A DNA stretch of 64,000 nt from Mesorhizobium sp. NZP2077 (GTDB lineage Bacteria > Pseudomonadota > Alphaproteobacteria > Rhizobiales > Rhizobiaceae). The DNA lies in NCBI RefSeq assembly GCF_013170805.1, contig NZ_CP051293.1, forward strand, positions 2,114,001 through 2,178,000. The letters are read 5' to 3'. Shown piece after piece: positions 1 to 64,000 of this stretch (positions are counted from its first letter, which is position 1; the number at the start of each line of letters is the position of its first letter). Position numbers and translations under genes: made by a program. The notes under the pieces are model-generated. The model did no database searches. It had not been told where the DNA came from and was given only the letters and a program-made list of their open reading frames with translations.

Positions 1-1
1 C

Positions 2-3000
2 GCGGACTATTATCGCTCCGTCGGCGGCCTCATTGGCTTCAGCAGCGGCACGATCAGTGGTGCGATCTCGACGGCCACGGTGCAGGCCGGGTATGCCGAC
101 AATGCCGGCGGTCTTGTCGGCGCTCTTTTCGCCGGCAGCATTACCGGTTCTTCGGCCAGCGGCGCGGTAACCATAGGCGGCCAGAGCAACAGCGGCGGCC
201 TCGTTGGCGACGCCAGCTTTGGCGCCTCGATCACCGGGTCCTTCGCCACGGGAACCGTAACATCCGGGAATTCGTCAAGGGCAGGAGGCCTGGTCGGTAA
301 TCTCGATAGCGCCTCGATCGCCACATCCTATTCATCGAGCACTGTGTACGGTGACGGCGCCACCCAGGCTGGCGGCCTCGTCGGCTCCACTAGAGGCACG
401 GCCAGCATCGGCACTTCCTATGCGACGGGCGCGGTCAACGCCAGCCAGGGCTATGTCGGCGGGCTCGTCGGTGCTTCCCTGGATGCGACGACCACGGTCA
501 CAAACTCCTACGCCACCGGTGCGCTGACTGGCGCGACGCCTGGCGGGATCGTCGGCTACAACAGCGGCAGCATTGCCTCGTCCTATTTCGACCTCGACAC
601 CACCGGTGCCACTGCCGCCGCCGGCTGGGGGCCCAACACCGCCACCGGCGGAACGGGACTGCACACCAGCGACTTCCTGACGGCGTCGAGCTTCACTGGC
701 TGGACGTTCGGCACCACGGGTGGTGGCGCCGGCTGGGTGATCGTCGACGCCGACTCGACGCTGAACAATGCCGGCGGTGCTGCCGGCGGCACACGGCCGA
801 TGCTTTTGTCGGAATATTCGACCACCATCACCAATGCGCACCAGCTGCAATTGATGGCGCTTAACCTGAACGGCAAATACACGCTCGGCAACGATATCGA
901 TGCCAGCACGACGGCAGGCGGTCAGGGCGTATGGGGTGCCGCCGGCTTCGTGCCGATCGGCAACGCCCTCGATGCCGGCACCGGTTTCCCGGCCAATTCC
1001 AACCTGCCGTTCGGCGCGACCAACGAACATGCTTTCACCGGTACGTTCGACGGCAAGGGCCTCACCGTCTCCAACCTGTTCATCAACCGGCCGACGACCG
1101 ACTATGTCGGCCTGTTCGGCTATGCCAACGCCGCAACCATCCAGAACGTCAAAGTGACCTGTGGCTCGATTACTGGACGCGACCATGTCGGCGCGCTTCT
1201 CGGCGGCAATCGTGGCTATGCGAGCGATGGCAGCACCTACTATCCGTTCTATCTCATGAACGTGTCCGCTTCGGCGGCAGTGAGCGGGCGCGACTATGTC
1301 GGTGGTCTCGCCGGCTCGATCGAAGCCGGCTACATCAACGATGTCTCGGCAAGCGGCGCGGTCAGTGGCCGCGACTATGTCGGCGGGCTCGCCGGCTATA
1401 ACAATTCGAGCCGCGGCTGGGTGGAAGCCGTCAGCACCAATGTTGCCGCTTCGGCGACAGGGGCGGTCAGCGGCCGCAGCAATGTCGGCGGCCTGTTCGG
1501 CTATGTCCTGGCCGGCTTCTACAACACCTCCTATGCGACCGGGACTGTTACGGCGACCGGCGACAATGTCGGCGGCCTGTTCGGGCAGGCCTCCGGCCAA
1601 GTCGGCAGCGGTCCGAGCGACACCGTCTATGCAACCGGTGCCGTCACCGGACGCAACAATGTCGGCGGGCTACTAGGCCTCTCCACCTTCAGCGCCACGC
1701 AAGCCTATGCAACCGGGGCGGTGACCGGGGTCACCGCGGTCGGCGGCCTGGTCGGCAACAACGATGCCGGCGGCTACATCGATACCTCTTTCGCCACCGG
1801 GGTGGTGCGCGGCGTTGACCAGGTCGGTGGCCTGGTGGGGCGCAATCTCAGCATCGTCGGTGCGATCGCCGGCACGACCGGTACCTACGCGACCGGTGCT
1901 GTCTATGGCACCAGCAATGTCGGCGGCCTCGTCGGTCTCAACGGCTCGGTCTATTCCGGCGGTGTTTCCCTTTTTGGCCGCATCCAGAGCTCCTATTCGA
2001 TCGGCTACGTCAGCGGCACGACCAATGTCGGCGGGCTCGTCGGCAACAACATGGCCGACACGTCGGGTAACAACAAGCCGGCGACCGTCAAGACGTCTTA
2101 CTGGGACATCGATACGGCCGGCGCCGGCCTCTCGGGCATCGGTGCCGGCATCACCACAGGCGCAAGCGCGAGCGCCACCGGCAAGACCACGGCACAGCTG
2201 ATGGTGGCGCTGCAGACCGGCTTCTCGTCATCGACCTGGGGGCTCGTCGCCAACACCAGCCTGCCTTACTTCAAATGGCTTTATCCGACGACACCGCAGG
2301 TGGTGACCGGGACGGCCTACAGCGATCGCGGCACAACACCGCTTGCCGGCGTCGCCACCAACATTCTGGTCAACGGCACGATGACGCCGGCCTCGGCGGT
2401 CGGCTCGACCGGCGCCAACGGCTATTATTATTTCCTGCTGCCCAACGGCACCATCGCCGCCGGCGGCAGCCAAGGGCTGGTGATGTCGAGTGGACCCTCG
2501 GCCGGCGCCACCTTCCAGCAGAACGCCACCGGAAACATAAGCGGCCTGTCGATCTACGGTACCTATCTCAAGCAGCAAGGTTCGGCGGCGACATTGTCGG
2601 CGCTCAACGGCGCGCGCGTCACGGCGGTCGGCAGCAATACCACGGCCTCCAGCCTGATCGGCGGGCTTGCCAATATGGAGATCGACCCGTCGGCAGCGAC
2701 TTTCGCCATCGACCAGGCCGCCTATGTGCCGGGCACGCTCGTGTTCTCCTCGACGGGAACGGTGACCCAGACGGCCTCAATAAGCGCGGGCAGTCTTCTC
2801 CTGCTCGGCAGCGGCGGCAACTATGCGCTCAACAATGCCGGCAATGCGATCGGCACGCTGGCGGCCTCGACCGGAACGGTCAGCGTCACCGACAACAGCG
2901 ACCTGACGGTTGGAACCGTCGCAGGCGTCAACGGTGTGACCGCGAGCGGCGCGGTCACGGTCAGGACACCAGGCAAACTGACGGTCGCATCCACGGCCAA

Positions 3001-5626
3001 GGTTACCGCGGGCAGCAACGCCAATGTCGCGCTCTCGGCTGGCGGCGTCTTCGTCAACAACCGTGGCAGCGACGCGGTTTCGGTCTCCGGAACAGGCCGC
3101 TGGCTTGTCTATGCCGCAGGTCCGACCGGCAACACATTCGGCAACCTCGACAGCGGTAACACGGCGATCTGGAATACGGCTGCCGGCGGCGCCGTAAGTG
3201 CGACGGGCAATCGCTATGTCTTCGCCTACCAGCCAACGCTGACCTTCACCTCCGACAATGCGTCGAAGGTTTACGGCGACGCGATGCCGACGCTGACCTG
3301 TTCGGTCTCGGGCTATCAGGCAGGGGTGGCCAACGCCTATCTCGGCGACAGTGCCACCACCGCCTTCACCGGCGCGCCGACGCTCTATACCCCCGCTACG
3401 CTTGCCACACAGCAGCTCGGAGCCGGGACCTATACGATCACTATCGATGCCGCCAACGTCGCTGGGCTGAACGGCTACGCCGTTGCCTTTGGCAGCAGCG
3501 GCCTGCTTTCCGTTGCCAAGCGGATGGTCACCGTCACCGCCAATTCCGGGCAGGGCAAGACCTATGGCGATGCCGATCCATCGTCCTATGGCTATACCTA
3601 CTCCGATCTCGGCAGCGGCACAGCTCTGGTCGGCTCGCTCGACCGCGACGCCGGCGAGGACGTCGGCACCTATACGATCGGCCAGGGCACGCTGACCAAC
3701 GCCGCCAATGCGAATTACGATATCAGTTTCGTCAGCAACGATTTCACCATTGGCAAGCGGGCTATCACGGTCACGGCGACCGCCGGCCGAGGCAAGACGT
3801 ACGGCGATGCCGATCCGTCATCCTACGGCTACACCTATTCGGATCTCGGCACCGGCGCGGCCCTGGTTGGCTCCCTCGACCGCGCTTCGGGCGAGGACGT
3901 CGGCAGCTACGCCATCGGTGAGGGCACGCTGACCAACGCTGCCAATTCGAACTACGACATCAGTTTTGTCAGCAACGATTTCAGCATCGGCAAGCGGGCT
4001 GTCACGGTCACTGCGACCGCTGGCCAAGGGAAAACCTACGGCAATGCCGATCCGTCGTCCTACGGCTACACCTACTCGGATCTCGGCAGCGGCGCGGCGC
4101 TGGTTGGCGCGCTCGACCGCGACGCGGGCGAGGATGTTGGCACCTATGCGATCGGCCAGGGCTCGCTGAGCAACGCCAACAATTCGAATTACGACATCAC
4201 CTATGTCGGTTCGAATTTCAGCATCGGCAAACGGGCAATCACCGTCACGGCCGATACCGGCCAGGGCAAGACCTACGGCAATGCCGATCCGTTGTATGGC
4301 TACGCCCACTCCGATCTCGGCAGCGGCGCCGCGCTGGTTGGCGCGCTCGACCGCGACGTTGGCGAGGATGTTGGCAGCTATACGATCGGCCAGGGCACGC
4401 TGACCGACGCCGCCAATTCGAACTACGACATCACTTATGTCGGCGGCAGCTTCAGCATCGGCAAGCGGTCGGTCACGGTCACAGCGACAGCCGGCCAGCG
4501 CAAGACCTACGGCAATGCCGATCCGTCATCGTACGATTATACCTATTCGGACCTTGGCACTGGTGTGGCGCTGGTCGGCGCGCTCGACCGCGCTTCGGGC
4601 GAGGATGTCGGCAGCTACGTCGTCGGCCAGGGTTCGCTGACCAATGCCGCCAATTCGAACTACGACATCACCTATGTCGATGCCGGCTTCAGCATCGGCA
4701 AGCGGTCGGTGACGGTCACGGCCGATGCTGGCCAGGGCAAGACCTATGGCGATATCGATCCGTCCTCGTACAGCTATACGTTCACCAGCCTCGGCACCGG
4801 CGTGGCGCTGGTTGGCGCTCTCGACCGCGCCGCCGGAGAGACGGTCGGCAACTATGCGATTGGCCAGGGCGGTATCAGCAACGAGGCCAATTCGAACTAC
4901 GACATCAGCTATGTCGGGGCCGACTTCAGCATCGCCAAGCGATCGGTGACGGTCACGGCGAATGCCGGCCAGGGCAAGACCTACGGCGACGCCGATCCGT
5001 CGTCCTATGGCTACAGCTATTCCTATCTTGGCAATGGCGTCGCCCTGGTAGGCGCGCCGGACAGGGCCGCCGGTGAGAATGCAGGCAGCTATGAAATCGG
5101 CCAGGGCACGCTGACCAACGCGGCAAATTCGAACTACGACATCACCTATGTCAGCGCGGATTTCACCATTGGCAAACGCGCCATTACTGTCGTGGCCGAC
5201 GCGCAAGGCCGGCCGCAAGGCATGCCCAACCCGCCGCTCACCTACACGATCGGTGGGCTGGGATTGGTCGGCAGCGACACGCTCGCCGGCTCGCTCGCGA
5301 CCGATGCGACCACGGCAAGCGCGCCGGGCAGCTACGCCATCGACCAAGGCAGTCTTGCCGCATCGGCCAATTACGACCTGACCTATGTCGGCGCCGATCT
5401 GGTGGTGCAGCCAAGCAGTGCTGCGCCATCGGCCGACACAGCCAGCGTTGTTGCCTACAACGCCGCCAGCCATGGCGGCGGGCAGCCTGTCCCGGTTTTC
5501 TTCACCGGACAGCCAGCTGCGGGCGACGCGCAGGCGCTGGTCGAGGACCCGCGTCTCGACAGCCCTGCCTTCTGCCAGAATATCGGCGAGATCGCGGCTG
5601 TCTGTAACGCCGGCTCGGTGCAATAG
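2..5626 (+). CDS. Filamentous-haemagglutinin-like giant adhesin, 5' end outside window
   Basis: The frame is open from base 2, so the first possible start (GTG at 80) is internal and the gene is 5'-partial. The visible 1,870 or so residues fall into three zones. The first 700 carry GLUG-type repeats with recurring GGLVG/GGLFG motifs and short 'SYATGAV'-like strands, expected to form a beta-helix. Next comes a carboxypeptidase-regulatory-like stretch near 2290-2480 and a beta-rich spacer. Then one divergent and seven near-identical YDG/MBG domains precede a final degenerate one, and a short tail holds the only cysteines near the C-terminus. The composition (Gly, Ala, Ser, Thr, Asn) and architecture fit secreted TpsA-type or filamentous haemagglutinin adhesins. 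No autotransporter beta-barrel is present at the C-terminus, so export probably needs a TpsB partner, which is not in this window. Adhesive function is inferred from family. Confidence 0.85.
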   Translation, partial: ADYYRSVGGLIGFSSGTISGAISTATVQAGYADNAGGLVGALFAGSITGSSASGAVTIGGQSNSGGLVGDASFGASITGSFATGTVTSGNSSRAGGLVGNLDSASIATSYSSSTVYGDGATQAGGLVGSTRGTASIGTSYATGAVNASQGYVGGLVGASLDATTTVTNSYATGALTGATPGGIVGYNSGSIASSYFDLDTTGATAAAGWGPNTATGGTGLHTSDFLTASSFTGWTFGTTGGGAGWVIVDADSTLNNAGGAAGGTRPMLLSEYSTTITNAHQLQLMALNLNGKYTLGNDIDASTTAGGQGVWGAAGFVPIGNALDAGTGFPANSNLPFGATNEHAFTGTFDGKGLTVSNLFINRPTTDYVGLFGYANAATIQNVKVTCGSITGRDHVGALLGGNRGYASDGSTYYPFYLMNVSASAAVSGRDYVGGLAGSIEAGYINDVSASGAVSGRDYVGGLAGYNNSSRGWVEAVSTNVAASATGAVSGRSNVGGLFGYVLAGFYNTSYATGTVTATGDNVGGLFGQASGQVGSGPSDTVYATGAVTGRNNVGGLLGLSTFSATQAYATGAVTGVTAVGGLVGNNDAGGYIDTSFATGVVRGVDQVGGLVGRNLSIVGAIAGTTGTYATGAVYGTSNVGGLVGLNGSVYSGGVSLFGRIQSSYSIGYVSGTTNVGGLVGNNMADTSGNNKPATVKTSYWDIDTAGAGLSGIGAGITTGASASATGKTTAQLMVALQTGFSSSTWGLVANTSLPYFKWLYPTTPQVVTGTAYSDRGTTPLAGVATNILVNGTMTPASAVGSTGANGYYYFLLPNGTIAAGGSQGLVMSSGPSAGATFQQNATGNISGLSIYGTYLKQQGSAATLSALNGARVTAVGSNTTASSLIGGLANMEIDPSAATFAIDQAAYVPGTLVFSSTGTVTQTASISAGSLLLLGSGGNYALNNAGNAIGTLAASTGTVSVTDNSDLTVGTVAGVNGVTASGAVTVRTPGKLTVASTAKVTAGSNANVALSAGGVFVNNRGSDAVSVSGTGRWLVYAAGPTGNTFGNLDSGNTAIWNTAAGGAVSATGNRYVFAYQPTLTFTSDNASKVYGDAMPTLTCSVSGYQAGVANAYLGDSATTAFTGAPTLYTPATLATQQLGAGTYTITIDAANVAGLNGYAVAFGSSGLLSVAKRMVTVTANSGQGKTYGDADPSSYGYTYSDLGSGTALVGSLDRDAGEDVGTYTIGQGTLTNAANANYDISFVSNDFTIGKRAITVTATAGRGKTYGDADPSSYGYTYSDLGTGAALVGSLDRASGEDVGSYAIGEGTLTNAANSNYDISFVSNDFSIGKRAVTVTATAGQGKTYGNADPSSYGYTYSDLGSGAALVGALDRDAGEDVGTYAIGQGSLSNANNSNYDITYVGSNFSIGKRAITVTADTGQGKTYGNADPLYGYAHSDLGSGAALVGALDRDVGEDVGSYTIGQGTLTDAANSNYDITYVGGSFSIGKRSVTVTATAGQRKTYGNADPSSYDYTYSDLGTGVALVGALDRASGEDVGSYVVGQGSLTNAANSNYDITYVDAGFSIGKRSVTVTADAGQGKTYGDIDPSSYSYTFTSLGTGVALVGALDRAAGETVGNYAIGQGGISNEANSNYDISYVGADFSIAKRSVTVTANAGQGKTYGDADPSSYGYSYSYLGNGVALVGAPDRAAGENAGSYEIGQGTLTNAANSNYDITYVSADFTIGKRAITVVADAQGRPQGMPNPPLTYTIGGLGLVGSDTLAGSLATDATTASAPGSYAIDQGSLAASANYDLTYVGADLVVQPSSAAPSADTASVVAYNAASHGGGQPVPVFFTGQPAAGDAQALVEDPRLDSPAFCQNIGEIAAVCNAGSVQ
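3521..5176 (+). repeat. Seven tandem 237-bp in-frame repeats (YDG/MBG domains)
   Basis: Repeat units begin at 3521, 3758, 3995, 4232, 4466, 4703 and 4940, each opening with an Arg codon followed by 'VTVTA' or 'ITVTA', then 'GKTYG' and 'NYDI'. Six units are 237 bp (79 codons). The unit at 4232 is 234 bp because one codon is missing in its 'DPLYGY' segment. A degenerate eighth unit runs from 5177 to about 5413. The exact codon-length periodicity shows expansion of a protein domain, not a CRISPR or satellite array. Confidence 0.9.
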
Positions 5627-5644
5627 GACGCTGCTCGGCGGCGT

Positions 5645-6600
5645 TCATTCACCCGGTTGTGGGCGTAGCGTCCACAGGCGTGGCATCGCCAGGCGCGACT
5701 GCCGGCACCAGCGACCGAAGCGGTCGACATAGATGTAGATGACCGGCATCGTGTAGAGGGTCAGGATCTGGCTCAGGATCAGGCCGCCGACGATGGCGAT
5801 GCCGAGCGGCTGGCGCAGTTCGGCACCTTCGCCAAGGCCGATCGCCAGCGGCACGGCGCCGAACAGCGCTGCCATTGTCGTCGTCATGATCGGGCGGAAG
5901 CGCAGCAGGCATGCCTGGTAGATGGCGTCATGCGCCGATCTATTCTCGTTGCGCTCCGCGGCCAGCGCGAAGTCGATCATCATGATCGCGTGCTTCTTGA
6001 CGATGCCGATCAGGAGGATGATGCCGATCAGCGCCATGATCGAGAACTCGATGTTGAACAGGGTCAGCGCCAGCAAGGCGCCGACGCCGGCCGAGGGTAA
6101 GGTCGACAGAATGGTCAGCGGGTGCGCGTAGCTTTCGTAGAGAATGCCGAGCACGACATAGACGGCAATCAGCGCGGCAAGGATCAGCAGTGGTTGGTCG
6201 GACTGCGAGTCCTGGAAGACGCGCGCCGTGCCCTGGAAACTGCCATGGATGGTGGCCGGCATGCCGATGCGGTCGGTGGCCGTGTTGATGGCCGCGACGC
6301 CTTCGCTGAGCGCGACGCCCGGCGCCAGATTGAACGACAGCGTGGTGGCGACGAACAGACCCTGGTGGTTGACCGAAAGCGGCGTGCTGCCGGGGCCGTA
6401 ATGCGCAACAGCCGACAGCGGCACCATGGTCTCTTGTCCGGTGCCGACCGCCGAACCGGTCGAGGCCGCCGTCCTGCCGGTGCTCGCTTGCGAGCCATGC
6501 ACCGAGCCTCCCGACGTGCTGATATAGACTTTTTTCAGCGCATCGGGGTTTGCCAGTATTGCGGCGCCACTTCCATGATCACTGCCGTGCTGTCCGGCGT
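5645..6600 (-). pseudogene. RND (HAE1/MdtB-like) efflux permease, C-terminal remnant
   Basis: The C-terminal third of an RND multidrug-efflux permease remains. It includes a periplasmic segment with '[20 protein letters not shown]', the '[13 protein letters not shown]' motif, then the last transmembrane bundle with '[15 protein letters not shown]' and '[15 protein letters not shown]'. A full protein has about 1,030 residues; about 315 are left. A frameshift lies near 6550: '[11 protein letters not shown]' is in one frame and '[12 protein letters not shown]' in the next. Homology stops at about 6600, directly against the stop codon of the neighbouring dehydrogenase gene, which suggests a deletion or rearrangement joined the two. 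It cannot make a working pump. Confidence 0.85.
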
Positions 6601-6606
6601 CCCCGG

Positions 6607-7365
6607 CTACATGCGCATCAACAGACCGCCATCGACGGCAAGCTCGATACCGGTGATGTAGCTCGCAGCGTCGGAGAGCAGGAACAGGGCGGCGTTGGCC
6701 ATGTCCTGCGGCGTACCGATGCGTCCGAGCGGTGTGTACTCGGCCACGGCCGAGCGCTTCTCCTCGGTGTCCCAGCGCGCTTGCAGCGGGGTCAGCGCCA
6801 TGCCGGGGCAGATGGCGTTGGATCGGATGCGCTCGCCGGCAAGCTGCATGGCCAGCGATTTGGAGAGCGCGCAGACGCCTGCCTTCGAAGCCTGGTAGGC
6901 ATCTTGCGGTTTCGGATCGCCGCGATACCACTGGATGGTGGAGAAATGCACCATGGCGCCGCCGCGCCCGCCGGCGCGCATATGCGGAACGACCGAGCGT
7001 GCGGTGTGCACGAATGATTTCAGGTTGATTCTGAAGACCTCGTCCCAGACGTCGAGGTCCATTTCGAGCGCCGACTTGTCGCGGCCGAACCAGAGCACGC
7101 CGGCAACATTGGCGAGATAGTCGATGCCACCGCGTGCGCGGCCCGCCGTGCCGACGACCTGCTCGACGAAGGCGGCGTCAGTGAGATCCCCTTGGGCAAA
7201 GGTCAGCCTGTCGTCATAGGCGGCCAGCGACGCTGGACGGGCCTTGACGTCGATGGCGGTGACGGACGCGCCGGCGCCGAGCAAAGCGAGTGCGATCGCC
7301 TCGCCCATGCCGCCGCCCGCGCCGGCGACGACCGCATGCCTGCCCGTGAAATCATAAACGATCAT
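6607..7365 (-). CDS. SDR-family oxidoreductase
   Basis: A 252-residue short-chain dehydrogenase/reductase of normal length. It has the Rossmann glycine motif GAGGGMG at residues 15-21, NVAG at 86-89, a catalytic set compatible with S142, Y157 and K161, and the usual C-terminal 'AVDGG' signature. The glycine motif and an acidic residue after beta-2 (D39) suggest NAD(H) preference. The start is ATG with 'gaggggt' a few bases upstream. It overlaps nothing and is followed at once by the RND remnant. The substrate cannot be told; cytosolic alcohol, sugar or steroid-like substrates are all possible for this family. Confidence 0.9.
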
Positions 7366-7390
7366 CAGAACCCCTCATCTACTTTCGCCA

Positions 7391-7790
7391 ATGCGCGATG
7401 TCGGGACAATCATGACGCGCTTCCAGCCGCCGGGCAAGGAAAGCGCCTGCGGCGCGCATCAGCATGTCAGCCTGTGGCGCCACGGCAAGCCGGCCTTCGC
7501 TGCGAGGGGATCGAGAACGACCCCGCTCGAGGCACCGGTGACCTCGAACCTTGCCAATCTCGACAAGCCGAAACTGCCGCGCACGCTCAATGCCTCGATC
7601 GAAGCGTTCGCGACATCCGATTTCTGCGCCGAAGCGTGGTGAAGCTTTCCGCGACAATAGCGCCGAGCGCCAGCGCGTCCAGAACGCGGCGTTCGATGCC
7701 TGGCAGGCGTCGCACATCACCGACCTCGAATGGCAGCGCTATTTCGTCAGCTTACGACAAGCAGATCCGGCCGACTTTTGCCGGCCGGTC
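7391..7790 (+). pseudogene. Glutamine-synthetase-like remnant
   Basis: One frame holds a short stretch around the ammonia/glutamate-site strand of the glutamine synthetase catalytic domain ('CGAHQHVSLWRHGKPAFA'). After an internal loss of roughly 150 residues comes the C-terminal helix region ('LDKPKLPRTLNASIEAF'). The frame then shifts near 7640 and the end continues as 'GEAFRDNSAERQRVQNAAFD' and 'WQRYFVSL'. The order and spacing fit GlnA-like or gamma-glutamylpolyamine-synthetase-like proteins with an internal deletion plus frameshift. It lies between two genes read on the other strand and is non-functional. Confidence 0.6.
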
Positions 7791-7801
7791 ATTGCTCGTG
7801 T

Positions 7802-8134
7802 TCAGCCGCAGACGCGCACGTCCTCGACCACCTTGTGATGGTGACGCCAATGCACGACTGTCTCCATATGACAGCGGTGGTGGCGATGGTGGCGACGATA
7901 CTCGCCATCGTTGTTGTTGTTATCATATTGCACGTTCTGGTCGTTGCCATACTGGTTGTCGTAATTCTGCCGGTGATGGCGGCGAACGATGATCTGGCCG
8001 TTATCGGATTGGTCGTCCGGTGAATACTGGTTGTTGCCGTCGGATTGGATAATCACGCTTGCGGCCTGCGTCGGCGCAATGACTGCTGCTGTGGCGGCCA
8101 ATGCCACCATGGAAGCCAAGAATAACTTCTTCAT
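7802..8134 (-). CDS. Exported His/Asn-rich small protein
   Basis: A 110-residue protein with a clear Sec signal peptide (MKK, hydrophobic core, cleavage probably after 'TQAA' near residue 25). The mature part is hydrophilic and unusually rich in Asn, Asp, Gln and Tyr, then has a His/Arg cluster ('RRHHRHHRCHMETVVHWRHHHK') and a final Cys. A strong 'aggagg' ribosome-binding site precedes the ATG. No known domain is recognised. The histidine clusters could bind Ni, Zn or Cu in the periplasm, but that is only inference from composition. Similar short exported proteins are common in Mesorhizobium-type genomes. Confidence 0.75.
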   Translation of the reverse strand: MKKLFLASMVALAATAAVIAPTQAASVIIQSDGNNQYSPDDQSDNGQIIVRRHHRQNYDNQYGNDQNVQYDNNNNDGEYRRHHRHHRCHMETVVHWRHHHKVVEDVRVCG

Positions 8135-8234
8135 GTTTCGTCCTCCTGCGTTTCAATCCGTATCAACTCTCAGAAAGAATTAGCGTTCCAAAATGAATCC
8201 AGAGCTTTTCGAAGCCATGCACGACAGACCGGGC

Positions 8235-9035
8235 CTATAGACGAACGAAGGCCGTCAGCGGCAGATGGTCGGAGGCGACGCGCGAAAGCGGCGTGTCGTG
8301 TGCTTCCACGGCTGCGATCATGCCGTGCCGGTTGGTCATGATCCTGTCGAGCGCCAGGAGCGGCAGGTTTGAGGGGAAGGTGGGGACCGCCGGTGGTTGC
8401 GGCCCGAACGTCGAATGCAGCGTGTTGAGCGCGGAGCGGTTGCCGAGCCGCCATTCGTTGAGGTCGCCAAGCAGGAGCGTCGGCTTCTCGTCGGCGCTGC
8501 TCATGATGTCCAGCACGACGCGGGCCTGTTGCGAGCGCGAATGGCGCAGCAGACCGAGATGGGCGGCGATGACGCGCAAGGTCCGGTTTCCGTCGAGGTC
8601 GATCTCCGCCACCACCGCGCCGCGCGGCTCCAGGCCCGGAAGCCTGATCTGATGCACGTCGCGGACGACGCCCTTCTTGAACAGGAGGACATTGCCGTGC
8701 CAGCCATGGCCCTTGCCGGTGGCTGAAATCGGCACCGGCACCAGGCCGGTTTCCCGCTCGAGGCGGGGCAGGTCGAGAAGTCCGTCACGGTCGCCGAAGC
8801 GGTTGTCAGCCTCCTGCAGGGCGATGACGTCCGGGTCGATTTCGCGGATGACGCGGCTGGTCCGTTCGGGATCGAATTTGCGGTCGACGCCGATGCATTT
8901 GTGGACGTTGTAGGAAGCGACCAGCGTTCCGGTGGTCGCGGTCGCCTTGTGCGCAGCGGCGTTTGCCTTCTGCATCCGCCTGTCGCGAATGGACAAAAGC
9001 ATGGAGGCGGGGAGGCTGCGTTCGTTCATCCGCAT
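8235..9035 (-). CDS. Endonuclease/exonuclease/phosphatase family protein
   Basis: A 266-residue member of the EEP metal-dependent hydrolase superfamily. Active-site signatures are in the expected order: N43 in 'SYNVHKC', metal-binding E75 in 'ALQEAD', 'AHLGL' near 158-162, 'GDLNEW' at 190-195 and the terminal D256-H257 in 'SDHLPL'. No signal peptide is evident, so it probably acts in the cytoplasm on a phosphodiester or phosphomonoester. It lies just downstream (same strand, about 120 bp) of the cardiolipin-synthase-like gene. These two families are often neighbours in rhizobia, hinting at a shared role in lipid phosphodiester metabolism. No strong ribosome-binding site marks the start; ATG at 9029 is an alternative. 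Confidence 0.85.
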   Translation of the reverse strand: MRMNERSLPASMLLSIRDRRMQKANAAAHKATATTGTLVASYNVHKCIGVDRKFDPERTSRVIREIDPDVIALQEADNRFGDRDGLLDLPRLERETGLVPVPISATGKGHGWHGNVLLFKKGVVRDVHQIRLPGLEPRGAVVAEIDLDGNRTLRVIAAHLGLLRHSRSQQARVVLDIMSSADEKPTLLLGDLNEWRLGNRSALNTLHSTFGPQPPAVPTFPSNLPLLALDRIMTNRHGMIAAVEAHDTPLSRVASDHLPLTAFVRL

Positions 9036-9158
9036 CGCATGTTCGCCATTTCAGCCGCTGTCACCATGCACCTCAAATAGAGTCTTTGCGCCTATGTTCC
9101 ATGATCGACGTCAAACTATCCGTGAAACACGTCGTTTTGTTAAACCCAAGGGCTTTTT

Positions 9159-10622
9159 CTAGAGATAGGGCGATCCCAGCCACAGGATACGGTCGAAAAG
9201 CCGGATGATGAACGGCCGGGCCCGCAAGGCGTCCAGCGTCACAGGGATAGCCGTTTCGATTGCTGATCCAATCCGGGCTTCGATCTCGCGGGCAAAGCCT
9301 GCGTCGAGGATCTCCAGATCGATCTCGAAATTCAACCGCAGCGATCGGGCGTCGAGGTTGGACGAGCCGACATAGGCCCACACGCCGTCGATCGAAAGCA
9401 GCTTGGAATGGTCGAATGGGCCCTCCGTTCGCCATATTCGGCAATAGTTCTTGAGGATCTGGTCGAATTGCGCGGTCATGGCGCGGTCGACAAGGAAGAG
9501 ATTGTTCACCGCGGGCACCACGACATCGATCTCGACGCCGCGCCGGGCGGCGGTGATCAAGGCACTGATCAGTTCCCGGTCCGGCAGGAAATAGGGCGAC
9601 ATCAGGCGGATCGACTTGCGCGCAACCGAGAAGGCTCCGATCAGCAGCTTGTGGTTGGTCTCATTGCTGGCATCCGGCCCGGATGCGACCGCCCGTACCA
9701 GCATCGGCTGGCCGGCTGCCGGCGACAGCGGGGCAATTCGCCAGGCATCGCCCTTCAGCGCTTCGTTGGTGGAGAAACGCCAGTCTTCGGCGGCAACCGA
9801 GAACAGGTCGGCGACGACAGGTCCGGTGACCTTGAAATGCGTGTCCCTGGCGCTGTTCGATCCGGCGAACTCCTCGGAAAAGCCCTTGCGGATGTTCATG
9901 CCGCCGGTGAAGGCAACCGTGCCGTCGACCACCAGGATCTTCCTGTGGGTTCTCAGGTTGGCGTAGGGCAGGCGCAAGCCCATGACGATGTTGCCGTTGA
10001 AGACATCGGCGGTGATGTTGGCGCGGCGCAGATGGCCGAGGATGCTGGGGACGGAGTAACGGGCGCCGACGGCGTCGATCAGCACGCGAACGGTGACGCC
10101 GCGCCTCACGGCACCGGCCAGCGATTCGACGAAAAGCAGGCCGACGGCATCATTGTCGAAAATATAGGTCTCGAGCAGGACGCTGCGCTTGGCGCCATCG
10201 ATCGCCGCGCACATGGCGGCATAGGCCTCGTCGCCGGTCTCCAGCACGTCGATGGCATTGCCCGGGTTGAGCGCGCGCCGCGCCACCCTGTCGCCCAGTG
10301 TCCGCAGGCCGGTGAAGCGCTGGCCGTAACGCTCGACGATCAGCGCCTTCTCGGCGGGGATGTCTCGCTCATGCTTGGCGGATACTGCGTCGCCGGCAAG
10401 CGGGCGCTGTGCTGTGATCGTGGCGCGGCGGATGCGGTTGATGCCGGCCACGGCATAGATCAGCACGCCAAGGATCGGCGACAGCACCATGACGCCGACC
10501 CAGCCGGTGGCGGCCCGCACATCCTCCTTGGTCATGACGGCGTGGGCGATGCCAACAGTCGCCATCACCACAGAGATGATCGCCAGGATTTGGGTCCAGT
10601 GACTCGCAATAGTCTCGTACAT
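9159..10622 (-). CDS. cls: Cardiolipin synthase-like phospholipase D protein
   Basis: About 487 residues from the ATG at 10622; an in-frame TTG at 10658 is less likely. Two N-terminal transmembrane helices are followed by two PLD catalytic motifs, 'HRKILVVDGTVAFTGGMN' and 'HSKLLSIDGVWAYVGSSN', i.e. two complete HxK(x4)D(x6)G units. The length and the N-terminal membrane anchor match bacterial ClsA/ClsB-type cardiolipin synthases, which condense two phosphatidylglycerols at the inner membrane. The product assignment rests on family architecture; a related transphosphatidylase activity is possible. The symbol is generic. Confidence 0.85.
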   Translation of the reverse strand: MYETIASHWTQILAIISVVMATVGIAHAVMTKEDVRAATGWVGVMVLSPILGVLIYAVAGINRIRRATITAQRPLAGDAVSAKHERDIPAEKALIVERYGQRFTGLRTLGDRVARRALNPGNAIDVLETGDEAYAAMCAAIDGAKRSVLLETYIFDNDAVGLLFVESLAGAVRRGVTVRVLIDAVGARYSVPSILGHLRRANITADVFNGNIVMGLRLPYANLRTHRKILVVDGTVAFTGGMNIRKGFSEEFAGSNSARDTHFKVTGPVVADLFSVAAEDWRFSTNEALKGDAWRIAPLSPAAGQPMLVRAVASGPDASNETNHKLLIGAFSVARKSIRLMSPYFLPDRELISALITAARRGVEIDVVVPAVNNLFLVDRAMTAQFDQILKNYCRIWRTEGPFDHSKLLSIDGVWAYVGSSNLDARSLRLNFEIDLEILDAGFAREIEARIGSAIETAIPVTLDALRARPFIIRLFDRILWLGSPYL

Positions 10623-10916
10623 TGCCGGGACTATCCAGCGAGCGGCTGTAGAAGGCAATGCGGACGCGCCTTCGGCGGACGGAGGTCAGCGCTTCGGCTG
10701 AAGGTCCCTATTCCAGGCAGGATGAAATTTCCCTGTGATCACGCTTGGAAAAGCCAACATGACCCGAGGGAAAGCATAGAGACGGCGTGGCCCGGCATCG
10801 TCCGGTGCCGCCTTGGTGGTCCAACGCTTCTTGTACTTTGGTACCACATATACTGTATATCAGAGGGAACGAAAATGGCGATATAACACTTTGATCAGAG
10901 GCGGGGGAGGCGCCGA

Positions 10917-11111
10917 ATGATGAGATTCAACTTCGAAGGGCCTCCTGTTGGGGAGGGGGACATGTCGGCCGAGTGCCAGCGCCAGTTGCTGCCTCTGGTC
11001 CGTGAGATCGTCCAGGCGGCGGTCGCGTCCGGTTGGAACCAGGACGATGTTCTTCTGGCTTTTGTGGAACTCACCTGGGATCTGTACGAGAAACGTCGCG
11101 GCGATTTGTAA
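10917..11111 (+). CDS. Small hypothetical protein
   Basis: A 64-residue ORF with tandem ATG codons preceded by a purine-rich 'gaggcgggggaggcg' ribosome-binding region. The product is acidic and mostly helical ('LLPLVREIVQAAVASGW', 'LAFVELTWDLYEKRRG') with no membrane segment. I recognise no family. A 13-bp perfect palindrome (atatac-t-gtatat) lies 56 bp upstream at 10848-10860 and could be an operator. The gene stands alone between divergent neighbours. Confidence 0.55.
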   Translation: MMRFNFEGPPVGEGDMSAECQRQLLPLVREIVQAAVASGWNQDDVLLAFVELTWDLYEKRRGDL

Positions 11112-11452
11112 CCGCACACCTGCGTCATTGCTGTTGCCGATCTCGGTGGCAAACCAAGATGTCGGCCCGCGAAGGCCACGCCAAGCCCCTATGGTGGTGT
11201 ACTAGAAACAGTGGAGAACGTGCAGCCGGTCATGCCAAGGCTCAGCGAAACTCTCGCATGGCGAGACTGGCGATGGGGCTGAAACAGAATGCTCGCCGAC
11301 TTCCTGTATCGGTCGTTTTCTTTTCTTTTCCCGAATAAAAATTTTTCTTTGCGCGGGGGAGTTCTTCCCTAGCCGAGTTGTGTGCGTTACGCTGATTTCG
11401 GGTCGGGCATAAGGGGGATTTCAAGCGGCAGCAAGACGGCCGAGGCGATGCA

Positions 11453-12370
11453 ATGAAAAATGCGGACGAGGCTCGGGAGAGCGGCGTTTCCCGGGGCGTC
11501 GATCGGACAGCCCGATATGTCCTGGACATCATTCCAGAAAGTGCCGGCCCCAGACGCGCCACGGCGCGCGGCAGCGTCATCCATTCCGTCCGCGGTCCCG
11601 GGTCGCAAACTTTCCTGGCCAAGGAACATTCCGCGGGAATTGTGCTGAGACCGGGACGCAAATTCAGAGCCTCGCTCGGCAGCGACAAGATCACCGAATA
11701 CGATGCGCCGGTCGGATGCCTCATCATCAATCCCGCGGGGGTCGACAGCACCTTCGCCTGGTCGCAGACCAGGGAAAACGCCGTCGTCTCCATATCGCCG
11801 GAAGCGCTGTCGGAACTGGCCGCGCATGAGTCCGATCGCGCCGACGTGGATCTTGCGCCGCCTGCGTTCGGTACGGTCGATCTAAGGGCCCTCAATATAG
11901 CCCAGATGATCACCGCCGAGCTGACCGGGACGCTGCCGCCGAATGAGCTCTATCTGGATTCGCTGCTCACGGTGTTCGGCGTGCATTTGCTGCGCACCTA
12001 CACGAGCCGCAGCAGGCAGGCCGTGTTGCCCAAAGGCGGGCTCTCCGCCATTGGTGCTCGGCGTGTGCGCGAATATCTCGACGAGAACTTCGTGCGAAAA
12101 GTCATGGTCGCCGAGCTGGCGTTGGTCGCGGGGGTTTCCCCCAATCATTTCATCGCAAGGTTCGCCAGCACGTTCGGCATGCCGCCGCATCGCTACCTGA
12201 TCAACCTGCGCCTGGACTTCGCCGAAAAGCTGCTCGTTGACGGCGAGCTAGCAATCGCCGAAGTCGCCTACCTCGCAGGGTTTTCGGATCAGAGTCATCT
12301 GGCCGCAACCATGAAGAAATACAGGGGCAGAACACCGACCATGACCGCATATGCGCCAGGCAGAAACTGA
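11453..12370 (+). CDS. AraC-family transcriptional regulator
   Basis: A 305-residue regulator with a typical AraC/XylS C-terminus. Residues about 200-300 hold two helix-turn-helix units: 'VAELALVAGVSPNHFIARF' and 'IAEVAYLAGFSDQSHLAATM', ending in the 'RGRTP' motif. The N-terminal 190 residues are a poorly conserved sensor region, probably cupin-like, with no recognised ligand site. A low-GC stretch around 11320-11360 lies upstream and may contain the promoter. The next gene encodes a shorter, clearly paralogous HTH protein in the same orientation. Target and inducer are unknown. Confidence 0.85.
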   Translation: MKNADEARESGVSRGVDRTARYVLDIIPESAGPRRATARGSVIHSVRGPGSQTFLAKEHSAGIVLRPGRKFRASLGSDKITEYDAPVGCLIINPAGVDSTFAWSQTRENAVVSISPEALSELAAHESDRADVDLAPPAFGTVDLRALNIAQMITAELTGTLPPNELYLDSLLTVFGVHLLRTYTSRSRQAVLPKGGLSAIGARRVREYLDENFVRKVMVAELALVAGVSPNHFIARFASTFGMPPHRYLINLRLDFAEKLLVDGELAIAEVAYLAGFSDQSHLAATMKKYRGRTPTMTAYAPGRN

Positions 12371-12564
12371 AAGCTCGGGATGGCAAAGTGGCAACACCTG
12401 CCGTCCGATAATCCAAGACCGGAATTTCTTACAAAGCTTCCGGAGTTTTCCAAAATACGTCCGTCACCACTGTGCCCCAGGCATTACGGGAGTCATTCGA
12501 AATGGCATGGAGCCTGTGCATCATTCGCCATCTGGCCGGACTGATCGAATGAATCGGAGCGACA

Positions 12565-13083
12565 ATGCAGCCACAGCTCGATCAATCACGAATTGTTTTT
12601 GGGGGGAACGGGGAGGGCGGTCTCGGGTTGAATTCCATCTGCGAAATATCAAGGGACCGAAAGATGCGGTCTGATGATGGCGCTCCGGGTTCGGCGTCCG
12701 GACCCAGTCCCACGCGACAGCCGGCGCTGAACGTAAAAGGCGGGCTTTCCGCCCGCAGCGCCCGCCGCGTGCAGGAATTTCTGGACGAGAATTTTACGCG
12801 GAAGCTCGCGCTTGCCGAGATGGCCGCAGTCTGCGGGCTTTCACCCTATCACTTCATGCGGGCCTTCTCGAGGACGTTCGGGATGCCGCCGCATCAATAT
12901 GTCCTCGATCTGCGGCTGGACTTCGCGGAAAGGCTGCTTGCCGACAGCCGCATGGCGATCGCGGATATCGCCCACCTTGCTGGCTTTTCAAGCCAGAGCC
13001 ATTTCACCACCGTCATGAAGAAATACCGGCAGGTGACGCCATTGCAGGCGCGGGTGGGCAAGCTTAACTCGAAGTTTAGATGA
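12565..13083 (+). CDS. Short AraC-family HTH protein
   Basis: Up to 172 residues, essentially only the AraC DNA-binding domain: 'GGLSARSARRVQEFLDENF', a first HTH around 'MAAVCGLSPYHFMRAF' and a second around 'IAHLAGFSSQSHFTTVMKKY'. The HTH is highly similar to that of the preceding gene, so the pair looks like a duplication followed by loss of the sensor domain. Translation could start at 12565 (ggag upstream) or 12664 (ATG inside, weaker site). Without a ligand domain it may act constitutively or be controlled by expression level. Confidence 0.75.
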   Translation: MQPQLDQSRIVFGGNGEGGLGLNSICEISRDRKMRSDDGAPGSASGPSPTRQPALNVKGGLSARSARRVQEFLDENFTRKLALAEMAAVCGLSPYHFMRAFSRTFGMPPHQYVLDLRLDFAERLLADSRMAIADIAHLAGFSSQSHFTTVMKKYRQVTPLQARVGKLNSKFR

Positions 13084-13279
13084 GGCGGATCTTACGTCAT
13101 TCTTTGATTACTTGGTTTTAAAGCACTGGCTAAGGTAACGGGGCGTTAACCTCTGTCGGGTTGCTCAACTTTTTTCTCACATGGCAGCAATTTCGTGAAA
13201 TACTGAAAGCAGGAATCATGTCTTTCTGCTGGTGAACGGAATTGTCAGACATTTCGTGCCGGCCAGCGGAGCGGCGACC

Positions 13280-16200
13280 ATGACCGACAACCAGATTTCG
13301 AGCGGCCAGATTTCGAGCGGCTTGCTTGTTCAGCGTCGCGCGGCGTATTTCGCCGGGCAGTGGATCGCGGGGGCCGATCACGGCTCGCGCTCGGTTCGCC
13401 GCCGCCTGATGGCGGTGCTGAGGATGGCTCACCGTGTGCTTGGCATGCGCCGCAAGGGATCTGGGCTCGGCATGCTCGGCATGGGCAGGATTGTGGCCGC
13501 GGCGCTTGGTGTGATCGCACTCGGAGGCCTCGCCACGCCGGCGCTGGCGCAGTATGCGGCCGGTGGCGGCACGGCAAACACCGCCGGCTCGGTGGCGGTC
13601 GGTCCGTCCGCGACTACGAATGGACTGCGGGGTGTCGCGATTGGCTCTGGAGCAACTCAGGCCGGAATAGATTCGATCGCCCAAGGCACCAATGCCAGCG
13701 CCGGCAGCCAGAATGCCGTCGCGATCGGCTTTGGAACGATCGCCTCCGCGTTAAACTCCATCTATCTTGGCTCGCGGACAGCTGCTGGAACAGGTGCCAC
13801 TGCCACGAGCGCCATCGGCATCGGTACGGATGTCACGGCATCCCAGGTCGACGCCATCGCGGTAGGACGTTCATCCGTTGCTTCGGCACAATACTCGGTG
13901 GCTCTCGGCCTGAACGCGAAAGCCACGGGCGCAGGCGGCGCGATGGCGCTGGGCCAAGGCACGGTCTCAAGCAGCGTCAATTCGGTCGCGCTCGGCGTCC
14001 AGGCTAGCGCCACCGGGGGCGGCGCCAACGCCTTGGGCACCTTCTCTGTTGCTTCGGGAGGGAATTCCACCGCAGTCGGTACCAGTTCGTCCGCCACCGG
14101 TGGCTTGTCATTCGCCGGAGGCTGGTCGGCCGTCGCCAGCGCGGACAGTGCCGTCGCCATAGGCAAGTCGGCCAATGCGGCAGGGCTGAACTCGACAGCG
14201 CTCGGCTCCAGCACCAATGCCTCGGCCGATTTCTCATTGGCGCTGGGTAACCAGGCTGTGTCGAGCGGAGTAGGCTCGATGGCAGCGGGCTCGGGGGCCC
14301 AAGCCACGGGCGTGTCCGCCACCGCACTTGGCAACAACGCCGCGGCGACCGCCGCGAACGCAAGCGCGCTGGGCCTGGGCGCCACTGCGGGCGGTGTAGA
14401 CGGTACGGCGGTCGGCAAGCAAGCCAACGCGAGCGCACAAGACGCCATCGCCATGGGTACTACCTCAAAGGCAAGTGGCACTGCCAGCACAGCGGTTGGC
14501 AACGTCGCCGTCGCCAGCGGCGCAAACGCCTCCTCGTTCGGGTCGGGAGCAACTGCGGCAGGAGACAATTCTCTCGCTGCCGGCGTCAGCGCCAGCGCTG
14601 GTGGGGCAGGCAGTACCGCACTCGGCATCGGCGCCAATGCGTCGGCGACGAGCGCCATCGCTGTCGGCAACAATGCCAAGGCCAATTCTGCCGAAGCGGT
14701 CGCCATGGGCACCAATGCGGTGGCGACCGGCGGCAAGGCGGTGTCGATCGGCTCCGGCAACACCGCCTATGGTGACGGCGCGGTTTCCATCGGTGATCCC
14801 AGCTACGCCAGCGGCACTGGCGCTTTCACCGGCGGCGCCAACAACATCGCCAACAGCGACGGCACGGCAACCGCCACCGCCGCCAATCAGGCCGCGGGTG
14901 CTGTCGCCATCGGCAACAACAACAAGGCGATCGGGCAAGGCTCGGTGGCGCTGGGCAACGGCTCCACCGCGGGCGCGGCCGGCCTTGCGGGCAATGTCGC
15001 GCTGGGCAATGGCGCGACGGCGGCGGCAAGCTCGGGCGACGTGGCGCTCGGCTCGGGGTCGGTGACCGCTGTCGCGGTCGGCACCAGCGGCACGACGATC
15101 GGCGGCACGGCCTACAGCTTCGCCGGCACGACGCCGACCAGCACCGTCAGCGTCGGTAGCGGGACCAATCAGCGCACCATCACCAATGTTGCGGCAGGAC
15201 GAATCGCGGGCAATTCGACCGATGCGATCAACGGCTCACAGCTGTTTGCGACCAATCAGGCATTGCAGTCGGCCATCGCCGGGGCGGCGTCGCATTATGT
15301 CAGCATCAATGATGGCGGCACGGCGACCGGGAACTACAGCAACAATGGCGCGACGGGCGCCCAGTCCGTGGCCATTGGCACCAATGCCGGCGCGACGGGC
15401 GGCCGCGCGATTGCGTCCGGCAGCAGCGCGAAAGCCCTGGGCGACTTCGCGTCGGCTTATGGCGATAATGCCAGCGCGACCACCGCGGGTACCGCCATCG
15501 GCGGAGGCACCAACGCCTCCAACCAGTTCGCCTTCGCCGGGGGGTTCCAATCCACGGCGTCCGGGGTTTCGTCCGCGGCACTGGGCCTGCACGCCAATGC
15601 GACCGCCGACAACGCGATCGCCATAGGCACGAGCACGACCGCCAACGCCGTCGATGCCGTCGCCATTGGCGATAGCTCGACCGCGACCGGCGCCACCTCG
15701 ACGGCTCTCGGCAGCGGTGCCAGCGCGTCGGGTGGCCGGGCGATTGCGTCCGGCAGCGGGGCAAAAGCGCTGGGCAACTTCGCGTCGGCTTATGGCGACA
15801 ACGCCAGCGCGACCACCGCGGGTACCGCCATAGGTGGAGGCACCAACGCCTCCAACCAGTTCGCCTTCGCCGGGGGGTTCCAATCCACGGCATCCGGGGT
15901 GTCATCCACGGCATTGGGTCTGCACGCCAATGCCAGCGCCGACAACGCGATCGCCATGGGCACGGACACGATCGCCAATTCCGCCGATGCCATTGCCATC
16001 GGCCACGGCTCGGCCGCGGCCGGCGGCAAGGCAACCGCGATCGGCGCCGGCAACACCGCTTACGGCGACGGCGCGGTGGCCATCGGCGATCCCAGCTATG
16101 CCAGCGGCACCGGCGCCTTCACCGGCGGCGCCAACAACATCGCCAACAGCGACGGCACGACCAGCGCCACCGCGGCCAATATGGCGGCGGGCGCTGTCGC

Positions 16201-19054
16201 CATCGGCAACAACAACAAGGCGATCGGGCAAGGCTCCGTGGCCCTGGGCAACGGCTCGACGGCGGGTGCCGCCGGTCTTGCCGGCAATGTCGCGCTGGGC
16301 GACGGCGCGACGGCGGCGACAAGCGCCGGCGACGTGGCATTGGGCTCGGGCTCTGTGACCACTGCAGCGGTCGGTACGGCAAGCGCTGTGATCAACGGCA
16401 CGACCTACGCCTTCCAAGGCACCAATCCGACCTCGACGGTCAGCATCGGCGCACCCGGTGCGGAACGCACGCTCACCAATCTGGCGGCGGGGCGGATCAG
16501 CGCGCTGTCGACCGACGCGGTCAACGGCTCGCAGCTCTTCGCCACCAACCAGGCGGTCGATGCCATCGGCACCACGCTCAACAACATCAATGTCGGCGGC
16601 GGCATCAAGTATTTCCACGCCAATTCGACCTTGCCCGACTCCCAGGCGCTGGGCACCAATTCAGTCGCCGTCGGCCCGAATGCGGTGGCCAACAATGCCG
16701 GCGATGTGGCGATCGGCCTGAATTCGGCGTCGGGTGCGACGACCGCCGTTGGCGGCGCAACGATCGGCGGGGTGAACTACACCTTCGCCGGCACCACGCC
16801 GGCCGGAGCGTTCTCGGTCGGGTCGGCTGGAGCCGAGCGCCAGATCCAGAATGTTGCTGCCGGACAGCTGAACGGCGGCTCGACCGACGCGGTCAACGGC
16901 TCGCAGCTCTTCGCCACCAACCAGCAGGTCACGCAGAACACGACCGACATTGCTGCCAACACCGCCGACATTGCCAATATCGGCGGTTCCGTGACCAATC
17001 TCGGCAACACGATCAGCAACATCGCCGGCGATACCTCGACCGCCTATACCGACGCCAATGGCGTGGGCATCCGCTACGCCCGCACCAACGAGACGGGATT
17101 GGCGCAAACCGATTCCTTCGCGCAAGGGGTCGGCTCCACCGCCGTCGGCTACCAGGCGACCGCGACCGGCGTCAGCGGGCTGGCGCTTGGCCGCGACACG
17201 CTGGCCAGCATCGATGGCAGTGTGGCGCTCGGTTCCGGCTCGGTTTCCGATCGCGCCCTGGCTCCGGCCAGCGGCCAGATAGCGGCCGGTCCTTCCAACT
17301 TCATCCAGTACAACACCACCGACAAGACATTGCTCGGCGCCGTTTCGGTCGGCACGGCCACATCCTACCGCCAGATCACCAATGTGGCTGACGGCACGCA
17401 GGCGCAGGACGCGGTGACGGTCCGCCAGCTGCAGGGAGCGATCGCATCCGTCTCGGTGACGTCAACCAAGTATTTCCATGCCAATTCGGCGGCGGGCGAC
17501 TCGCTTGCGGTCGGTGCGGAATCGGTTGCGGTCGGCCCGACGACGGTCGTCAACGGCGACAACGGCATCGGCATCGGCAACGGCGCCATCGTCGACCAGA
17601 CCGCTCCCGGCGGAACGGCCATCGGCCAGAACGCGCATGTGATGCTGGCCGACGGCCTTGCACTCGGCACCAATTCGCTGGCGTCCGGCATCCAGTCGGT
17701 GGCGCTCGGCGCCGGCGCCCAGAGCACCTTCATCAACAGCGTCGCGCTCGGCGCGCAGTCCATCACCTCGGTCGGCGCTCAGACCGGCTATACGGCCTTT
17801 GGCCTCACTGCTCCGCAGACATCGGTCGGCGAAGTGTCGATCGGCGCAGCCGGGGCAGAACGCAAGCTCACCAATGTCGCGGCGGGTTCTGCCAACACTG
17901 ATGGTGTCAACGTCTCCCAGTTGCGCGGCGTGTCGCAAAATATCAGCAACCTGTTTGGCGGCGGCACCACGGTCAATCCAGACGGCTCGATCACCGGTCC
18001 GACCTACACCATCCAGGGCAACAACTATTCGACCGTCTATGACGGCTTCACGGCCGTCAACAACGCGCTGACCAACATCTCGAATGGCGGCGGCATCAAG
18101 TATTTCCACGCCAATTCGACGCTGGCGGACTCCACAGCAAGCGGGACCGACAGCGTGGCGATCGGACCGGCGAGCGTGGCCAGCGGCACCAACAGCCTTG
18201 CCGCCGGCAATGGTTCCACTGCCACCGGCCAAGGCGCGGTGGCGCTCGGCCAGGGCGCCAAGGCCAACAACGCCAATGATGTGGCGCTGGGTTCGGGCGC
18301 GGTGTCGCAGGCCGCGGTCGGCACCTCCAGCACCGTCATCAACGGCAAGACCTACGCCTTCGCCGGCACCACCCCGGTCGGAACCGTCAGCGTAGGCGCT
18401 GCCGGCGCCGAACGGACGATCACCAATGTCGCCGCCGGACGGGTCAACGCCAACAGCACCGATGCGATAAACGGTTCGCAGCTCTACGCCACCAACACGG
18501 CGGTCGAGGATTTGAAATCGGGCCTCGGATCGCTCACCCAGAACGCGGTGACGTATGACACAAATCCGGACGGCAGCAAGAAGAACAGCATCACGCTGCA
18601 GGGCGGGGACGTGAACGCGCCGGTCGTCATCTCGAATGTCGGACCCGGGGTCAAGGGCAACGATGCGGTCAATGTCAACCAACTGAACCAGGGCCTGGCC
18701 ACGAGTATCAACACGTCCAACACCTATACCGACAAGGTGGCCGCCACGACCTTGCAACAGGCCAACAACTACACCGACCAGAAGCTCAGCCAGCTCAACT
18801 CGGACCTGGGCGGCATACGCGACGAAGCCCGGCAGGCGGCGGCAATCGGGCTCGCCGCTGCCTCGCTGCGCTACGACGACCGGCCCGGAAAGCTGAGCGT
18901 TGCGGCGGGTGGCGGCTTCTGGCGGGATTCGAGCGCCTTGGCCTTCGGCGCCGGCTACACCAGCGAGGATGGCCGCATCCGCGGCAATGTGTCCGGCACT
19001 GCCGCGGGTGGGCATGTCGGCGTCGGCGCCGGCATCAGCTTCACCTTGAACTGA
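13280..19054 (+). CDS. Trimeric autotransporter adhesin (YadA-like)
   Basis: About 1,924 residues from ATG 13280 (ggag upstream); a GTG at 13232 is an alternative. A long basic N-terminal extension precedes a hydrophobic core and 'ATPALAQ', a probable extended signal peptide. The passenger is built of YadA/Hia head repeats ('SxAxGxxAxAxGxxxxAxG') alternating with neck and stalk modules ('STDAINGSQLFATNQ', 'KYFHANSTL'). The last 70 or so residues match the YadA membrane anchor ('AAAIGLAAASLRYDDRPGK', then beta-strands ending 'GISFTLN'), which forms a 12-strand trimeric barrel in the outer membrane. It should export itself and mediate attachment to surfaces or host cells. It heads a run of four cell-envelope genes on the same strand. 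Confidence 0.93.
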   Translation: MTDNQISSGQISSGLLVQRRAAYFAGQWIAGADHGSRSVRRRLMAVLRMAHRVLGMRRKGSGLGMLGMGRIVAAALGVIALGGLATPALAQYAAGGGTANTAGSVAVGPSATTNGLRGVAIGSGATQAGIDSIAQGTNASAGSQNAVAIGFGTIASALNSIYLGSRTAAGTGATATSAIGIGTDVTASQVDAIAVGRSSVASAQYSVALGLNAKATGAGGAMALGQGTVSSSVNSVALGVQASATGGGANALGTFSVASGGNSTAVGTSSSATGGLSFAGGWSAVASADSAVAIGKSANAAGLNSTALGSSTNASADFSLALGNQAVSSGVGSMAAGSGAQATGVSATALGNNAAATAANASALGLGATAGGVDGTAVGKQANASAQDAIAMGTTSKASGTASTAVGNVAVASGANASSFGSGATAAGDNSLAAGVSASAGGAGSTALGIGANASATSAIAVGNNAKANSAEAVAMGTNAVATGGKAVSIGSGNTAYGDGAVSIGDPSYASGTGAFTGGANNIANSDGTATATAANQAAGAVAIGNNNKAIGQGSVALGNGSTAGAAGLAGNVALGNGATAAASSGDVALGSGSVTAVAVGTSGTTIGGTAYSFAGTTPTSTVSVGSGTNQRTITNVAAGRIAGNSTDAINGSQLFATNQALQSAIAGAASHYVSINDGGTATGNYSNNGATGAQSVAIGTNAGATGGRAIASGSSAKALGDFASAYGDNASATTAGTAIGGGTNASNQFAFAGGFQSTASGVSSAALGLHANATADNAIAIGTSTTANAVDAVAIGDSSTATGATSTALGSGASASGGRAIASGSGAKALGNFASAYGDNASATTAGTAIGGGTNASNQFAFAGGFQSTASGVSSTALGLHANASADNAIAMGTDTIANSADAIAIGHGSAAAGGKATAIGAGNTAYGDGAVAIGDPSYASGTGAFTGGANNIANSDGTTSATAANMAAGAVAIGNNNKAIGQGSVALGNGSTAGAAGLAGNVALGDGATAATSAGDVALGSGSVTTAAVGTASAVINGTTYAFQGTNPTSTVSIGAPGAERTLTNLAAGRISALSTDAVNGSQLFATNQAVDAIGTTLNNINVGGGIKYFHANSTLPDSQALGTNSVAVGPNAVANNAGDVAIGLNSASGATTAVGGATIGGVNYTFAGTTPAGAFSVGSAGAERQIQNVAAGQLNGGSTDAVNGSQLFATNQQVTQNTTDIAANTADIANIGGSVTNLGNTISNIAGDTSTAYTDANGVGIRYARTNETGLAQTDSFAQGVGSTAVGYQATATGVSGLALGRDTLASIDGSVALGSGSVSDRALAPASGQIAAGPSNFIQYNTTDKTLLGAVSVGTATSYRQITNVADGTQAQDAVTVRQLQGAIASVSVTSTKYFHANSAAGDSLAVGAESVAVGPTTVVNGDNGIGIGNGAIVDQTAPGGTAIGQNAHVMLADGLALGTNSLASGIQSVALGAGAQSTFINSVALGAQSITSVGAQTGYTAFGLTAPQTSVGEVSIGAAGAERKLTNVAAGSANTDGVNVSQLRGVSQNISNLFGGGTTVNPDGSITGPTYTIQGNNYSTVYDGFTAVNNALTNISNGGGIKYFHANSTLADSTASGTDSVAIGPASVASGTNSLAAGNGSTATGQGAVALGQGAKANNANDVALGSGAVSQAAVGTSSTVINGKTYAFAGTTPVGTVSVGAAGAERTITNVAAGRVNANSTDAINGSQLYATNTAVEDLKSGLGSLTQNAVTYDTNPDGSKKNSITLQGGDVNAPVVISNVGPGVKGNDAVNVNQLNQGLATSINTSNTYTDKVAATTLQQANNYTDQKLSQLNSDLGGIRDEARQAAAIGLAAASLRYDDRPGKLSVAAGGGFWRDSSALAFGAGYTSEDGRIRGNVSGTAAGGHVGVGAGISFTLN
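14729..15262 (+). repeat. Long internal direct repeat B, copy 1 (second copy 16022-16556)
   Basis: The segment from 'GGKAVSIGSGNTAYGDGAV' through the neck motif 'STDAINGSQLFATNQ' recurs 1,293 bp downstream with a few substitutions. The repeat stays in frame inside the autotransporter gene and spans a whole head-plus-neck module, so it reflects module duplication. Confidence 0.8.
15401..16021 (+). repeat. Tandem 333-bp direct repeat A inside the autotransporter gene
   Basis: Unit 1 (15401-15733) and unit 2 (15734-16021, slightly shorter) both open with codons for 'GGRAIASGS' and include 'FASAYGDNASATTAGTAIG'. The 111-codon spacing keeps the frame. Long identical blocks make recombination-based length change likely. 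Confidence 0.8.
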
Positions 19055-19061
19055 GGCGGGA

Positions 19062-19646
19062 ATGAAAGGACTTGCCGCACTGACTTGCCTGGCGCTCTGC
19101 GGCGGCTTCGCGCCGGCCGCCGGGCAGGTTTCCGCGCCGGCTGCAGGACAGGTTTCCGCGCCATACAGGATCAAGCCGTCGGATGTGGTGCTGCCGCCCG
19201 ACGTGAAGCTGGGGACCTATCAGCGCACCATCCGTCCGTTCGAGAATTGGACGCTGATCTGCGACGAGAACCTCAAGGCCCGCAAGAAGGTCTGCAACGT
19301 CTCGCAGGTCATCGAGGATGCGTCGGGCAAGATGGCGTTCAGCTGGTCGCTTGCCGCCACGCAGGACGGCAAGCCCTACATGATCCTGCGCACCGCACCG
19401 AACGCCCGAAGCGATGGGCTGGTGTCGCTGAAGTTCGATGGGCTGGGCCAGGCGATCGACGTTCACCTGAACGGCTGCAACGAAATGGTCTGTGTCGGCA
19501 TGTTGCCGGTCGGGCCGGTCATGCGCCAGCAGATCTCAAAGAACGCGACGCCGGCGATCTCCTATCCGACCGTCGACGGCAAGACGATCACCGTGACCGC
19601 AGCAACACTCAAGGGGCTGACGGAGGCCCTTTCGCCAGTCAAATAA
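19062..19646 (+). CDS. Invasion-associated locus B (IalB)-family exported protein
   Basis: A 194-residue protein with a Sec signal peptide (MKGLAALTCLALCGGF) and a short duplicated 'APAAGQVS' stretch just after it. The mature domain has the IalB-family pattern: 'PFENWTLICD', a Cys at 'KKVCNVSQV', and the pair in 'LNGCNEMVCVG' that probably forms a disulfide. The family is named for Bartonella IalB but is widespread in rhizobia as periplasmic or outer-membrane-associated proteins. It starts 8 bp after the autotransporter stop, so it is almost certainly co-transcribed. A role in adhesin maturation or envelope interaction is inferred only from this context. Confidence 0.85.
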   Translation: MKGLAALTCLALCGGFAPAAGQVSAPAAGQVSAPYRIKPSDVVLPPDVKLGTYQRTIRPFENWTLICDENLKARKKVCNVSQVIEDASGKMAFSWSLAATQDGKPYMILRTAPNARSDGLVSLKFDGLGQAIDVHLNGCNEMVCVGMLPVGPVMRQQISKNATPAISYPTVDGKTITVTAATLKGLTEALSPVK

Positions 19647-19659
19647 CCGGGGCAGCACC

Positions 19660-20325
19660 ATGAGCCAGCAGGACCAGTTCATATCCGCAAAACGCAGCAG
19701 CCCGACCGTCGAGGCGGATCGGCAGAGGCTGGTCGAACCCAAGCGGCGCTGGCCACGTGTCGTCGGATTCTCGCTGTTGGGGCTGGTCGTGGCGGGCCTT
19801 GGGTTCGCCGCCGGCAACTATGCCGCGATCGCCAATCTGGTCGGCAGCGCGACGGCCGCGCAGCCTGAGGCAGCCAACCCGGCGCTTCCGGACACGCCTT
19901 TCCTCGAGCATGTCAAGCAAGCCGGGGTGCAGGCCTGTTCGACCATCTATCCGGTACTCGGACAGATTTTGACGACCGGCACGAAATACAGCGTCAAATC
20001 CTTGTGGAACGACCAGGCCGCCGACAAGCATGCTGTCCAGGCCTTTGTCGGCATGGACTATGCGACGGAACGCTATAGCGGCCCTGCCGCCGGCGTCGTT
20101 TTCGCATCGCCCACGGCCTCGGGTTGCGAGGGGGCGATGGTGCGGGTGGCGCCATTCGCCAGCCCATGCGCCGACATCCCGTCCATCCTTCCGCAGGGCA
20201 GCAAGATCACCGACCATCTTGGCCAGGTCGAGGTGTACGAGCTCGGCGGCAACGCTGGTGAAGCCCTTCTGCTGCCGACGGGCAAAAGCTGCGTGGTGAT
20301 CTCCGTCGCTACGGCGGCAAAGTAA
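19660..20325 (+). CDS. Membrane-anchored periplasmic hypothetical protein
   Basis: A 221-residue protein with a basic cytosolic N-terminus (about 30 residues), one transmembrane helix ('VVGFSLLGLVVAGLGFAAGNYAAI') and a periplasmic domain of about 160 residues with four cysteines ('QACSTIYP', 'SGCEGAMV', 'SPCADIPS', 'KSCVVIS'), likely two disulfides. No named domain is recognised. It lies 14 bp after the IalB gene and 33 bp before the next start, inside the same operon as the autotransporter. Function is unknown; an envelope role beside the adhesin is plausible. Confidence 0.75.
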   Translation: MSQQDQFISAKRSSPTVEADRQRLVEPKRRWPRVVGFSLLGLVVAGLGFAAGNYAAIANLVGSATAAQPEAANPALPDTPFLEHVKQAGVQACSTIYPVLGQILTTGTKYSVKSLWNDQAADKHAVQAFVGMDYATERYSGPAAGVVFASPTASGCEGAMVRVAPFASPCADIPSILPQGSKITDHLGQVEVYELGGNAGEALLLPTGKSCVVISVATAAK

Positions 20326-20357
20326 GGCGAGTGGGATCAAGGAAAGGGGTGCCGACC

Positions 20358-20819
20358 ATGAGATTCCGGGCTTTGGCAGTTTTGGGCTTGACCTTGTTGT
20401 GGAGCGGACAAGTCGTCTCGGCCGACCTGGTGGCGCCGTCGGAGCCGCAGCAGGAGGAAAAGGGTATCTGGGCGGCGATCGCCTATTCGCAGGCCGACAG
20501 CAAATACGGCTTCTTCTGGGGCGCCGACAAGCGGCAGGAGGCGAAGGACATCGCGCAGAAATATTGCGAGAACGCCGGTGGAAAGGCCTGCAACGTCGTC
20601 GCCGTCTTCCGCAACCATCGCCATTGGAACGATGACGACGAGACCGGCTTTCCCTACAAGCACTGCGGTGCGCTCGCCCTGGCCGACAAGGTCGAGAACC
20701 GTTTCACGCCCTGGGGCGTGAACTCGGCCGAGACCCGCCGGGAAGCCGAAGACCTCGCCTTGCAGGCCTGCCAGGCATCGGGAGAGAAATGCAAGGTCCG
20801 CGAGTGGGTCTGCACATGA
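20358..20819 (+). CDS. DUF4189-type exported protein
   Basis: About 153 residues from ATG 20358, chosen over 20331 because 'aaggaaagggg' lies just upstream. A signal peptide ('LAVLGLTLLWSGQVVSA') is followed by a compact domain with 'WAAIAYSQADSKYGFFWG', 'A..IAQKYCENAGGKACNVVAVF' (written in two pieces) and 'ALQACQASGEKCKVREWVC'. The repeated Cys pairs and 'A-x-C-x..G-x-x-C' spacing match DUF4189-type secreted domains. Its stop overlaps the next start (ATGA), which implies translational coupling. Molecular function is unknown. Confidence 0.75.
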   Translation: MRFRALAVLGLTLLWSGQVVSADLVAPSEPQQEEKGIWAAIAYSQADSKYGFFWGADKRQEAKDIAQKYCENAGGKACNVVAVFRNHRHWNDDDETGFPYKHCGALALADKVENRFTPWGVNSAETRREAEDLALQACQASGEKCKVREWVCT

Positions 20820-21352
20820 AGCGTGCCTTCAAGGCGGCCTGCGCCTGCGGGGCAATCGCATTCTCGTTGATGTCGCCGGCAGCGGCGCAGCAACAGGTGG
20901 CGGCTGTTCCGGATGGCCCGTCGTCGCTGCGCGAAGTCTACCAGGACTGGAGCGTGGCTTGCTCCGTCCAGGACAATGCGAGGGTCTGCTCGCTTTCGCA
21001 GGACCAGGTCCAGAAGAACGGTCAAAGGCTGCTTGCCGTCGAGATACAGAGACGCGCGGACGGGTCGACGGTGGCTACCTTGCTTCTGCCCTTCGGCATC
21101 TTGCTTGATTCCGGCGTGACGCTCCAGATCGACGATCAGCCGCCCTCGTCCCCGCAGCGCTTCAGGACCTGCTTGCCAACGGGTTGCATCGCGGTGTTTT
21201 CCATTGACCGGTCGGTGCTTGGAAAGCTGAGGGGAGGCGAGGTGCTGAAGCTCAATGTCACGACAGACGCAGAGACGCCGCTGACATTCCCGGTGTCGCT
21301 GCACGGCCTGACCGCGGCGCTCGACCGCATGGTCGCGTTGAGCGCACGATGA
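20816..21352 (+). CDS. Second IalB-family exported protein
   Basis: About 178 residues from ATG 20816, which overlaps the preceding stop by 4 bp. A signal peptide ends at 'SPAAAQQ'. The mature region shows the IalB pattern ('VYQDWSVACSV', 'ARVCSLSQ', 'RFRTCLPTGCIAVF') with the paired cysteines in equivalent positions to the paralogue at 19062. The two share the fold signature but are diverged in sequence. It is the last gene of the adhesin operon; a GC-rich hairpin follows. Probably periplasmic. Confidence 0.82.
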   Translation: MKRAFKAACACGAIAFSLMSPAAAQQQVAAVPDGPSSLREVYQDWSVACSVQDNARVCSLSQDQVQKNGQRLLAVEIQRRADGSTVATLLLPFGILLDSGVTLQIDDQPPSSPQRFRTCLPTGCIAVFSIDRSVLGKLRGGEVLKLNVTTDAETPLTFPVSLHGLTAALDRMVALSAR

Positions 21353-21359
21353 GGAGGCG

Positions 21360-21385
21360 GGCGGCTGCCCTTGATGCCAGCCGCC
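21360..21385 (+). terminator. GC-rich hairpin after the adhesin operon
   Basis: An 8-bp inverted repeat GGCGGCTG / CAGCCGCC with a 10-nt loop lies 8 bp after the last operon stop codon. There is no T-tract, so intrinsic termination is uncertain; it could stabilise the 3' end. Confidence 0.35.
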
Positions 21386-21445
21386 GCCGGGTCTCGTGGA
21401 ACGGTAGTGTGCCGAGGTCGTTTAGTCCCGGTGCAGCGGATCGTG

Positions 21446-21547
21446 ATGATGAAGAAGACCTACGTCAAACCCACGCTTGTGAAACGCGAAAAACTGACTC
21501 GGCGCACCGCGCAAATCGTGGCGTCCGGGGTCATATTGGGTGAGTAA
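21446..21547 (+). CDS. Putative RiPP-precursor-like peptide, 33 residues
   Basis: ATG ATG at 21446 opens a 33-residue ORF ending with TAA at 21547. It begins MMKKTYVKPTLVKREKLT and ends in 'AQIVASGVILGE'. The leader has the YxxPxL motif (Y6, P9, L11) seen in lasso-peptide-type leaders and in the short 'putative RiPP precursor' proteins annotated in rhizobia. The C-terminal half would be the core. No RRE protein, transglutaminase-like protease, asparagine-synthetase-like cyclase, YcaO or transporter is encoded nearby, so it is either an orphan or uses enzymes elsewhere. Weak ribosome-binding site ('cggatcg'). Confidence 0.55.
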   Translation: MMKKTYVKPTLVKREKLTRRTAQIVASGVILGE

Positions 21548-21607
21548 TCCTAGCTTTTTTTCCTCATCGCGGGGTAGAAGTTCCGCGTGATCGTAAGCCT
21601 GAGGTCT

Positions 21608-22318
21608 TCACGGATGTCGCGGCTCGGCTCTCGATTGGTCGCCAACGATAAACGCCGCGCTGGCTTCGCTGACGATTGACACGTGATCCTTGGCCGCCTT
21701 GCCAGCGGCAGCGGCATCGCCGCGCAGGATCGCGGTGACAATGGCGTCATGCTCCTGCCAGGATTTGGCCAACCGACCGGCCAGCCTGAACTGGGCGCGG
21801 CGAAAGGGGGCGAGGCGACTGCGCGTCGTCGCGGTCAGCTCCTGGATGTGCGTGCTGTGGGCGCCGCGATAGAGCCGGCTGTGGAACTCGGTGTTGAAAT
21901 ATTCATAGTCTTCCTCGGCGCCCAGCCGCACCAGCCGCGCCGAGGCCTGGTGCTCGGTCTCGAGCGCGCGGCGTTCGCTGCCGGTCATGCGCTCGGCGCA
22001 GAAGCGCGCGCATATGCCTTCCAGCTCAGCCATGCTTTCGAACATCGAGGTGAGATGCTCCTGCGTGACGACGGCGACAATGGCGCCCCTGTTGGGCCGC
22101 CGCTCGACGAGACCCATGGCGCTGAGCTGGCCGAGCGCCTCGCGCACCGGCGTGCGTGAAACCTCGAAGCGGGCGGCAAGCGAGACCTCATCCAGTTTTT
22201 CGCCCGGACGCAGTACGCCGGTGACGATGCGGTCGCCGATCGCCCGCACCATCTGATCGACGGTCGTGCCCGACCGGATCAACCCGCGCTTTGCCGACAA
22301 ATCTCGATCGCCTCCCAT
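21608..22318 (-). CDS. GntR-family (FCD subfamily) regulator of the biuret operon
   Basis: About 236 residues from ATG 22318; a longer open frame reaches 22534, but the extra segment is rich in Arg/Cys and looks non-coding. The N-terminal winged helix has 'IVTGVLRPGEKLDEVSLAA' and 'VSRTPVREALGQLSAMGLV'. The C-terminal all-helical FCD domain has the metal-ligand pattern 'EYFNTEFHSRLYRGA' and 'HDAIVTAILRGDA'. FCD regulators usually repress catabolic operons until a small carboxylate or amide ligand binds. It is divergent from the biuret/triuret operon, and the roughly 275-bp intergenic region carries that operon's sigma-54 promoter, so it probably modulates it. Confidence 0.85.
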   Translation of the reverse strand: MGGDRDLSAKRGLIRSGTTVDQMVRAIGDRIVTGVLRPGEKLDEVSLAARFEVSRTPVREALGQLSAMGLVERRPNRGAIVAVVTQEHLTSMFESMAELEGICARFCAERMTGSERRALETEHQASARLVRLGAEEDYEYFNTEFHSRLYRGAHSTHIQELTATTRSRLAPFRRAQFRLAGRLAKSWQEHDAIVTAILRGDAAAAGKAAKDHVSIVSEASAAFIVGDQSRAEPRHP

Positions 22319-22461
22319 GCTTCGGCGTCCCAAGCCATGAAATCCTGCGGCCAAACGGCACGATCCCGACTCAGGGCCACACCCTCTATGCCTATGTTTT
22401 AATCTCCATGTCAAATTGGCTGTTTTCAAGGCAAAAAGTGTATGCAATTGCCTCTCACTTG

Positions 22462-22477
22462 TGCATGGCCCATTGCA
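22462..22477 (+). promoter_or_regulatory. Candidate NtrC-type activator site
   Basis: TGCATGGCCCATTGCA is a 16-bp imperfect palindrome resembling the NtrC consensus half-sites TGCAc/gTGCA. It is centred about 75 bp before the predicted start point of the sigma-54 promoter, a normal distance for an enhancer-binding protein. The GntR regulator could also use it. Confidence 0.35.
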
Positions 22478-22516
22478 TCTATCCCTGATTTTATTGGTAA
22501 AATTTCTCCATATGAA

Positions 22517-22533
22517 TTGGCACGGCGATTGCA
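22517..22533 (+). promoter_or_regulatory. Sigma-54 (RpoN) promoter of the biuret operon
   Basis: TTGGCACGGCGATTGCA matches the sigma-54 consensus TTGGCACG-N4-TTGC: GG at 22519-22520 and GC at 22531-22532, with exactly 10 bases between them. Transcription would start near 22544, about 50 bp before the binding-protein ATG. Sigma-54 control fits a nitrogen-scavenging operon under NtrB/NtrC. Confidence 0.8.
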
Positions 22534-22593
22534 TGCACTTTCTTGAGAAGGCGTTAACCGACCCGGAAAAGGGTCCTACAGGGGAGCATTCAC

Positions 22594-23721
22594 ATGACTG
22601 ACCGATTCATGCTTAGCCGCCGCCAGCTGCTCAAGACCTCCGCCGCCGGAGCGGCACTCGGGCTTGCCTCTGCGGCCTTTCCCGTCAGCAGGGCCTTTGC
22701 CGCCGCCGCCACCGTCGGCTTCATCTATGTCGGGCCGAAGGACGACTATGGCTACAACCAGGCGCATGCCGAAGGGGCGGCGACGCTGAAGGGCATCGAG
22801 GGCATCACCGTCGTCGAGGAGGAGAACGTGCCGGAGACGGTCGATGTCCAGAAGACGATGGAATCGATGATCAACCTCGACGGCGCCTCGCTGATCTTCC
22901 CGACCTCGTTCGGCTATTTCGACCCGCATATGCTGGCCATGTGCGCGAAATTCCCCGACGTGCAGTTCCGCCACTGCGGCGGCATGTGGGACAAGGCCAA
23001 GCATCCGATGAATGCCGGATCCTATTTCGGCTATATCGGCATGGGCCAGTATCTCAACGGCGTCGTCGCCGGCCACACCTCGAAGACCAAGAAGCTCGGC
23101 TTCGTCGCCGCCAAGCCGATCCCGCAGGTGCTGCTCAACATCAATTCCTTCCTGCTCGGCGCGCGCTCGGTCGATCCGAGCATCACTTGCCAGGTGATCT
23201 TCACCGGCGAGTGGTCGCTGGCGGTCAAGGAAGCGGAAGCCACCAACGCGCTGGTCGACCAGGGCGCCGACGTCATTACTTGCCATGTCGACAGCCCGAA
23301 AGTGGTGGTAGAGACGGCGGCCGGGCGCGGTGCCTTCGTCTGCGGCTATCACGCTAACCAGAGCCCGCTGGCGCCGGAAAAATATCTCACCGGCGCCGAG
23401 TGGAACTGGGCCAAGGTCTACAAGATGTTCGTCGACGATCTCGTCGCCGGCACGCCGTTGCCCAACTTCACGCGCGGTGGCCTGGCCAACGGCTTCGTCA
23501 AGATGAGCCCGCTCGGCCCCGCCGTCGGTGAACCGGCCCGCAAGCAGTTCGAGGCCACGCTGGCCGAAATGATGAAGGGCGGCTTCGCCGTCATCAAGGG
23601 TCCCCTGAAGAGCAACAAGGGCGTCGTCGTCGCCACCGCGGGCCAGGCCTTCGTCGAAACCGCCATCGAACTCGAAAGCATGGACTATCTGGTCGAGGGC
23701 GTCGTCGGCTCGACCGCGTGA
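22594..23721 (+). CDS. BMP-family ABC transporter substrate-binding protein
   Basis: A 375-residue lipoprotein-like/BMP-type periplasmic binding protein. The N-terminus carries a Tat-type signal ('SRRQLLKTSAAGAALG', twin Arg at residues 9-10) with cleavage near 'AFAAA'. The mature protein has the BMP/PnrA-like fold ('VGFIYVGPKDDYGYNQAHAE', 'GMGQYLNGVVAGHTSKTKK', 'GEWSLAVKEAEATNALVDQG'). The BMP family classically binds nucleosides or purines. Here it is first in an operon with biuret- and triuret-degrading enzymes, so biuret, triuret or a related ureide is the likely ligand (inference). A good ribosome-binding site ('aggggagc') precedes the ATG. Confidence 0.88.
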   Translation: MTDRFMLSRRQLLKTSAAGAALGLASAAFPVSRAFAAAATVGFIYVGPKDDYGYNQAHAEGAATLKGIEGITVVEEENVPETVDVQKTMESMINLDGASLIFPTSFGYFDPHMLAMCAKFPDVQFRHCGGMWDKAKHPMNAGSYFGYIGMGQYLNGVVAGHTSKTKKLGFVAAKPIPQVLLNINSFLLGARSVDPSITCQVIFTGEWSLAVKEAEATNALVDQGADVITCHVDSPKVVVETAAGRGAFVCGYHANQSPLAPEKYLTGAEWNWAKVYKMFVDDLVAGTPLPNFTRGGLANGFVKMSPLGPAVGEPARKQFEATLAEMMKGGFAVIKGPLKSNKGVVVATAGQAFVETAIELESMDYLVEGVVGSTA

Positions 23722-23740
23722 TCCGAGGGAGAACGGGGCG

Positions 23741-24883
23741 ATGACGGATATGGTGACAGGAGCCGGTGTGCCGGCACTATTCGGCGCCAAGGGCTATCCG
23801 GCGGCGCTGGAATGGATCGCGCGGCGGGCGGAGGCTTTCGTCATTCCGCTCGTGGCGCTGATCGTCGGCATGGCTTTGTTCAGCCTGTTCATCGCGCTGG
23901 TCGGCAAGTCGCCGATCCTGCTCTACGAGACCATGTGGCGGGGTGGCTTCGGCTCCTGGTTCTCCATCCAGAACTCGCTGTCGCGGGCCGCACCGCTGCT
24001 TCTGGCGGCGCTGTGCGTAGCGCTGCCGGCGCGGCTTGGCCTCGTCGTCATCGGCGGCGAGGGCGCCATCGTGCTCGGGGGCGTCGGCGCCGCTGCGATC
24101 GGCGTGGCGCTCAGCGGCGCGCCTTCCCCAATCGTCATTCTTGCCATGGGCGTGGCGGGCATGGCCGCCGGCGGCATCTGGATCGGTGCCGTCGGCGCGC
24201 TTCGCCACTACCGGGCCGTCAACGAAACCATCTCCAGCCTGCTGATGGCATACATCGCCATCGCGCTGATGAACCAGCTGGTGGAAGGACCACTGCGCGA
24301 TCCGGCCTCGCTCAACAAGCCGTCGACGCAGCCACTGGCGGGCATCTACCGCATCGGCAACATTCCGGGCATGGACGTGCATTGGGGGCTGGTGGTCGGC
24401 GTCGTTGCCTGCATCCTGTCCTGGGTGCTCATCGAAAAGACCCGCTGGGGCTTCGCCGCGCGCATCGCCGGCGGCAATGTGCGGGCCGCGCAGGTGCAGG
24501 GGCTGGCCGTCGGGCCGCTGATCGTTGGCTTCACGGCGCTCGCCGGTGGCTTTGCCGGGCTTGCCGGCATGCTGGAGGTCGCCGCCGTGCAAGGCAGCGC
24601 CAATGCCTCGCTCGCCGCCGGCTACGGCTATACCGGCATCCTCGTCGCCTTCCTGGCCCGTCACAACCCGCTGGCCATCATCCCGGTCGCCATCCTGCTC
24701 GGCGGCATCGACGCCTCCGGCGGGCTGATCCAGCGCCGCATGGACCTGCCCGACGCCACGGTGCTGGTGCTGCAAGGCATGATCTTCATCGTCATCCTGT
24801 TCAGCGAAACCTTTTACGGCCGCTTCAAGGCCTTCAATCCCGATCTTTGGAAGCGGCCCGATCTGTCGCGGGGGACTGCCTGA
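23741..24883 (+). CDS. ABC transporter permease (BMP-type importer, subunit 1)
   Basis: A 380-residue inner-membrane permease of the branched-chain/BMP-type family (BPD_transp_2 fold) with about 10 hydrophobic segments. It contains the conserved 'AALCVALPARLGLVVIGGEG' region and the cytoplasmic coupling segment 'GFAARIAGGNVRAAQVQGL'. It is the larger of two permeases, as in YufP/YufQ-type nucleoside importers. Its TGA overlaps the next gene's ATG (TGATG), so the two subunits are translated together. It should form the channel with the next gene product. Confidence 0.88.
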   Translation: MTDMVTGAGVPALFGAKGYPAALEWIARRAEAFVIPLVALIVGMALFSLFIALVGKSPILLYETMWRGGFGSWFSIQNSLSRAAPLLLAALCVALPARLGLVVIGGEGAIVLGGVGAAAIGVALSGAPSPIVILAMGVAGMAAGGIWIGAVGALRHYRAVNETISSLLMAYIAIALMNQLVEGPLRDPASLNKPSTQPLAGIYRIGNIPGMDVHWGLVVGVVACILSWVLIEKTRWGFAARIAGGNVRAAQVQGLAVGPLIVGFTALAGGFAGLAGMLEVAAVQGSANASLAAGYGYTGILVAFLARHNPLAIIPVAILLGGIDASGGLIQRRMDLPDATVLVLQGMIFIVILFSETFYGRFKAFNPDLWKRPDLSRGTA

Positions 24884-25809
24884 TGGATGCGACCGAGATC
24901 GGCCTCTGGGGCGTGCCGCTGGCCATATTGGGCGGCGCCATCCGCGTGTCGACGCCGTTCATCTTCGTCTCGCTGGGCGAGGCGATCACCGAGCGGTCCG
25001 GCCGCATCAATCTCGGGCTCGAAGGCACGCTGGTCTTCGGCGCCATGACTGCCTATGCGGTGGCGGTGATGACCAACTCGCCCTGGCTCGGCCTGATTGC
25101 CGCGGCCTTCGCCGGCCTGTGCTTCGGCCTGTTCCACGGCTGGATCTGTAAATTCCGTGGGGTCAACGACATCGCCATCGGCATCGCGCTGATGCTGTTC
25201 GGCTCGGGCCTCGCCTTCTTCTTAGGCAAGCCGTTCATCAAGCCAAAGGCGCCCAACCTGCCGGCCATCCCATTCGGCAGCTGGTCCGATATTCCGCAGG
25301 TGCAGGCGGCACTCGACGTCAACGTGCTGTTCCTGATCGGCGCTGTGCTGTCGGTCATCCTGTGGTGGGCCTTCCGCAACACGCGCGCCGGGCTGATCGT
25401 GCGCGTCGTCGGCGACAGTTCGGATGCCGCACTCGCCATGGGCCTAAACCCAGATACGGTGCGGCTGCTCGCCACCGGCGTCGGCGGCGCACTGGCTGGC
25501 ATCGGCGGCGCCTACCTGTCGCTCTACTATCCCGGCAGCTGGACCGAGCGCATCTCGTCGGGCCAGGGCCTGATGGCGGTGGCGCTGGTCATTTTCGCGC
25601 GCTGGAACCCGCTCGGCTGCTTTGCTGCTGCCCTTCTGTTCGGCGGGGCAGGGGCGCTCGGGCCGGCGCTGCAATCGGTCGGCGTCACGCAAGGCTACTA
25701 TCTGTTCTACGCCGCGCCCTACATCCTCACCCTCATCATCATGATCGCCACCTCGTCGCCGACACGCTCGCTTGCGGGCGCGCCGGGCGAATTGTCGATC
25801 ACCAAATGA
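24883..25809 (+). CDS. ABC transporter permease (BMP-type importer, subunit 2)
   Basis: 308 residues from the ATG at 24883, which overlaps the previous stop; the same frame is open further upstream, but only as read-through of the other permease gene. About eight transmembrane segments are present. The start has '[20 protein letters not shown]' and the coupling loop '[20 protein letters not shown]', both typical of this family. It pairs with subunit 1 and the double ATPase. Immediately after it the short sequence 'accaaatgactgg' is duplicated, probably a replication slip. Confidence 0.88.
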
Positions 25810-25837
25810 CTGGCACCAAATGACTGGAGTTTTGCCT

Positions 25838-26539
25838 GTGAACGCCAGAGCCGAATTCACCCAGCACACGATCAATGCCGAGCCTTATCCGTGGCCCTAT
25901 AATGGTGACCTCAGACCCGACAACACGGCGCTGATCATCATCGACATGCAGACCGATTTCTGCGGGCCGGGCGGCTATGTCGACCATATGGGCTACGATC
26001 TGTCGCTGGTGCGGGCGCCGATCGAGCCGATCAAGGCGGTGCTCTCGGCGATGCGGGCCAAGGGCTACGCCATCATCCATACGCGCGAGGGGCATCGGCC
26101 GGATCTTGCCGACCTGCCGGCCAACAAGCGCTGGCGCTCGCGCCGTATCAATGCCGGCATCGGCGACCCCGGTCCGTGCGGGCGCATCCTGGTGCGCGGC
26201 GAGCCGGGCTGGGACATCATCCCCGACCTCTATCCGATCGAAGGCGAACCGATCATCGACAAGCCGGGCAAAGGCTCGTTCTGCGCCACCGATCTCGAGC
26301 TGATCCTCAACCAGCGCGGCATCCAGAATATCGTGCTCACCGGCATCACCACGGATGTCTGCGTGCACACCACCATGCGCGAGGCCAATGACCGTGGCTA
26401 TGAATGCATGATGCTGGAGGATTGCTGCGGGGCGACCGATTACGGCAACCATCTGGCGGCGATCAAGATGATCAAGATGCAGGGCGGCGTCTTCGGCACG
26501 GTGTCGAATTCGAAGGCGCTCGTGGCGCAGCTGCCGTGA
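25838..26539 (+). CDS. biuH: Biuret amidohydrolase
   Basis: 233 residues from GTG 25838 (ggag 8 bp upstream). With this start the isochorismatase-like cysteine hydrolase triad falls at D36 ('IIIDMQTDF'), K142 ('IDKPGKGSF') and C175 ('TTDVCV'). These are the positions known to me for Rhizobium leguminosarum BiuH, and the overall sequence is very similar to that enzyme. The reaction is biuret + H2O to allophanate + NH3 in the cytosol. Context is decisive: importer genes before, a paralogous hydrolase and allophanate hydrolase after. An ATG at 25820 is possible but has no ribosome-binding site. Confidence 0.92.
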
Positions 26540-26549
26540 GGAGGCCGCG

Positions 26550-28073
26550 ATGAGCGACAGGAAAGCGGTCGGCGTCGAAACCATCGCCATGTCCATGCGC
26601 TTCGGCGGCTTCACCGCCCTGGACGCGGCGTCGGTGAAGGTGCCGGCGGGCTCCTTCCACGCGCTGCTTGGCGAGAACGGCGCCGGCAAGTCGACGCTGG
26701 TCAAATGCATGATGGGTTTTTATCACCCGACCTCAGGCGACATTCTGGTCGATGGCCGCGAAGTGGCGATCGGCAGTCCGCGCGACGCCTCGGCGCTCGG
26801 GCTTGGCATGGTCTACCAGCACTTTACCCTCGTCCCCTCGCTGACCGGCGCGGAAAACCTCGTCATCTCACGCGAAAAGGTTCCCGGGATCATCGACTGG
26901 CGCAAGGAGCGCGGCGAGCTTGCCGTGTTCATGGAGCGCATGCCGTTCCAGCTGCCGCTCGACGTCAAGGTGGCGGAGCTCGCCGCCGGCGAGAAGCAGA
27001 AGCTCGAAATCATCAAGCAGCTCTATCTCGGCCGCTCCTTCCTGGTGCTGGATGAGCCAACCTCGGTGCTGACGCCCGGTGAAGCGCAGGAGGTGCTGGG
27101 CCTGGTGCGCGACATGACCAAAGCCGGTGACCTCACCGTGCTGATGATCTCGCACAAATTCCATGAGGTCACCGCCTTCGCCGACGATGTCAGTGTGTTG
27201 CGCAAGGGCAAGCTGACGGGAACCGGCCGCGTCGCCGACCTCGACCACAAGGCTATGGCGGCGATGATGATCGGCGACCAGCCGATCGCGGTGCTCGACA
27301 GCCGTGCGGCGCCGAAACCGGATGCCGAGATCGTGCTCAAGGTCAAATCGCTGAAGGCGCCGGACAGGACCGGGCTGAAGTCGATCCGCATCGAGGATCT
27401 CGGCGTGCGTTCGGGCGAGATCGTCGGCATCGCCGGCATTTCCGGCAACGGCCAGAAGGAATTTCTGGAAGTGCTGGCCGGCCAGCGGCCGCGCGACGCC
27501 GGCGAGGTGCTGGTGCGCGGCTCCGCCTATGCGGCGACGCGGACCGAGGCGCGCGCGCTCAACGTGCGGCTCATCCCCGAGGAGCCGCTGAAGAATGCCT
27601 GCGCGCCGAAAATGACAGTGGCCGAGAACATCTCCTTCCGCACCTTCGACATGGACGGCAACGGTCGGCCGGTGAGCTGGATCAGCACCAGCGCCATCCG
27701 CGCTTTCAGCGCCAGGCTGGTCGAGCAGTTCAAGGTCAAGACCGCCTCGCTGTCGTCGCCCATCGCCTCGCTGTCGGGCGGCAATGTGCAGCGCGCGGTA
27801 CTGGCGCGCGAACTGACCGGCGAGGTCGACCTGCTGATCGTCTCCAACCCGTGCTTCGGCCTCGACTTCTCTGCGGTTGCCGAAATCCGCGCCCGCATCA
27901 TGAAGGCGCGCAATGCGGGTGCGGCCGTGCTTCTCATGTCGGAAGACCTCGACGAGCTTTTGGAACTGTCGGATCGCATCTTCGTCATGTCGGATGGCGC
28001 GCTGGTCTATGAGACGCCGATCGCAGGGGCCAGTGTACAGACCATCGGCGAGCATATGGCGGGACATCACTGA
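26550..28073 (+). CDS. ABC transporter double ATPase (BMP-type importer)
   Basis: A 507-residue tandem ATPase like YufO/RbsA. The first domain has Walker A GENGAGKST (41-49), an altered signature 'LAAGEKQ' and Walker B 'FLVLDEPTS'. The second has a degenerate P-loop ('GISGNGQKE') but a good signature 'LSGGNVQR'. Such asymmetry is normal in this family. It energises uptake through the two permeases. Its position between the two hydrolase genes, not next to the permeases, shows the hydrolase was inserted into or assembled with the transporter operon. Its TGA overlaps the next ATG. Confidence 0.9.
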   Translation: MSDRKAVGVETIAMSMRFGGFTALDAASVKVPAGSFHALLGENGAGKSTLVKCMMGFYHPTSGDILVDGREVAIGSPRDASALGLGMVYQHFTLVPSLTGAENLVISREKVPGIIDWRKERGELAVFMERMPFQLPLDVKVAELAAGEKQKLEIIKQLYLGRSFLVLDEPTSVLTPGEAQEVLGLVRDMTKAGDLTVLMISHKFHEVTAFADDVSVLRKGKLTGTGRVADLDHKAMAAMMIGDQPIAVLDSRAAPKPDAEIVLKVKSLKAPDRTGLKSIRIEDLGVRSGEIVGIAGISGNGQKEFLEVLAGQRPRDAGEVLVRGSAYAATRTEARALNVRLIPEEPLKNACAPKMTVAENISFRTFDMDGNGRPVSWISTSAIRAFSARLVEQFKVKTASLSSPIASLSGGNVQRAVLARELTGEVDLLIVSNPCFGLDFSAVAEIRARIMKARNAGAAVLLMSEDLDELLELSDRIFVMSDGALVYETPIAGASVQTIGEHMAGHH

Positions 28074-28741
28074 TGGCGGAAATCGATGCGCTGCCGTTTG
28101 CCTTTGCGTTCAAGCCCGACACGATGGCGCTCGTCGTGATCGACATGCAGCGCGATTTCGCCGAGCCGGGCGGCTTCGGCGCCAGCCTCGGCAACGATGT
28201 CAGCCGGGTCACGGCCATCGTGCCGACGGTGAAGAAGCTGATCGAAGGCTTCCGCGCCGCCGGCCTGCCGGTGATCCACACCATGGAGTGCCACCGCGCC
28301 GACCTGTCCGACCTGCCGCCGGCCAAGCGCAATCGCGGCAATCCGTCGATCCGCATCGGCGATGTCGGGCCGATGGGTCGCGTGCTGATCGTCGGCGAGC
28401 CGGGCACGGCGATCCTCGACAAACTCAAGCCGCTGCCCGGCGAAATCGTCATCGAGAAACCCGGCAAGGGAGCCTTCTATGCGACCAGCTTCGGTGACGA
28501 ACTGAAGCGGCTCGGCGTCCAGCAACTGGTTTTCGCCGGCGTCACCACCGAAGTCTGCGTGCAGACGACGATGCGCGAGGCCAACGATCGCGGCTACGAA
28601 TGCCTGCTCGCCGAAGACGCGACGGAAAGTTATTTCCCCGAGTTCAAGGTGGCGGCCATCGCCATGATCCGGGCGCAAGGCGCCATCGTCGGCTGGACAG
28701 CGACGACCGACCAGGTGCTGCAGGGACTTGCCCATGGCTAA
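28073..28741 (+). CDS. trtA: Isochorismatase-like cysteine hydrolase, probable triuret hydrolase
   Basis: A 222-residue paralogue of the biuret hydrolase with the same triad: D24 ('VVIDMQRDF'), K129 ('IEKPGKGAF') and C162 ('TTEVCV'), plus the shared '[13 protein letters not shown]' block. Rhizobial biuret operons are known to carry a second cysteine hydrolase, TrtA, that converts triuret to carboxybiuret, which decarboxylates to biuret. Position and divergence fit that role, but substrate choice cannot be read from the triad alone. It starts on the stop of the ATPase gene and overlaps the cupin gene by 8 bp. Confidence 0.7.
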   Translation: MAEIDALPFAFAFKPDTMALVVIDMQRDFAEPGGFGASLGNDVSRVTAIVPTVKKLIEGFRAAGLPVIHTMECHRADLSDLPPAKRNRGNPSIRIGDVGPMGRVLIVGEPGTAILDKLKPLPGEIVIEKPGKGAFYATSFGDELKRLGVQQLVFAGVTTEVCVQTTMREANDRGYECLLAEDATESYFPEFKVAAIAMIRAQGAIVGWTATTDQVLQGLAHG

Positions 28742-29084
28742 TCTGAGCTTTGCCGGCCTCGTCGGTGGCGGCTGGCGCGAGCTGGCGTTCGAGCCTTTTC
28801 GCGACGGCATCACGGTGCACTGGCTGCTCAAGGGCGGACCGGTCGAACCGTCGGTGGCGATCCTCGACTACCGGCCCGGCGCCGGCGTGCCGCGTCACCG
28901 CCATGTCGGGCTGGAAACCATCGTCGTGCTCGAGGGCAGGCAGAGCGACGAGAACGGCGACTATTCAGCCGGCAGCGTCATCCTGAACCCGGTCGGGACC
29001 GAGCATTCGGTGTGGACGAAGGACGGCTGCGTCGTGCTGATCCAGTGGGACCTGCCGGTGATCATTCTGGGAGAGGCGACATGA
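28734..29084 (+). CDS. Small cupin-domain protein
   Basis: A 116-residue single cupin. The metal-binding motif 1 is recognisable ('PGAGVPRHRHVGLETIVVLEG', two His and a Glu), and motif 2 ends in 'NPVGTEHSVWTKDGC'. It resembles ChrR-type cupins. It overlaps the hydrolase gene before it and the allophanate hydrolase gene after it (ATGA), so it is translated with both. It may be an accessory isomerase, a hydrolase or a ligand-binding protein for a pathway intermediate; no activity can be assigned. Confidence 0.78.
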   Translation: MANLSFAGLVGGGWRELAFEPFRDGITVHWLLKGGPVEPSVAILDYRPGAGVPRHRHVGLETIVVLEGRQSDENGDYSAGSVILNPVGTEHSVWTKDGCVVLIQWDLPVIILGEAT

Positions 29085-30940
29085 GCGAGATCCGCTTCGA
29101 CATCGGCAGTCTGCACGCGGCCTATGCCAACGGTGTCGCTGTCGCCGACATGATCGATGCCGTGCATGAGCGCATCGCGGCGGCGGAGGATCCCGGCATC
29201 TTCATTCATCTCGCCGCCAAGGCGGACATGTTGGCGCAGACGCAAAAGCTCGGACCGTTCGATCCGGTGGGCAAGCCGCTGTGGGGCGTGCCGTTCGCGG
29301 TCAAGGACAACATCGACGTCGCCGGCATGCCGACGACCGCCGCTTGCGCCGAATATGCCTATGTGCCCGACAGGGACGCCACCGTGGTGGCGCGGTTGAA
29401 GGCCGCCGGCGCGCTGGTGGTGGGCAAGACCAATCTCGACCAGTTCGCCACCGGCCTGGTCGGCGTGCGCACGCCATACCCGATCCCGAGGAACGCCGTC
29501 GATGCCAGCCTCGTGCCGGGCGGCTCGTCGTCCGGCTCGGCGGTGGCGACGGCGCGCGGCATTGTCTCGTTCGCGCTTGGCACCGATACGGCAGGGTCCG
29601 GCCGCATCCCCGCCGGCCTCAACAACATCGTCGGGCTGAAGCCGACCGTCGGCGCGCTCTCGGCTGCCGGCGTCGTGCCGGCCTGCCGCACGCTCGACTG
29701 CATCTCGGTGTTCGCGCTCACCGTCGACGACGCCTATGCGGTCTTCGGCGTGGCCGCGGCCAAGGACCCGGCCGATGGCTATTCGCGCGCTGTGAAGGTG
29801 CCGGCGCTAGCCGCGCGCCCGCCTGTGCTGTGCGTCGGCGTACCGGCGAAGGCGGACCTGCAATTCTTCGGTGATGCCTCGATGCAGGCCGGCTTCGAGG
29901 CCGCTCATGGCCTTCTGGAAAAGCTAGGCTGCCGGCTGATGGAAATCCCGTTCAGCGATTTCTACGCCACCGCCAATCTGCTCTATGAAGGCGCCTGGGT
30001 GGCCGAACGCTATGCGGCGATCCGCGACTTCATGGATGCCAACGAAGCCGCCATGCATCCGGTGACGCGCAAGATCATTGGCGGTGCGCGCGGCCTGTCA
30101 GCGGCCGACGCTTTCAAGGGCCTCTACGCGCTGCAGGCCTACAAGGCGAAGCTCGCGCCGGTCATCGCTTCGGTCGACCTGTTCTGCGTGCCGACCGCGC
30201 CGACGCATTATGTGCTGGACGCCGTGCTCGCCGATCCGATCGTCACCAACAGCCGGCTCGGCACCTACACCAATTTCGTCAATCTGCTCGACATGTGCGG
30301 CATCGCCGTGCCGACCGGCAAGCGCGACGACGGGCTGCCGATGAGCGTAACCTTGCTGGCCATGGCGGGCAAGGACTGGCTGACCGCGGCCCTTGCTCGC
30401 GATATCCATGCGGCGAGTGGTCTTGTCCTCGGCGCAACCGGCTGGCCGCAGCCCAGCCTGCAGCCGGCCGCTGTCGCGCCCCGCGACGGTTTAATCGACC
30501 TGGTGGTGGTCGGCGCGCATCTGTCCGGCATGCCGCTCAACAGCCAGCTCAGCCAACTCGGTGCACAGTTCCTGCGCGCAACCAGGACGGCCGCCGCCTA
30601 CAAGCTCTATGCGCTGGCCGGCCAGTCCGTGCCCAAGCCCGGCTTGATCAGGGTTGCCGATGGCGGCACGCGGATCGAGGTCGAGATCTGGCGGCTCGAG
30701 CCGGAGGCCTTCGGCCGTTTCGTCGCCGCTATTCCGCCGCCGCTCGGCATCGGCACGATAGAACTCGACGACGGCACCCCGGCCAAGGGTTTTCTGGTCG
30801 AAACCGCTGGCCTGGACGGTGCCCTCGACATCTCCTCATTCGGCGGCTGGCGCGGCTTTGTCGCACGCGGCAAAGACGTGGCCGACCAAAGCGATCAGCG
30901 ACGGAATTGGCCCGCCGGCGTGCCTATCACCGCCGCCTAG
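29081..30940 (+). CDS. atzF: Allophanate hydrolase
   Basis: 619 residues. The N-terminal amidase-signature domain has the Ser-cisSer-Lys triad at K75 ('FAVKDNID'), S149 ('GGSSSGSA') and S173 ('DTAGSGR'). The C-terminal part (about 475-619: 'VVVGAHLSGMPLNSQL', 'AYKLYAL', 'VEIWRLEPEAFGRF') is the AtzF-type allophanate hydrolase domain. In AtzF the first domain hydrolyses allophanate to N-carboxycarbamate, which decarboxylates, giving 2 NH3 and 2 CO2 overall. It completes triuret-biuret-allophanate breakdown without ATP-dependent urea carboxylase. Start chosen by the ATGA overlap and 'gggagaggcg'. Confidence 0.92.
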   Translation: MSEIRFDIGSLHAAYANGVAVADMIDAVHERIAAAEDPGIFIHLAAKADMLAQTQKLGPFDPVGKPLWGVPFAVKDNIDVAGMPTTAACAEYAYVPDRDATVVARLKAAGALVVGKTNLDQFATGLVGVRTPYPIPRNAVDASLVPGGSSSGSAVATARGIVSFALGTDTAGSGRIPAGLNNIVGLKPTVGALSAAGVVPACRTLDCISVFALTVDDAYAVFGVAAAKDPADGYSRAVKVPALAARPPVLCVGVPAKADLQFFGDASMQAGFEAAHGLLEKLGCRLMEIPFSDFYATANLLYEGAWVAERYAAIRDFMDANEAAMHPVTRKIIGGARGLSAADAFKGLYALQAYKAKLAPVIASVDLFCVPTAPTHYVLDAVLADPIVTNSRLGTYTNFVNLLDMCGIAVPTGKRDDGLPMSVTLLAMAGKDWLTAALARDIHAASGLVLGATGWPQPSLQPAAVAPRDGLIDLVVVGAHLSGMPLNSQLSQLGAQFLRATRTAAAYKLYALAGQSVPKPGLIRVADGGTRIEVEIWRLEPEAFGRFVAAIPPPLGIGTIELDDGTPAKGFLVETAGLDGALDISSFGGWRGFVARGKDVADQSDQRRNWPAGVPITAA

Positions 30941-30981
30941 CGCGTTACGATAAGCCGGGCAAGACAATTGCCGATGGTGTC

Positions 30982-31605
30982 CTACGGCGCCGATCGCGCC
31001 AACGCGACACCCTCATCCGACGTGGGAACACGGACCCCGGTCCTAATCACTCCCGAACCATAGCTCTTGCGCGCAAAAACCTCTTTCACCAGGGGCGCAA
31101 AGAATTCCAGCGGCTTGGTCGGATAATCGGGATCGAAGCTGGACTGGTCCCATTTCTCGCAGAATTCGGCGCAATCGTCGAAATAGGCGCTGTCCCGGAA
31201 GGCCTCGCGTTTGTGCGGATTGGCGCCGACATGCTCGCCGTAATAGAGCAGCTGGAAGTCGCCGTGCTTCTCGACCACCCAGGCACATTGCTCGCGCACG
31301 AACGGCCGGATGATGGCGGCGGCGTATTCATCGTGGTTGTAAGGCGCGTAGATGTCGCCGATGTCGTGCAGCAGCGCCGACACCACCCAGTCGATGTCGG
31401 CGCCGGCATTCCAGGCCCGCGTCGCGGCCTGCAGCGAATGGCCAAGCCGCGTCACCTTGTAGCCGGACAGGGATTTGTCGAGTTCGACCATGGCCGCCAG
31501 CAGCCGGTCGGACGTGCCGGCGGCGTACTCGATCTCATGGTCGGTCAGGAAAGCATAATCCTCGCGGTCGCCATCCTTCATCTGGGTGAATTTCACGGTT
31601 TCCAC
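30982..31605 (-). CDS. HD-domain protein, PhnZ/TmpB-like putative diiron oxygenase
   Basis: A 207-residue HD-domain protein. Potential metal ligands are H56 ('LGHSLQAA'), H80-D81 ('LLHDIGD'), H91, H114 ('VEKHGDF') and D153 ('EKWDQSS'). The 24-residue gap from H56 to H80 and the late 'KWD' match mixed-valent diiron oxygenases of the PhnZ/TmpB type rather than nucleotide phosphohydrolases. Those enzymes cleave C-P or C-N bonds using O2. It is the last of three genes on this strand, after an amidohydrolase and a Rieske protein, and converges with the allophanate hydrolase gene 41 bp away. The substrate is unknown. An HD phosphohydrolase is the alternative. Confidence 0.72.
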   Translation of the reverse strand: METVKFTQMKDGDREDYAFLTDHEIEYAAGTSDRLLAAMVELDKSLSGYKVTRLGHSLQAATRAWNAGADIDWVVSALLHDIGDIYAPYNHDEYAAAIIRPFVREQCAWVVEKHGDFQLLYYGEHVGANPHKREAFRDSAYFDDCAEFCEKWDQSSFDPDYPTKPLEFFAPLVKEVFARKSYGSGVIRTGVRVPTSDEGVALARSAP

Positions 31606-31628
31606 TGTCGTCGCCTTCCGTTCGCCGC

Positions 31629-32015
31629 CTACCGGCCCAGCTCGAGATAGAGGTCTTCGCCGACGACCTCGACCGGAAATGTCCGCGCCTTGAGCTTGTC
31701 ATCGACGAGGCATTTTCCCGACCTGATCTCGAACTCCCAGCCGTGCCAGGCACAGCGAACGATTTCGCCGGCGCGCTCATAGACGAACTCCGCTCGATCG
31801 GTCGGCCTGGTGGTTCCGCATACCGGCCCTTCGCAAAGTCGGCCTGCCCGGTGCGGGCAAATGTTGAGCAAGGCGGCATAGCCGTCGTCGAGCTGGAATA
31901 TGCCGATGCTCATGCGGCCGAAGGCGACGATCCTGGGTTGCCCGATCGCGACCTCGTCGGCCTTGCAGGCAAAGGTGCGGCCCCGGACTGGTGTTGCTGT
32001 TGCCGTGGCCGTCAT
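31629..32015 (-). CDS. Rieske [2Fe-2S] ferredoxin-like protein
   Basis: A 128-residue single-domain Rieske protein with both cluster motifs: Cys-Pro-His ('NICPHRAG') and Cys-x2-His ('VRCAWHGWEF'). There is no signal peptide or membrane helix, so it should be a cytosolic electron carrier like the ferredoxin of ring-hydroxylating oxygenases. The loop between the motifs is longer than usual, as in oxygenase-alpha-type Rieske domains, but no mononuclear-iron catalytic domain follows. Its ATG (32013-32015) overlaps the TGA of the amidohydrolase, so it is translationally coupled and probably supplies electrons to a partner in the same operon. Confidence 0.85.
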   Translation of the reverse strand: MTATATATPVRGRTFACKADEVAIGQPRIVAFGRMSIGIFQLDDGYAALLNICPHRAGRLCEGPVCGTTRPTDRAEFVYERAGEIVRCAWHGWEFEIRSGKCLVDDKLKARTFPVEVVGEDLYLELGR

Positions 32016-33100
32016 CACGCGACCCTCGCGCTGGCGGCGGGCGCCTCGATGCGCTTGTAGACCTCCAGCGCATTCAGCCCCATCACCTTGTCGCGCCAGG
32101 CCGGCGGGATGTGGATGTTGGTCGGCGCGTCAAAGTCCCAGTGCGGATAGTCGGAGGCGAAGAGCAGCGTGTTCTGGCCATCCATGTGCTCCAGCGTTTC
32201 CCAGAGATGCCGGACGTTTTGCAGCTGTTCGAGCGGCTGGGTGCTGAAGCGGATGTTGCGGCGGCAATATTCCGACGGCAGCATTTTCAGCCACGGCGTC
32301 TCCTTGCGCAGGGCCTTGAAGTTGGCATCGAGCCGCCACATCAGCGACGGCACCCACGACACGCCGCATTCGATGACGACGAAATAGAGGTCGGGATATT
32401 TCTCGAACACGCCGTTGGAAATCATGCTCACGACATGGGTCATAGCCGGCTGGCTGAGCAGCGCATGTGTTTCCCAATAATAGGTCGTCGGGCCGCTGGC
32501 GATGGCATTGTGGTTGACGCCGCCCTGGCCGCCGAAATGGATGGCGAAGGGCAACCCGACTTCGGCGCAGGCCTCGAAGATCGGATGATAGAACGGATCG
32601 CCGTAAGGGCGTTGCGAGCCGTGGCTGGCCAGCACCTGGACGATGTCCTTGTGGGCGCCGAGACGGCGGATCTCGGCCGCGGCGCCGTGCGGGTCGGTCG
32701 GCGAAATGATGATCGATCCCTTGAAGCGCCGGTCCTTGGGCAGCCACCAGTCGATCATGTAGTCGTTGTAGGCTTTCACCAGCGCGTTGGCGTAGTGGTA
32801 GTTGGCCAGCGTCGAGGCTTCGAGCGGCTCGTCGGCGGTGAGGATTGCCACGTCGATGTCATAGAGATCGAGGTGTTTCTCCCTCATGATCAGATAGTTG
32901 TCCTCCTCGGTCTGCGGGCGGATGTCGTGCCGCGAAAATCCCTCGGGATGCAGCCATGGGCGGTGGCCGTGCGGAAAGCTTCCCGCCGGTCCCGGCTTTT
33001 CGCCACGAACCAGGAAGTCGCGCCAATAGGGTTCGAGATAGGGAAGCAGGACCTCGGCACTTGACCAGTAATTGTGGACGTCGGTGTCGACGATGAACAT
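32015..33100 (-). CDS. Amidohydrolase-2 family metal-dependent hydrolase
   Basis: 361 residues from ATG 33100; the frame is open to 33181, but the homology-like part begins with 'MFIVDTDVHNY'. It belongs to the TIM-barrel amidohydrolase-2 (ACMSD-like) family: D-x-D-x-H near the N-terminus, His in 'FAIHFGGQG', acidic C-terminal metal ligand in 'LLFASDYPHWD'. Family members hydrolyse or non-oxidatively decarboxylate ring compounds and lactones. It is the first gene of the operon facing the LysR regulator, with a canonical LysR box between them. The substrate cannot be deduced. Confidence 0.85.
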   Translation of the reverse strand: MFIVDTDVHNYWSSAEVLLPYLEPYWRDFLVRGEKPGPAGSFPHGHRPWLHPEGFSRHDIRPQTEEDNYLIMREKHLDLYDIDVAILTADEPLEASTLANYHYANALVKAYNDYMIDWWLPKDRRFKGSIIISPTDPHGAAAEIRRLGAHKDIVQVLASHGSQRPYGDPFYHPIFEACAEVGLPFAIHFGGQGGVNHNAIASGPTTYYWETHALLSQPAMTHVVSMISNGVFEKYPDLYFVVIECGVSWVPSLMWRLDANFKALRKETPWLKMLPSEYCRRNIRFSTQPLEQLQNVRHLWETLEHMDGQNTLLFASDYPHWDFDAPTNIHIPPAWRDKVMGLNALEVYKRIEAPAASARVA

Positions 33101-33188
33101 GGGATGACCTGCCGCGGCGGATGTTTGAAAGATGCTGCAAATCTGCGCTTGAAGGCGAGACCCGGCAACGCAACCCGGCATGTGAAGT

Positions 33189-33207
33189 TAATCGAGGATT
33201 CCGATTA
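33189..33207 (+). promoter_or_regulatory. LysR-type binding site between lysR and amidohydrolase operon
   Basis: TAATCG-N7-CGATTA is a perfect 6-bp inverted repeat. It contains the canonical LysR T-N11-A arrangement (T at 33192, A at 33204; ATC-N9-GAT). It lies in the 168-bp divergent intergenic region, 89 bp upstream of the amidohydrolase start and 62 bp upstream of lysR. Confidence 0.75.
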
Positions 33208-33268
33208 GCCATTGTCGGGCCGGGCTAAAAAGCGGTAGCCATTGTGAAGCTTTTGCTGGGTGGCCGAG

Positions 33269-34114
33269 ATGCAGATCGAACTGCTCGACACGTTCCTGGA
33301 CCTGATCGAGACCCGCAACTTCAACCGCACGGCGGAGCGGCTGGGCATCACCCAGTCGACCGTTTCGAGCCGCATCCGTTCGCTCGAGGCGCTGCTCGAC
33401 AAACAGCTGTTCATCCGTGGCAAGAGCGGCACCGAACCGACCGTTGCCGGCCTCCGCTTCGAGGACCATGCACGCGCCGTCAAGCTCAGGTGGCTCGATG
33501 CGCGCCGCGAGATTCAGTCGGTCGGCAAGTTCGACCAGCTGATCCGCATCGGCATCCAGTTCGAGCTCTATGAGCGCGTGTTGGAGGGGTGGCTGGAGTG
33601 GGTGCGGACGACGCTGCCCAAACTGGCGATCTACGTCGAGATCGACTATTCGAACCAGATGATACTCGACCTGACGACCGGGAGCCTCGACCTGGCGGTG
33701 CTCTACTCGCCACAACATCTTCCCGACATGCATTACGAGCAGATCGCCGAAGAGAATTTCGTCATGGTGTCGACGCGCGGCGTCGCGTTCGACGCGGTCA
33801 CGCCAGCGGACTATATCCGCGCCAACTATTCCGCCTTCTTCAATCGCGCCCACAAGCAGATGCTGCCGGAACTGGAAAACGTCCCGGTGTCGACAGGAAA
33901 TGGCGGCGCCGTCGCCTACCTCTTGCGAAGCCGGGGTGGCACCGCCTTCGTCACCGAAACGGTGGCGATGAAATTGCGGCAAGAGGGCGTGGTGCAGCCG
34001 GTTGCCGATGCGCCGAAAATCTCGCATCCGATCTATTCGGCCGTGCATGTCAGGCACCACCATTCCCACACGCATCTGCGCCTGCTCAAGGCGCTCAAGC
34101 AGATGACGGCATAG
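33269..34114 (+). CDS. LysR-family transcriptional regulator
   Basis: 281 residues from ATG 33269 (GTG 33260 possible). The winged HTH is standard: 'FLDLIETRNFNRTAERLGI', 'TQSTVSSRIRSLEALLDKQLF', followed by a linker helix. The effector domain is of normal length but ends with a His-rich tail ('VRHHHSHTHLRLLKALK'). It is divergent from the amidohydrolase-Rieske-HD operon and very likely controls it through the box at 33189-33207. The inducer is probably the pathway substrate. Confidence 0.87.
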   Translation: MQIELLDTFLDLIETRNFNRTAERLGITQSTVSSRIRSLEALLDKQLFIRGKSGTEPTVAGLRFEDHARAVKLRWLDARREIQSVGKFDQLIRIGIQFELYERVLEGWLEWVRTTLPKLAIYVEIDYSNQMILDLTTGSLDLAVLYSPQHLPDMHYEQIAEENFVMVSTRGVAFDAVTPADYIRANYSAFFNRAHKQMLPELENVPVSTGNGGAVAYLLRSRGGTAFVTETVAMKLRQEGVVQPVADAPKISHPIYSAVHVRHHHSHTHLRLLKALKQMTA

Positions 34115-34649
34115 TTCAATCGCCGAGTTGGGGATCGCGGCATCGAGGATCGGGTGAATCGACCAAATCGAGCCTACGCTGATTTGCCGCGAACTCCGAC
34201 TCAAGCCCGCCTTCATCGCCATTTTGATCGTTTTGCGAGGCCGCTCGCTGTGCGATGGATCCTGGGATCACAACGATCCCTGCCCATTGACGGCGTTGCT
34301 CCCCTCCGGGGGGCGCTGCCGCCGGGGCAGACTTCTTATTCAGTGCGTTAAACAGATTTTGGTAGCGGGAGACCGCTACATCACAACACCCACTATTGAG
34401 GAGGCGCTCTTTTGCTATCGTCGGCATGCGGCTTGACAGCAAGTTGAAGCCATTGTTCGTGGCAAGGATGGATGGTGAGGATACCTGAATAATCAATTAT
34501 TTACGAGATCTTGTGTAAAAAATCGCACACGAAAGTTCTGCTTCCTTTCTTTTTTCTAATTTTTTGGGTCGCGACCCAGGCCGAACTACATGCGCTTACG
34601 GTACAAATTCGAATGTCGGATTCGGCTTTAGGAAAGATTTGACGAGACA
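34115..34649. other. Intergenic region without recognised gene
   Basis: Nothing codes convincingly here. The stretch 34480-34570 is AT-rich (tttcttttttctaatttttt) and unlike the neighbouring GC-rich genes. It marks the left edge of the patchy accessory zone and may be a junction scar. Confidence 0.5.
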
Positions 34650-35283
34650 TCGCATTTGATCCTCACCACCTACGACTGAGTTCCGAAGCCTCCGCGAGGC
34701 TATGTGCGCGATGTCCGTGTGCGTTGGGCACTTGAAGAGGCCGGATTGCCCTATCGCGTCGAGAGCACGCCATTTCGCGATCGGGGTGCAGAGCATTTCG
34801 TTTGCACCAGCCCTTCGGCCAAGTACCGTGGCTGACCGATGGAGACATCTCGATCTTCGAAGGCGGTGCGATCCTGCTATACCTCGGCGAGCGAAGTGAT
34901 ACGCTGATGCCTATTGACCCGCGAGGCCGCAACGAGGCCAAGGAATGGCTATTCGCGGCGCTCAACTCGGTCGAGATGGCGAGCCTGCCCTGGTCCCTGT
35001 TTCAGTTCTGCGGCCAGACCGAAGCGCCCGCATGGAAGCAGTTCGACGAGTTCCTAAAGGCGCGGCTCCGGCACATCGAGCCAATCCTAGCCGGGCGCAA
35101 ATGGCTGGCTGGGACCTTCTCCGTCGCCGACATCCTCATGGCCGATGTGCTGCGCCTCGTCGATCGCTCGACGGGCTGGCGGCATATCCCGCCTGCCGCG
35201 CCTATGTCGCACGCGCCATGACCCGCCCATCCTTTGTGAAGGCATACGCGGACCAGATGGCGCATTTTGCTGCTCAAGACTAA
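34650..35283 (+). pseudogene. Glutathione S-transferase pseudogene
   Basis: GST homology runs through three frames. 'ILTTYD' is followed by an in-frame TGA and then 'GYVRDVRVRWALEEAGLPYRV' in one frame. After a frameshift near 34800 come 'HQPFGQVPWLTDGDISIFEGG' (thioredoxin fold, glutathione-binding 'ISIFEGGAI') and the helical domain to about 35175. A second frameshift then leads to 'GLAAYPACRAYVARAMTRP' and the real stop at 35283. All conserved blocks are still legible, so inactivation is recent: one nonsense and two frameshift lesions in about 210 codons. Confidence 0.85.
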
Positions 35284-35443
35284 CGGGCCAGCGCGAAAGC
35301 CCTAAGCCACATTTGACGAGCATTCAACGACGAATGGCTGGCTCCTCGAGCGTGGGATTGCGGCCATATTAGCTTGAGTGCATATTCCGATGGCCGGGAA
35401 CTTTCCATTCCCGGGAACGGCTTGGTGCCAAAGGGGGGGAGTT

Positions 35444-36346
35444 ATGACGGCTAATGTACAAATGCCGGTGAAGAGCCGCGACATTCACAACCACCACATG
35501 AATTCGACGACATGGGACAATTTTAAGTTCCGAGATGACGATATCATCCTGGCGACCTATGCAAAATCCGGCACGACCTGGACACAGCAAATACTGGCAC
35601 AATTGATTTTCAACGGCGCCGAGGGCATCGAAATCTCGAAGCTATCACCCTGGTACGATCTGCGCATTATGCCGCCAGAGGCGCTGGCCGCACTGGAGGG
35701 GCAAACGCATCGCCGCTTCGTCAAAACCCATTTGCCAGTGGACGCTCTGGTGTTTTCGCCAAAGGCTAAATACCTCTACGTCGCTCGCGACGGCCGCGAT
35801 ATGGTGTGGAGCCTCTACAACCACCATCTCAACGCCAACGAACATTGGTACGGCGCCTTGAACAACACGCCGGGACGGGTCGGCCCGCCGATCGACCCGC
35901 CGCCCGGCGACATCGCTAAATACTTTCGCGATTGGCTGGAGAAGGACGGCTATCCCTTCTGGTCATTTTGGGAAAACGTGCGCTCCTGGTGGGAAATCCG
36001 CGACCTACCCAACGTGAAACTCCTCCACTTCAATGATCTGAAGCGAGACCTTCCCGGCACGATCAGACGCATCGCAGGATTTCTCGACATCGGGATCGAC
36101 GACTCGGCCTTCCCGGCAATCGTCGAGCACTGCACTTTCGACTACATGAAATCACACGCTGAATCGGTGACCCCGCTGGGCGGCATGCTATGGGAGGGCG
36201 GGGCCCAGACCTTTATCCACAAGGGCACCAATGGCCGCTGGAAGGGCGTGCTGACGTCGGCTGATATCTCCGCCTATGAACTCACGGCCGAACGCGAACT
36301 CGGCCGAGAATGCGCGCAATGGCTGGAGCGTGGCAAGCAAACATGA
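35444..36346 (+). CDS. Sulfotransferase family protein
   Basis: 300 residues from ATG 35444, preceded by 'aaggggggag'; the frame extends to 35378 but without a ribosome-binding site. The PAPS-binding elements are clear: the 5'-phosphosulfate loop 'YAKSGTTWTQQIL' (41-46 KSGTTW) and the 3'-phosphate region 'YVARDGRDMVWSLYNHHL', plus the late 'KGTNGRWKGVLT' motif. This is the cytosolic, eukaryote-like Sulfotransfer_1 type that moves sulfate from PAPS to hydroxyl or amino groups of small molecules. The acceptor is unknown. It is flanked by a GST pseudogene and small ORFs, so it looks like accessory cargo. Confidence 0.88.
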   Translation: MTANVQMPVKSRDIHNHHMNSTTWDNFKFRDDDIILATYAKSGTTWTQQILAQLIFNGAEGIEISKLSPWYDLRIMPPEALAALEGQTHRRFVKTHLPVDALVFSPKAKYLYVARDGRDMVWSLYNHHLNANEHWYGALNNTPGRVGPPIDPPPGDIAKYFRDWLEKDGYPFWSFWENVRSWWEIRDLPNVKLLHFNDLKRDLPGTIRRIAGFLDIGIDDSAFPAIVEHCTFDYMKSHAESVTPLGGMLWEGGAQTFIHKGTNGRWKGVLTSADISAYELTAERELGRECAQWLERGKQT

Positions 36347-36459
36347 ACGAGCCGACAAACCCCATCAAAGCGTACGAAGGCTATGGTTCCGTCAGCTGAT
36401 TGGAGCCTCACCAGCGCGCGTTTCTGCCGGCCGCTCTCCTACACCGCCGAAGCTTCCCT

Positions 36460-36681
36460 TTAATTGTGGTTGTCCAACAAAAGGGCAAGCTTTCTGGTTG
36501 CGGCGCTTTCTACAATCAGTTCCTCCAAACCGCTGTCGCCGACGCGCGATTTGTTGACGCGACGCCTGATTACACGGAGCGCTTCAGATATCGAAACTGC
36601 GGTGGTCTTCGCGTGATCATCCAGATATCGGCCGACTTCAATCACGGCATCTGCATCGATGTCGAATGGCAATTCTCGCAT
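36460..36681 (-). CDS. Small conserved-looking hypothetical protein
   Basis: A 73-residue product with a very good ribosome-binding site ('ggaggg' 4 bp before ATG). It starts 'MRELPFDIDADAVIEVGRYL' and continues with charged helices; no membrane segment or Cys cluster. I recognise no domain. The strong translation signal and protein-like composition support expression. Confidence 0.6.
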   Translation of the reverse strand: MRELPFDIDADAVIEVGRYLDDHAKTTAVSISEALRVIRRRVNKSRVGDSGLEELIVESAATRKLALLLDNHN

Positions 36682-37175
36682 GGCACCCTCCCGCGCGGCA
36701 CCCGAACCCTGCGAGCATACAACTGCCAGCCAAACGCAGCATCATCAATAAGGAGGAAGCCCGCGCCTCAATTTCACAATGACGATTGCAGGCTGGGATT
36801 CAGCCATAACGATGGTGACGCTATGCTGCCGCCCAGACCATAGATCCTACCGGAACGCTTAAGCTGCTGAATGTCTGGTATGCGGCCTCAGTTCGGTCGC
36901 CTTGATCCAGAATTGTTTCGCCCAATAGCAGACATTCGAAAACCGCACTTGTTGGTCGGCAGCGCGCCACAGAACGAGACATAGTCAGGCGTACCGCCCA
37001 TGGCCCCGAAAACCGTTAACGCACGCACGCGCGCCGAAAGCGCGGAGCTTTCTAGTCCCGAGCTTTGGGGGTAGTGTGCGTGTGCGGAATATCTTCGCGG
37101 CTATCGCGCGCCGGAAACCCTGCACTTGCGCGAAATTCGGTGCATTCCGTGTATCGAGGGGAGCGGGGCGACCGA
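36682..37175. other. Intergenic region without recognised gene
   Basis: No protein-like frame or RNA gene was recognised in these 490 bp. It presumably holds the promoter of the alpha/beta hydrolase at its right end, where 'gaggggagcgggg' forms the ribosome-binding site. Confidence 0.45.
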
Positions 37176-37895
37176 ATGACAACCTTTGTTATGGTGCACG
37201 GCGCGTGGCATGGTGGGTGGTGTTGGCGAAAGGTCGCTCAGTCACTGAAGGTGCCGGGCAGCGATCTGTATACCCCCACCCTTACCGGCCTCGGTGAGCG
37301 AGCACATCTCGCCTCTCCAGACATCGACCTGGAAACGCACATTTGCGATGTGCTCGGTGTGCTGGAGACCGAGGACTTGAGAGATGTTGTCCTAGTTGGA
37401 CACAGTTACGCGGGAATCGTGGTCTCGGCAGCCGCGGACAGGGCGGCCAGCCGGATAGCGCGAGTTGTCTATCTCGACGCCATCGTTCCCCGCGACGGCC
37501 AGTGCCTGTACGACTGTGCATCGGCGCAGGCCAGGGACTATTTCGAGGAGCAGGCGCGAGTCGGGGGTGAGGGCTGGCGCATCCCCGCCAGCGCGGCGAC
37601 CGTGCAATTCCTCGGGTTGAAGGAAGAAGAGGACGTCCGTTGGGTAATCCCAAGGCTTACCGCGCACCCGATCCGCACTTTCAGGGAGCCGGTCAAACTG
37701 AGTGCGGGTTTCCAATGGGTGCCACGGACCTACGTCAATTGCATCGGCGATAAACCACTTGGCCAGCCAAAGAGCGCGCAAGCCGCTGATATCGAGGACT
37801 ACCACGAGTTGCGGACGGGACACGACGCCATGGTGACCGCACCAGACGATGTCGCCGAGTTGCTGAGCCGGATCGCGGAGGACATCACCGCCTAG
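37176..37895 (+). CDS. Alpha/beta-fold hydrolase (esterase-like)
   Basis: 239 residues from ATG 37176. The oxyanion-hole motif 'VHGAWHGGWCW' is at the start, the nucleophile elbow GHSYAG at 75-80 (S77), and the catalytic His at H216 in 'TGHDAM'. The 'HGAWHG..CW' opening is characteristic of the small methyl-esterase/hydroxynitrile-lyase-like group related to plant salicylate methylesterase. There is no signal peptide, so it is cytosolic. Neighbours give no pathway. Confidence 0.85.
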   Translation: MTTFVMVHGAWHGGWCWRKVAQSLKVPGSDLYTPTLTGLGERAHLASPDIDLETHICDVLGVLETEDLRDVVLVGHSYAGIVVSAAADRAASRIARVVYLDAIVPRDGQCLYDCASAQARDYFEEQARVGGEGWRIPASAATVQFLGLKEEEDVRWVIPRLTAHPIRTFREPVKLSAGFQWVPRTYVNCIGDKPLGQPKSAQAADIEDYHELRTGHDAMVTAPDDVAELLSRIAEDITA

Positions 37896-38422
37896 CCCGG
37901 GGCATCGGCGGACGCGCCGCAATCTGCTCGAACCTGAACGGCCGCTCGGCACAATTGCGAAAGACGCCACTTAGCCAACGGCGACATTGGTCAAACTGCG
38001 ACGCCTACCGAAGCCTACCGAAGCCAGGCCAAGGACCGCAGCTTTTGCAAATTGGCTGCCTAAAGCGATCAGACTGGCGCCGCCCCAAAGCGGCCGGTCG
38101 GCATCGTGTCAGGAGTGGAGCCTGCGAAGCATCAAATGGTGAGCTGACAGCGGCTCAGGGCCTGCGACCCGATCGACGCCAGATATCCGGCGATCCATTT
38201 GTTTACCACGGTGCCGGAGGGGCGCGTGACTTGCCGGGCACCGACAAGGAATTCGAGACTGTCGACCGCGCATGTTTCCTGATCTCTTTGCGCTCGATTG
38301 GCGGGATCGATACCCCTTATCCAATGCGCCAGCCACTGCGGGATCTTACGAATATGTATTCCAGCGGAAATGCGCGGGAAACAAAAATGGCTCATTGCTT
38401 CGGGCAGAATGGAGTCATCTCA
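37896..38422. other. Intergenic region without recognised gene
   Basis: About 530 bp in which several short frames are open but none shows a ribosome-binding site plus protein-like sequence. Possibly decayed coding DNA. Confidence 0.4.
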
Positions 38423-38674
38423 ATGAACAGGATCGCTGAAACCTTCTGGATTGCTGCCGCGCTGGTTCTGGGCGCGGCCCTTGCAGCCGTCGCGGTACCG
38501 ATCGTTGCCATCGTTTGCTTTTTGGCGCTCGCGCTTCCTGTGGCGATGCGGAGGGTTCATCGTCACCGCTATTGTGGCGATTTCATTTCTCCCTCCACTC
38601 GAAAAGGCCCGGCTAGTTGGTCCCGCCTTGCTCCGACCATAGAGACGACCTACACCGTGGTTGGGCGATCGTAG
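38423..38674 (+). CDS. Small membrane protein, possibly frameshifted
   Basis: ATG 38423 has 'ggag' 8 bp upstream. The first 42 residues form one or two hydrophobic helices ('FWIAAALVLGAALAAVAVPIV', 'AIVCFLALALPVAM' in parts). After about residue 45 the sequence becomes polar and less protein-like. The +1 frame there continues with a hydrophobic stretch ('GFIVTAIVAISFLPPLEKA'), suggesting a frameshift in a small inner-membrane protein. Confidence 0.4.
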   Translation: MNRIAETFWIAAALVLGAALAAVAVPIVAIVCFLALALPVAMRRVHRHRYCGDFISPSTRKGPASWSRLAPTIETTYTVVGRS

Positions 38675-38794
38675 CCCTGTAAGGGTGTCTGCGGCTGCAA
38701 CGATGGCCGTTGCCGCGATGGCGCGGGATACGTTTCGGACACTGCCGCATCGAACTGGCGTTCTGGGTATCGCCCGCAATAAAGAGCACAATGA

Positions 38795-39589
38795 ATGTTG
38801 GATGAAAGTGCCCAGGAGCCGCTTGCGATTCCATTGGCTCCACAAGCTGACAGATTCGGCGGAAACGACGGCCTTGCGTTCCAAGGCGCGGCTGGCCTGC
38901 ATCCGGAACCACCACGTGCATCCGTCGTCGGGTCACTCGATGGCATTGGCGCAATTGGCCTGCACGACTTTATTGCGCAGCAGTTTTCCATGCCGGAGGG
39001 CATGTGCGGGCGTGCGGCCGGGGCAGTCATGGGTCTGATAAATCACCTGCCCAACAGGCGGGCCATCGAACGATTGGACATCGGCGAGCAGGATGACGTG
39101 CTTGAAATAGGGTTTGGGCCTGGTTGGGCGCTCAAGAAAATGGCCAGACTTGCGCACGGCGGCACGATTACAGGGGTGGATCGGTCGCCGACGATGGTTC
39201 GTCAGGCCCAAATTCGAAATCGAGCCGCAATTCAAGACGGAAAGCTGAAATTGATCCACGGCACCTTCGAGCGGCTGCCAGTGGAAAGCGCCTCAATGGA
39301 CAAGATTCTGGCTGTCAACGTGATTTACTTCTGCTCGCCGACCGGAACCGCCTTGGCGGAAGCCCACAGGGTTCTGCGTCCAGGCGGAACAATGTCGATC
39401 TACGCGACAGATTGCTCTTCAATGAAGAGGTTGCAATTCGTTGGCCCCGAAACCCGACAAACATTTGATCCAAAAGGACTTGAGGATTTCCTCGGCAGGA
39501 GCGCATTTGCGTCGGATCAAATCGATATTCAAGTGATTTGGTTGCCATTCGGCTTTCGCGGCCTGGTGGCGCGACTGTGCAAGCGGTGA
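38795..39589 (+). CDS. Class I SAM-dependent methyltransferase
   Basis: The methyltransferase homology starts around 'LHDFIAQQFSMPEG' (about residue 58) and includes motif I 'VLEIGFGPGWALKKM', 'GVDRSPTMVRQA', 'GTFERLPVESASMDKILAVN' and 'EAHRVLRPGGTMSIY'. This is the UbiE/Methyltransf_11-like small-molecule group. The first 57 residues of the open frame look non-coding. The true start is either an internal ATG (38990) or was lost, so the 5' end is uncertain. Substrate unknown. Confidence 0.75.
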   Translation: MLDESAQEPLAIPLAPQADRFGGNDGLAFQGAAGLHPEPPRASVVGSLDGIGAIGLHDFIAQQFSMPEGMCGRAAGAVMGLINHLPNRRAIERLDIGEQDDVLEIGFGPGWALKKMARLAHGGTITGVDRSPTMVRQAQIRNRAAIQDGKLKLIHGTFERLPVESASMDKILAVNVIYFCSPTGTALAEAHRVLRPGGTMSIYATDCSSMKRLQFVGPETRQTFDPKGLEDFLGRSAFASDQIDIQVIWLPFGFRGLVARLCKR

Positions 39590-39797
39590 CTTGGTGTACA
39601 GGGTGTACCGCGCGCCAACTGACCATCTTCGAAGCACCAGCGTGGCCGTTGCCAACCACAATGACGGCACCGATTGCCGCCATGACTGGGCCCAAGAAAG
39701 GGCGGATCCCATCTGCCACGCCGATCGGTGCCAACCAGGGATTCACCCTGACCAAGCCCGGTAGCCTGAAAGGCTCCGCCTGCTCTGCGGAGGGCAA

Positions 39798-40037
39798 ATG
39801 CCCAATAACGCGCGATTGCGACTGCTGGTAGCCGGTGCTTTCGCAGCCATTGTCGTTGGGGTTGGTTATTATGTCCTCGGCGAGCATCGATCACACCGGC
39901 AAGGAGAAGAAGCAACGCTGCAGCAACTGGTGGATAAAGCGCTGCGGCAGGGGTGCCTCGATGACTTGAACGCCACGCTTTCCATCCCGCAGAGCCACCC
40001 TTATGAAGTCGCGAACTGCCTCCGAATGGGTATTTAA
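39798..40037 (+). CDS. Small single-pass membrane or exported protein
   Basis: 79 residues with a strong ribosome-binding site ('cggaggg' 4 bp before ATG). One N-terminal helix ('LRLLVAGAFAAIVVGVGYYVLG') is followed by a polar domain of about 50 residues with two Cys. It could be an anchored periplasmic protein or a long signal peptide. No family recognised. Confidence 0.6.
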   Translation: MPNNARLRLLVAGAFAAIVVGVGYYVLGEHRSHRQGEEATLQQLVDKALRQGCLDDLNATLSIPQSHPYEVANCLRMGI

Positions 40038-41082
40038 GCGAAGCGGAGGTGAAAAGTCGGGAGGATAAACTTGGCATCCCACTGCACTAGACTCAGGAAA
40101 TTTTGGCCCGGCAGTCCGATACGTCTTCGGCATCGAAGAAACAGATGCTGACGGACACTCATGCAACGGTGATGGGTCATTCAGGGCCAGATTCAGATCC
40201 TGGGCGGCTGTATCGCATCTGACACGTGAAGGGCCAAAATTTTTGGTGATCCGTCGTGCCTGGGCCTGTGTGATCCCGTGCTTCCTGGCGAAATAGGCGG
40301 GTTCACAGGGTTTTTGCACTTCCGGCTAGCGCCATCTTTTCTTCGTGTCGACTGGCAGAGGACGAACAGCTCCGGCCGAAAACGTGTATTTGGCAAAAGG
40401 GATCCGGCTTGTGAGCGGTATGCCCATATCCAAATCGACCGCCGAAATCGCCTTCAGAATCCTGATGTTGGGATGGCGTTCGGGCCGTCTGATCGTGATC
40501 TTCTGTTCCGAGCGTGCCAGGTTTTTTCATGCAGCTAAAGAAATCGCCAGGCAGGTTGGTTCCTTGGTAAATCCGAACATCGTTTCAGAAACCTTTCCAG
40601 CCGAGTTGAGGCTAGCGGTCCGTTGGGCTGGTCATGCCTCTCAGGTCCATTGGAACAACAATGCCATGCCGAACGTCGGGGGTTGTCAAGTGACAGGAAC
40701 AATTCATGCCCTGCGGGCAAGAGCTGGGAACGGCGAGAACCGCTGGGCGCGCTCTTGGGAGTCGCATATGAATACCAGGCGGCGGCTTTTACGGCCGAGG
40801 GCGCTGGTACTAGGTCCGTAACGCACCGATGACGGACGGGCGGATGATGAACGGGAGGGTAACGAACAATCGGTTCGTGGGAGAACCGATCCGCATACTC
40901 GTAGAGCGTGGGTGTCAGCGTGATCGGACCTGCGGGTCGTAGCGATCCGCACCTCCCCATCCAGCCAGACAAGCTCCTGCAGGAAAACCGGCTATCGTCG
41001 GTTGGAATGGACGGGGTGTTCGCAGCGCGCGGCAATAGATTTTTGAACGGAGATTGGGTCCGCGCGAGCCCGCCCATGCCCG
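40038..41082. other. Kilobase stretch without recognised gene
   Basis: Open frames exist on both strands (up to about 180 codons), but none has a recognisable domain, good start signal or consistent codon bias. It lies between a small ORF and a DUF899 pseudogene and is probably degraded DNA. Confidence 0.4.
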
Positions 41083-41485
41083 ATGTGCACCAACTGGTCG
41101 GGTGCGGTGAACGGAAATGGGGCCGACATCAAGCAGCGCGTAAGCCTGAAGATTCTCGGACGAAGTCCGGTGGAGCGCCAGATCGCGTTCGCGCAGGAGT
41201 GCGGGTGGCGTGATTTGAATTTCGTCCAGACAGCGGGAGATGACTATGCTCGTGATCTTGGCCTCATCAACGCCGACGGGAGTGAGAACCTGAGAACCCA
41301 GCTCTCTGTGTGTTTAAGCGCGACGGCGACCGAGTGCGCCTATTCTGGGCCAGCGAAATGTCGGCCGACATGGCCGATCCTGGCCAGGATCCTCGCGATG
41401 CTCCGACATCGCTTCGCTTTGGTCCATCCTGGATCTAACTCCCGGCGGTCGCGGAACAGATTGGTATCCGAAGCTCAGCTATTAG
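41083..41485 (+). pseudogene. DUF899-type (thioredoxin-like) pseudogene
   Basis: Three frames carry successive parts of a DUF899 protein. 'SPVERQIAFAQECGWRDLNF' and 'DYARDLGLINADGSEN' come first. After a shift near 41310 follow 'CVFKRDGDRVRLFWASEMS' and 'ADPGQDPRDAP'. After another near 41410 comes the typical ending 'LWSILDLTPGGRGTDWYPKL' and its stop. The N-terminal CxxW-like region is only weakly visible. At least two frameshifts inactivate it. Confidence 0.75.
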
Positions 41486-41591
41486 AGGATTCCGCCGAGC
41501 TTGGCTTGACCGCTGAAGAGCAGCGGAACGAAATTCGCTACGTTGGCAAATCGCCACGTCCAACCTCAGGCTTGCGCCCCGCTCGCGGTAA

Positions 41592-41896
41592 TCAGTGCCA
41601 CCTGTATCTGCGGTCCATCTGGCGCTCATATCTGAAGTCCTCAAAAACCCCAGCCGCGGTCCGGACCAAAAGGCACACCAGATCGTGCCCCGGATAGGGG
41701 TGCCATTTGACTGGCGAATGGTAGACCGCCTCGGCGGCAATGACAGAGCCCAGCTCGCCAAAGTCACTGCTTGCGATCATGGCAAGCCACTTGGCCAGGG
41801 TTGTCCGCGCCGCCGTACCGAGAGCGGTGTCGTCTAGTCGTCGAGAGTATCGCGGATTTGGAGGCCTTTATGCGAAGGATTCGTTTCAGTAGCCAT
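41592..41896 (-). pseudogene. NTF2-like/SnoaL-type pseudogene
   Basis: ATG 41896 follows a good 'ggaaggaag' ribosome-binding site and opens 'MATETNPSHKGLQIRDTLDD' before a TAG. In another frame the protein resumes as an NTF2-like domain start: 'LAKWLAMIASSDFGELGSV', 'VYHSPVKWHPYPGHDLVCLL', 'TAAGVFEDFRYERQ', then breaks off at 41592. The C-terminal half is absent. Frame change plus truncation mark it as a pseudogene. Confidence 0.65.
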
Positions 41897-42169
41897 GGCC
41901 AACTCTTCCTTCCTTGGAGGATAAGATAGGGCTGTTCCAAGGACGAATGGCGCCGACGCATTCCAACATCAAGGATGAATTACTGCTCGCAGGACGCGCA
42001 GGCCTCGGCTCGGCGCGCACCAACCGATGCGAGATTCATACGGAGAATAGGGCTGCCTAACCACCTCTTTATCAATACTTCACCATAGGGACAACGGTCG
42101 CGGAACCTTTCTGATTGCTGCGGACTTCTGGGATTCAGTGCGAATCCAACCAAATGAAGGGGCCTCCGC

Positions 42170-42475
42170 ATGAAAGTCACTGCAGCAGGTATCGACCGGA
42201 TCAAGATCGGCAATGCGGACGCGAGCGGCCGCGGCGCGCAATTCGTCGTTTGGCTTTATCTTCAAGTCGACGAAGGCGGGACACAGACCGGTCAGGAACT
42301 GGTGGTGTCCGTGCCGTACGACGCGCATATGACGTTCGACGATCTCGCCTCCCAAGCTTTCGAGAAGGGGCACGCTATGCTTCGCGCCTGCTGCGAGGTA
42401 GACGAGTCCATGTGGTGGAAGCAGTTCAATCGCAGCCTTGCGCCACTGCCCGAATGGACATCAGGTGCGCAGTAG
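42170..42475 (+). CDS. Hypothetical protein
   Basis: A 101-residue soluble protein with 'gaaggggcc' before its ATG. It starts 'MKVTAAGIDRIKIGNADASG', has beta-strand-like 'AQFVVWLYLQVDEGG' and 'ELVVSVPYDAHMTFDDL', then a helix and two aromatic-rich turns ('DESMWWKQFNRSL'). It seems intact in a neighbourhood of decayed genes. No domain recognised. Confidence 0.6.
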   Translation: MKVTAAGIDRIKIGNADASGRGAQFVVWLYLQVDEGGTQTGQELVVSVPYDAHMTFDDLASQAFEKGHAMLRACCEVDESMWWKQFNRSLAPLPEWTSGAQ

Positions 42476-42574
42476 CCGGCAGAACCTTTGTTGCCGCTAC
42501 GCGGCGGCAACGTCGCTACTCTAAAGGCTGGAATCTTTGCCATTCTTCTCGTCGATCTGAACGATCAGGTTGCG

Positions 42575-42763
42575 TCATTGGCGGACATTCGAAGCAGAAA
42601 CTTCCGCCTTCACTGACATAGCCGCCGCCTTGGCGTGGGCGAGTAGCGGCCAATCCTGCTCTACCGGGTTTAGTTCAGCAACCGACTTCCTGAAGGCCTC
42701 CCGCACGATGTCGAAATCACAAGCGGAGAATTGTCCGTTATTGTCCACAATGGCAGCCCTCAC
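42575..42763 (-). CDS. Small hypothetical protein, start uncertain
   Basis: A GTG at 42763 with 'gaaggg' upstream would give about 62 residues beginning 'VRAAIVDNNGQFSACDFDIV' and rich in Ala/Glu helices. A TTG at 42781 extends the frame. Composition is protein-like, but no family is recognised. Confidence 0.35.
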   Translation of the reverse strand: MRAAIVDNNGQFSACDFDIVREAFRKSVAELNPVEQDWPLLAHAKAAAMSVKAEVSASNVRQ

Positions 42764-43092
42764 GCAACGGATACCCTTCAATAATTTCGTCGAATTCGCT
42801 GGTTCAAGATCACTCGATTGTACGTTTTTAACAAAATCGCGGTGTGCTTACTTGCCTGCCATCCCGATGACGGGCTTTTACAATTCTCCCGGAACAAGAC
42901 GAGTATACGGTTGCCGGTTGATGCCGGCGGCAAACCCGAGCCGTAGCCATCTAGGGGACCGTACGGAATCTTAATACTTCAAGCTCACCGTACCTGTCTG
43001 GATTAGACAGGCGATATCCGATTGCGTGGCCTGCGATTACCCAATCCCGGTCGCGCTTCGAATGCCTACCGCATTGGAATGGACCCATCAGA

Positions 43093-46000
43093 ATGCGCGA
43101 CGTCACTCCTTGTCGACCGCACCCAAGAACCTTGGGATGGGCGGGCACGACGGCGCTCGCGATGGGAGGCAGCAATCAAAGCCTCTTTCTGATAGCCGCC
43201 CTTTTTGTCGGCCAAGGGAATATTCCCGGTCAAGGAAGCGCAGCGGTCCCGTTGCTCGTTGTTGGTCTGCTTCTTAGTTGGGCTGCGGCGCCGGCGTGGA
43301 CCGAATTGGTTCTCATGTGGCCAAACCGCGTTGGCGGTATCTCTGCAGCGTGCGCGGAAGCTTTCCGGCCCTACAGTCCCGTCCTCTCTGCCTTGACAGG
43401 CACCTGCTACTGGTGGGGTTGGGTCCCAACGTGCGGACTGACCGCGGTTCTTTCAGCGTCCGCAATCCAGCAATGGTACCTGCCGGGCATCCCCGTGGAG
43501 GCGGTCGCCTGCGCGCTCATCGGGTTTTTTACGGCGGTCAACCTGTGTGGAATCAAGTGGGTGGTACGACTGGCGATGCCGATCGCTACATTCTCCGCGA
43601 TGCTTGCGTTTCTGTCATCCTTTATCCCGGTCATTAGCGGCGCGGTTGACTGGCGGCAGGCGACTGACTTTACACTGACAAGTCCGTTTGCCGGGCTGTT
43701 CGGCAACATCACGTCGGTAATGGCAGGACTATATCTGATCGGATTCGCCGCGCCGGCGTTTGAGGCCGCAGCTTGCCATGTTGGGGAAACCATCGACCCT
43801 AACCGCAATATTCCTCGCGCGATGTTGGCCAGCGCGGGAATGGCCGGCATCTATTTCTTCGTCCTGCCGGTTGTTTGGTTGGGTGTGCTTGGGCCAGGGC
43901 CGCTCGGCACGGACCTCGCGGTGGTCCTCGGCCCCACGTTTGCTCCCCTATTGGGCAGTTTTGGCAAAGCCGCTGCCATCTGGTTTATCATGTTGAACAT
44001 GTTTCATGGAACGTTGCAGCCCCTGGCAGGCGCCGCGCGGACCCTTGCGCAACTGAGCGAAGACGGCCTGCTGCCGAGGTTCCTGGCCAGCCGCACCGCA
44101 ACGGATTGTCCATGGGCGGCAACGCTGCTCACTGCTGGCGCAGCCATAGGTTTCATGCTGTGCGGATACCCGCTCTGGATGATTGCTGCGGCCAATTTTA
44201 CCTATCTGATTAGCATCTGCATGCCCAACATCGCAGTCTGGCTCTTGCGCCGAGACCATCCCGATGCCAAGCGACCCTTCCATGCTCCCAGGGGAACGAT
44301 CGTCCTTGGCTTAGGGGCGGCGGCAATATGGCTATTGACCGCCGTACTGGGATTCCAGCAGTTTGGCCTTCCTACTGTATTGTTCGGTCTGGCATTGGCA
44401 TATTCGGGCGCTGCGCTTTACGCGTGGCGCGCTATTGAGGATCGGCACGCACTGGGTCTACCCTTGCTGGCGCGCACGCTTCACCTGAAGCTCACCGGAG
44501 CCATGCTTTTTGTGCTCGTGCTTGACGGTGCCGGTTATTTCTTGGCAATCAGCAGCGTTTCCCACGTGCAGGCTCCACTGATCGCAGCGCTGGAGGACAT
44601 ATTTGTTGTCGTCGCGCTACTGACCATCAGCGTCGGCCTGGTTTTGCCGGGAATGATTACTCATTCGGCAAGCGAGGTGACCAATGCAGCGAAGCGTTTG
44701 ACATCCGGAACGTTAAAGGACTTCTCTCTCGCCATGGCTGCTCTGGGGCGAGGAGACCTCGACGCGGCGCACGCCTCGGTGAACATCTTACCGGTGAGGG
44801 TAAACTCTCGGGACGAACTCGGAGAGATGGCCGAAAGCTTCAACCTCCTGCAAGATGAAGTGAAAGAGGCCGCCCACGGCCTGGACGAGGCGCGCGAGAA
44901 TATGCACTTAGCGCGCACGGAACTGATGGCACGGCACCAGAAAATCGAGCATCTTGCACATCACGATACCCTCACCGGTCTGGCGAACCGCACCTCGCTG
45001 GCATCGCACCTGGCCAGGACGCTCGAGCAGGCAAGAGCATCGCACAGCAGCTTTGCCGTTCTCAGCATCGACCTTGACCATTTTAAAGAGGCCAACGACG
45101 TTTTTGGGCACGCGGCCGGCGACGATCTTCTGTGCGCCATCTCCCGGCGCCTTGAAGCTGCGGCGCCCGAAGCCTTTATCGCCCGCATGGGTGGCGACGA
45201 ATTCACACTTATCCTGTCCATGGATGAACAGCCCGCTGGAGCCCAGGAAGTCGCCGACCGTCTGTTCGAATCGGCGGCAGGCGAATTCGAAATCCGGCGC
45301 CAGCACATTTCCATCGGACTGAGCATCGGCGCGGCGATCTATCCGAGGGACGGCGAGAATGCGGCGGCGCTATTGGCAAATGCCGACGCCGCGCTCTACC
45401 GAGCCAAGGCGGACGGTCGTCGAATGCTGCAGTTCTTCGATCCTGAAATGGACAGGCGGCTAAGAGAACGTTACGCCTTGCAGCGAGATTTGCGTTCGGC
45501 AATCGCACATGGCGAACTTGTGCTCCACTATCAGCCGCAAGCTCGGATAGACGGCGAAATCTTTGGTTTTGAGGCACTCGCCCGGTGGCACCATCCAAGA
45601 CATGGACTCGTCTCGCCGACGGCGTTTGTCCCCCTTGCCGAACAGGATGGCACGATCGTTGAAATAGGTGAATGGACGCTCCGGCAGGCATGCAAGGAGG
45701 CCGCCTCCTGGGCCGTGCCCCTGCAAATCGCCGTCAATCTTTCCCCTGTGCAATTCCGTTTCGGGGACCTGGTGGGGCTCGTTCATTCGATCCTCTACGA
45801 GACCGGCCTTACGCCGGGACGCCTGGAATTGGAAATCACCGAAGGGGTTCTCATCCGTGATCGGGCAACCGCGTTGTCGGTTTTGCGGCGATTGAAGGCA
45901 TTGGGCGTCAGGATCTCCATGGATGATTTTGGAACCGGATATGCTTCCCTTTCCTCGCTACAGGCGTTTCCATTCGACAAGATCAAGATTGATCGCAGTT

Positions 46001-46293
46001 TCGTTTCCGGCGTCAACTCGAATGCCCAGTCCGCCGCCATCGTACGAACGATTCTCAGCCTGGGAAATGCGCTGACCTTGCCTGTCATCGCAGAGGGCGT
46101 TGAAACAGAAGACGAGCGTGTTTTCTTGATGACGGAAGGATGTCCCGAGATTCAGGGTTATCTCGTGGGGCACCCGCATCCAATAGCGCTCTATGAAGAA
46201 GTGACGAATGGCTTGGGTACCCGATCAAAATTCTCTGGTGAAAAACAGGATTCGGAAGTTGCTTTGCGCAAGCGAGCAAATGTTGCCAGCTAG
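43093..46293 (+). CDS. APC-type permease fused to HAMP-like, GGDEF and EAL domains
   Basis: 1,066 residues. Positions 1 to about 430 are an amino-acid/polyamine permease-like bundle of about 12 helices ('GWAGTTALAMGGSNQSLFLI' start). Two or three more helices and a HAMP-like linker ('NSRDELGEMAESFNLLQDEV') follow. The GGDEF domain has an intact 'RMGGDEF' near 698-703 and lacks the RxxD inhibitory site. The EAL domain has 'FEALARW' near 825, 'ELEITEGV', 'DDFGTGYAS', 'KIKID' and 'AEGVETE', so catalytic residues for c-di-GMP hydrolysis are present. The protein could couple solute binding or transport at the inner membrane to c-di-GMP turnover. Whether the permease part still transports is unknown. 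No partner genes adjoin. Confidence 0.88.
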   Translation: MRDVTPCRPHPRTLGWAGTTALAMGGSNQSLFLIAALFVGQGNIPGQGSAAVPLLVVGLLLSWAAAPAWTELVLMWPNRVGGISAACAEAFRPYSPVLSALTGTCYWWGWVPTCGLTAVLSASAIQQWYLPGIPVEAVACALIGFFTAVNLCGIKWVVRLAMPIATFSAMLAFLSSFIPVISGAVDWRQATDFTLTSPFAGLFGNITSVMAGLYLIGFAAPAFEAAACHVGETIDPNRNIPRAMLASAGMAGIYFFVLPVVWLGVLGPGPLGTDLAVVLGPTFAPLLGSFGKAAAIWFIMLNMFHGTLQPLAGAARTLAQLSEDGLLPRFLASRTATDCPWAATLLTAGAAIGFMLCGYPLWMIAAANFTYLISICMPNIAVWLLRRDHPDAKRPFHAPRGTIVLGLGAAAIWLLTAVLGFQQFGLPTVLFGLALAYSGAALYAWRAIEDRHALGLPLLARTLHLKLTGAMLFVLVLDGAGYFLAISSVSHVQAPLIAALEDIFVVVALLTISVGLVLPGMITHSASEVTNAAKRLTSGTLKDFSLAMAALGRGDLDAAHASVNILPVRVNSRDELGEMAESFNLLQDEVKEAAHGLDEARENMHLARTELMARHQKIEHLAHHDTLTGLANRTSLASHLARTLEQARASHSSFAVLSIDLDHFKEANDVFGHAAGDDLLCAISRRLEAAAPEAFIARMGGDEFTLILSMDEQPAGAQEVADRLFESAAGEFEIRRQHISIGLSIGAAIYPRDGENAAALLANADAALYRAKADGRRMLQFFDPEMDRRLRERYALQRDLRSAIAHGELVLHYQPQARIDGEIFGFEALARWHHPRHGLVSPTAFVPLAEQDGTIVEIGEWTLRQACKEAASWAVPLQIAVNLSPVQFRFGDLVGLVHSILYETGLTPGRLELEITEGVLIRDRATALSVLRRLKALGVRISMDDFGTGYASLSSLQAFPFDKIKIDRSFVSGVNSNAQSAAIVRTILSLGNALTLPVIAEGVETEDERVFLMTEGCPEIQGYLVGHPHPIALYEEVTNGLGTRSKFSGEKQDSEVALRKRANVAS

Positions 46294-46962
46294 CCTAGAA
46301 ACCTGTCTTACGGTCTTCTACCTGAGCGCTGTCATAGCAATTGCCTAGGGCCCCAATTGTTACACGCCTTCCTGCCTATGCCGTCCTTCAGGGACAAAGC
46401 TTCTGGGCTCGGTCGGGAAGCCACAAGGTGACGCTCGACCATTATCAGGCGGTTTGGAAAAGCCTAAAGGCCCCCCGCCGACCCAGGCCCGCGCCCATGA
46501 CGTGGCGATGCGCCCCACGCACCAGAATCGTAAAAAATAGAGCAAAGTTAGAATGTCCGCCTTACCAAGGCAACGTTCAAGAAAGAATGGCTAACAGCGG
46601 CTAAGCAGCTCCGAACGACCATTAGCTTTTAGCTCCACGACATGTCCGCTTTCGGTGCTCAGTCGAAGCGGTACGAACGCCCTAAATGCTGAAGGGTTTC
46701 GGGTGCCGGCAGGCGTCGTCTAATCGCAGCCGATAATGCAAGCCCTTTTTTCAGCCCTTTTTGCCACACGAAGTGTCGTATGCCGGGAGCACGGTCGTCT
46801 TCGCAGTCGATATGATGTCGCTGCATGATGGGTCTCCACGGAACGGCCCTTCCACTGTACGAAGCGCACGCGTCAAGATGGCTTGACGGTGCAACGCCTG
46901 TTCTCGGAATGGGCCAGCTCACGTCCCGGCAGGGACGTCTCGGCGCAATCGACGGTAAAAAT
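46294..46962. other. Non-coding region incl. 3' flank of IS110-family element A
   Basis: No intact gene. The right half (about 46660-46960) is probably the non-coding 3' end of the interrupted IS110-family element, whose transposase ends at 46963 on the minus strand. The element boundary cannot be fixed because this family usually lacks inverted repeats. Confidence 0.45.
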
Positions 46963-47460
46963 TTATGCTGTAGCGGTCGTCCGACTGAACAGTTCACCTG
47001 ATTTCAGCATGGCATGCATGATGACCGCCAGCTTCCGGGCGACGGCGACAGCGGCCCGCTTGAACCCGAGTTTCTCACGAAGTTTGAGCCCCCAGGTTCG
47101 CAATTCACTTTCCTCATGAGTGCGCGTCAAGATCACGGTCGCGGCCTCATACAGAAGAGCTCGCAGATTGGCGTCACCACGTCTTGAGATATGTCCGTCA
47201 TAGTCGACCTCGCCAGATTGATATCGCCGCGTGGTCAAACCAATCCACGCACCCACGGATCGTGACTTGGCGAAGTTGGAGGGATCTTCAATCGCCGTGG
47301 TAAAGGTGGTTGCGGTCACGACGCCGATGCCGGGTATCGTCATCAAGAGCTGGCATGCTTGGCTCTCGCGCGCCGCAGACGTGAGTTGACGCCCCAGTTC
47401 AGCGGCTCTTGCTCGCATGGTGCGCCATGCCTCCAATATTGGAAGAATAATTCGTGCTAG
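46963..47460 (-). pseudogene. IS110-family transposase A, C-terminal part (split gene)
   Basis: This is the C-terminal portion of an IS110-family transposase with the Transposase_20 signatures 'LLMTIPGIGVVTATTFTTAI', 'SVGAWIGLTTRRYQSGEV' and 'RRGDANLRALLYEAATVIL'. Upstream the frame runs into the inserted palindrome at CTAG (47457-47460). The N-terminal part lies at 51668-52196. Joining the two through a single CTAG restores the frame ('DGEDA-LARIILPILEAW'). Confidence 0.9.
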
Positions 47461-47566
47461 TCCCTATGATTGCTGGGCCTGAGGGCGGCCCGTCATCCGA
47501 TATGCAACGGTACGAGGGTTAAGCCGGCTGGCCGGCGCAGAGCCTCATGCATAGGAGACGGGCCAT

Positions 47567-48681
47567 ATGGACCATATCAGATTTGTCGGTTTGGATATTC
47601 ACAAGGAACGGATCTCAGTCGCGGTGGCGGAGAGCGGACGCTCCGGCTCGGTGGAATATCTCGGCGAGATTGCCAATGATGCTGATACCATCAGCAAGCT
47701 GTGCGATCGTCTCAGGCGGTCCGGCAAGCCACTGGCGTTTTGTTATGAGGCCGGCCCGTGCGGCTATGGCGTTCATCGCTAACTCACGCGCCTCGGCCAT
47801 CGGTGCGACGTGGTGGCGCCATCGCTGATTCCGCGGAAGCCTGGCGATCGGGTGAAGACGAACCGTCGCGACGCCACCATGCTCGCCCGCCTTCATCGGG
47901 CCGGAGAGTTGACCCCAGTCTGGGTGCCGACGCCGATCATGAAGCCATGCGCGACCTGATCCGGTTGCGCAGCGTCGTGCGACAGGTGGTGACGCGAGCG
48001 CGCCAACATCTTCAAGGATTTCTGCTGCGTCACGGGCGCAAGCATGAGCGCGGGACGGCCTGGCGAAAGGCTTACCGGCGATGGCTTTCGACATTGGCCT
48101 TCGACCATCCCGCTCAGCAGATCGCATTTCAGGACTACGTCGATGCTGTCATGGATGCGGAACGGCGCCTGCAGCAGGTCGAGGAACAGATACTCAGCCT
48201 GCTCCCGGAATGGAACCAGCGCCCGGTCGTTGACGCCTTGCAGGCGATGCGCGGCATCGCGCTGATTAATGCCGTGGTGCTGGTCGCGGAGGTCGGTGAC
48301 TTCACACGCTTCTCAAACCCACGCCAGCTCATGGCCTATTTTGGCCTGGTCCCCGGAGAACAATCGAGTGGTGAGACCGTCTGGCGCGGCGGCATCACCA
48401 AGACCGGCAACACTCATGCCCGGCGCGCGCTGGTCGAAGGCGCCTGGGCTTACCGGATGAGAGCGCGCATCGGCCGGCACAAGGTCGACCGGATCGAGGC
48501 GCTGCCGAAAGTCGTTCGCGATATCGGGTGGAAAGCGCAAGTTCGACTGTGCACCCGATATCGTCGGCTGAGCGCGCGCGGCAAGAATGCGAACGTCGTC
48601 AATGTCGCCATCGCACGCGAGATGGTGGGCTTCATCTGGTCGATCGCCTGCACGGTTCAATCCGCGCCAAAGACGGCGTGA
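47567..48681 (+). pseudogene. IS110-family transposase B, left copy (inactivated)
   Basis: Same protein as the intact right copy, but with a nonsense codon after 72 codons (CAA to TAA at 47780-47782) and a 1-bp deletion near 47927 that shifts the frame. The rest, from '[20 protein letters not shown]' to 'WSIACTVQSAPKTA', is unchanged. The catalytic N-terminal DEDD part is cut off, so the copy is dead. Confidence 0.92.
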
Positions 48682-48683
48682 CC

Positions 48684-48973
48684 ACTATTTGACAGACAGC
48701 CAGCAGAGGAGACCACAACACAGGATCAGCCTCGGCGCGATATGCGGCGCTGGAGGCGGGACAATGCCGGGGAGCCCTCGTCTCCACTATGAGCCTCGAC
48801 GCTCGCCACCTAGACAGAGGCAGCCCCAAACGAAACCAGGTCATGCGGCCCGACCCGCGGATGAGAGATTGTTGACCGACGTTCAAGTCCCGCCTCTTGC
48901 ACCTCATATCCGCCGTACAAGTGCCTCGACCGCCGATCCGGATCGGCGGGCCGCAGCTTATGTCAAAGGCCAT
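48684..48973 (+). other. Non-coding end of IS110-family element B, left copy
   Basis: About 290 bp between the transposase stop and the IS630 terminal repeat contain no protein-like frame but several short inverted repeats (for example ccgatccggatcgg). IS110-family elements encode a bridge/seek guide RNA in a non-coding end; whether it is this end or the 106-bp 5' end cannot be decided here. The mirror copy is 50154-50443. Confidence 0.35.
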
Positions 48974-49000
48974 TGTCAGCAATCATGAGAGTGGATTGAT
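48974..49000. repeat. 27-bp inverted repeat at left side of IS630-family unit
   Basis: tgtcagcaatcatgagagtggattgat recurs in inverse orientation at 50127-50153, where it encodes the last residues and stop of the IS630 transposase. It is likely the IS630 terminal repeat, although its true outer edge is hidden by the surrounding palindrome. (Written motif exceeds the core; key bases are tgtcagc...ggattgat.). Confidence 0.6.
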
Positions 49001-49017
49001 CGAGACAAAAGAGTCCG

Positions 49018-50151
49018 ATGTTGGATTCCCATCTGTTTTCGCATGTGCGACGATCGGGCATGCGCACCGGTATTACATTTGACGTCACTGCCGCCGACAG
49101 GATCCAGCTCGAAGCCATCGTGGCAAAGCACGGTTCGCCGCAGAAGCATGCGTGGCGGGCGAAGATCATTCTGATGAGCGATGACGGCTTGGGAACCGTG
49201 ACCATTATGCAGGCTACCGGCAAATCGAAGACCTGCGTGTGGCGATGGCAGGAGCGTTTTATGGCCGAAGGCGTGGATGGCCTTTTGCGCGACAAGAGCC
49301 GCCCGCCAGGCATTGCGCCACTCGATCCCGAACTGGTCGATCAGGTGATCGCGCTGACGCTGGAAACGCCCAAGCAAGAGGCCACACACTGGACCGTTCG
49401 CGCGATGGCAAAGGCGGTGGGGATCGCGGCCTCTTCGGTCGTCAAGATATGGCACGAGCATGGTCTTGCACCGCACCGCTGGCGCAGCTTCAAACTGTCG
49501 AATGACAAGGCCTTTGCCGAGAAACTGCACGATGTCGTTGGGCTCTACGTCTCGCCGCCGGCCCATGCCATTGTTCTTTCCGTCGATGAAAAGAGCCAGA
49601 TCCAGGCGCTGGACCGCACCCAGCCAGGACTTCCGTTAAAGAAGGGGCGGGGTGGCACGATGACCCATGATTACAAGCGCCACGGAACCACCACCCTGTT
49701 TGCTGCCCTCAATGTTCTCGACGGCTCGGTGATCGGCCGCAACATGCAGCGACACCGGCATCAGGAGTTCATCCGTTTCCTCAACGTGATTGAGGCGCAA
49801 CTGCCGAAGGATAAGGCAGTCCACGTCATTCTCGACAACTACGCGACCCATAAGCAGCCGAAGGTCCGCGCCTGGCTGGCAAGACATCCGCGATGGACCT
49901 TCCACTTCGTTCCAACATCATGTTCATGGCTCAACGCTGTCGAGGGCTTCTTCGCCAAACTGACACGACGTAGACTGAAACACGGTGTCTTCCACTCCGT
50001 CGTCGATCTGCAGGCGGCAATCAACCGCTTCATGACTGAGCACAATCACGAACCCCGGCCATTCGTCTGGAAAGCAGACCCCGATGAGATCATTGCAGCC
50101 GTCAAACGCGGGCACCAAGCGTTGGAATCAATCCACTCTCATGATTGCTGA
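49018..50151 (+). CDS. IS630-family transposase
   Basis: 377 residues from ATG 49018 (ATG 49060 also possible). An N-terminal HTH region ('TVTIMQATGKSKTCVWRW', 'EGVDGLLRDKSRPPG') is followed by a second HTH-like segment and the DDE domain: D in 'VLSVDEKSQIQ', D in 'HVILDNYATHK' and E in 'SWLNAVEGFFAKLTRR'. This is the IS630/Tc1-mariner type, cut-and-paste into TA. The C-terminus ('ESIHSHDC') is encoded within the right terminal repeat. It appears intact and is the central unit of the palindrome. Confidence 0.92.
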   Translation: MLDSHLFSHVRRSGMRTGITFDVTAADRIQLEAIVAKHGSPQKHAWRAKIILMSDDGLGTVTIMQATGKSKTCVWRWQERFMAEGVDGLLRDKSRPPGIAPLDPELVDQVIALTLETPKQEATHWTVRAMAKAVGIAASSVVKIWHEHGLAPHRWRSFKLSNDKAFAEKLHDVVGLYVSPPAHAIVLSVDEKSQIQALDRTQPGLPLKKGRGGTMTHDYKRHGTTTLFAALNVLDGSVIGRNMQRHRHQEFIRFLNVIEAQLPKDKAVHVILDNYATHKQPKVRAWLARHPRWTFHFVPTSCSWLNAVEGFFAKLTRRRLKHGVFHSVVDLQAAINRFMTEHNHEPRPFVWKADPDEIIAAVKRGHQALESIHSHDC

Positions 50152-51667
50152 CAATGGCCTTTGACATAAGCTGCGGCCCGCCGATCCGGATCGGCGGTCG
50201 AGGCACTTGTACGGCGGATATGAGGTGCAAGAGGCGGGACTTGAACGTCGGTCAACAATCTCTCATCCGCGGGTCGGGCCGCATGACCTGGTTTCGTTTG
50301 GGGCTGCCTCTGTCTAGGTGGCGAGCGTCGAGGCTCATAGTGGAGACGAGGGCTCCCCGGCATTGTCCCGCCTCCAGCGCCGCATATCGCGCCGAGGCTG
50401 ATCCTGTGTTGTGGTCTCCTCTGCTGGCTGTCTGTCAAATAGTGGTCACGCCGTCTTTGGCGCGGATTGAACCGTGCAGGCGATCGACCAGATGAAGCCC
50501 ACCATCTCGCGTGCGATGGCGACATTGACGACGTTCGCATTCTTGCCGCGCGCGCTCAGCCGACGATATCGGGTGCACAGTCGAACTTGCGCTTTCCACC
50601 CGATATCGCGAACGACTTTCGGCAGCGCCTCGATCCGGTCGACCTTGTGCCGGCCGATGCGCGCTCTCATCCGGTAAGCCCAGGCGCCTTCGACCAGCGC
50701 GCGCCGGGCATGAGTGTTGCCGGTCTTGGTGATGCCGCCGCGCCAGACGGTCTCACCACTCGATTGTTCTCCGGGGACCAGGCCAAAATAGGCCATGAGC
50801 TGGCGTGGGTTTGAGAAGCGTGTGAAGTCACCGACCTCCGCGACCAGCACCACGGCATTAATCAGCGCGATGCCGCGCATCGCCTGCAAGGCGTCAACGA
50901 CCGGGCGCTGGTTCCATTCCGGGAGCAGGCTGAGTATCTGTTCCTCGACCTGCTGCAGGCGCCGTTCCGCATCCATGACAGCATCGACGTAGTCCTGAAA
51001 TGCGATCTGCTGAGCGGGATGGTCGAAGGCCAATGTCGAAAGCCATCGCCGGTAAGCCTTTCGCCAGGCCGTCCCGCGCTCATGCTTGCGCCCGTGACGC
51101 AGCAGAAATCCTTGAAGATGTTGGCGCGCTCGCGTCACCACCTGTCGCACGACGCTGCGCAACCGGATCAGGTCGCGCATGGCTTCATGATCGGCGTCGG
51201 GCACCCAGACTGGGGTCAACTCTCCGGCCCGATGAAGGCGGGCGAGCATGGTGGCGTCGCGACGGTTCGTCTTCACCCGATCGCCAGGCTTCCGCGGAAT
51301 CAGCGATGGCGCCACCACGTCGCACCGATGGCCGAGGCGCGTGAGTTGGCGATGAACGCCATAGCCGCACGGGCCGGCCTCATAACAAAACGCCAGTGGC
51401 TTGCCGGACCGCCTGAGACGATCGCACAGCTTGCTGATGGTATCAGCATCATTGGCAATCTCGCCGAGATATTCCACCGAGCCGGAGCGTCCGCTCTCCG
51501 CCACCGCGACTGAGATCCGTTCCTTGTGAATATCCAAACCGACAAATCTGATATGGTCCATATGGCCCGTCTCCTATGCATGAGGCTCTGCGCCGGCCAG
51601 CCGGCTTAACCCTCGTACCGTTGCATATCGGATGACGGGCCGCCCTCAGGCCCAGCAATCATAGGGA
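50127..51667 (-). repeat. Right arm of the palindrome
   Basis: Reverse complement of the left arm, 1,541 bp, with an intact transposase gene. It includes the 27-bp repeat at 50127-50153 and ends with 'aggga' against CTAG. Confidence 0.9.
50446..51561 (-). CDS. IS110-family transposase B, intact copy
   Basis: 371 residues. The N-terminal RuvC-like DEDD domain has D in 'FVGLDIHKERISVAV', E in 'FCYEAGPCGYG' and the DxxxL-type '[19 protein letters not shown]' segment. The C-terminal Transposase_20 domain has 'ALQAMRGIALINAVVLVAEV' and 'NPRQLMAYFGLVPGEQSSGE', with the catalytic Ser region. IS110 enzymes act with a structured guide RNA encoded in the element. It has 'ggagacgggccat' before ATG. This copy differs in family subgroup from the interrupted transposase A. 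Confidence 0.93.
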   Translation of the reverse strand: MDHIRFVGLDIHKERISVAVAESGRSGSVEYLGEIANDADTISKLCDRLRRSGKPLAFCYEAGPCGYGVHRQLTRLGHRCDVVAPSLIPRKPGDRVKTNRRDATMLARLHRAGELTPVWVPDADHEAMRDLIRLRSVVRQVVTRARQHLQGFLLRHGRKHERGTAWRKAYRRWLSTLAFDHPAQQIAFQDYVDAVMDAERRLQQVEEQILSLLPEWNQRPVVDALQAMRGIALINAVVLVAEVGDFTRFSNPRQLMAYFGLVPGEQSSGETVWRGGITKTGNTHARRALVEGAWAYRMRARIGRHKVDRIEALPKVVRDIGWKAQVRLCTRYRRLSARGKNANVVNVAIAREMVGFIWSIACTVQSAPKTA

Positions 51668-52196
51668 CTAGCGCGTCCTCGCCATCGAGTAGCCGATAGA
51701 TGTTTTTCTCAAAGGTGCTGCCTTGCCCACGGGGAACGACTAGCCCGAACGTTTTCAGGAGGCCGCGTATCTGATTTGAAAGATCGGTTGTGATGCGAAC
51801 GAGCTTTGTACGTCCAGCAACCAAAGTGCGTATCAGCATGCTGTCGTAACCCTTCACCCGCACTTCCCGATAGAAACCTACCTCAGCCAGATGCGCCAAG
51901 CCGTCGGCGTCGTTCGCGTCAGTTTTATTCGGCGCCATGTCCAGCGCCGCTTTGGCGTGACGGGCGTCGATACAGATCGCCGGCACTCCTTGCCGGATCA
52001 GTCCATGATAGAACCAGACTGACAGCGGGCCGGTTTCGAACACCACCCGTTCGACATCGGCCGCACGCTTGCGGATCAACTCCGCTAGCAGCGTAGGGTC
52101 TGACGGGCACTTGCCCCGCCACACCCGTTTGCCTGCGCGCCGTATGGAAACGGCAGTCTCTTTCAAAGATGCGTCAAGCCCGATAAACTCACCCAT
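51668..52196 (-). pseudogene. IS110-family transposase A, N-terminal part (split gene)
   Basis: It starts at ATG 52196 with 'ggaggga' upstream. The DEDD domain is visible: 'EFIGLDASLKETAVSI', 'RVVFETGPLSVWFYHGL' and 'NKTDANDADGLAHLAEVGFY', followed by 'TDLSNQIRGLLKTFGL'. After 'LLDGEDA' the frame meets CTAG and enters the palindrome. With the C-terminal part at 46963-47460 it would make a normal IS110 transposase of about 340 residues. Confidence 0.9.
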
Positions 52197-52811
52197 AATT
52201 GTTCTCCCTCCGATAATCGGGCCTGGCGCCAATCGTGAGCCCGTCTCTTCAATCATATCGGGGAGCAACCACCTGTCGCCCGCTATTCATCACGTATGCA
52301 GACGAAGCGAATCACTCCGCGATTACCCCATGTACGAAAGCCTCTCATGCAGGAACCCGCGGGCCACAGTTGGTGGCCATGAGGATTTTAGTTTGCGGCT
52401 GATGTCGGCGACGGCGTGACCGCCCCCGTTAGGCGACGCGGTGGACACGGACGGACCGCTCAGCGAAGCCCCCGCACAGCCTTGTAGCCAAGAACCATGC
52501 AAAATTTGCAGAACGACTCGGGCGGCAAAGTTAAAGGCAATGGCGAATCTTCCACGCCGAGTTTGACCAACGGCGCCCTGGACAATTTGCCATTGCCTTT
52601 CAGGTCGCGGATTGGCTGCTGGTGCCAAGACCAAGTCGAGGAGGCCGCTCGTGCAAGCTCTGGGAGCGCGCAGCGCTCGCACCTATAGTCCAGAAGCGTC
52701 CCGCCGATGTGATCGGCAAACCCGTCCGCGTCATGCGCATTGCACCGGCGAGGAAGCCGACGATGTTTTTGGGGACGTCAAGAAGCCTGGGCTCCCTTTT
52801 GTACATGCCAT
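52197..52811. other. Non-coding flank of IS110-A and unassigned DNA
   Basis: The first 100-220 bp are probably the 5' non-coding end of IS110-A. The rest, up to the antiporter stop, shows no recognisable gene. Short frames on the plus strand lack start signals. Confidence 0.4.
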
Positions 52812-55121
52812 TCACGCAGCATGCGCTTCCCTACTGTTCGCTGCGTGCTTTACGCGTTCGCTGGCCAGCAGCACGACCGGACAGTCCACGCCGGCAAGGA
52901 CCGCCATAGCGGTGTCGCCGAAGAACAGCTCATCGCCCGGCCGTTGCGTCACGCCCATCACCACCATCACTATACCCTTGGCCACTTCGCGGGCGATCGC
53001 TTCGTTGGGTGCGGCGCTGGTGCGGATCGCCGTCTCGACGGATACGCCATAGCGATCTGCGAGGTCGACGATGTCCTTGAGCACGGCCTCCTCGCGCCGA
53101 TGGGAAACGGATCCCGGGCGGCTGCCTTTGGTAGTCTGTGAAACATAGAGAACCTTGACGCGGGCCCGGTGCGGCCGCGCCAGCGCAAGCGCGAAATCGG
53201 CGGCGCGGCGCGAAACTTCCGTGCCGTTGACGGGAACCAGTATGGTGGTGCCGGCTTTCAGAACCGGCATCTTGCCGGTGGATCTTGTGCCGTTCAACAC
53301 CAGGCATAGCGGACCGTCGAAGCCGGCGGTCATGTCGTTCAATGCGTCGGTGAACGATCCCTTGTCGGTCAGCATGGTCGCCAAGCCGACCACCAGGAGG
53401 CCAAAACCCTTGCGGGCTTCCTCGGCGATTGTCTCGGCGGTTGCCCCGAGCTCGCTGCGGGCAGTCAAATGGACTTTATCGACCGGTGCGTCCTCCGCCT
53501 TGCTCACGGCCTTAGCGCTCTTTGCCGCTCCCTTCTTGACCTCCTTTACAGCCCGGTCTGGACCCTTGGCAGGGGGAAGCCTCGACAGTTCGCCGTCCTT
53601 GAGTTGGAGAAGCGTGGTCGGCATGCCGCTGCCGCCGCCGACCAAGCCCGCGAGGTAAGCAGTGAACTTGCCGTTAGGGCTGTCGTCGACCAGTACCAAC
53701 AACCGTTCCAGCTTGGGGACGAAGCCGCGCTCGTCGAGCAGCTCGCGATCGACACGCTGCCTCTCGGTGTCGTTGATTGGCAACCGGCCAAGCGCCCAGC
53801 GCAGCATCGGCGGCATGGCGAGCGTAGTGATGACGGCCATGGTGACAATCATCGTGAACAGGTTGTGAGAGAGGATGTTCATCGACAGGCCGATGCTGGC
53901 GACGATCACCTCTGTCGAGCCGCGCGCGTTCATGGCGCTGCCTACGGCGGTGGCTTCCTTCAACGACATGCCGGCCAGCCGGCCACCGAGGAAAGCGCCG
54001 CCGAACTTGCCGACGCTAGCGATCGCCACCAGCGCCAACGTCAGCAGCGCAAGCGTCGGATCAGTGAGCACGGTGAGGTCGGCGGACAGGCCGGCCATGC
54101 CGAAGAAGACCGGCATGAACAGTGCGGTGATGACGCCGCGCAACTGGCCTTCAATGTGATCGGACAGGATCGGCGATTCGCCGACCAGTATGCCGGCGAC
54201 GAAGGCGCCGAGCACGGTGTGGACACCGATCAGGTTGGTGATCAGGGCCATCACGCCCATGATGATGAGGATCACGGTGATGACGGCATATTCGCTGCGG
54301 AAAGAGTCGTTGCTCCAGCGGATCAGCGCGAAGACGAGGCGCCGGCCGATGGTGAAGGAGAACACCATGAACAGTGCCACCTCGGCCACAGTGGCGATGA
54401 GCGGCAGCATCTGCAGGCTGCCATTGGTGGCGATGCCGAAGGCGACGGCGATGATCAGCCAGCCGACCGTGTCCTCGATGATCGCCGAGGAGATGATGAC
54501 CTGGCCGAGATTGCGGCGCATGAAGTTCATCTCGCGAACCACCATGGCGACGATCTTGACCGACGAGATCGACAATGCCGTGCCGAGGAACAGGCCGGCA
54601 ACGAGGCGCTGCTTGGGATCGGGCAACAGAGAGTCCGGCAGCAATTGCGCCAGCGCGAAGCCGCAGGCGAAGGGCACGACGACGCCGGTGATAGAGATCG
54701 AAAAACAAGCCGCACCTACCCGGCGCACGAGGCGCAGGTCGGTCTCCATACCGGTCAAGAGAAGAAGCAACAGGATGCCGAGCTGCGAGACTGCGTCGAG
54801 CATGCTCCTGTGCGCCGGCTCGGTCGAGAAGATCAGCTGCTGCGCCTCGGGCCACAGCCAGCCGAAGAGGGAAGGACCAAGCAGGATGCCGCCGATCAAC
54901 TGACCCATGATTGCCGGCTGGCCGTAGCGCTGAAAGATTTCGCCGAGCCCCCGGCCGACCAAAAGCAAGAGGACAATTTCTGCAACGAAGGTGCCTTCCG
55001 CAGAGCCACCCATGCCCGACGGCTCGGCACCCGCCGCCCAACTCATGCTGTTCGGAAGAAGAAAAAGCATCATCAATGGCAGCACCTTCGTAGCCGAACG
55101 TGTCGCCGCCTGACAATTCAT
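52812..55121 (-). CDS. CPA2-family cation:proton antiporter with USP-like C-terminal domain
   Basis: About 769 residues from ATG 55121. A possible signal or first helix is followed by the Na+/H+ exchanger domain of about 12 helices, with the CPA2 hallmarks 'GYVILGE'-equivalent 'GQLIGGILLGPSLFG', 'LLLLTGMETDLRLVRRVG', 'SSAIIEDTVGWLIIAV', 'GAFVAGILVGES' and 'AMNARGSTEVIVASIGL'. After residue 470 comes a cytosolic region with an Ala/Lys-rich linker and a universal-stress-protein-like domain ('TTILVPVNGTEVSRRAADFAL', 'MGVTQRPGDELFFGDTAMAVL'). It likely exchanges K+ or Na+ for H+ and is controlled through the USP domain by nucleotide binding. Confidence 0.87.
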   Translation of the reverse strand: MNCQAATRSATKVLPLMMLFLLPNSMSWAAGAEPSGMGGSAEGTFVAEIVLLLLVGRGLGEIFQRYGQPAIMGQLIGGILLGPSLFGWLWPEAQQLIFSTEPAHRSMLDAVSQLGILLLLLLTGMETDLRLVRRVGAACFSISITGVVVPFACGFALAQLLPDSLLPDPKQRLVAGLFLGTALSISSVKIVAMVVREMNFMRRNLGQVIISSAIIEDTVGWLIIAVAFGIATNGSLQMLPLIATVAEVALFMVFSFTIGRRLVFALIRWSNDSFRSEYAVITVILIIMGVMALITNLIGVHTVLGAFVAGILVGESPILSDHIEGQLRGVITALFMPVFFGMAGLSADLTVLTDPTLALLTLALVAIASVGKFGGAFLGGRLAGMSLKEATAVGSAMNARGSTEVIVASIGLSMNILSHNLFTMIVTMAVITTLAMPPMLRWALGRLPINDTERQRVDRELLDERGFVPKLERLLVLVDDSPNGKFTAYLAGLVGGGSGMPTTLLQLKDGELSRLPPAKGPDRAVKEVKKGAAKSAKAVSKAEDAPVDKVHLTARSELGATAETIAEEARKGFGLLVVGLATMLTDKGSFTDALNDMTAGFDGPLCLVLNGTRSTGKMPVLKAGTTILVPVNGTEVSRRAADFALALARPHRARVKVLYVSQTTKGSRPGSVSHRREEAVLKDIVDLADRYGVSVETAIRTSAAPNEAIAREVAKGIVMVVMGVTQRPGDELFFGDTAMAVLAGVDCPVVLLASERVKHAANSREAHAA

Positions 55122-55319
55122 GAAGCCCCGCAGTGGAATGCGCCTACGCCAACAACGCATGATAGGGATTTGCGTTGCCACTGTGATCCGTGCGCGTCTC
55201 CGATGGAGAACTATGGTTGCCGCCGATAGCTTCTATGACCAGTCTCCGAAGTGGCTGTTCGCGGAACCACGCCACGTTATGTCACTCGACTGCTCCATAG
55301 CCTGCTATTATCGCATCAG

Positions 55320-55518
55320 GTGCGGAAAGGCGAACCATTCGCCGTGATGGTGCGCGTCGAGGATGTCGACGCACTCGATCGGCGCCAACATATTGAGCGG
55401 GCCGACGAGCTATCCCTTTGGCGAGCGCCAATATTCATGCCGTGACCTTGCTGGCCACAACTGGACCTTCTCGCAGTCAATCGCCGATGTCGCGCCCGAG
55501 GACTGGCGCGGCATGTGA
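55320..55518 (+). pseudogene. VOC/glyoxalase-family remnant
   Basis: The C-terminal half of a PhnB/glyoxalase-like VOC protein: 'GEPFAVMVRVEDVDALDR' in one frame, then after a shift near 55385 'GANILSGPTSYPFGERQY' and 'DLAGHNWTFSQSIADVAPED', with a stop at 55518. The 'ERQYS-x-RDLAGHNWTFSQ' block is diagnostic. The N-terminal half is missing. Confidence 0.7.
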
Positions 55519-55735
55519 GAGGTCATACCTCCATCGATTGCACACAACCGGTGAGACGAAAGACTGTCTAAGCCTAAGGTCGAAGCGCCTCCATCTCTGA
55601 AGCATAGCGAATTTGATCGTCTAGCCTTTTCGTCGGAGCCGTTAACCACCGAAATCATTCTTCATCATTGCCAGAGAACCGCCGCGACCGTGACACCTCG
55701 CAACTCACCGGTGTTGAGAAAAAACGCCGTCGCTG

Positions 55736-56065
55736 TCAGGCCGCAGACGGGAAACCTTGCGCACGCCAGGCGCTGATGCCGCCGCCCATATGTGTATTGT
55801 GCGCCTGTCCTGCCGCCATGGCGATGGCTATCGCTTGCGATGAGCGGCCGCCGGCGTGGCAATAAAACACGACTGGTTTGCCGGATGGAATCCGGTCCAT
55901 TTCGTCACGAAGCCTGCCTAATGGAATATGGACGGCACCGGCTATATGCCCAGATGCCCACTCGCCGTCTTCCCTGACATCGACAAGCGTGACAGCGTCA
56001 CCCATCTGGCGCACTTGCGTCGGTGTCAGTGTCTTGGCTGCCGAGCTCGCTCCAAATCCAAACAT
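55736..56065 (-). CDS. Rhodanese-like sulfurtransferase
   Basis: 109 residues from ATG 56065 with 'caggag' upstream. A single rhodanese domain: 'VTLVDVREDGEWASGHIAGAVHIP' (in parts) and the active loop C69-H-A-G-G-R74-S. The Cys with CxxxxR geometry accepts sulfane sulfur. It follows an ArsR-type repressor by 84 bp on the same strand. Together they look like a small persulfide or sulfide-response operon, where the enzyme would transfer or detoxify reactive sulfur in the cytosol. Confidence 0.88.
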   Translation of the reverse strand: MFGFGASSAAKTLTPTQVRQMGDAVTLVDVREDGEWASGHIAGAVHIPLGRLRDEMDRIPSGKPVVFYCHAGGRSSQAIAIAMAAGQAHNTHMGGGISAWRAQGFPSAA

Positions 56066-56148
56066 TGCACTTCTCCTGTTTTTCCGGAGGCAGCATGCTG
56101 TGCGCCGCCTTTGAGGCCTATGAGATTGTCGATCGCAACTGTTTCTCG

Positions 56149-56442
56149 TCAGCGACAAAAGGCCGAGTGAAGCGCTTCGACTACAGTGAGCACTTCCGGC
56201 CGGGTGATGCGGTAGTAGGCAGTCGTGCCATCGCGGCGCGACTCGACTAGGCCGTCAGCACGCAACCGCATCAGTTGCTGTGACATCGGCACTTGGTCGA
56301 TGCCCAACAACTCGCGCAGTTCCGCGACAGAGCGCTCGTCCTTCCCCAACGCGCAGAGGACCAGAAGCCGTTGGGGATGGGATAGGCTCCTAAGCAGGTC
56401 CGCTGCCTTTCCCGAAGCCGGGATCATCTCTCTTACATTCAT
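56149..56442 (-). CDS. ArsR-family repressor, BigR/SqrR-like persulfide sensor
   Basis: 97 residues from ATG 56442. The winged HTH is typical: 'RSLSHPQRLLVLCALGKDE', 'SVAELRELLGIDQVPMSQQL', 'RLRADGLVESRRDG'. Two cysteines, C30 and C96, are 66 residues apart, exactly as C42/C108 in BigR and C41/C107 in SqrR, which form a tetrasulfide or disulfide bond and release DNA when persulfide accumulates. The C-terminal 'HSAFCR' matches the BigR end. The rhodanese gene downstream is the expected target. The assignment as sulfur sensor is inference from spacing and context. Confidence 0.82.
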   Translation of the reverse strand: MNVREMIPASGKAADLLRSLSHPQRLLVLCALGKDERSVAELRELLGIDQVPMSQQLMRLRADGLVESRRDGTTAYYRITRPEVLTVVEALHSAFCR

Positions 56443-56478
56443 ATTCTTGAATTTAAAATATTTGAATGTTAATTGCAA
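56443..56478 (-). promoter_or_regulatory. AT-rich promoter/operator of the arsR-rhodanese pair
   Basis: The 36 bp upstream of the repressor ATG are strongly AT-rich and contain two copies of 'ttgaat' (plus strand, 'cttgaattta' and 'tttgaatgtt'), comparable with the AT-rich boxes bound by BigR-type repressors. Autoregulation is likely. Confidence 0.45.
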
Positions 56479-56835
56479 GCCAATCGGCAGGCCGCCAAAC
56501 GGCTTGTTCGAGTAACCTGACAGCTAGGCCGCGGGCTTGGGTTGATCTGGCTCAATTCCCAAGCCGGGGAGCGCGATTGCCGGCATCGGCGCGCTGGTCG
56601 GCACGGCGGTGTAAGCGGCGGCCAAGCCCGGCGGCTCAATCGATCATTATCTCCTAGAAGGCCGCGAGCGGATCCAGGCCGTTCGGCGACATTGAAGCTA
56701 GGTCAGTCGTTATCCGGGCAGCAACGGATACATGCCCGACGCTGCTGGTGCTGCGGGCTATCCGGCGATTTTCCGGGTGCTGTGCACATGAGTGGGACAG
56801 CGGCCGGATTCTGACCTGGATCGAAGCAAAGATAG
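56479..56835. other. Intergenic region without recognised gene
   Basis: About 350 bp with short open frames but no recognisable product; may contain decayed coding DNA. Confidence 0.4.
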
Positions 56836-57072
56836 TCAGGCAGATTGTCTTTTTCCCGCATTAGAGGTGAGGATTTCGCCTCGTGCAATCATTAGGTGGT
56901 GCCGCTGATGATGCATCCCCTGAGCCATCAGCCCGAAGAAGCCAAGGCCGTGCAACTTGGCCACATCCTTCGCCGGCGGCGACGCGGTCAGGGATCCACC
57001 CCCCTCGATATCCGAAGCCTCGTAACGCCAACCGTTGACGCCGTTCATCGTCGCCGCATGGGCTTTCACCAT
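56836..57072 (-). CDS. Small hypothetical protein
   Basis: 78 residues from ATG 57072; a GTG at 57102 extends it by 10. The sequence is protein-like ('TMNGVNGWRYEASDIEGGGS', 'LHGLGFFGLMAQGMHHQRHH') with a His/Met-rich segment. No good ribosome-binding site and no family recognised. Confidence 0.4.
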   Translation of the reverse strand: MVKAHAATMNGVNGWRYEASDIEGGGSLTASPPAKDVAKLHGLGFFGLMAQGMHHQRHHLMIARGEILTSNAGKRQSA

Positions 57073-57098
57073 CCGAAGCACTGAATCTTGAACGGCCC

Positions 57099-57442
57099 CC
57101 ACTCCCGCACGGAAGGTTGCGCTTATTAGCCGCCGCCGTCGACACCACCACCGATGCCGCCCGCTTGGCTAAAGACAACCGTGCCGTCGCGTTTGCGAAC
57201 TTCTACCGCCACGACGCCGTCACTGCTGTCGAGCAGCGAACGTCGCCTGGGCATGCTCCCTGGCGTCCTTTTCGGCATCGAACGGCGCCTTTTCAACCAC
57301 GCCTTGCCTACCGTACCAAATCACTGTGTAGACCATCGTTACGGCGCTCCCGGTCGCCGAGCGCGAAACTATGCGCCATGTTGCTGGTTGGCTCCATAGC
57401 GGGCCGCTGATCCGTAACCCAGTCGAGACATCGAAATCGGGA
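57099..57442. repeat. Duplicated segment, copy 1 (copy 2 at 62630-62975)
   Basis: 344 bp nearly identical to 62630-62975 (346 bp) in the same orientation. The only length difference is a 2-bp deletion near 57230. Similarity ends abruptly after 'cgaaatcggga' in both. Confidence 0.88.
57126..57336 (-). pseudogene. Frameshifted copy of the 70-residue protein at 62657-62869
   Basis: It begins like its partner ('MVYTVIWYGRQGVVEKAPFD') but a 2-bp deletion turns 'ARQQDDG' into 'ARQQ' plus stop. The remaining codons are still recognisable in another frame. Confidence 0.85.
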
Positions 57443-57453
57443 TGCTTAGAGAG

Positions 57454-57515
57454 GGCCGGCGCCGAGGGTGGGAGCTGGGCCCAGCGCCGGCCACGCGGAC
57501 AATCAGGTCCGCCGC
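57454..57515. repeat. Two-hairpin intergenic repeat, copy 1
   Basis: A long hairpin (ggccggcgc... gcgccggcc) is followed directly by a short one (GCGGAC-loop-GTCCGC). The same two-hairpin arrangement with conserved stems and different loops occurs at 61900-61961, so it looks like a REP-like extragenic element. Confidence 0.65.
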
Positions 57516-57602
57516 CAGTCCTAAATGACCGATTCTTCTACGCGTCGTTATGGTGTTATCGCGGAAGCGCACACATATCCCGGCGCGCTATGGACGGGCG
57601 GA

Positions 57603-58046
57603 CTATTTGGCCTTCCGCTTGGCCGGAGCTTTCTTCGGCGGCGCTGCTTTCCGCCCGAGCCCAATCGACTTCGCCAACGCGGAACGTTGTGCGGCATAGT
57701 TCGGCGCTACCATTGGATAGTCGCCCGGCAAGTTCCATTTTGCGCGATATTGATCAGGCGTCATGCCGAGCTGGGCCAGGTGGCGCTTCAGCGATTTGAA
57801 CTTTTTGCCATCGTCCAGGCAGACGATGAAATCAGGCGTCACCGACCGCTTAGGATTGACCGCTGGCGTAAGCGGCTCGGCTGGCGGTGGCGTGTCTTTG
57901 CCGACTGAGGAAAGGGACGCGTGAACCGACGAGATCAGATCCGCCAAGTTTGAGACTGGCACCGAATTGTTGCTCACGAAGGCCGAGACAATATCGGCGG
58001 TGAGTTCGATCAGCTCGATGGCGTTCTGGTCTGCGGTGGCTGGCAT
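57603..58046 (-). CDS. MucR/Ros-family transcriptional regulator
   Basis: A 147-residue member of the rhizobial MucR/Ros family. The N-terminal part ('LIELTADIVSAFVSNNSVPV') is the oligomerisation region. The DNA-binding part has 'SVTPDFIVCLDDGKKFKSLK', then 'RHLAQLGMTPDQYRAKW' and 'DYPMVAPNYAAQRSALAK'. The zinc positions are C, D and one H; the fourth ligand (normally the His in 'RHLxTHH') is missing, as in zinc-less Ml-type relatives from Mesorhizobium. The basic Lys/Pro/Ala tail is typical. MucR proteins regulate exopolysaccharide and many surface genes. Confidence 0.9.
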   Translation of the reverse strand: MPATADQNAIELIELTADIVSAFVSNNSVPVSNLADLISSVHASLSSVGKDTPPPAEPLTPAVNPKRSVTPDFIVCLDDGKKFKSLKRHLAQLGMTPDQYRAKWNLPGDYPMVAPNYAAQRSALAKSIGLGRKAAPPKKAPAKRKAK

Positions 58047-58211
58047 TTGTTCGTTGCTTCCTGATTGATGTTGCGTCCTATGTATTTTGTGCGCTGCAGC
58101 GACGCAACCCGCTATCAGATACGCCGGCGCTGAGGAGGATGCCGAATTGTGGAGACCGGCTTGTGCTTGCGCAACGATCGTGCTTTGTGGAAAAACACTT
58201 AGGGGGAAGTT

Positions 58212-58346
58212 ACGAAGACAACAATTTTCGCAGCCGTAGCAATTCTAGTTTTCACATTTTCGAACAACTCGTTTGCACACGGCGGCGGCACCGATGCCAA
58301 CGGGTGCCATAAGAATCACAAGACTGGCGAATATCACTGCCACTGA
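58212..58346 (+). CDS. YHYH-type exported mini-protein, near-cognate ACG start
   Basis: A frame starting at ACG 58212, right after 'agggggaagtt', encodes about 44 residues: a signal-like 'KTTIFAAVAILVFTF', then 'SFAHGGGTDANGCHKNHKTG' and 'EYHCH' before TGA. This matches short YHYH-domain proteins, which normally begin MK. No ATG, GTG or TTG is available in frame. Either ACG is used or the start was lost by a T-to-C change. Confidence 0.5.
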   Translation, partial: TKTTIFAAVAILVFTFSNNSFAHGGGTDANGCHKNHKTGEYHCH

Positions 58347-58347
58347 C

Positions 58348-58674
58348 ATGCTGAAGACTTGGCTTTCAACGCCGAGCGGCACGGTTCGGCTGGTCTGCAT
58401 TTGCGTAGCGGTCATGTCGCTGCTGGCGGTGGCGCCGTGGCCGTACGGCTATTATCAACTTCTTCGTGTGGTCGTCTGCGCGGCCGGGATCTACTGCGGA
58501 GCCATGGTCTGGAAATCAGGGCCCGAGAATCGTAACCTTGCTTGGGCACTTTTCGGAGCCGCGGCGATCTTCAACCCATTCCTACCAGTTCATCTGCCGC
58601 GCGAACTGTGGGCAGTGTTCAATGTCGGAGCGGCGGCCCTATTCGGTTTTGTCGCATATCGCCAGCGCGGATAG
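58348..58674 (+). CDS. Small integral membrane protein (DUF6804-like)
   Basis: 108 residues from ATG 58348, one base after the previous stop. Four hydrophobic segments are visible: 'TVRLVCICVAVMSLLAVAPW', 'YYQLLRVVVCAAGIYCGAMV', 'LAWALFGAAAIFNPFLPVHL' and 'LWAVFNVGAAALFGFVAY'. The 'PYGYYxLLR' and 'FNPxxPxHLxRExW' pattern is that of DUF6804-type proteins. Function unknown; the tight spacing suggests co-expression with the YHYH peptide. Confidence 0.75.
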   Translation: MLKTWLSTPSGTVRLVCICVAVMSLLAVAPWPYGYYQLLRVVVCAAGIYCGAMVWKSGPENRNLAWALFGAAAIFNPFLPVHLPRELWAVFNVGAAALFGFVAYRQRG

Positions 58675-58929
58675 ATGGTCAGGTCTCATTCCCGAAACTA
58701 GACGATTTCTAACTGCTCGCCACGATTTTCCAGTTTGTAGCATTGCAGACCAACAGAGCCCAGGCCCCCGCGATTGCCGGCAAGATGGCTGTTCCGGCAG
58801 CACCGCCAGCTCTCGGCACAACGTTCGAAGCCGCAGACGTCAGGGTCTGCGCCTGTTCGCTGTTGAAGAATAGTTCATGCCCTGGGAAGGACGCCGTAGA
58901 CGGAAGAGTCGCGACACAACCGCTGCGAA

Positions 58930-59295
58930 TTACTCATCCTCTTCGGACTTCCGTGAGGCGCGCTCTTCCAAGGCCTCGGGCGTTTCGGGCTCGCGTCGCC
59001 GTGGATGCGGCCCTGCCTCTAGCCCAGTCGAATAAATCTGCGTCAGCACAGAGGCGGCCGCACTTGCTCGATAGGACGTGCACCCTACCAGTTCACGTCC
59101 TCCCAGGCTTGCAGGTCTGTTGGTGAAGCGATCCCATACGGTCCACTGCAAGTTGGCCTCTTTCTGGCAAATGAAACGAGACTCGGAATTGTCCGTTTTG
59201 CTGATAAGGGGGTCGGGTATTTCTTCATCCACTATATCACCCAAGGAAAATGGCAACGAATGTGGGATGAAATAGTGTAATTGCAAAATCATCGC
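58930..59295 (-). CDS. Hypothetical protein, start uncertain
   Basis: About 120 residues from ATG 59295; a GTG inside (at 59235 region, 'gtggatgaagaa') is also possible. Core 'NLQWTVWDRFTNRPASLGGR' and 'RASAAASVLTQIYSTGL' looks like a real soluble protein, followed by an acidic, charged tail ('EALEERASRKSEEDE'). No named domain. Confidence 0.45.
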   Translation of the reverse strand, partial: AMILQLHYFIPHSLPFSLGDIVDEEIPDPLISKTDNSESRFICQKEANLQWTVWDRFTNRPASLGGRELVGCTSYRASAAASVLTQIYSTGLEAGPHPRRREPETPEALEERASRKSEEDE

Positions 59296-59508
59296 CTTGA
59301 CCGGGATCAAAGGATTTTTTGCGTCATTTTCTTGCCAACATTTCAAGGAGACCCAGAGCAGACGCCTTGCGGGCCTCCTGTAGCAAATTCGGGTTGCCTG
59401 TTGCCACTCGGTTACAGCGTCGATCAAGGATTTGAAGTACTGGTGTCCTCAGCGCTGAGTTTTCTGGAGTTCTGGCGGGGGCCAACCTGGAAAGCCGCGT
59501 AGTACGAG

Positions 59509-59542
59509 GAAAAAGCCCGTCGACTTTGGTCGGCGGGTTTTC
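59509..59542 (-). terminator. Intrinsic terminator-like hairpin
   Basis: A near-perfect stem (agcccgtcgac / gtcggcgggtt) flanked by A- and T-tracts on both sides, so it could work in either direction. On the minus strand it follows the IS5 remnant. Confidence 0.55.
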
Positions 59543-59547
59543 CTGTT

Positions 59548-59715
59548 CGGCATGGGACCGTATCGCTCTGGCAGATCGCGCCAGGGCGTACCCAATCGCA
59601 GCACCCAGAATATATCGTTCAGCACGTGGCGGTCGTCTACGCGCGGCACTCCTCGCGGCTTGTTGGGCAACAGCGACTCGATGGCGCACAATTCGAAATC
59701 GGTCAGCTTGATATC
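59548..59715 (-). pseudogene. IS5-family transposase N-terminal remnant
   Basis: Only the first 56 residues remain: 'DIKLTDFELCAIESLLPNKP', 'VDDRHVLNDIFWVLRLGTP' and 'WRDLPERYGP'. This is the DUF4096-type start of IS5-family transposases. The rest of the element is missing and the frame enters the terminator-like hairpin. Confidence 0.75.
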
Positions 59716-59907
59716 GCCTCATGCAGGGTCTGAATCAGACTTCGGTCGAATATGGAAGCCGCCGGTCGGCGACGACCCTTCACGGACGTCGCAAGTTCCT
59801 CACAAAGCGAGCCATGAAGGAGGGGTGCTTTCAAATAACCACCACCAAGTTTTTGACACAAACGCGAGCGGAGGTGGCGCCTCTCGGCGCGGTTGCCATG
59901 CGATGAG

Positions 59908-60521
59908 AACCTGTCGTTGCAAGCATCGTCCTGCCGCGTTTTCTCAAGGATTTTGCCGGACGCCATCCGAAGGCTCGGATGAGCATTTTCCCCAGTGCCT
60001 CACCGAGGATCGCCGAGTTGACCGCTGGGCGGCAGATCGACGTTGGTCTCATCCAGGCGCCGGTGGTCGACATTGCGATCACCTGCGATCTGATCTTTGA
60101 GGCCGAGTGTGTCTGCGTGGCGCCGCTCGACCATGCCTTTGCCAACGAAGAAGTCATTAGCCCATTACAATTTGCGGAGCAGGCATTCATCGCCCTGGGA
60201 CGAGACGATCGTACCAGGCAGGATATTGATCGCGCGCTCGTTGATGTGGGCATTTCCATCGACTGCCGTTTTGAAACCCCTTTCGCCGACACAGCCTGCG
60301 CGCTCGTCACACAAGGTCTGGGCGTTTCAATCGTTGATCCGTTTTCTGCAGCCCGGTGGGAAGGCCAACTCACCATCCGACCGTTCGCTCCTCGACTTCC
60401 CTGTCACATCTACATGACCCGCAACCGCACGCAGGTGTCGTCGATGCTGCAGCAGGTTTTCGAACGGGAGTTCCGAACGGCGCTTGAAGATAACCGAAGT
60501 GGCAATGTGAGGCTGTTTTAG
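59908..60521 (+). pseudogene. LysR-family regulator, truncated (effector domain only)
   Basis: The frame picks up at 'VVASIVLPRFLKDFAGRHPK' and continues through a complete LysR effector domain ('ITCDLIFEAECVCVAPLDHAF', 'DTACALVTQGLGVSIVDPFS'). The HTH and linker are absent, and only unrelated sequence lies upstream, next to the IS5 remnant. An ATG at 59979 could yield a 180-residue fragment, which would not bind DNA. Confidence 0.78.
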
Positions 60522-60931
60522 CTTAGGCGGGGCGTCGCCTGAACAGTAGCTTGCGCCAAGCTACGCGGTTCAGCGGTCGGCACTCGCAAAGTCTTCCGGC
60601 CTCGGTCGCAAGGTAGTTGCGACAACGCCAGCGAAGAAGGCCTCAAAAAAGGGCGGAAGGCCAAGGCCTGACGGCAGGTTTTCATCTCCGTCTCGTTGGG
60701 CAACCGCAGTCACGCCATGTCGGGCACGTCGCCGCCGACGAAGAGGGTTTGTGGGCTCCCCATATTCGCCAAGCGAGGCGTGGCGTCGCGTAACCACGCA
60801 ATGACGCCGGCATGCTTCCCGGCTAGGACCTTTGCGATCCTTATTGCCCGGTCCTCGGTCTGCTGCTCTGCAGGCCCAAAGTCAGGCTGGAGGTCGCCGG
60901 TCTCAGCCCCGGCAGCGACGCGGCGCCGAGC
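60522..60931. other. Intergenic region without recognised gene
   Basis: About 410 bp. Minus-strand pieces such as 'SPQTLFVGGDVPDMA' look like possible decayed coding sequence, but no family can be named. Confidence 0.35.
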
Positions 60932-61642
60932 CTATGGCTCGCTACAGGGCCAATCTTCAGGCCTCGTCAAGCCAGAGGGCAACTCGGTCCGGGCGTCTCC
61001 GCAAGCCATGTTGAGCTGCCACTGGGATAGACCCGTCGAATTGGAAAGATCGAGGCCCTCGATACGGGTCAGAAAGAAAAAAGCGCGGTCAAAGTCTATC
61101 GGTGCGGTGAACGTCGCTCCTCGGAAGTCCGCCCGCGCGAGATTGGCAAACGAAAAGCGGCTGCCGCTGATATCGGCGTCATTGAACTGCGCTCGCCCCA
61201 ATTCCGCCTTTGTGAAATCAACATTGGTCAGATTGGCGTCCTGGAAATTCGAGCGCTGCACTTCCGCGCTCGTAAACACAGCGCCCTGCGCGTCCATATG
61301 GCTGAAGTCGGTCCTGTAGGCCTCGATTTTGTCGAACCGGGCGCCTTTGGCGGTCGAGTCGGCCAGGGAAGCACGCACAAGCGTTGCCTTCTCAAAATTT
61401 GCCGCAAGGAGATTGCTGTTCCTGAGGTCGGTCGAAGTGAAATCAACACCGCTCAGGTTCGCCCCGCTCAGGTCCTGTCCTTTTAGGATGAGAAGCTTTT
61501 TGTCACAGTCCTGCCAATTGACGCCAGGCGTCGCGGCTGCGTCGCAATTTTGAGCCGCAGTGGCTTTCTGCCAAGCAAATACAATGCAAACCGCTAGAAC
61601 CAAGCCGGATGTGCCGTAAGCTCTGGTTCGTCTCAAAGTCAT
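60932..61642 (-). CDS. Exported pentapeptide-repeat protein
   Basis: 236 residues with a signal peptide ('GLVLAVCIVFAWQKATAAQ') and an 'aggtcc' ribosome-binding region. Residues about 50-180 are pentapeptide repeats of the A(D/N)LxX type ('LSGANLSGVDFTSTDLRNSN', 'LTNVDFTKAELGRAQFNDAD'), forming a right-handed quadrilateral beta-helix. The mature N-terminal and C-terminal ends carry Cys residues. The periplasmic role is unknown; these folds usually act as protein-binding scaffolds. Confidence 0.85.
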   Translation of the reverse strand: MTLRRTRAYGTSGLVLAVCIVFAWQKATAAQNCDAAATPGVNWQDCDKKLLILKGQDLSGANLSGVDFTSTDLRNSNLLAANFEKATLVRASLADSTAKGARFDKIEAYRTDFSHMDAQGAVFTSAEVQRSNFQDANLTNVDFTKAELGRAQFNDADISGSRFSFANLARADFRGATFTAPIDFDRAFFFLTRIEGLDLSNSTGLSQWQLNMACGDARTELPSGLTRPEDWPCSEP

Positions 61643-61899
61643 TGTTGCTGGACCTCTGCTACTCGCCGAAAATCAACCTTACCACATCTGCTGACGCTCG
61701 AAAGCGACGGCATTTTGCCCGCCAATCCCGCCTAGTCCCACAGCCAAATGAAAAGCCCGCCACCGTGAGGCAGCGGGCCAAATTGGGTCGACTGTCGGAC
61801 CTTATTGAATGCAAGAGCCCGGCGGATAGTGCTCAGAAATCCGCGACAAGGTGCGGATCGAGGAGATCACGCCGAAGGCGAAGAAGCGCTGATGAAAAT

Positions 61900-61961
61900 G
61901 GCCGGCGCCCAGTGGGGTGGGCTTGGGATGACGCCGGCCAAGCGGACATCAGGTCCGCCGC
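61900..61961. repeat. Two-hairpin intergenic repeat, copy 2
   Basis: Same architecture as 57454-57515: a long stem ggccggcg/cgccggcc, then GCGGAC-atcag-GTCCGC and 'cgc'. The loops differ and the stems are kept. Confidence 0.65.
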
Positions 61962-62171
61962 AGAAGACGCATCCAAAAGGCGAGCGCCATAAAAAACAGA
62001 ACGCCAGAGCGATAAGCAGGAGCCTCATCGTCCTAATTTAGCACACCCTGAAACAATGGCCGCGCTTGAGTTCCTTACGGATTCGTAAGTGGCCGTTTCT
62101 GGCAGCGCCAGCTAACCATCCATAGGCAGCGAACGGCACATTTGCAGCCCGGTGGGCCTCCACCTGCCGAA

Positions 62172-62216
62172 ACAAAAGGCCCGCTGCCCGCTCACCAGTA
62201 GGCAGCGGGCTTTACT
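62172..62216 (-). terminator. Intrinsic terminator of the 62250-62453 gene
   Basis: Read on the minus strand, a 9-bp GC stem (cccgctgcc / ggcagcggg) is followed by ttttgttt. It begins 34 bp after the stop codon of the small membrane-protein gene. Confidence 0.7.
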
Positions 62217-62249
62217 AGCCGCCACCGTAAGCGGCAAGCGACAACGCAG

Positions 62250-62453
62250 CTATTCGGCTGATCCATTGTCGGTGAAGGGCGAGGCGCTCGGCACGCACTG
62301 TACCGACCAGCCGGCGGGTGTCGGCTGCTTCTGATATTCGGTGATCGCGGCGGTGCACTGTTCGCGCTTGTCGAAGGTGCTGGGCAGCACCACCATGCCG
62401 CCCTGCGGGCCGGCGATTACCAGATACCAGACCAGAACTGCGGTAGCAGCCAT
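62250..62453 (-). CDS. Small membrane or exported protein
   Basis: 67 residues with an excellent ribosome-binding site ('aaaggag'). An N-terminal hydrophobic segment ('MAATAVLVWYLVIAGPQGG') is followed by a short polar domain with two Cys ('REQCTAAITEY', 'SVQCVPSAS'), likely a disulfide. A terminator follows. No family recognised, but the complete expression signals support a real gene. Confidence 0.7.
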   Translation of the reverse strand: MAATAVLVWYLVIAGPQGGMVVLPSTFDKREQCTAAITEYQKQPTPAGWSVQCVPSASPFTDNGSAE

Positions 62454-62629
62454 GTGAACTCCTTTGCGCTACTCAGTAGAAAACGTGAAGGCCTATGAAC
62501 GCGCCTCGGGTGGCGGAAGAAAGGCCGCGCCGCACGATATCGACGCGTCCGCCACAAGATTCGCGATGTTGCACGTTACGTGCGGGAGGCAAGGTCGAAA
62601 ATGAGCCGCGCGGTGCCCCTAACGATTTT

Positions 62630-62975
62630 CCACTCCCGCACAGAAGGTTGCGCTTATTAGCCGCCGCCGTCGACACCACCACCGCTGCCGCCCGCTTGGC
62701 TAAAGACAACCGTGCCGTCGTGTTTGCGAACTTCTACCGCCACGACGCCGTCATCCTGCTGTCGAGCAGCGAACGTCGCCTGGGCATGCTCCCTGGCGTC
62801 CTTTTCGGCATCGAACGGCGCCTTTTCAACCACGCCTTGCCTACCGTACCAAATCACTGTGTAGACCATCGTTACGGCGCTCCCGGTCGCCGAGCGCGAA
62901 ACTATGCGCCATGTCGCTGGTTGGCTCCATAGTGGGCCGCTGATCCGTAACCCAGTCGAGACATCGAAATCGGGA
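62630..62975. repeat. Duplicated segment, copy 2 (copy 1 at 57099-57442)
   Basis: 346 bp with about ten substitutions relative to copy 1, same orientation, 5.5 kb apart. It includes the intact 70-residue gene and its upstream region. Confidence 0.88.
62657..62869 (-). CDS. Small hypothetical protein (intact copy)
   Basis: 70 residues with 'gggag' upstream of ATG. It starts 'MVYTVIWYGRQGVVEKAPFD', has an alternating strand-helix-strand pattern ('VVAVEVRKHDGTVVFSQ') and ends in a glycine tail ('GGSGGGVDGGG'). No domain name known. Its duplicate at 57126 is frameshifted, so only this copy is functional. Confidence 0.65.
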   Translation of the reverse strand: MVYTVIWYGRQGVVEKAPFDAEKDAREHAQATFAARQQDDGVVAVEVRKHDGTVVFSQAGGSGGGVDGGG

Positions 62976-62984
62976 GTAATCCTG

Positions 62985-63260
62985 CTATTTGAGTGGCACC
63001 GTCACATCTATGCTGAATTCGTCCCCGACCGCCCAGGTCTGCGGGATTAGCGCGCTCCACAAGTTGGTGCCGCCGTGGTGGTTCATGTTTATGGTCGTGC
63101 CACTGTCAGCCACAAAGCAAGCCCCGGCCAGTGTATGAAGTGCCTGAATCCAACCCCTGAACTGTTCCGACGGCGCGACCGTTAGCCGATACCCCGGCAG
63201 GGCGGCCGGGAAGGAAGTTGGCGGGTGTGGATCCGCAGTGGTGCAAGCTTGATCGCAGCG
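62985..63260 (-). pseudogene. Protein-like fragment without start codon
   Basis: A frame bounded upstream by TAG (63261-63263) encodes about 91 residues: 'FPAALPGYRLTVAPSEQFRG', 'WIQALHTLAGACFVADSGTT', 'MNHHGGTNLWSALIPQTW' and 'FSIDVTVPLK'. It is clearly protein-like but has no ATG, GTG or TTG at its start. It is probably the C-terminal end of a disrupted gene; family unknown. Confidence 0.45.
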
Positions 63261-63360
63261 CTAATCTGGGGTTTCGTGTCGGAAGAGGGATACCGCCAAT
63301 ACAGTGCTGCCACTGAATTCGTTTGCTAACTCGACTCTTCTGCAAGTTATAGGGCGGTTT

Positions 63361-63388
63361 GCAGTCTTAAATCGTGTCCCCGCAACCA
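63361..63388 (+). other. tRNA-Ser 3'-end-like sequence (possible attachment-site remnant)
   Basis: The 28 bases ending 'tgtccccgcaacca' resemble the T-arm and acceptor 3' strand plus CCA of a serine tRNA. No matching 5' acceptor strand or anticodon arm lies upstream. A strong terminator follows 19 bp later. This pattern fits a tRNA-type integration site, but the evidence is short. Confidence 0.3.
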
Positions 63389-63406
63389 GTTTCGTCATAA
63401 TACCCT

Positions 63407-63437
63407 AACCGCGCCGGTCTAACCGGGGCGGTTTTTT
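63407..63437 (+). terminator. Intrinsic terminator (plus strand)
   Basis: An 11-bp stem (aaccgcgccgg / ccggggcggtt, one mismatch) with a 5-nt loop and six T on the plus strand. No plus-strand protein gene precedes it, so it may belong to a lost tRNA or small RNA transcript. Confidence 0.7.
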
Positions 63438-63504
63438 GCGTTTCGAGGTTTGAGAATGTCCGGATTGCGCCCACGGGGTACCCATCTGGCCAGAGCAGCG
63501 GTGG

Positions 63505-63780
63505 CTACGATTTCGGGCGACGGTTTTCTGCGGTGGGTTTCGGCGGTGCGCGACCCGCAGCCCTGCGCTCGTCTACGATATGCCGAAGGTTGTCGATGCC
63601 ATCTTCGGTGAGGACGACGATAGGTTCGCTCAATTCGGATGCGGGATAGTCGTCGTAGGCGCTCAGGCAACCGTCTTCCGAGAACATCTCGATCGAGCAA
63701 TCGCGCAAAAAGTCTTCGTCCTCTTCGAGCATCTCAGCCACATATTTGAGGGTGTAAAGAGCTGAGTTGCGATATCCCAT
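63505..63780 (-). CDS. Small hypothetical protein
   Basis: 91 residues from ATG 63780. Acidic and soluble: 'LKYVAEMLEEDEDFLRDCS', 'DDYPASELSEPIVVLTEDGI', then a basic Pro-rich tail. It has no membrane segment or known domain. The 5' neighbour on the same strand (63781 to the window end) has only an ambiguous open frame. Confidence 0.6.
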   Translation of the reverse strand: MGYRNSALYTLKYVAEMLEEDEDFLRDCSIEMFSEDGCLSAYDDYPASELSEPIVVLTEDGIDNLRHIVDERRAAGRAPPKPTAENRRPKS

Positions 63781-64000
63781 CTGACGGCCTCAAGATCCGA
63801 TTTGCATGTGAGCTCAATAATGAAAGGCCCGATCAGGCAGATGCTGCGACCGTCAAAGAGCTTCAATTCCAGGGAAGCTAATCCTTGAGCCGTGTGATGG
63901 CGTGTTCGCGATGCATGAGAGAACATCGGCCTGCCGGGCCTGCGGATCGACGTCGGTGAGCTTTGCGAGGTGGTGATCAGCGTCGCCATGAAGGCGGCCC

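What the first reader, a model, noticed from the sequence alone, without database searches (positions are those of the whole stretch)
47461..51667. 4.2-kb near-perfect palindrome: two inverted IS110-family elements around an IS630 unit
Arms of 1,540 and 1,541 bp are inverted copies with only two differences, and the centre is an intact IS630-family transposase gene. Inverted composite elements made from IS110 members are unusual, because these elements normally have no terminal inverted repeats. Here the pair creates long ones, with CTAG on both sides. The structure could move as a unit, extrude as a cruciform or drive inversions.
Basis: partly seen in the sequence, partly recalled or inferred. 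Interest (0 to 1): 0.75.

Follow-up and report, generated by a model that had tools for sequence, protein, structure and literature searches.

The report
RNA-guided jumping gene caps another
The giant palindrome is one jumping gene (an IS630 element) that has had the same, probably RNA-guided, jumping gene (an IS1111-type IS110 element) inserted at both of its matching ends, so it shows one mobile element parasitising another rather than a new kind of composite transposon.

Summary
The palindrome is real, but it is not a composite transposon shown to move as a unit. An IS630 (IS870/ISAr1-like) element first inserted at a CTAG inside another IS110 gene. An IS1111-type IS110 element (IS110-B, 1,532 bp) then inserted at both IS630 tips, at CT^AGTGGATT. 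The tips are inverted, so the two copies face each other. This Mesorhizobium genome has six IS110-B copies; five occupy five of the six tips of its three IS630 copies, including a second complete B-IS630-B. Only two bare CTAGTGGATT remain in 7.69 Mb, one being the free sixth tip. The IS110-B 3' noncoding region holds a conserved RNA-like structure whose internal loop carries TCCACTA and CTAG, matching the two target strands in the order reported for IS1111 seekRNAs. Several relatives carry different guides and sit at other IS ends: another IS630 (AGTGTCC), IS5-family elements (A[AG]CAGG) and ISAzba7 (AACAGAAC). Paracoccus yeei has IS5 elements capped at both ends. The precedent is IS4321/IS5075 in Tn21-family inverted repeats (Tn6404 has both capped). 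I file it as a new member of a known kind. No RNA or movement was measured; immobilisation of the capped IS630 is inferred.

The parts
47459..48989 (+). IS110-B, left copy (IS1111-type, 1531 bp): extension AGTCCCT, sTIR, transposase gene broken by a stop (47780) and a 1-base loss, 3' noncoding region, right extension GAG
50138..51669 (-). IS110-B, right copy (1532 bp), intact
50446..51561 (-). IS110-B transposase, 371 aa (DEDD_Tnp_IS110 + Transposase_20)
47466..47475 (+). left subterminal inverted repeat ATGATTGCTG, left copy
48977..48986 (+). right subterminal inverted repeat CAGCAATCAT, left copy, followed by GAG
51653..51662 (-). left subterminal inverted repeat, right copy
50141..50150 (-). 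right subterminal inverted repeat, right copy
48990..50137 (+). IS630 element (IS870/ISAr1-like) between its two capped tips; tips AGTGGATTGAT at both ends, inverted
49018..50151 (+). IS630 transposase, 377 aa; its last codons run into the IS110-B end (..SIHSHDC) instead of stopping at CAC-TAG as in the bare copy L121
47457..47460 (.). CTAG, left outer flank; TA 47458-47459 is one copy of the IS630 target
51668..51671 (.). CTAG, right outer flank; TA 51669-51670 is the other copy
48769..48827 (+). predicted seekRNA/bridge RNA target-loop core, left copy
48783..48789 (+). guide TCCACTA, complement of target top strand TAGTGGA
48810..48813 (+). guide CTAG, complement of target bottom strand
50300..50358 (-). 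predicted seekRNA core, right copy
46963..47436 (-). C-terminal piece of the interrupted IS110-A transposase gene
51606..52268 (-). N-terminal piece of the interrupted IS110-A transposase gene (the ORF runs into IS110-B below 51670)

Best explanation
Step 1 (shown from the sequence): an IS630 element inserted into a CTAG inside the IS110-A gene, leaving TA on both sides; each IS630 tip next to host CTAG makes the site CTAGTGGATT. Step 2 (shown as outcome, mechanism inferred): IS110-B, an IS1111-type element whose 3' noncoding region encodes a predicted guide RNA reading CTAG and TAGTGGA, inserted at CT^AGTGGATT at one tip and again at the other. The tips are inverted, so the two copies face each other and form the palindrome. 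The same happened at a second IS630, and at one tip of the third. Step 3 (inferred): IS110-B circularises, which makes a -35/-10 pair with 17-nt spacing at its end-to-end junction, and the circle is inserted by the DEDD transposase. Step 4 (inferred, untested): the IS630 tips are now cut off from their TA, so the capped IS630 can no longer move. Related elements appear to have re-aimed their guides at other IS630 and IS5 ends.
For: Six IS110-B copies in the genome, 5 of 6 at IS630 tips. Only two bare CTAGTGGATT in 7.69 Mb, one being the free IS630 tip. Empty site restores an IS110-A frame with one TA. IS1111 anatomy: 10-bp sTIR, 7-bp left and 3-bp right extensions, long 3' noncoding region (rule from PMC11187229). 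TCCACTA followed by CTAG within 60 nt occurs in 21 of 20,000 shuffles of the noncoding region, in the top-then-bottom order reported for IS1111, on the two sides of an internal loop. Guides track targets: right-hand match 5.76 of 7 against 3.91 when shuffled, P 5e-5, and P 0.007 when shuffled within groups (20 pairs, not fully independent). Close relatives outside this genome: 8 of 10 site groups at IS630-family ends. More distant relatives with the guide pattern: 9 of 10 loci at IS5-family ends. Junction promoter-like pair with 17-nt spacing in 9 of 9 distinct junctions.
Against: No RNA or transposition was measured. The energy of the fold is unremarkable (z -0.94); covariation is one pair only, and 32 of 500 column shuffles reach the observed pairing. 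The left guide match is weak (P 0.02, and 0.15 within groups). Of 11 visible left ends of close relatives outside this genome, 5 follow CTAG (L083, L091, L092, L145, L146) and 6 do not (L084-L086, L088, L090, L093). One of six own copies (L009), plus L081, L125 and L139, lie at sites not shown to be IS ends. L081's guide fits its flank poorly (4 of 7). Immobilisation of IS630 is untested.
Confidence: 0.9

Rival explanations
1. The 4.2-kb block is a composite transposon that jumped as a unit to the second site (L007).
For: Two complete B-IS630-B blocks exist at unrelated sites.
Against: Both blocks have TA of CTAG on each side as an IS630 insertion would leave (an intact reading frame was restored for the window site only); the third IS630 has one cap and one bare tip; the blocks share no derived substitution; IS630 tips are no longer next to TA; IS5 elements in another bacterium are capped in the same way.
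Confidence: 0.04
2. One IS110-B inserted at one tip by its guide; the second arm was copied onto the other tip by gene conversion or palindrome repair.
For: Arms are near identical.
Against: All six genomic copies are near identical, so identity is not special to arm pairs; the left arm has two private changes; L008 shows a single-cap state; the guide predicts insertion at either tip.
Confidence: 0.05
3. The palindrome is an assembly artefact.
For: No reads could be inspected; long inverted repeats are a known source of misassembly.
Against: Distinct outer flanks for every copy, private mutations in the left arm, the restored empty site with one TA, and a second such block.
Confidence: 0.02

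Closest known systems
[quoted passage not shown]
   Same: IS1111-type element with subterminal repeats whose target is the terminal inverted repeat of another transposon; both repeats can be occupied (Tn6404, PMC5725488, passages seen); an off-site insertion occurs by resemblance to the repeat (ureC, PMC8269217, passages seen).
   Different: There the target lies inside a 38-bp repeat (16 + 22 bp in Tn6404). Here it is the outermost tip of a 1.1-kb IS630 plus the host CTAG it landed in; relatives use ends of IS5-family elements.
IS1111 seekRNA elements ISEc11, ISKpn4, ISPa11 (PMC11187229)
   Same: Guide RNA in the 3' noncoding region, top-strand match before bottom-strand match, 7/3-bp extensions, natural reprogramming between relatives.
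   Different: Targets there are a short linear site, attC sites and REP sequences; the word IS630 does not occur in the main text.
IS870 / ISAr1 (IS630 family) of Agrobacterium/Rhizobium
   Same: The capped element is 82-83% identical to copies so annotated; CTAG target; transposase stop made with the target TAG in the bare copy L121 (that IS870 itself does this is recalled).
   Different: Here both tips are occupied and the transposase gains four residues from the IS110-B end.

Membership tests
IS1111 family | DEDD transposase of the IS110/IS1111 type | tested here: met
   Pfam PF01548 and PF02371, NCBIfam NF033542 273 bits
IS1111 family | subterminal inverted repeats (usually 11-13 bp; 7-17 bp) with 7-bp left and 3-bp right extensions | tested here: met
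   10-bp perfect repeat; AGTCCCT and GAG
IS1111 family | long noncoding region downstream of the transposase | tested here: met
   308 bp downstream against 108 bp upstream (51562-51669)
IS1111 family | guide RNA with top-strand match before bottom-strand match | tested here: met
   by sequence only; the RNA itself was not observed
IS1111 family | promoter formed at the circle junction | tested here: met
   by sequence only: TTGTCA-17-TATGAT across the joined ends, 10 of 12; 8 of 5000 shuffles reach 10; 9 of 9 distinct junctions score 9-10 of 12 with 17-nt spacing (no null was run for 9 of 12); activity not tested
IS1111 family | circular intermediate | not testable with these tools
   needs PCR
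IS630 family | DDE transposase and TA target | tested here: met
   NF033545 259 bits; TA on both sides, empty site restored; bare tips of relatives at CTAG 9 of 10 left and 19 of 23 right (a further left tip, L108, not at CTAG, was left out of that count)
Inverted-repeat-targeting IS1111 elements (IS4321/IS5075 type) | inserts in the terminal repeats of another transposable element, in one orientation | tested here: met
   5 of 6 own copies; 8 of 10 close site groups; 9 of 10 distant loci with the guide pattern
Composite transposon | block moves as a unit with its own target duplication | tested here: not met
   the TA copies fit the IS630; no shared derived changes between the two blocks; movement itself could not be tested

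The most novel reading that the evidence does not exclude
IS110-B belongs to a clade of RNA-guided IS1111 elements in alphaproteobacteria that live on the ends of other insertion sequences. By small changes in two guide segments they moved between two kinds of IS630 tip, IS5-family tips and ISAzba7, and by capping both ends they cage the host element and turn it into a long palindrome: natural reprogramming that works in effect as transposon control.
Probability: 0.45. Interest if true: 0.65.

Novelty: new member of a known kind. Interest (0 to 1): 0.45.

Why it matters
It gives a simple rule for where such palindromes come from: a guided element that reads a terminal inverted repeat will produce inverted pairs. 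The relatives form a natural series in which guide and target change together across four kinds of IS end. That makes re-aiming of seekRNAs, and the question of whether tip-capping disables the host element, directly testable. It also warns that inverted IS110 pairs should not be called composite transposons by default.

Tried and rejected
Composite transposon moving as a unit: rejected. Rfam search of 47400-51800 gave 0 matches. No sigma-70-like promoter in the linear block; the junction pair only appears when the ends are joined. Covariation support for the RNA is weak. The first sTIR scan of the loci did not turn minus-strand loci round; repeated.

Inverted-repeat test of the right flanks: the best inverted match exceeded all 60 shuffled tips only for L134, L136, L141 and L162. 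It is insensitive: the known IS630 tips of this genome reached 13 of 20 against a shuffled maximum of 14, and L160 equalled its maximum (14). L160 and L161 rest on tip sequence and, for L160, on the two caps seen. L137 rests on tip sequence and its IS5 gene; L126 and L145 on similarity to the IS630 end. L135 and L167 were resolved as ISAzba7, where the insertion lies about 8 bases inside the element's end, not at the outermost base; L146 as another IS630. L009, L125, L139 and L081 stay unresolved; L081's flank shares AGTGTCCTGA with the second IS630 kind.

Rows dropped before counting. One search found 387 plasmid records and listed 40; I fetched 20 hits plus one re-fetch (21 loci: L122, L123, L134-L143, L160-L168). 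The guide pattern was not found in 9 of these (L122, L140, L142, L143, L163-L166, L168), which were not scored; L138 and L160 are one region. Of 11 non-own loci, L147-L151, L153, L155, L157 and L159 (53-57% identical) were not scored or tested for IS ends. Of the 20 stretches, L083, L087 and L090-L093 show no right end and L094-L098 (about 65% identical) gave no guide pattern; none was scored for right-end targets. Of 8 matches, L128 and L131 are not relatives; L129 and L130 repeat L089 and L084. L089 keeps TCCACTA but its second guide is lost, and L124 starts 20 bases before the matched right end, so its noncoding region is missing. One search used 11 guide types and 20 pairs; L161, L162, L082, L088 and L089 were left out of it.

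Papers: PMC11187229 (outline, sections 4 and 13, passages), PMC11208160 (section 12 and passages), PMC8269217 and PMC5725488 (passages only). Partridge and Hall 2003 was not held and is known here only from reference lists and passages. No report of IS1111-type elements at IS630 or IS5 ends was seen in the listings of the ten searches, which cover open-licence papers only; most listed papers were not opened.
Full report
The observation. The palindrome at 47461-51667 is real. One search finds inverted arms in two gapless blocks, each given as 100% complementary (rounded), and the alignment of all copies shows one substitution and one single-base loss between the arms. The right arm encodes an intact 371-aa IS110-family transposase; the left copy is broken by a stop at 47780 and by the base loss. 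The centre is an IS630 transposase gene. The block interrupts another IS110 gene, called IS110-A here, whose pieces flank it.

The genome. The window lies in a 7.69-Mb, two-contig genome. IS110-B has six copies and the IS630 has three. Two IS630 copies carry IS110-B at both ends (the window, and C1:4222572-4226779). One carries it at the right end only (C1:4636646-4638186). One IS110-B stands alone (C1:4333545). So five of six IS630 tips are occupied, and five of six IS110-B copies are at IS630 tips.

The target. The one bare tip reads CTAGTGGATTGATCGAG. All six own IS110-B copies are flanked by ..CT on the left and AGTGGATT on the right once the ends are placed by the IS1111 rule: 7 bases outside the left and 3 outside the right subterminal repeat (rule from PMC11187229). 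The insertion is therefore CT^AGTGGATT, without duplication. Only two uninterrupted CTAGTGGATT exist in the genome: the bare IS630 tip and one unrelated site. Other Mesorhizobium IS630 relatives show bare tips next to CTAG in 9 of 10 left and 19 of 23 right cases; one more left tip, L108, is not at CTAG. So CTAG is the usual IS630 target. Removing the block from IS110-A and keeping one TA restores an open frame. In the bare copy L121 the IS630 transposase stops at CAC-TAG, made with the target TAG; capping adds four residues.

The guide. The 308-bp noncoding region after the transposase contains TCCACTA, complementary to TAGTGGA of the target top strand, then CTAG 27 bases further on. This is the order reported for IS1111 seekRNAs. 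Among 20,000 dinucleotide shuffles of this region, 220 had TCCACTA and 21 had it followed by CTAG within 60 nt. The predicted fold puts CCACUA and CCACCU on the two sides of one internal loop. The surrounding stems are conserved across 12 sequences (96.6% of cells paired against 26.5-48.3% when slid). However, covariation is limited to one pair, 32 of 500 column shuffles do as well, and the fold energy is ordinary (z -0.94). The two ends joined make TTGTCA-17-TATGAT, and nine of nine distinct junctions have such a pair, 9-10 of 12 matches, with the same spacing.

Close relatives. Outside this genome, and with the right end visible, there are ten site groups. Eight are at IS630-family ends: L082, L084/L085/L086/L127 counted as one, L088, L089, L124, L126, L145 and L146. 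Two are not shown to be: L081 and L125. L146 is at the end of a different IS630 beginning AGTGTCC. A bare copy of that element in Methylocystis iwaonis shows CTAGTGTCCTGACTC, and the guide in L146 reads ACACTA where IS110-B has TCCACTA. Left ends are less regular: 5 of 11 visible ones follow CTAG.

Distant relatives. Elements with 65% and 62% identical transposases (L134, L162) have guides of the CTGTTA type. Of the ten loci with that guide pattern, nine lie at IS5-family ends (L134-L137, L138/L160, L141, L161, L162, L167) and one, L139, is not shown to. The inverted partner of the tip beats all shuffles for L134, L136, L141 and L162, and the genes next to L134, L137, L138, L141 and L162 score as IS5 family. 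L135 and L167 are inside the end of ISAzba7, about 8 bases in. L160 and L162, both Paracoccus yeei, are IS5 elements capped at both ends by inverted IS110 copies: the same architecture as in the window, made with another IS family. These ten come from 20 hits fetched out of 387 plasmid records found.

Guide against target. Right side 5.76 of 7, shuffled mean 3.91, P 5e-5, and 0.007 when shuffled only within the IS630 or IS5 group. Left side 3.12 of 5 against 2.54, P 0.02, and 0.15 within groups. The pairs are not fully independent, and one (L081) fits poorly.

Reading. The palindrome is best explained by two guided insertions into two inverted tips. That the copies sit at tips, the order of events at the window site and the target rule are shown by sequence. 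That an RNA guides them is supported by sequence and by knowledge of the family. That capping immobilises IS630 is inference: the GTGGATT tip is now preceded by GA instead of the TA.

Known context. [quoted passage not shown] In Tn6404 both repeats are interrupted by IS5075 (PMC5725488, passages), and IS5075 hits ureC because it resembles the target (PMC8269217, passages), which parallels the solo copy L009. The kind is therefore known; the host elements (IS630, IS5) and the natural series of guides are what is added. Novelty is limited by the open-licence literature searched.

Noticed in passing
L008 4133-4519 and 7347-7916 (genome C1 about 4635.1-4638.9 kb): An ORF upstream of the half-capped IS630 ends in it, and the first ORF downstream matches Pfam AIPR (PF10592), a family linked to abortive infection (recalled), so the IS630 probably interrupts that gene; the upstream ORF itself had no Pfam match. 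An IS701 element follows.
   Followed up: partly
L084, L085, L086, L127: Deleted IS110-B relatives (L084-L086 lack most of the guide region) sit at an IS630 right-end relic with nearly identical flanks in several Mesorhizobium genomes; probably one old insertion.
   Followed up: partly
G293 (L153, L155, L157): Another IS1111-type element, 57% identical, with three copies; its target was not worked out.
   Followed up: no
window 43093-46293: A 1066-aa protein joins an amino-acid permease domain to HAMP, GGDEF and EAL domains.
   Followed up: no
window 52812-55181 (-): Sodium/hydrogen exchanger fused to a universal stress protein domain.
   Followed up: no
L161: In Paracoccus yeei plasmid unnamed1 an annotated IS5 transposase gene lies just after the transposase gene of an IS110-B relative, before its right end.
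   Followed up: no
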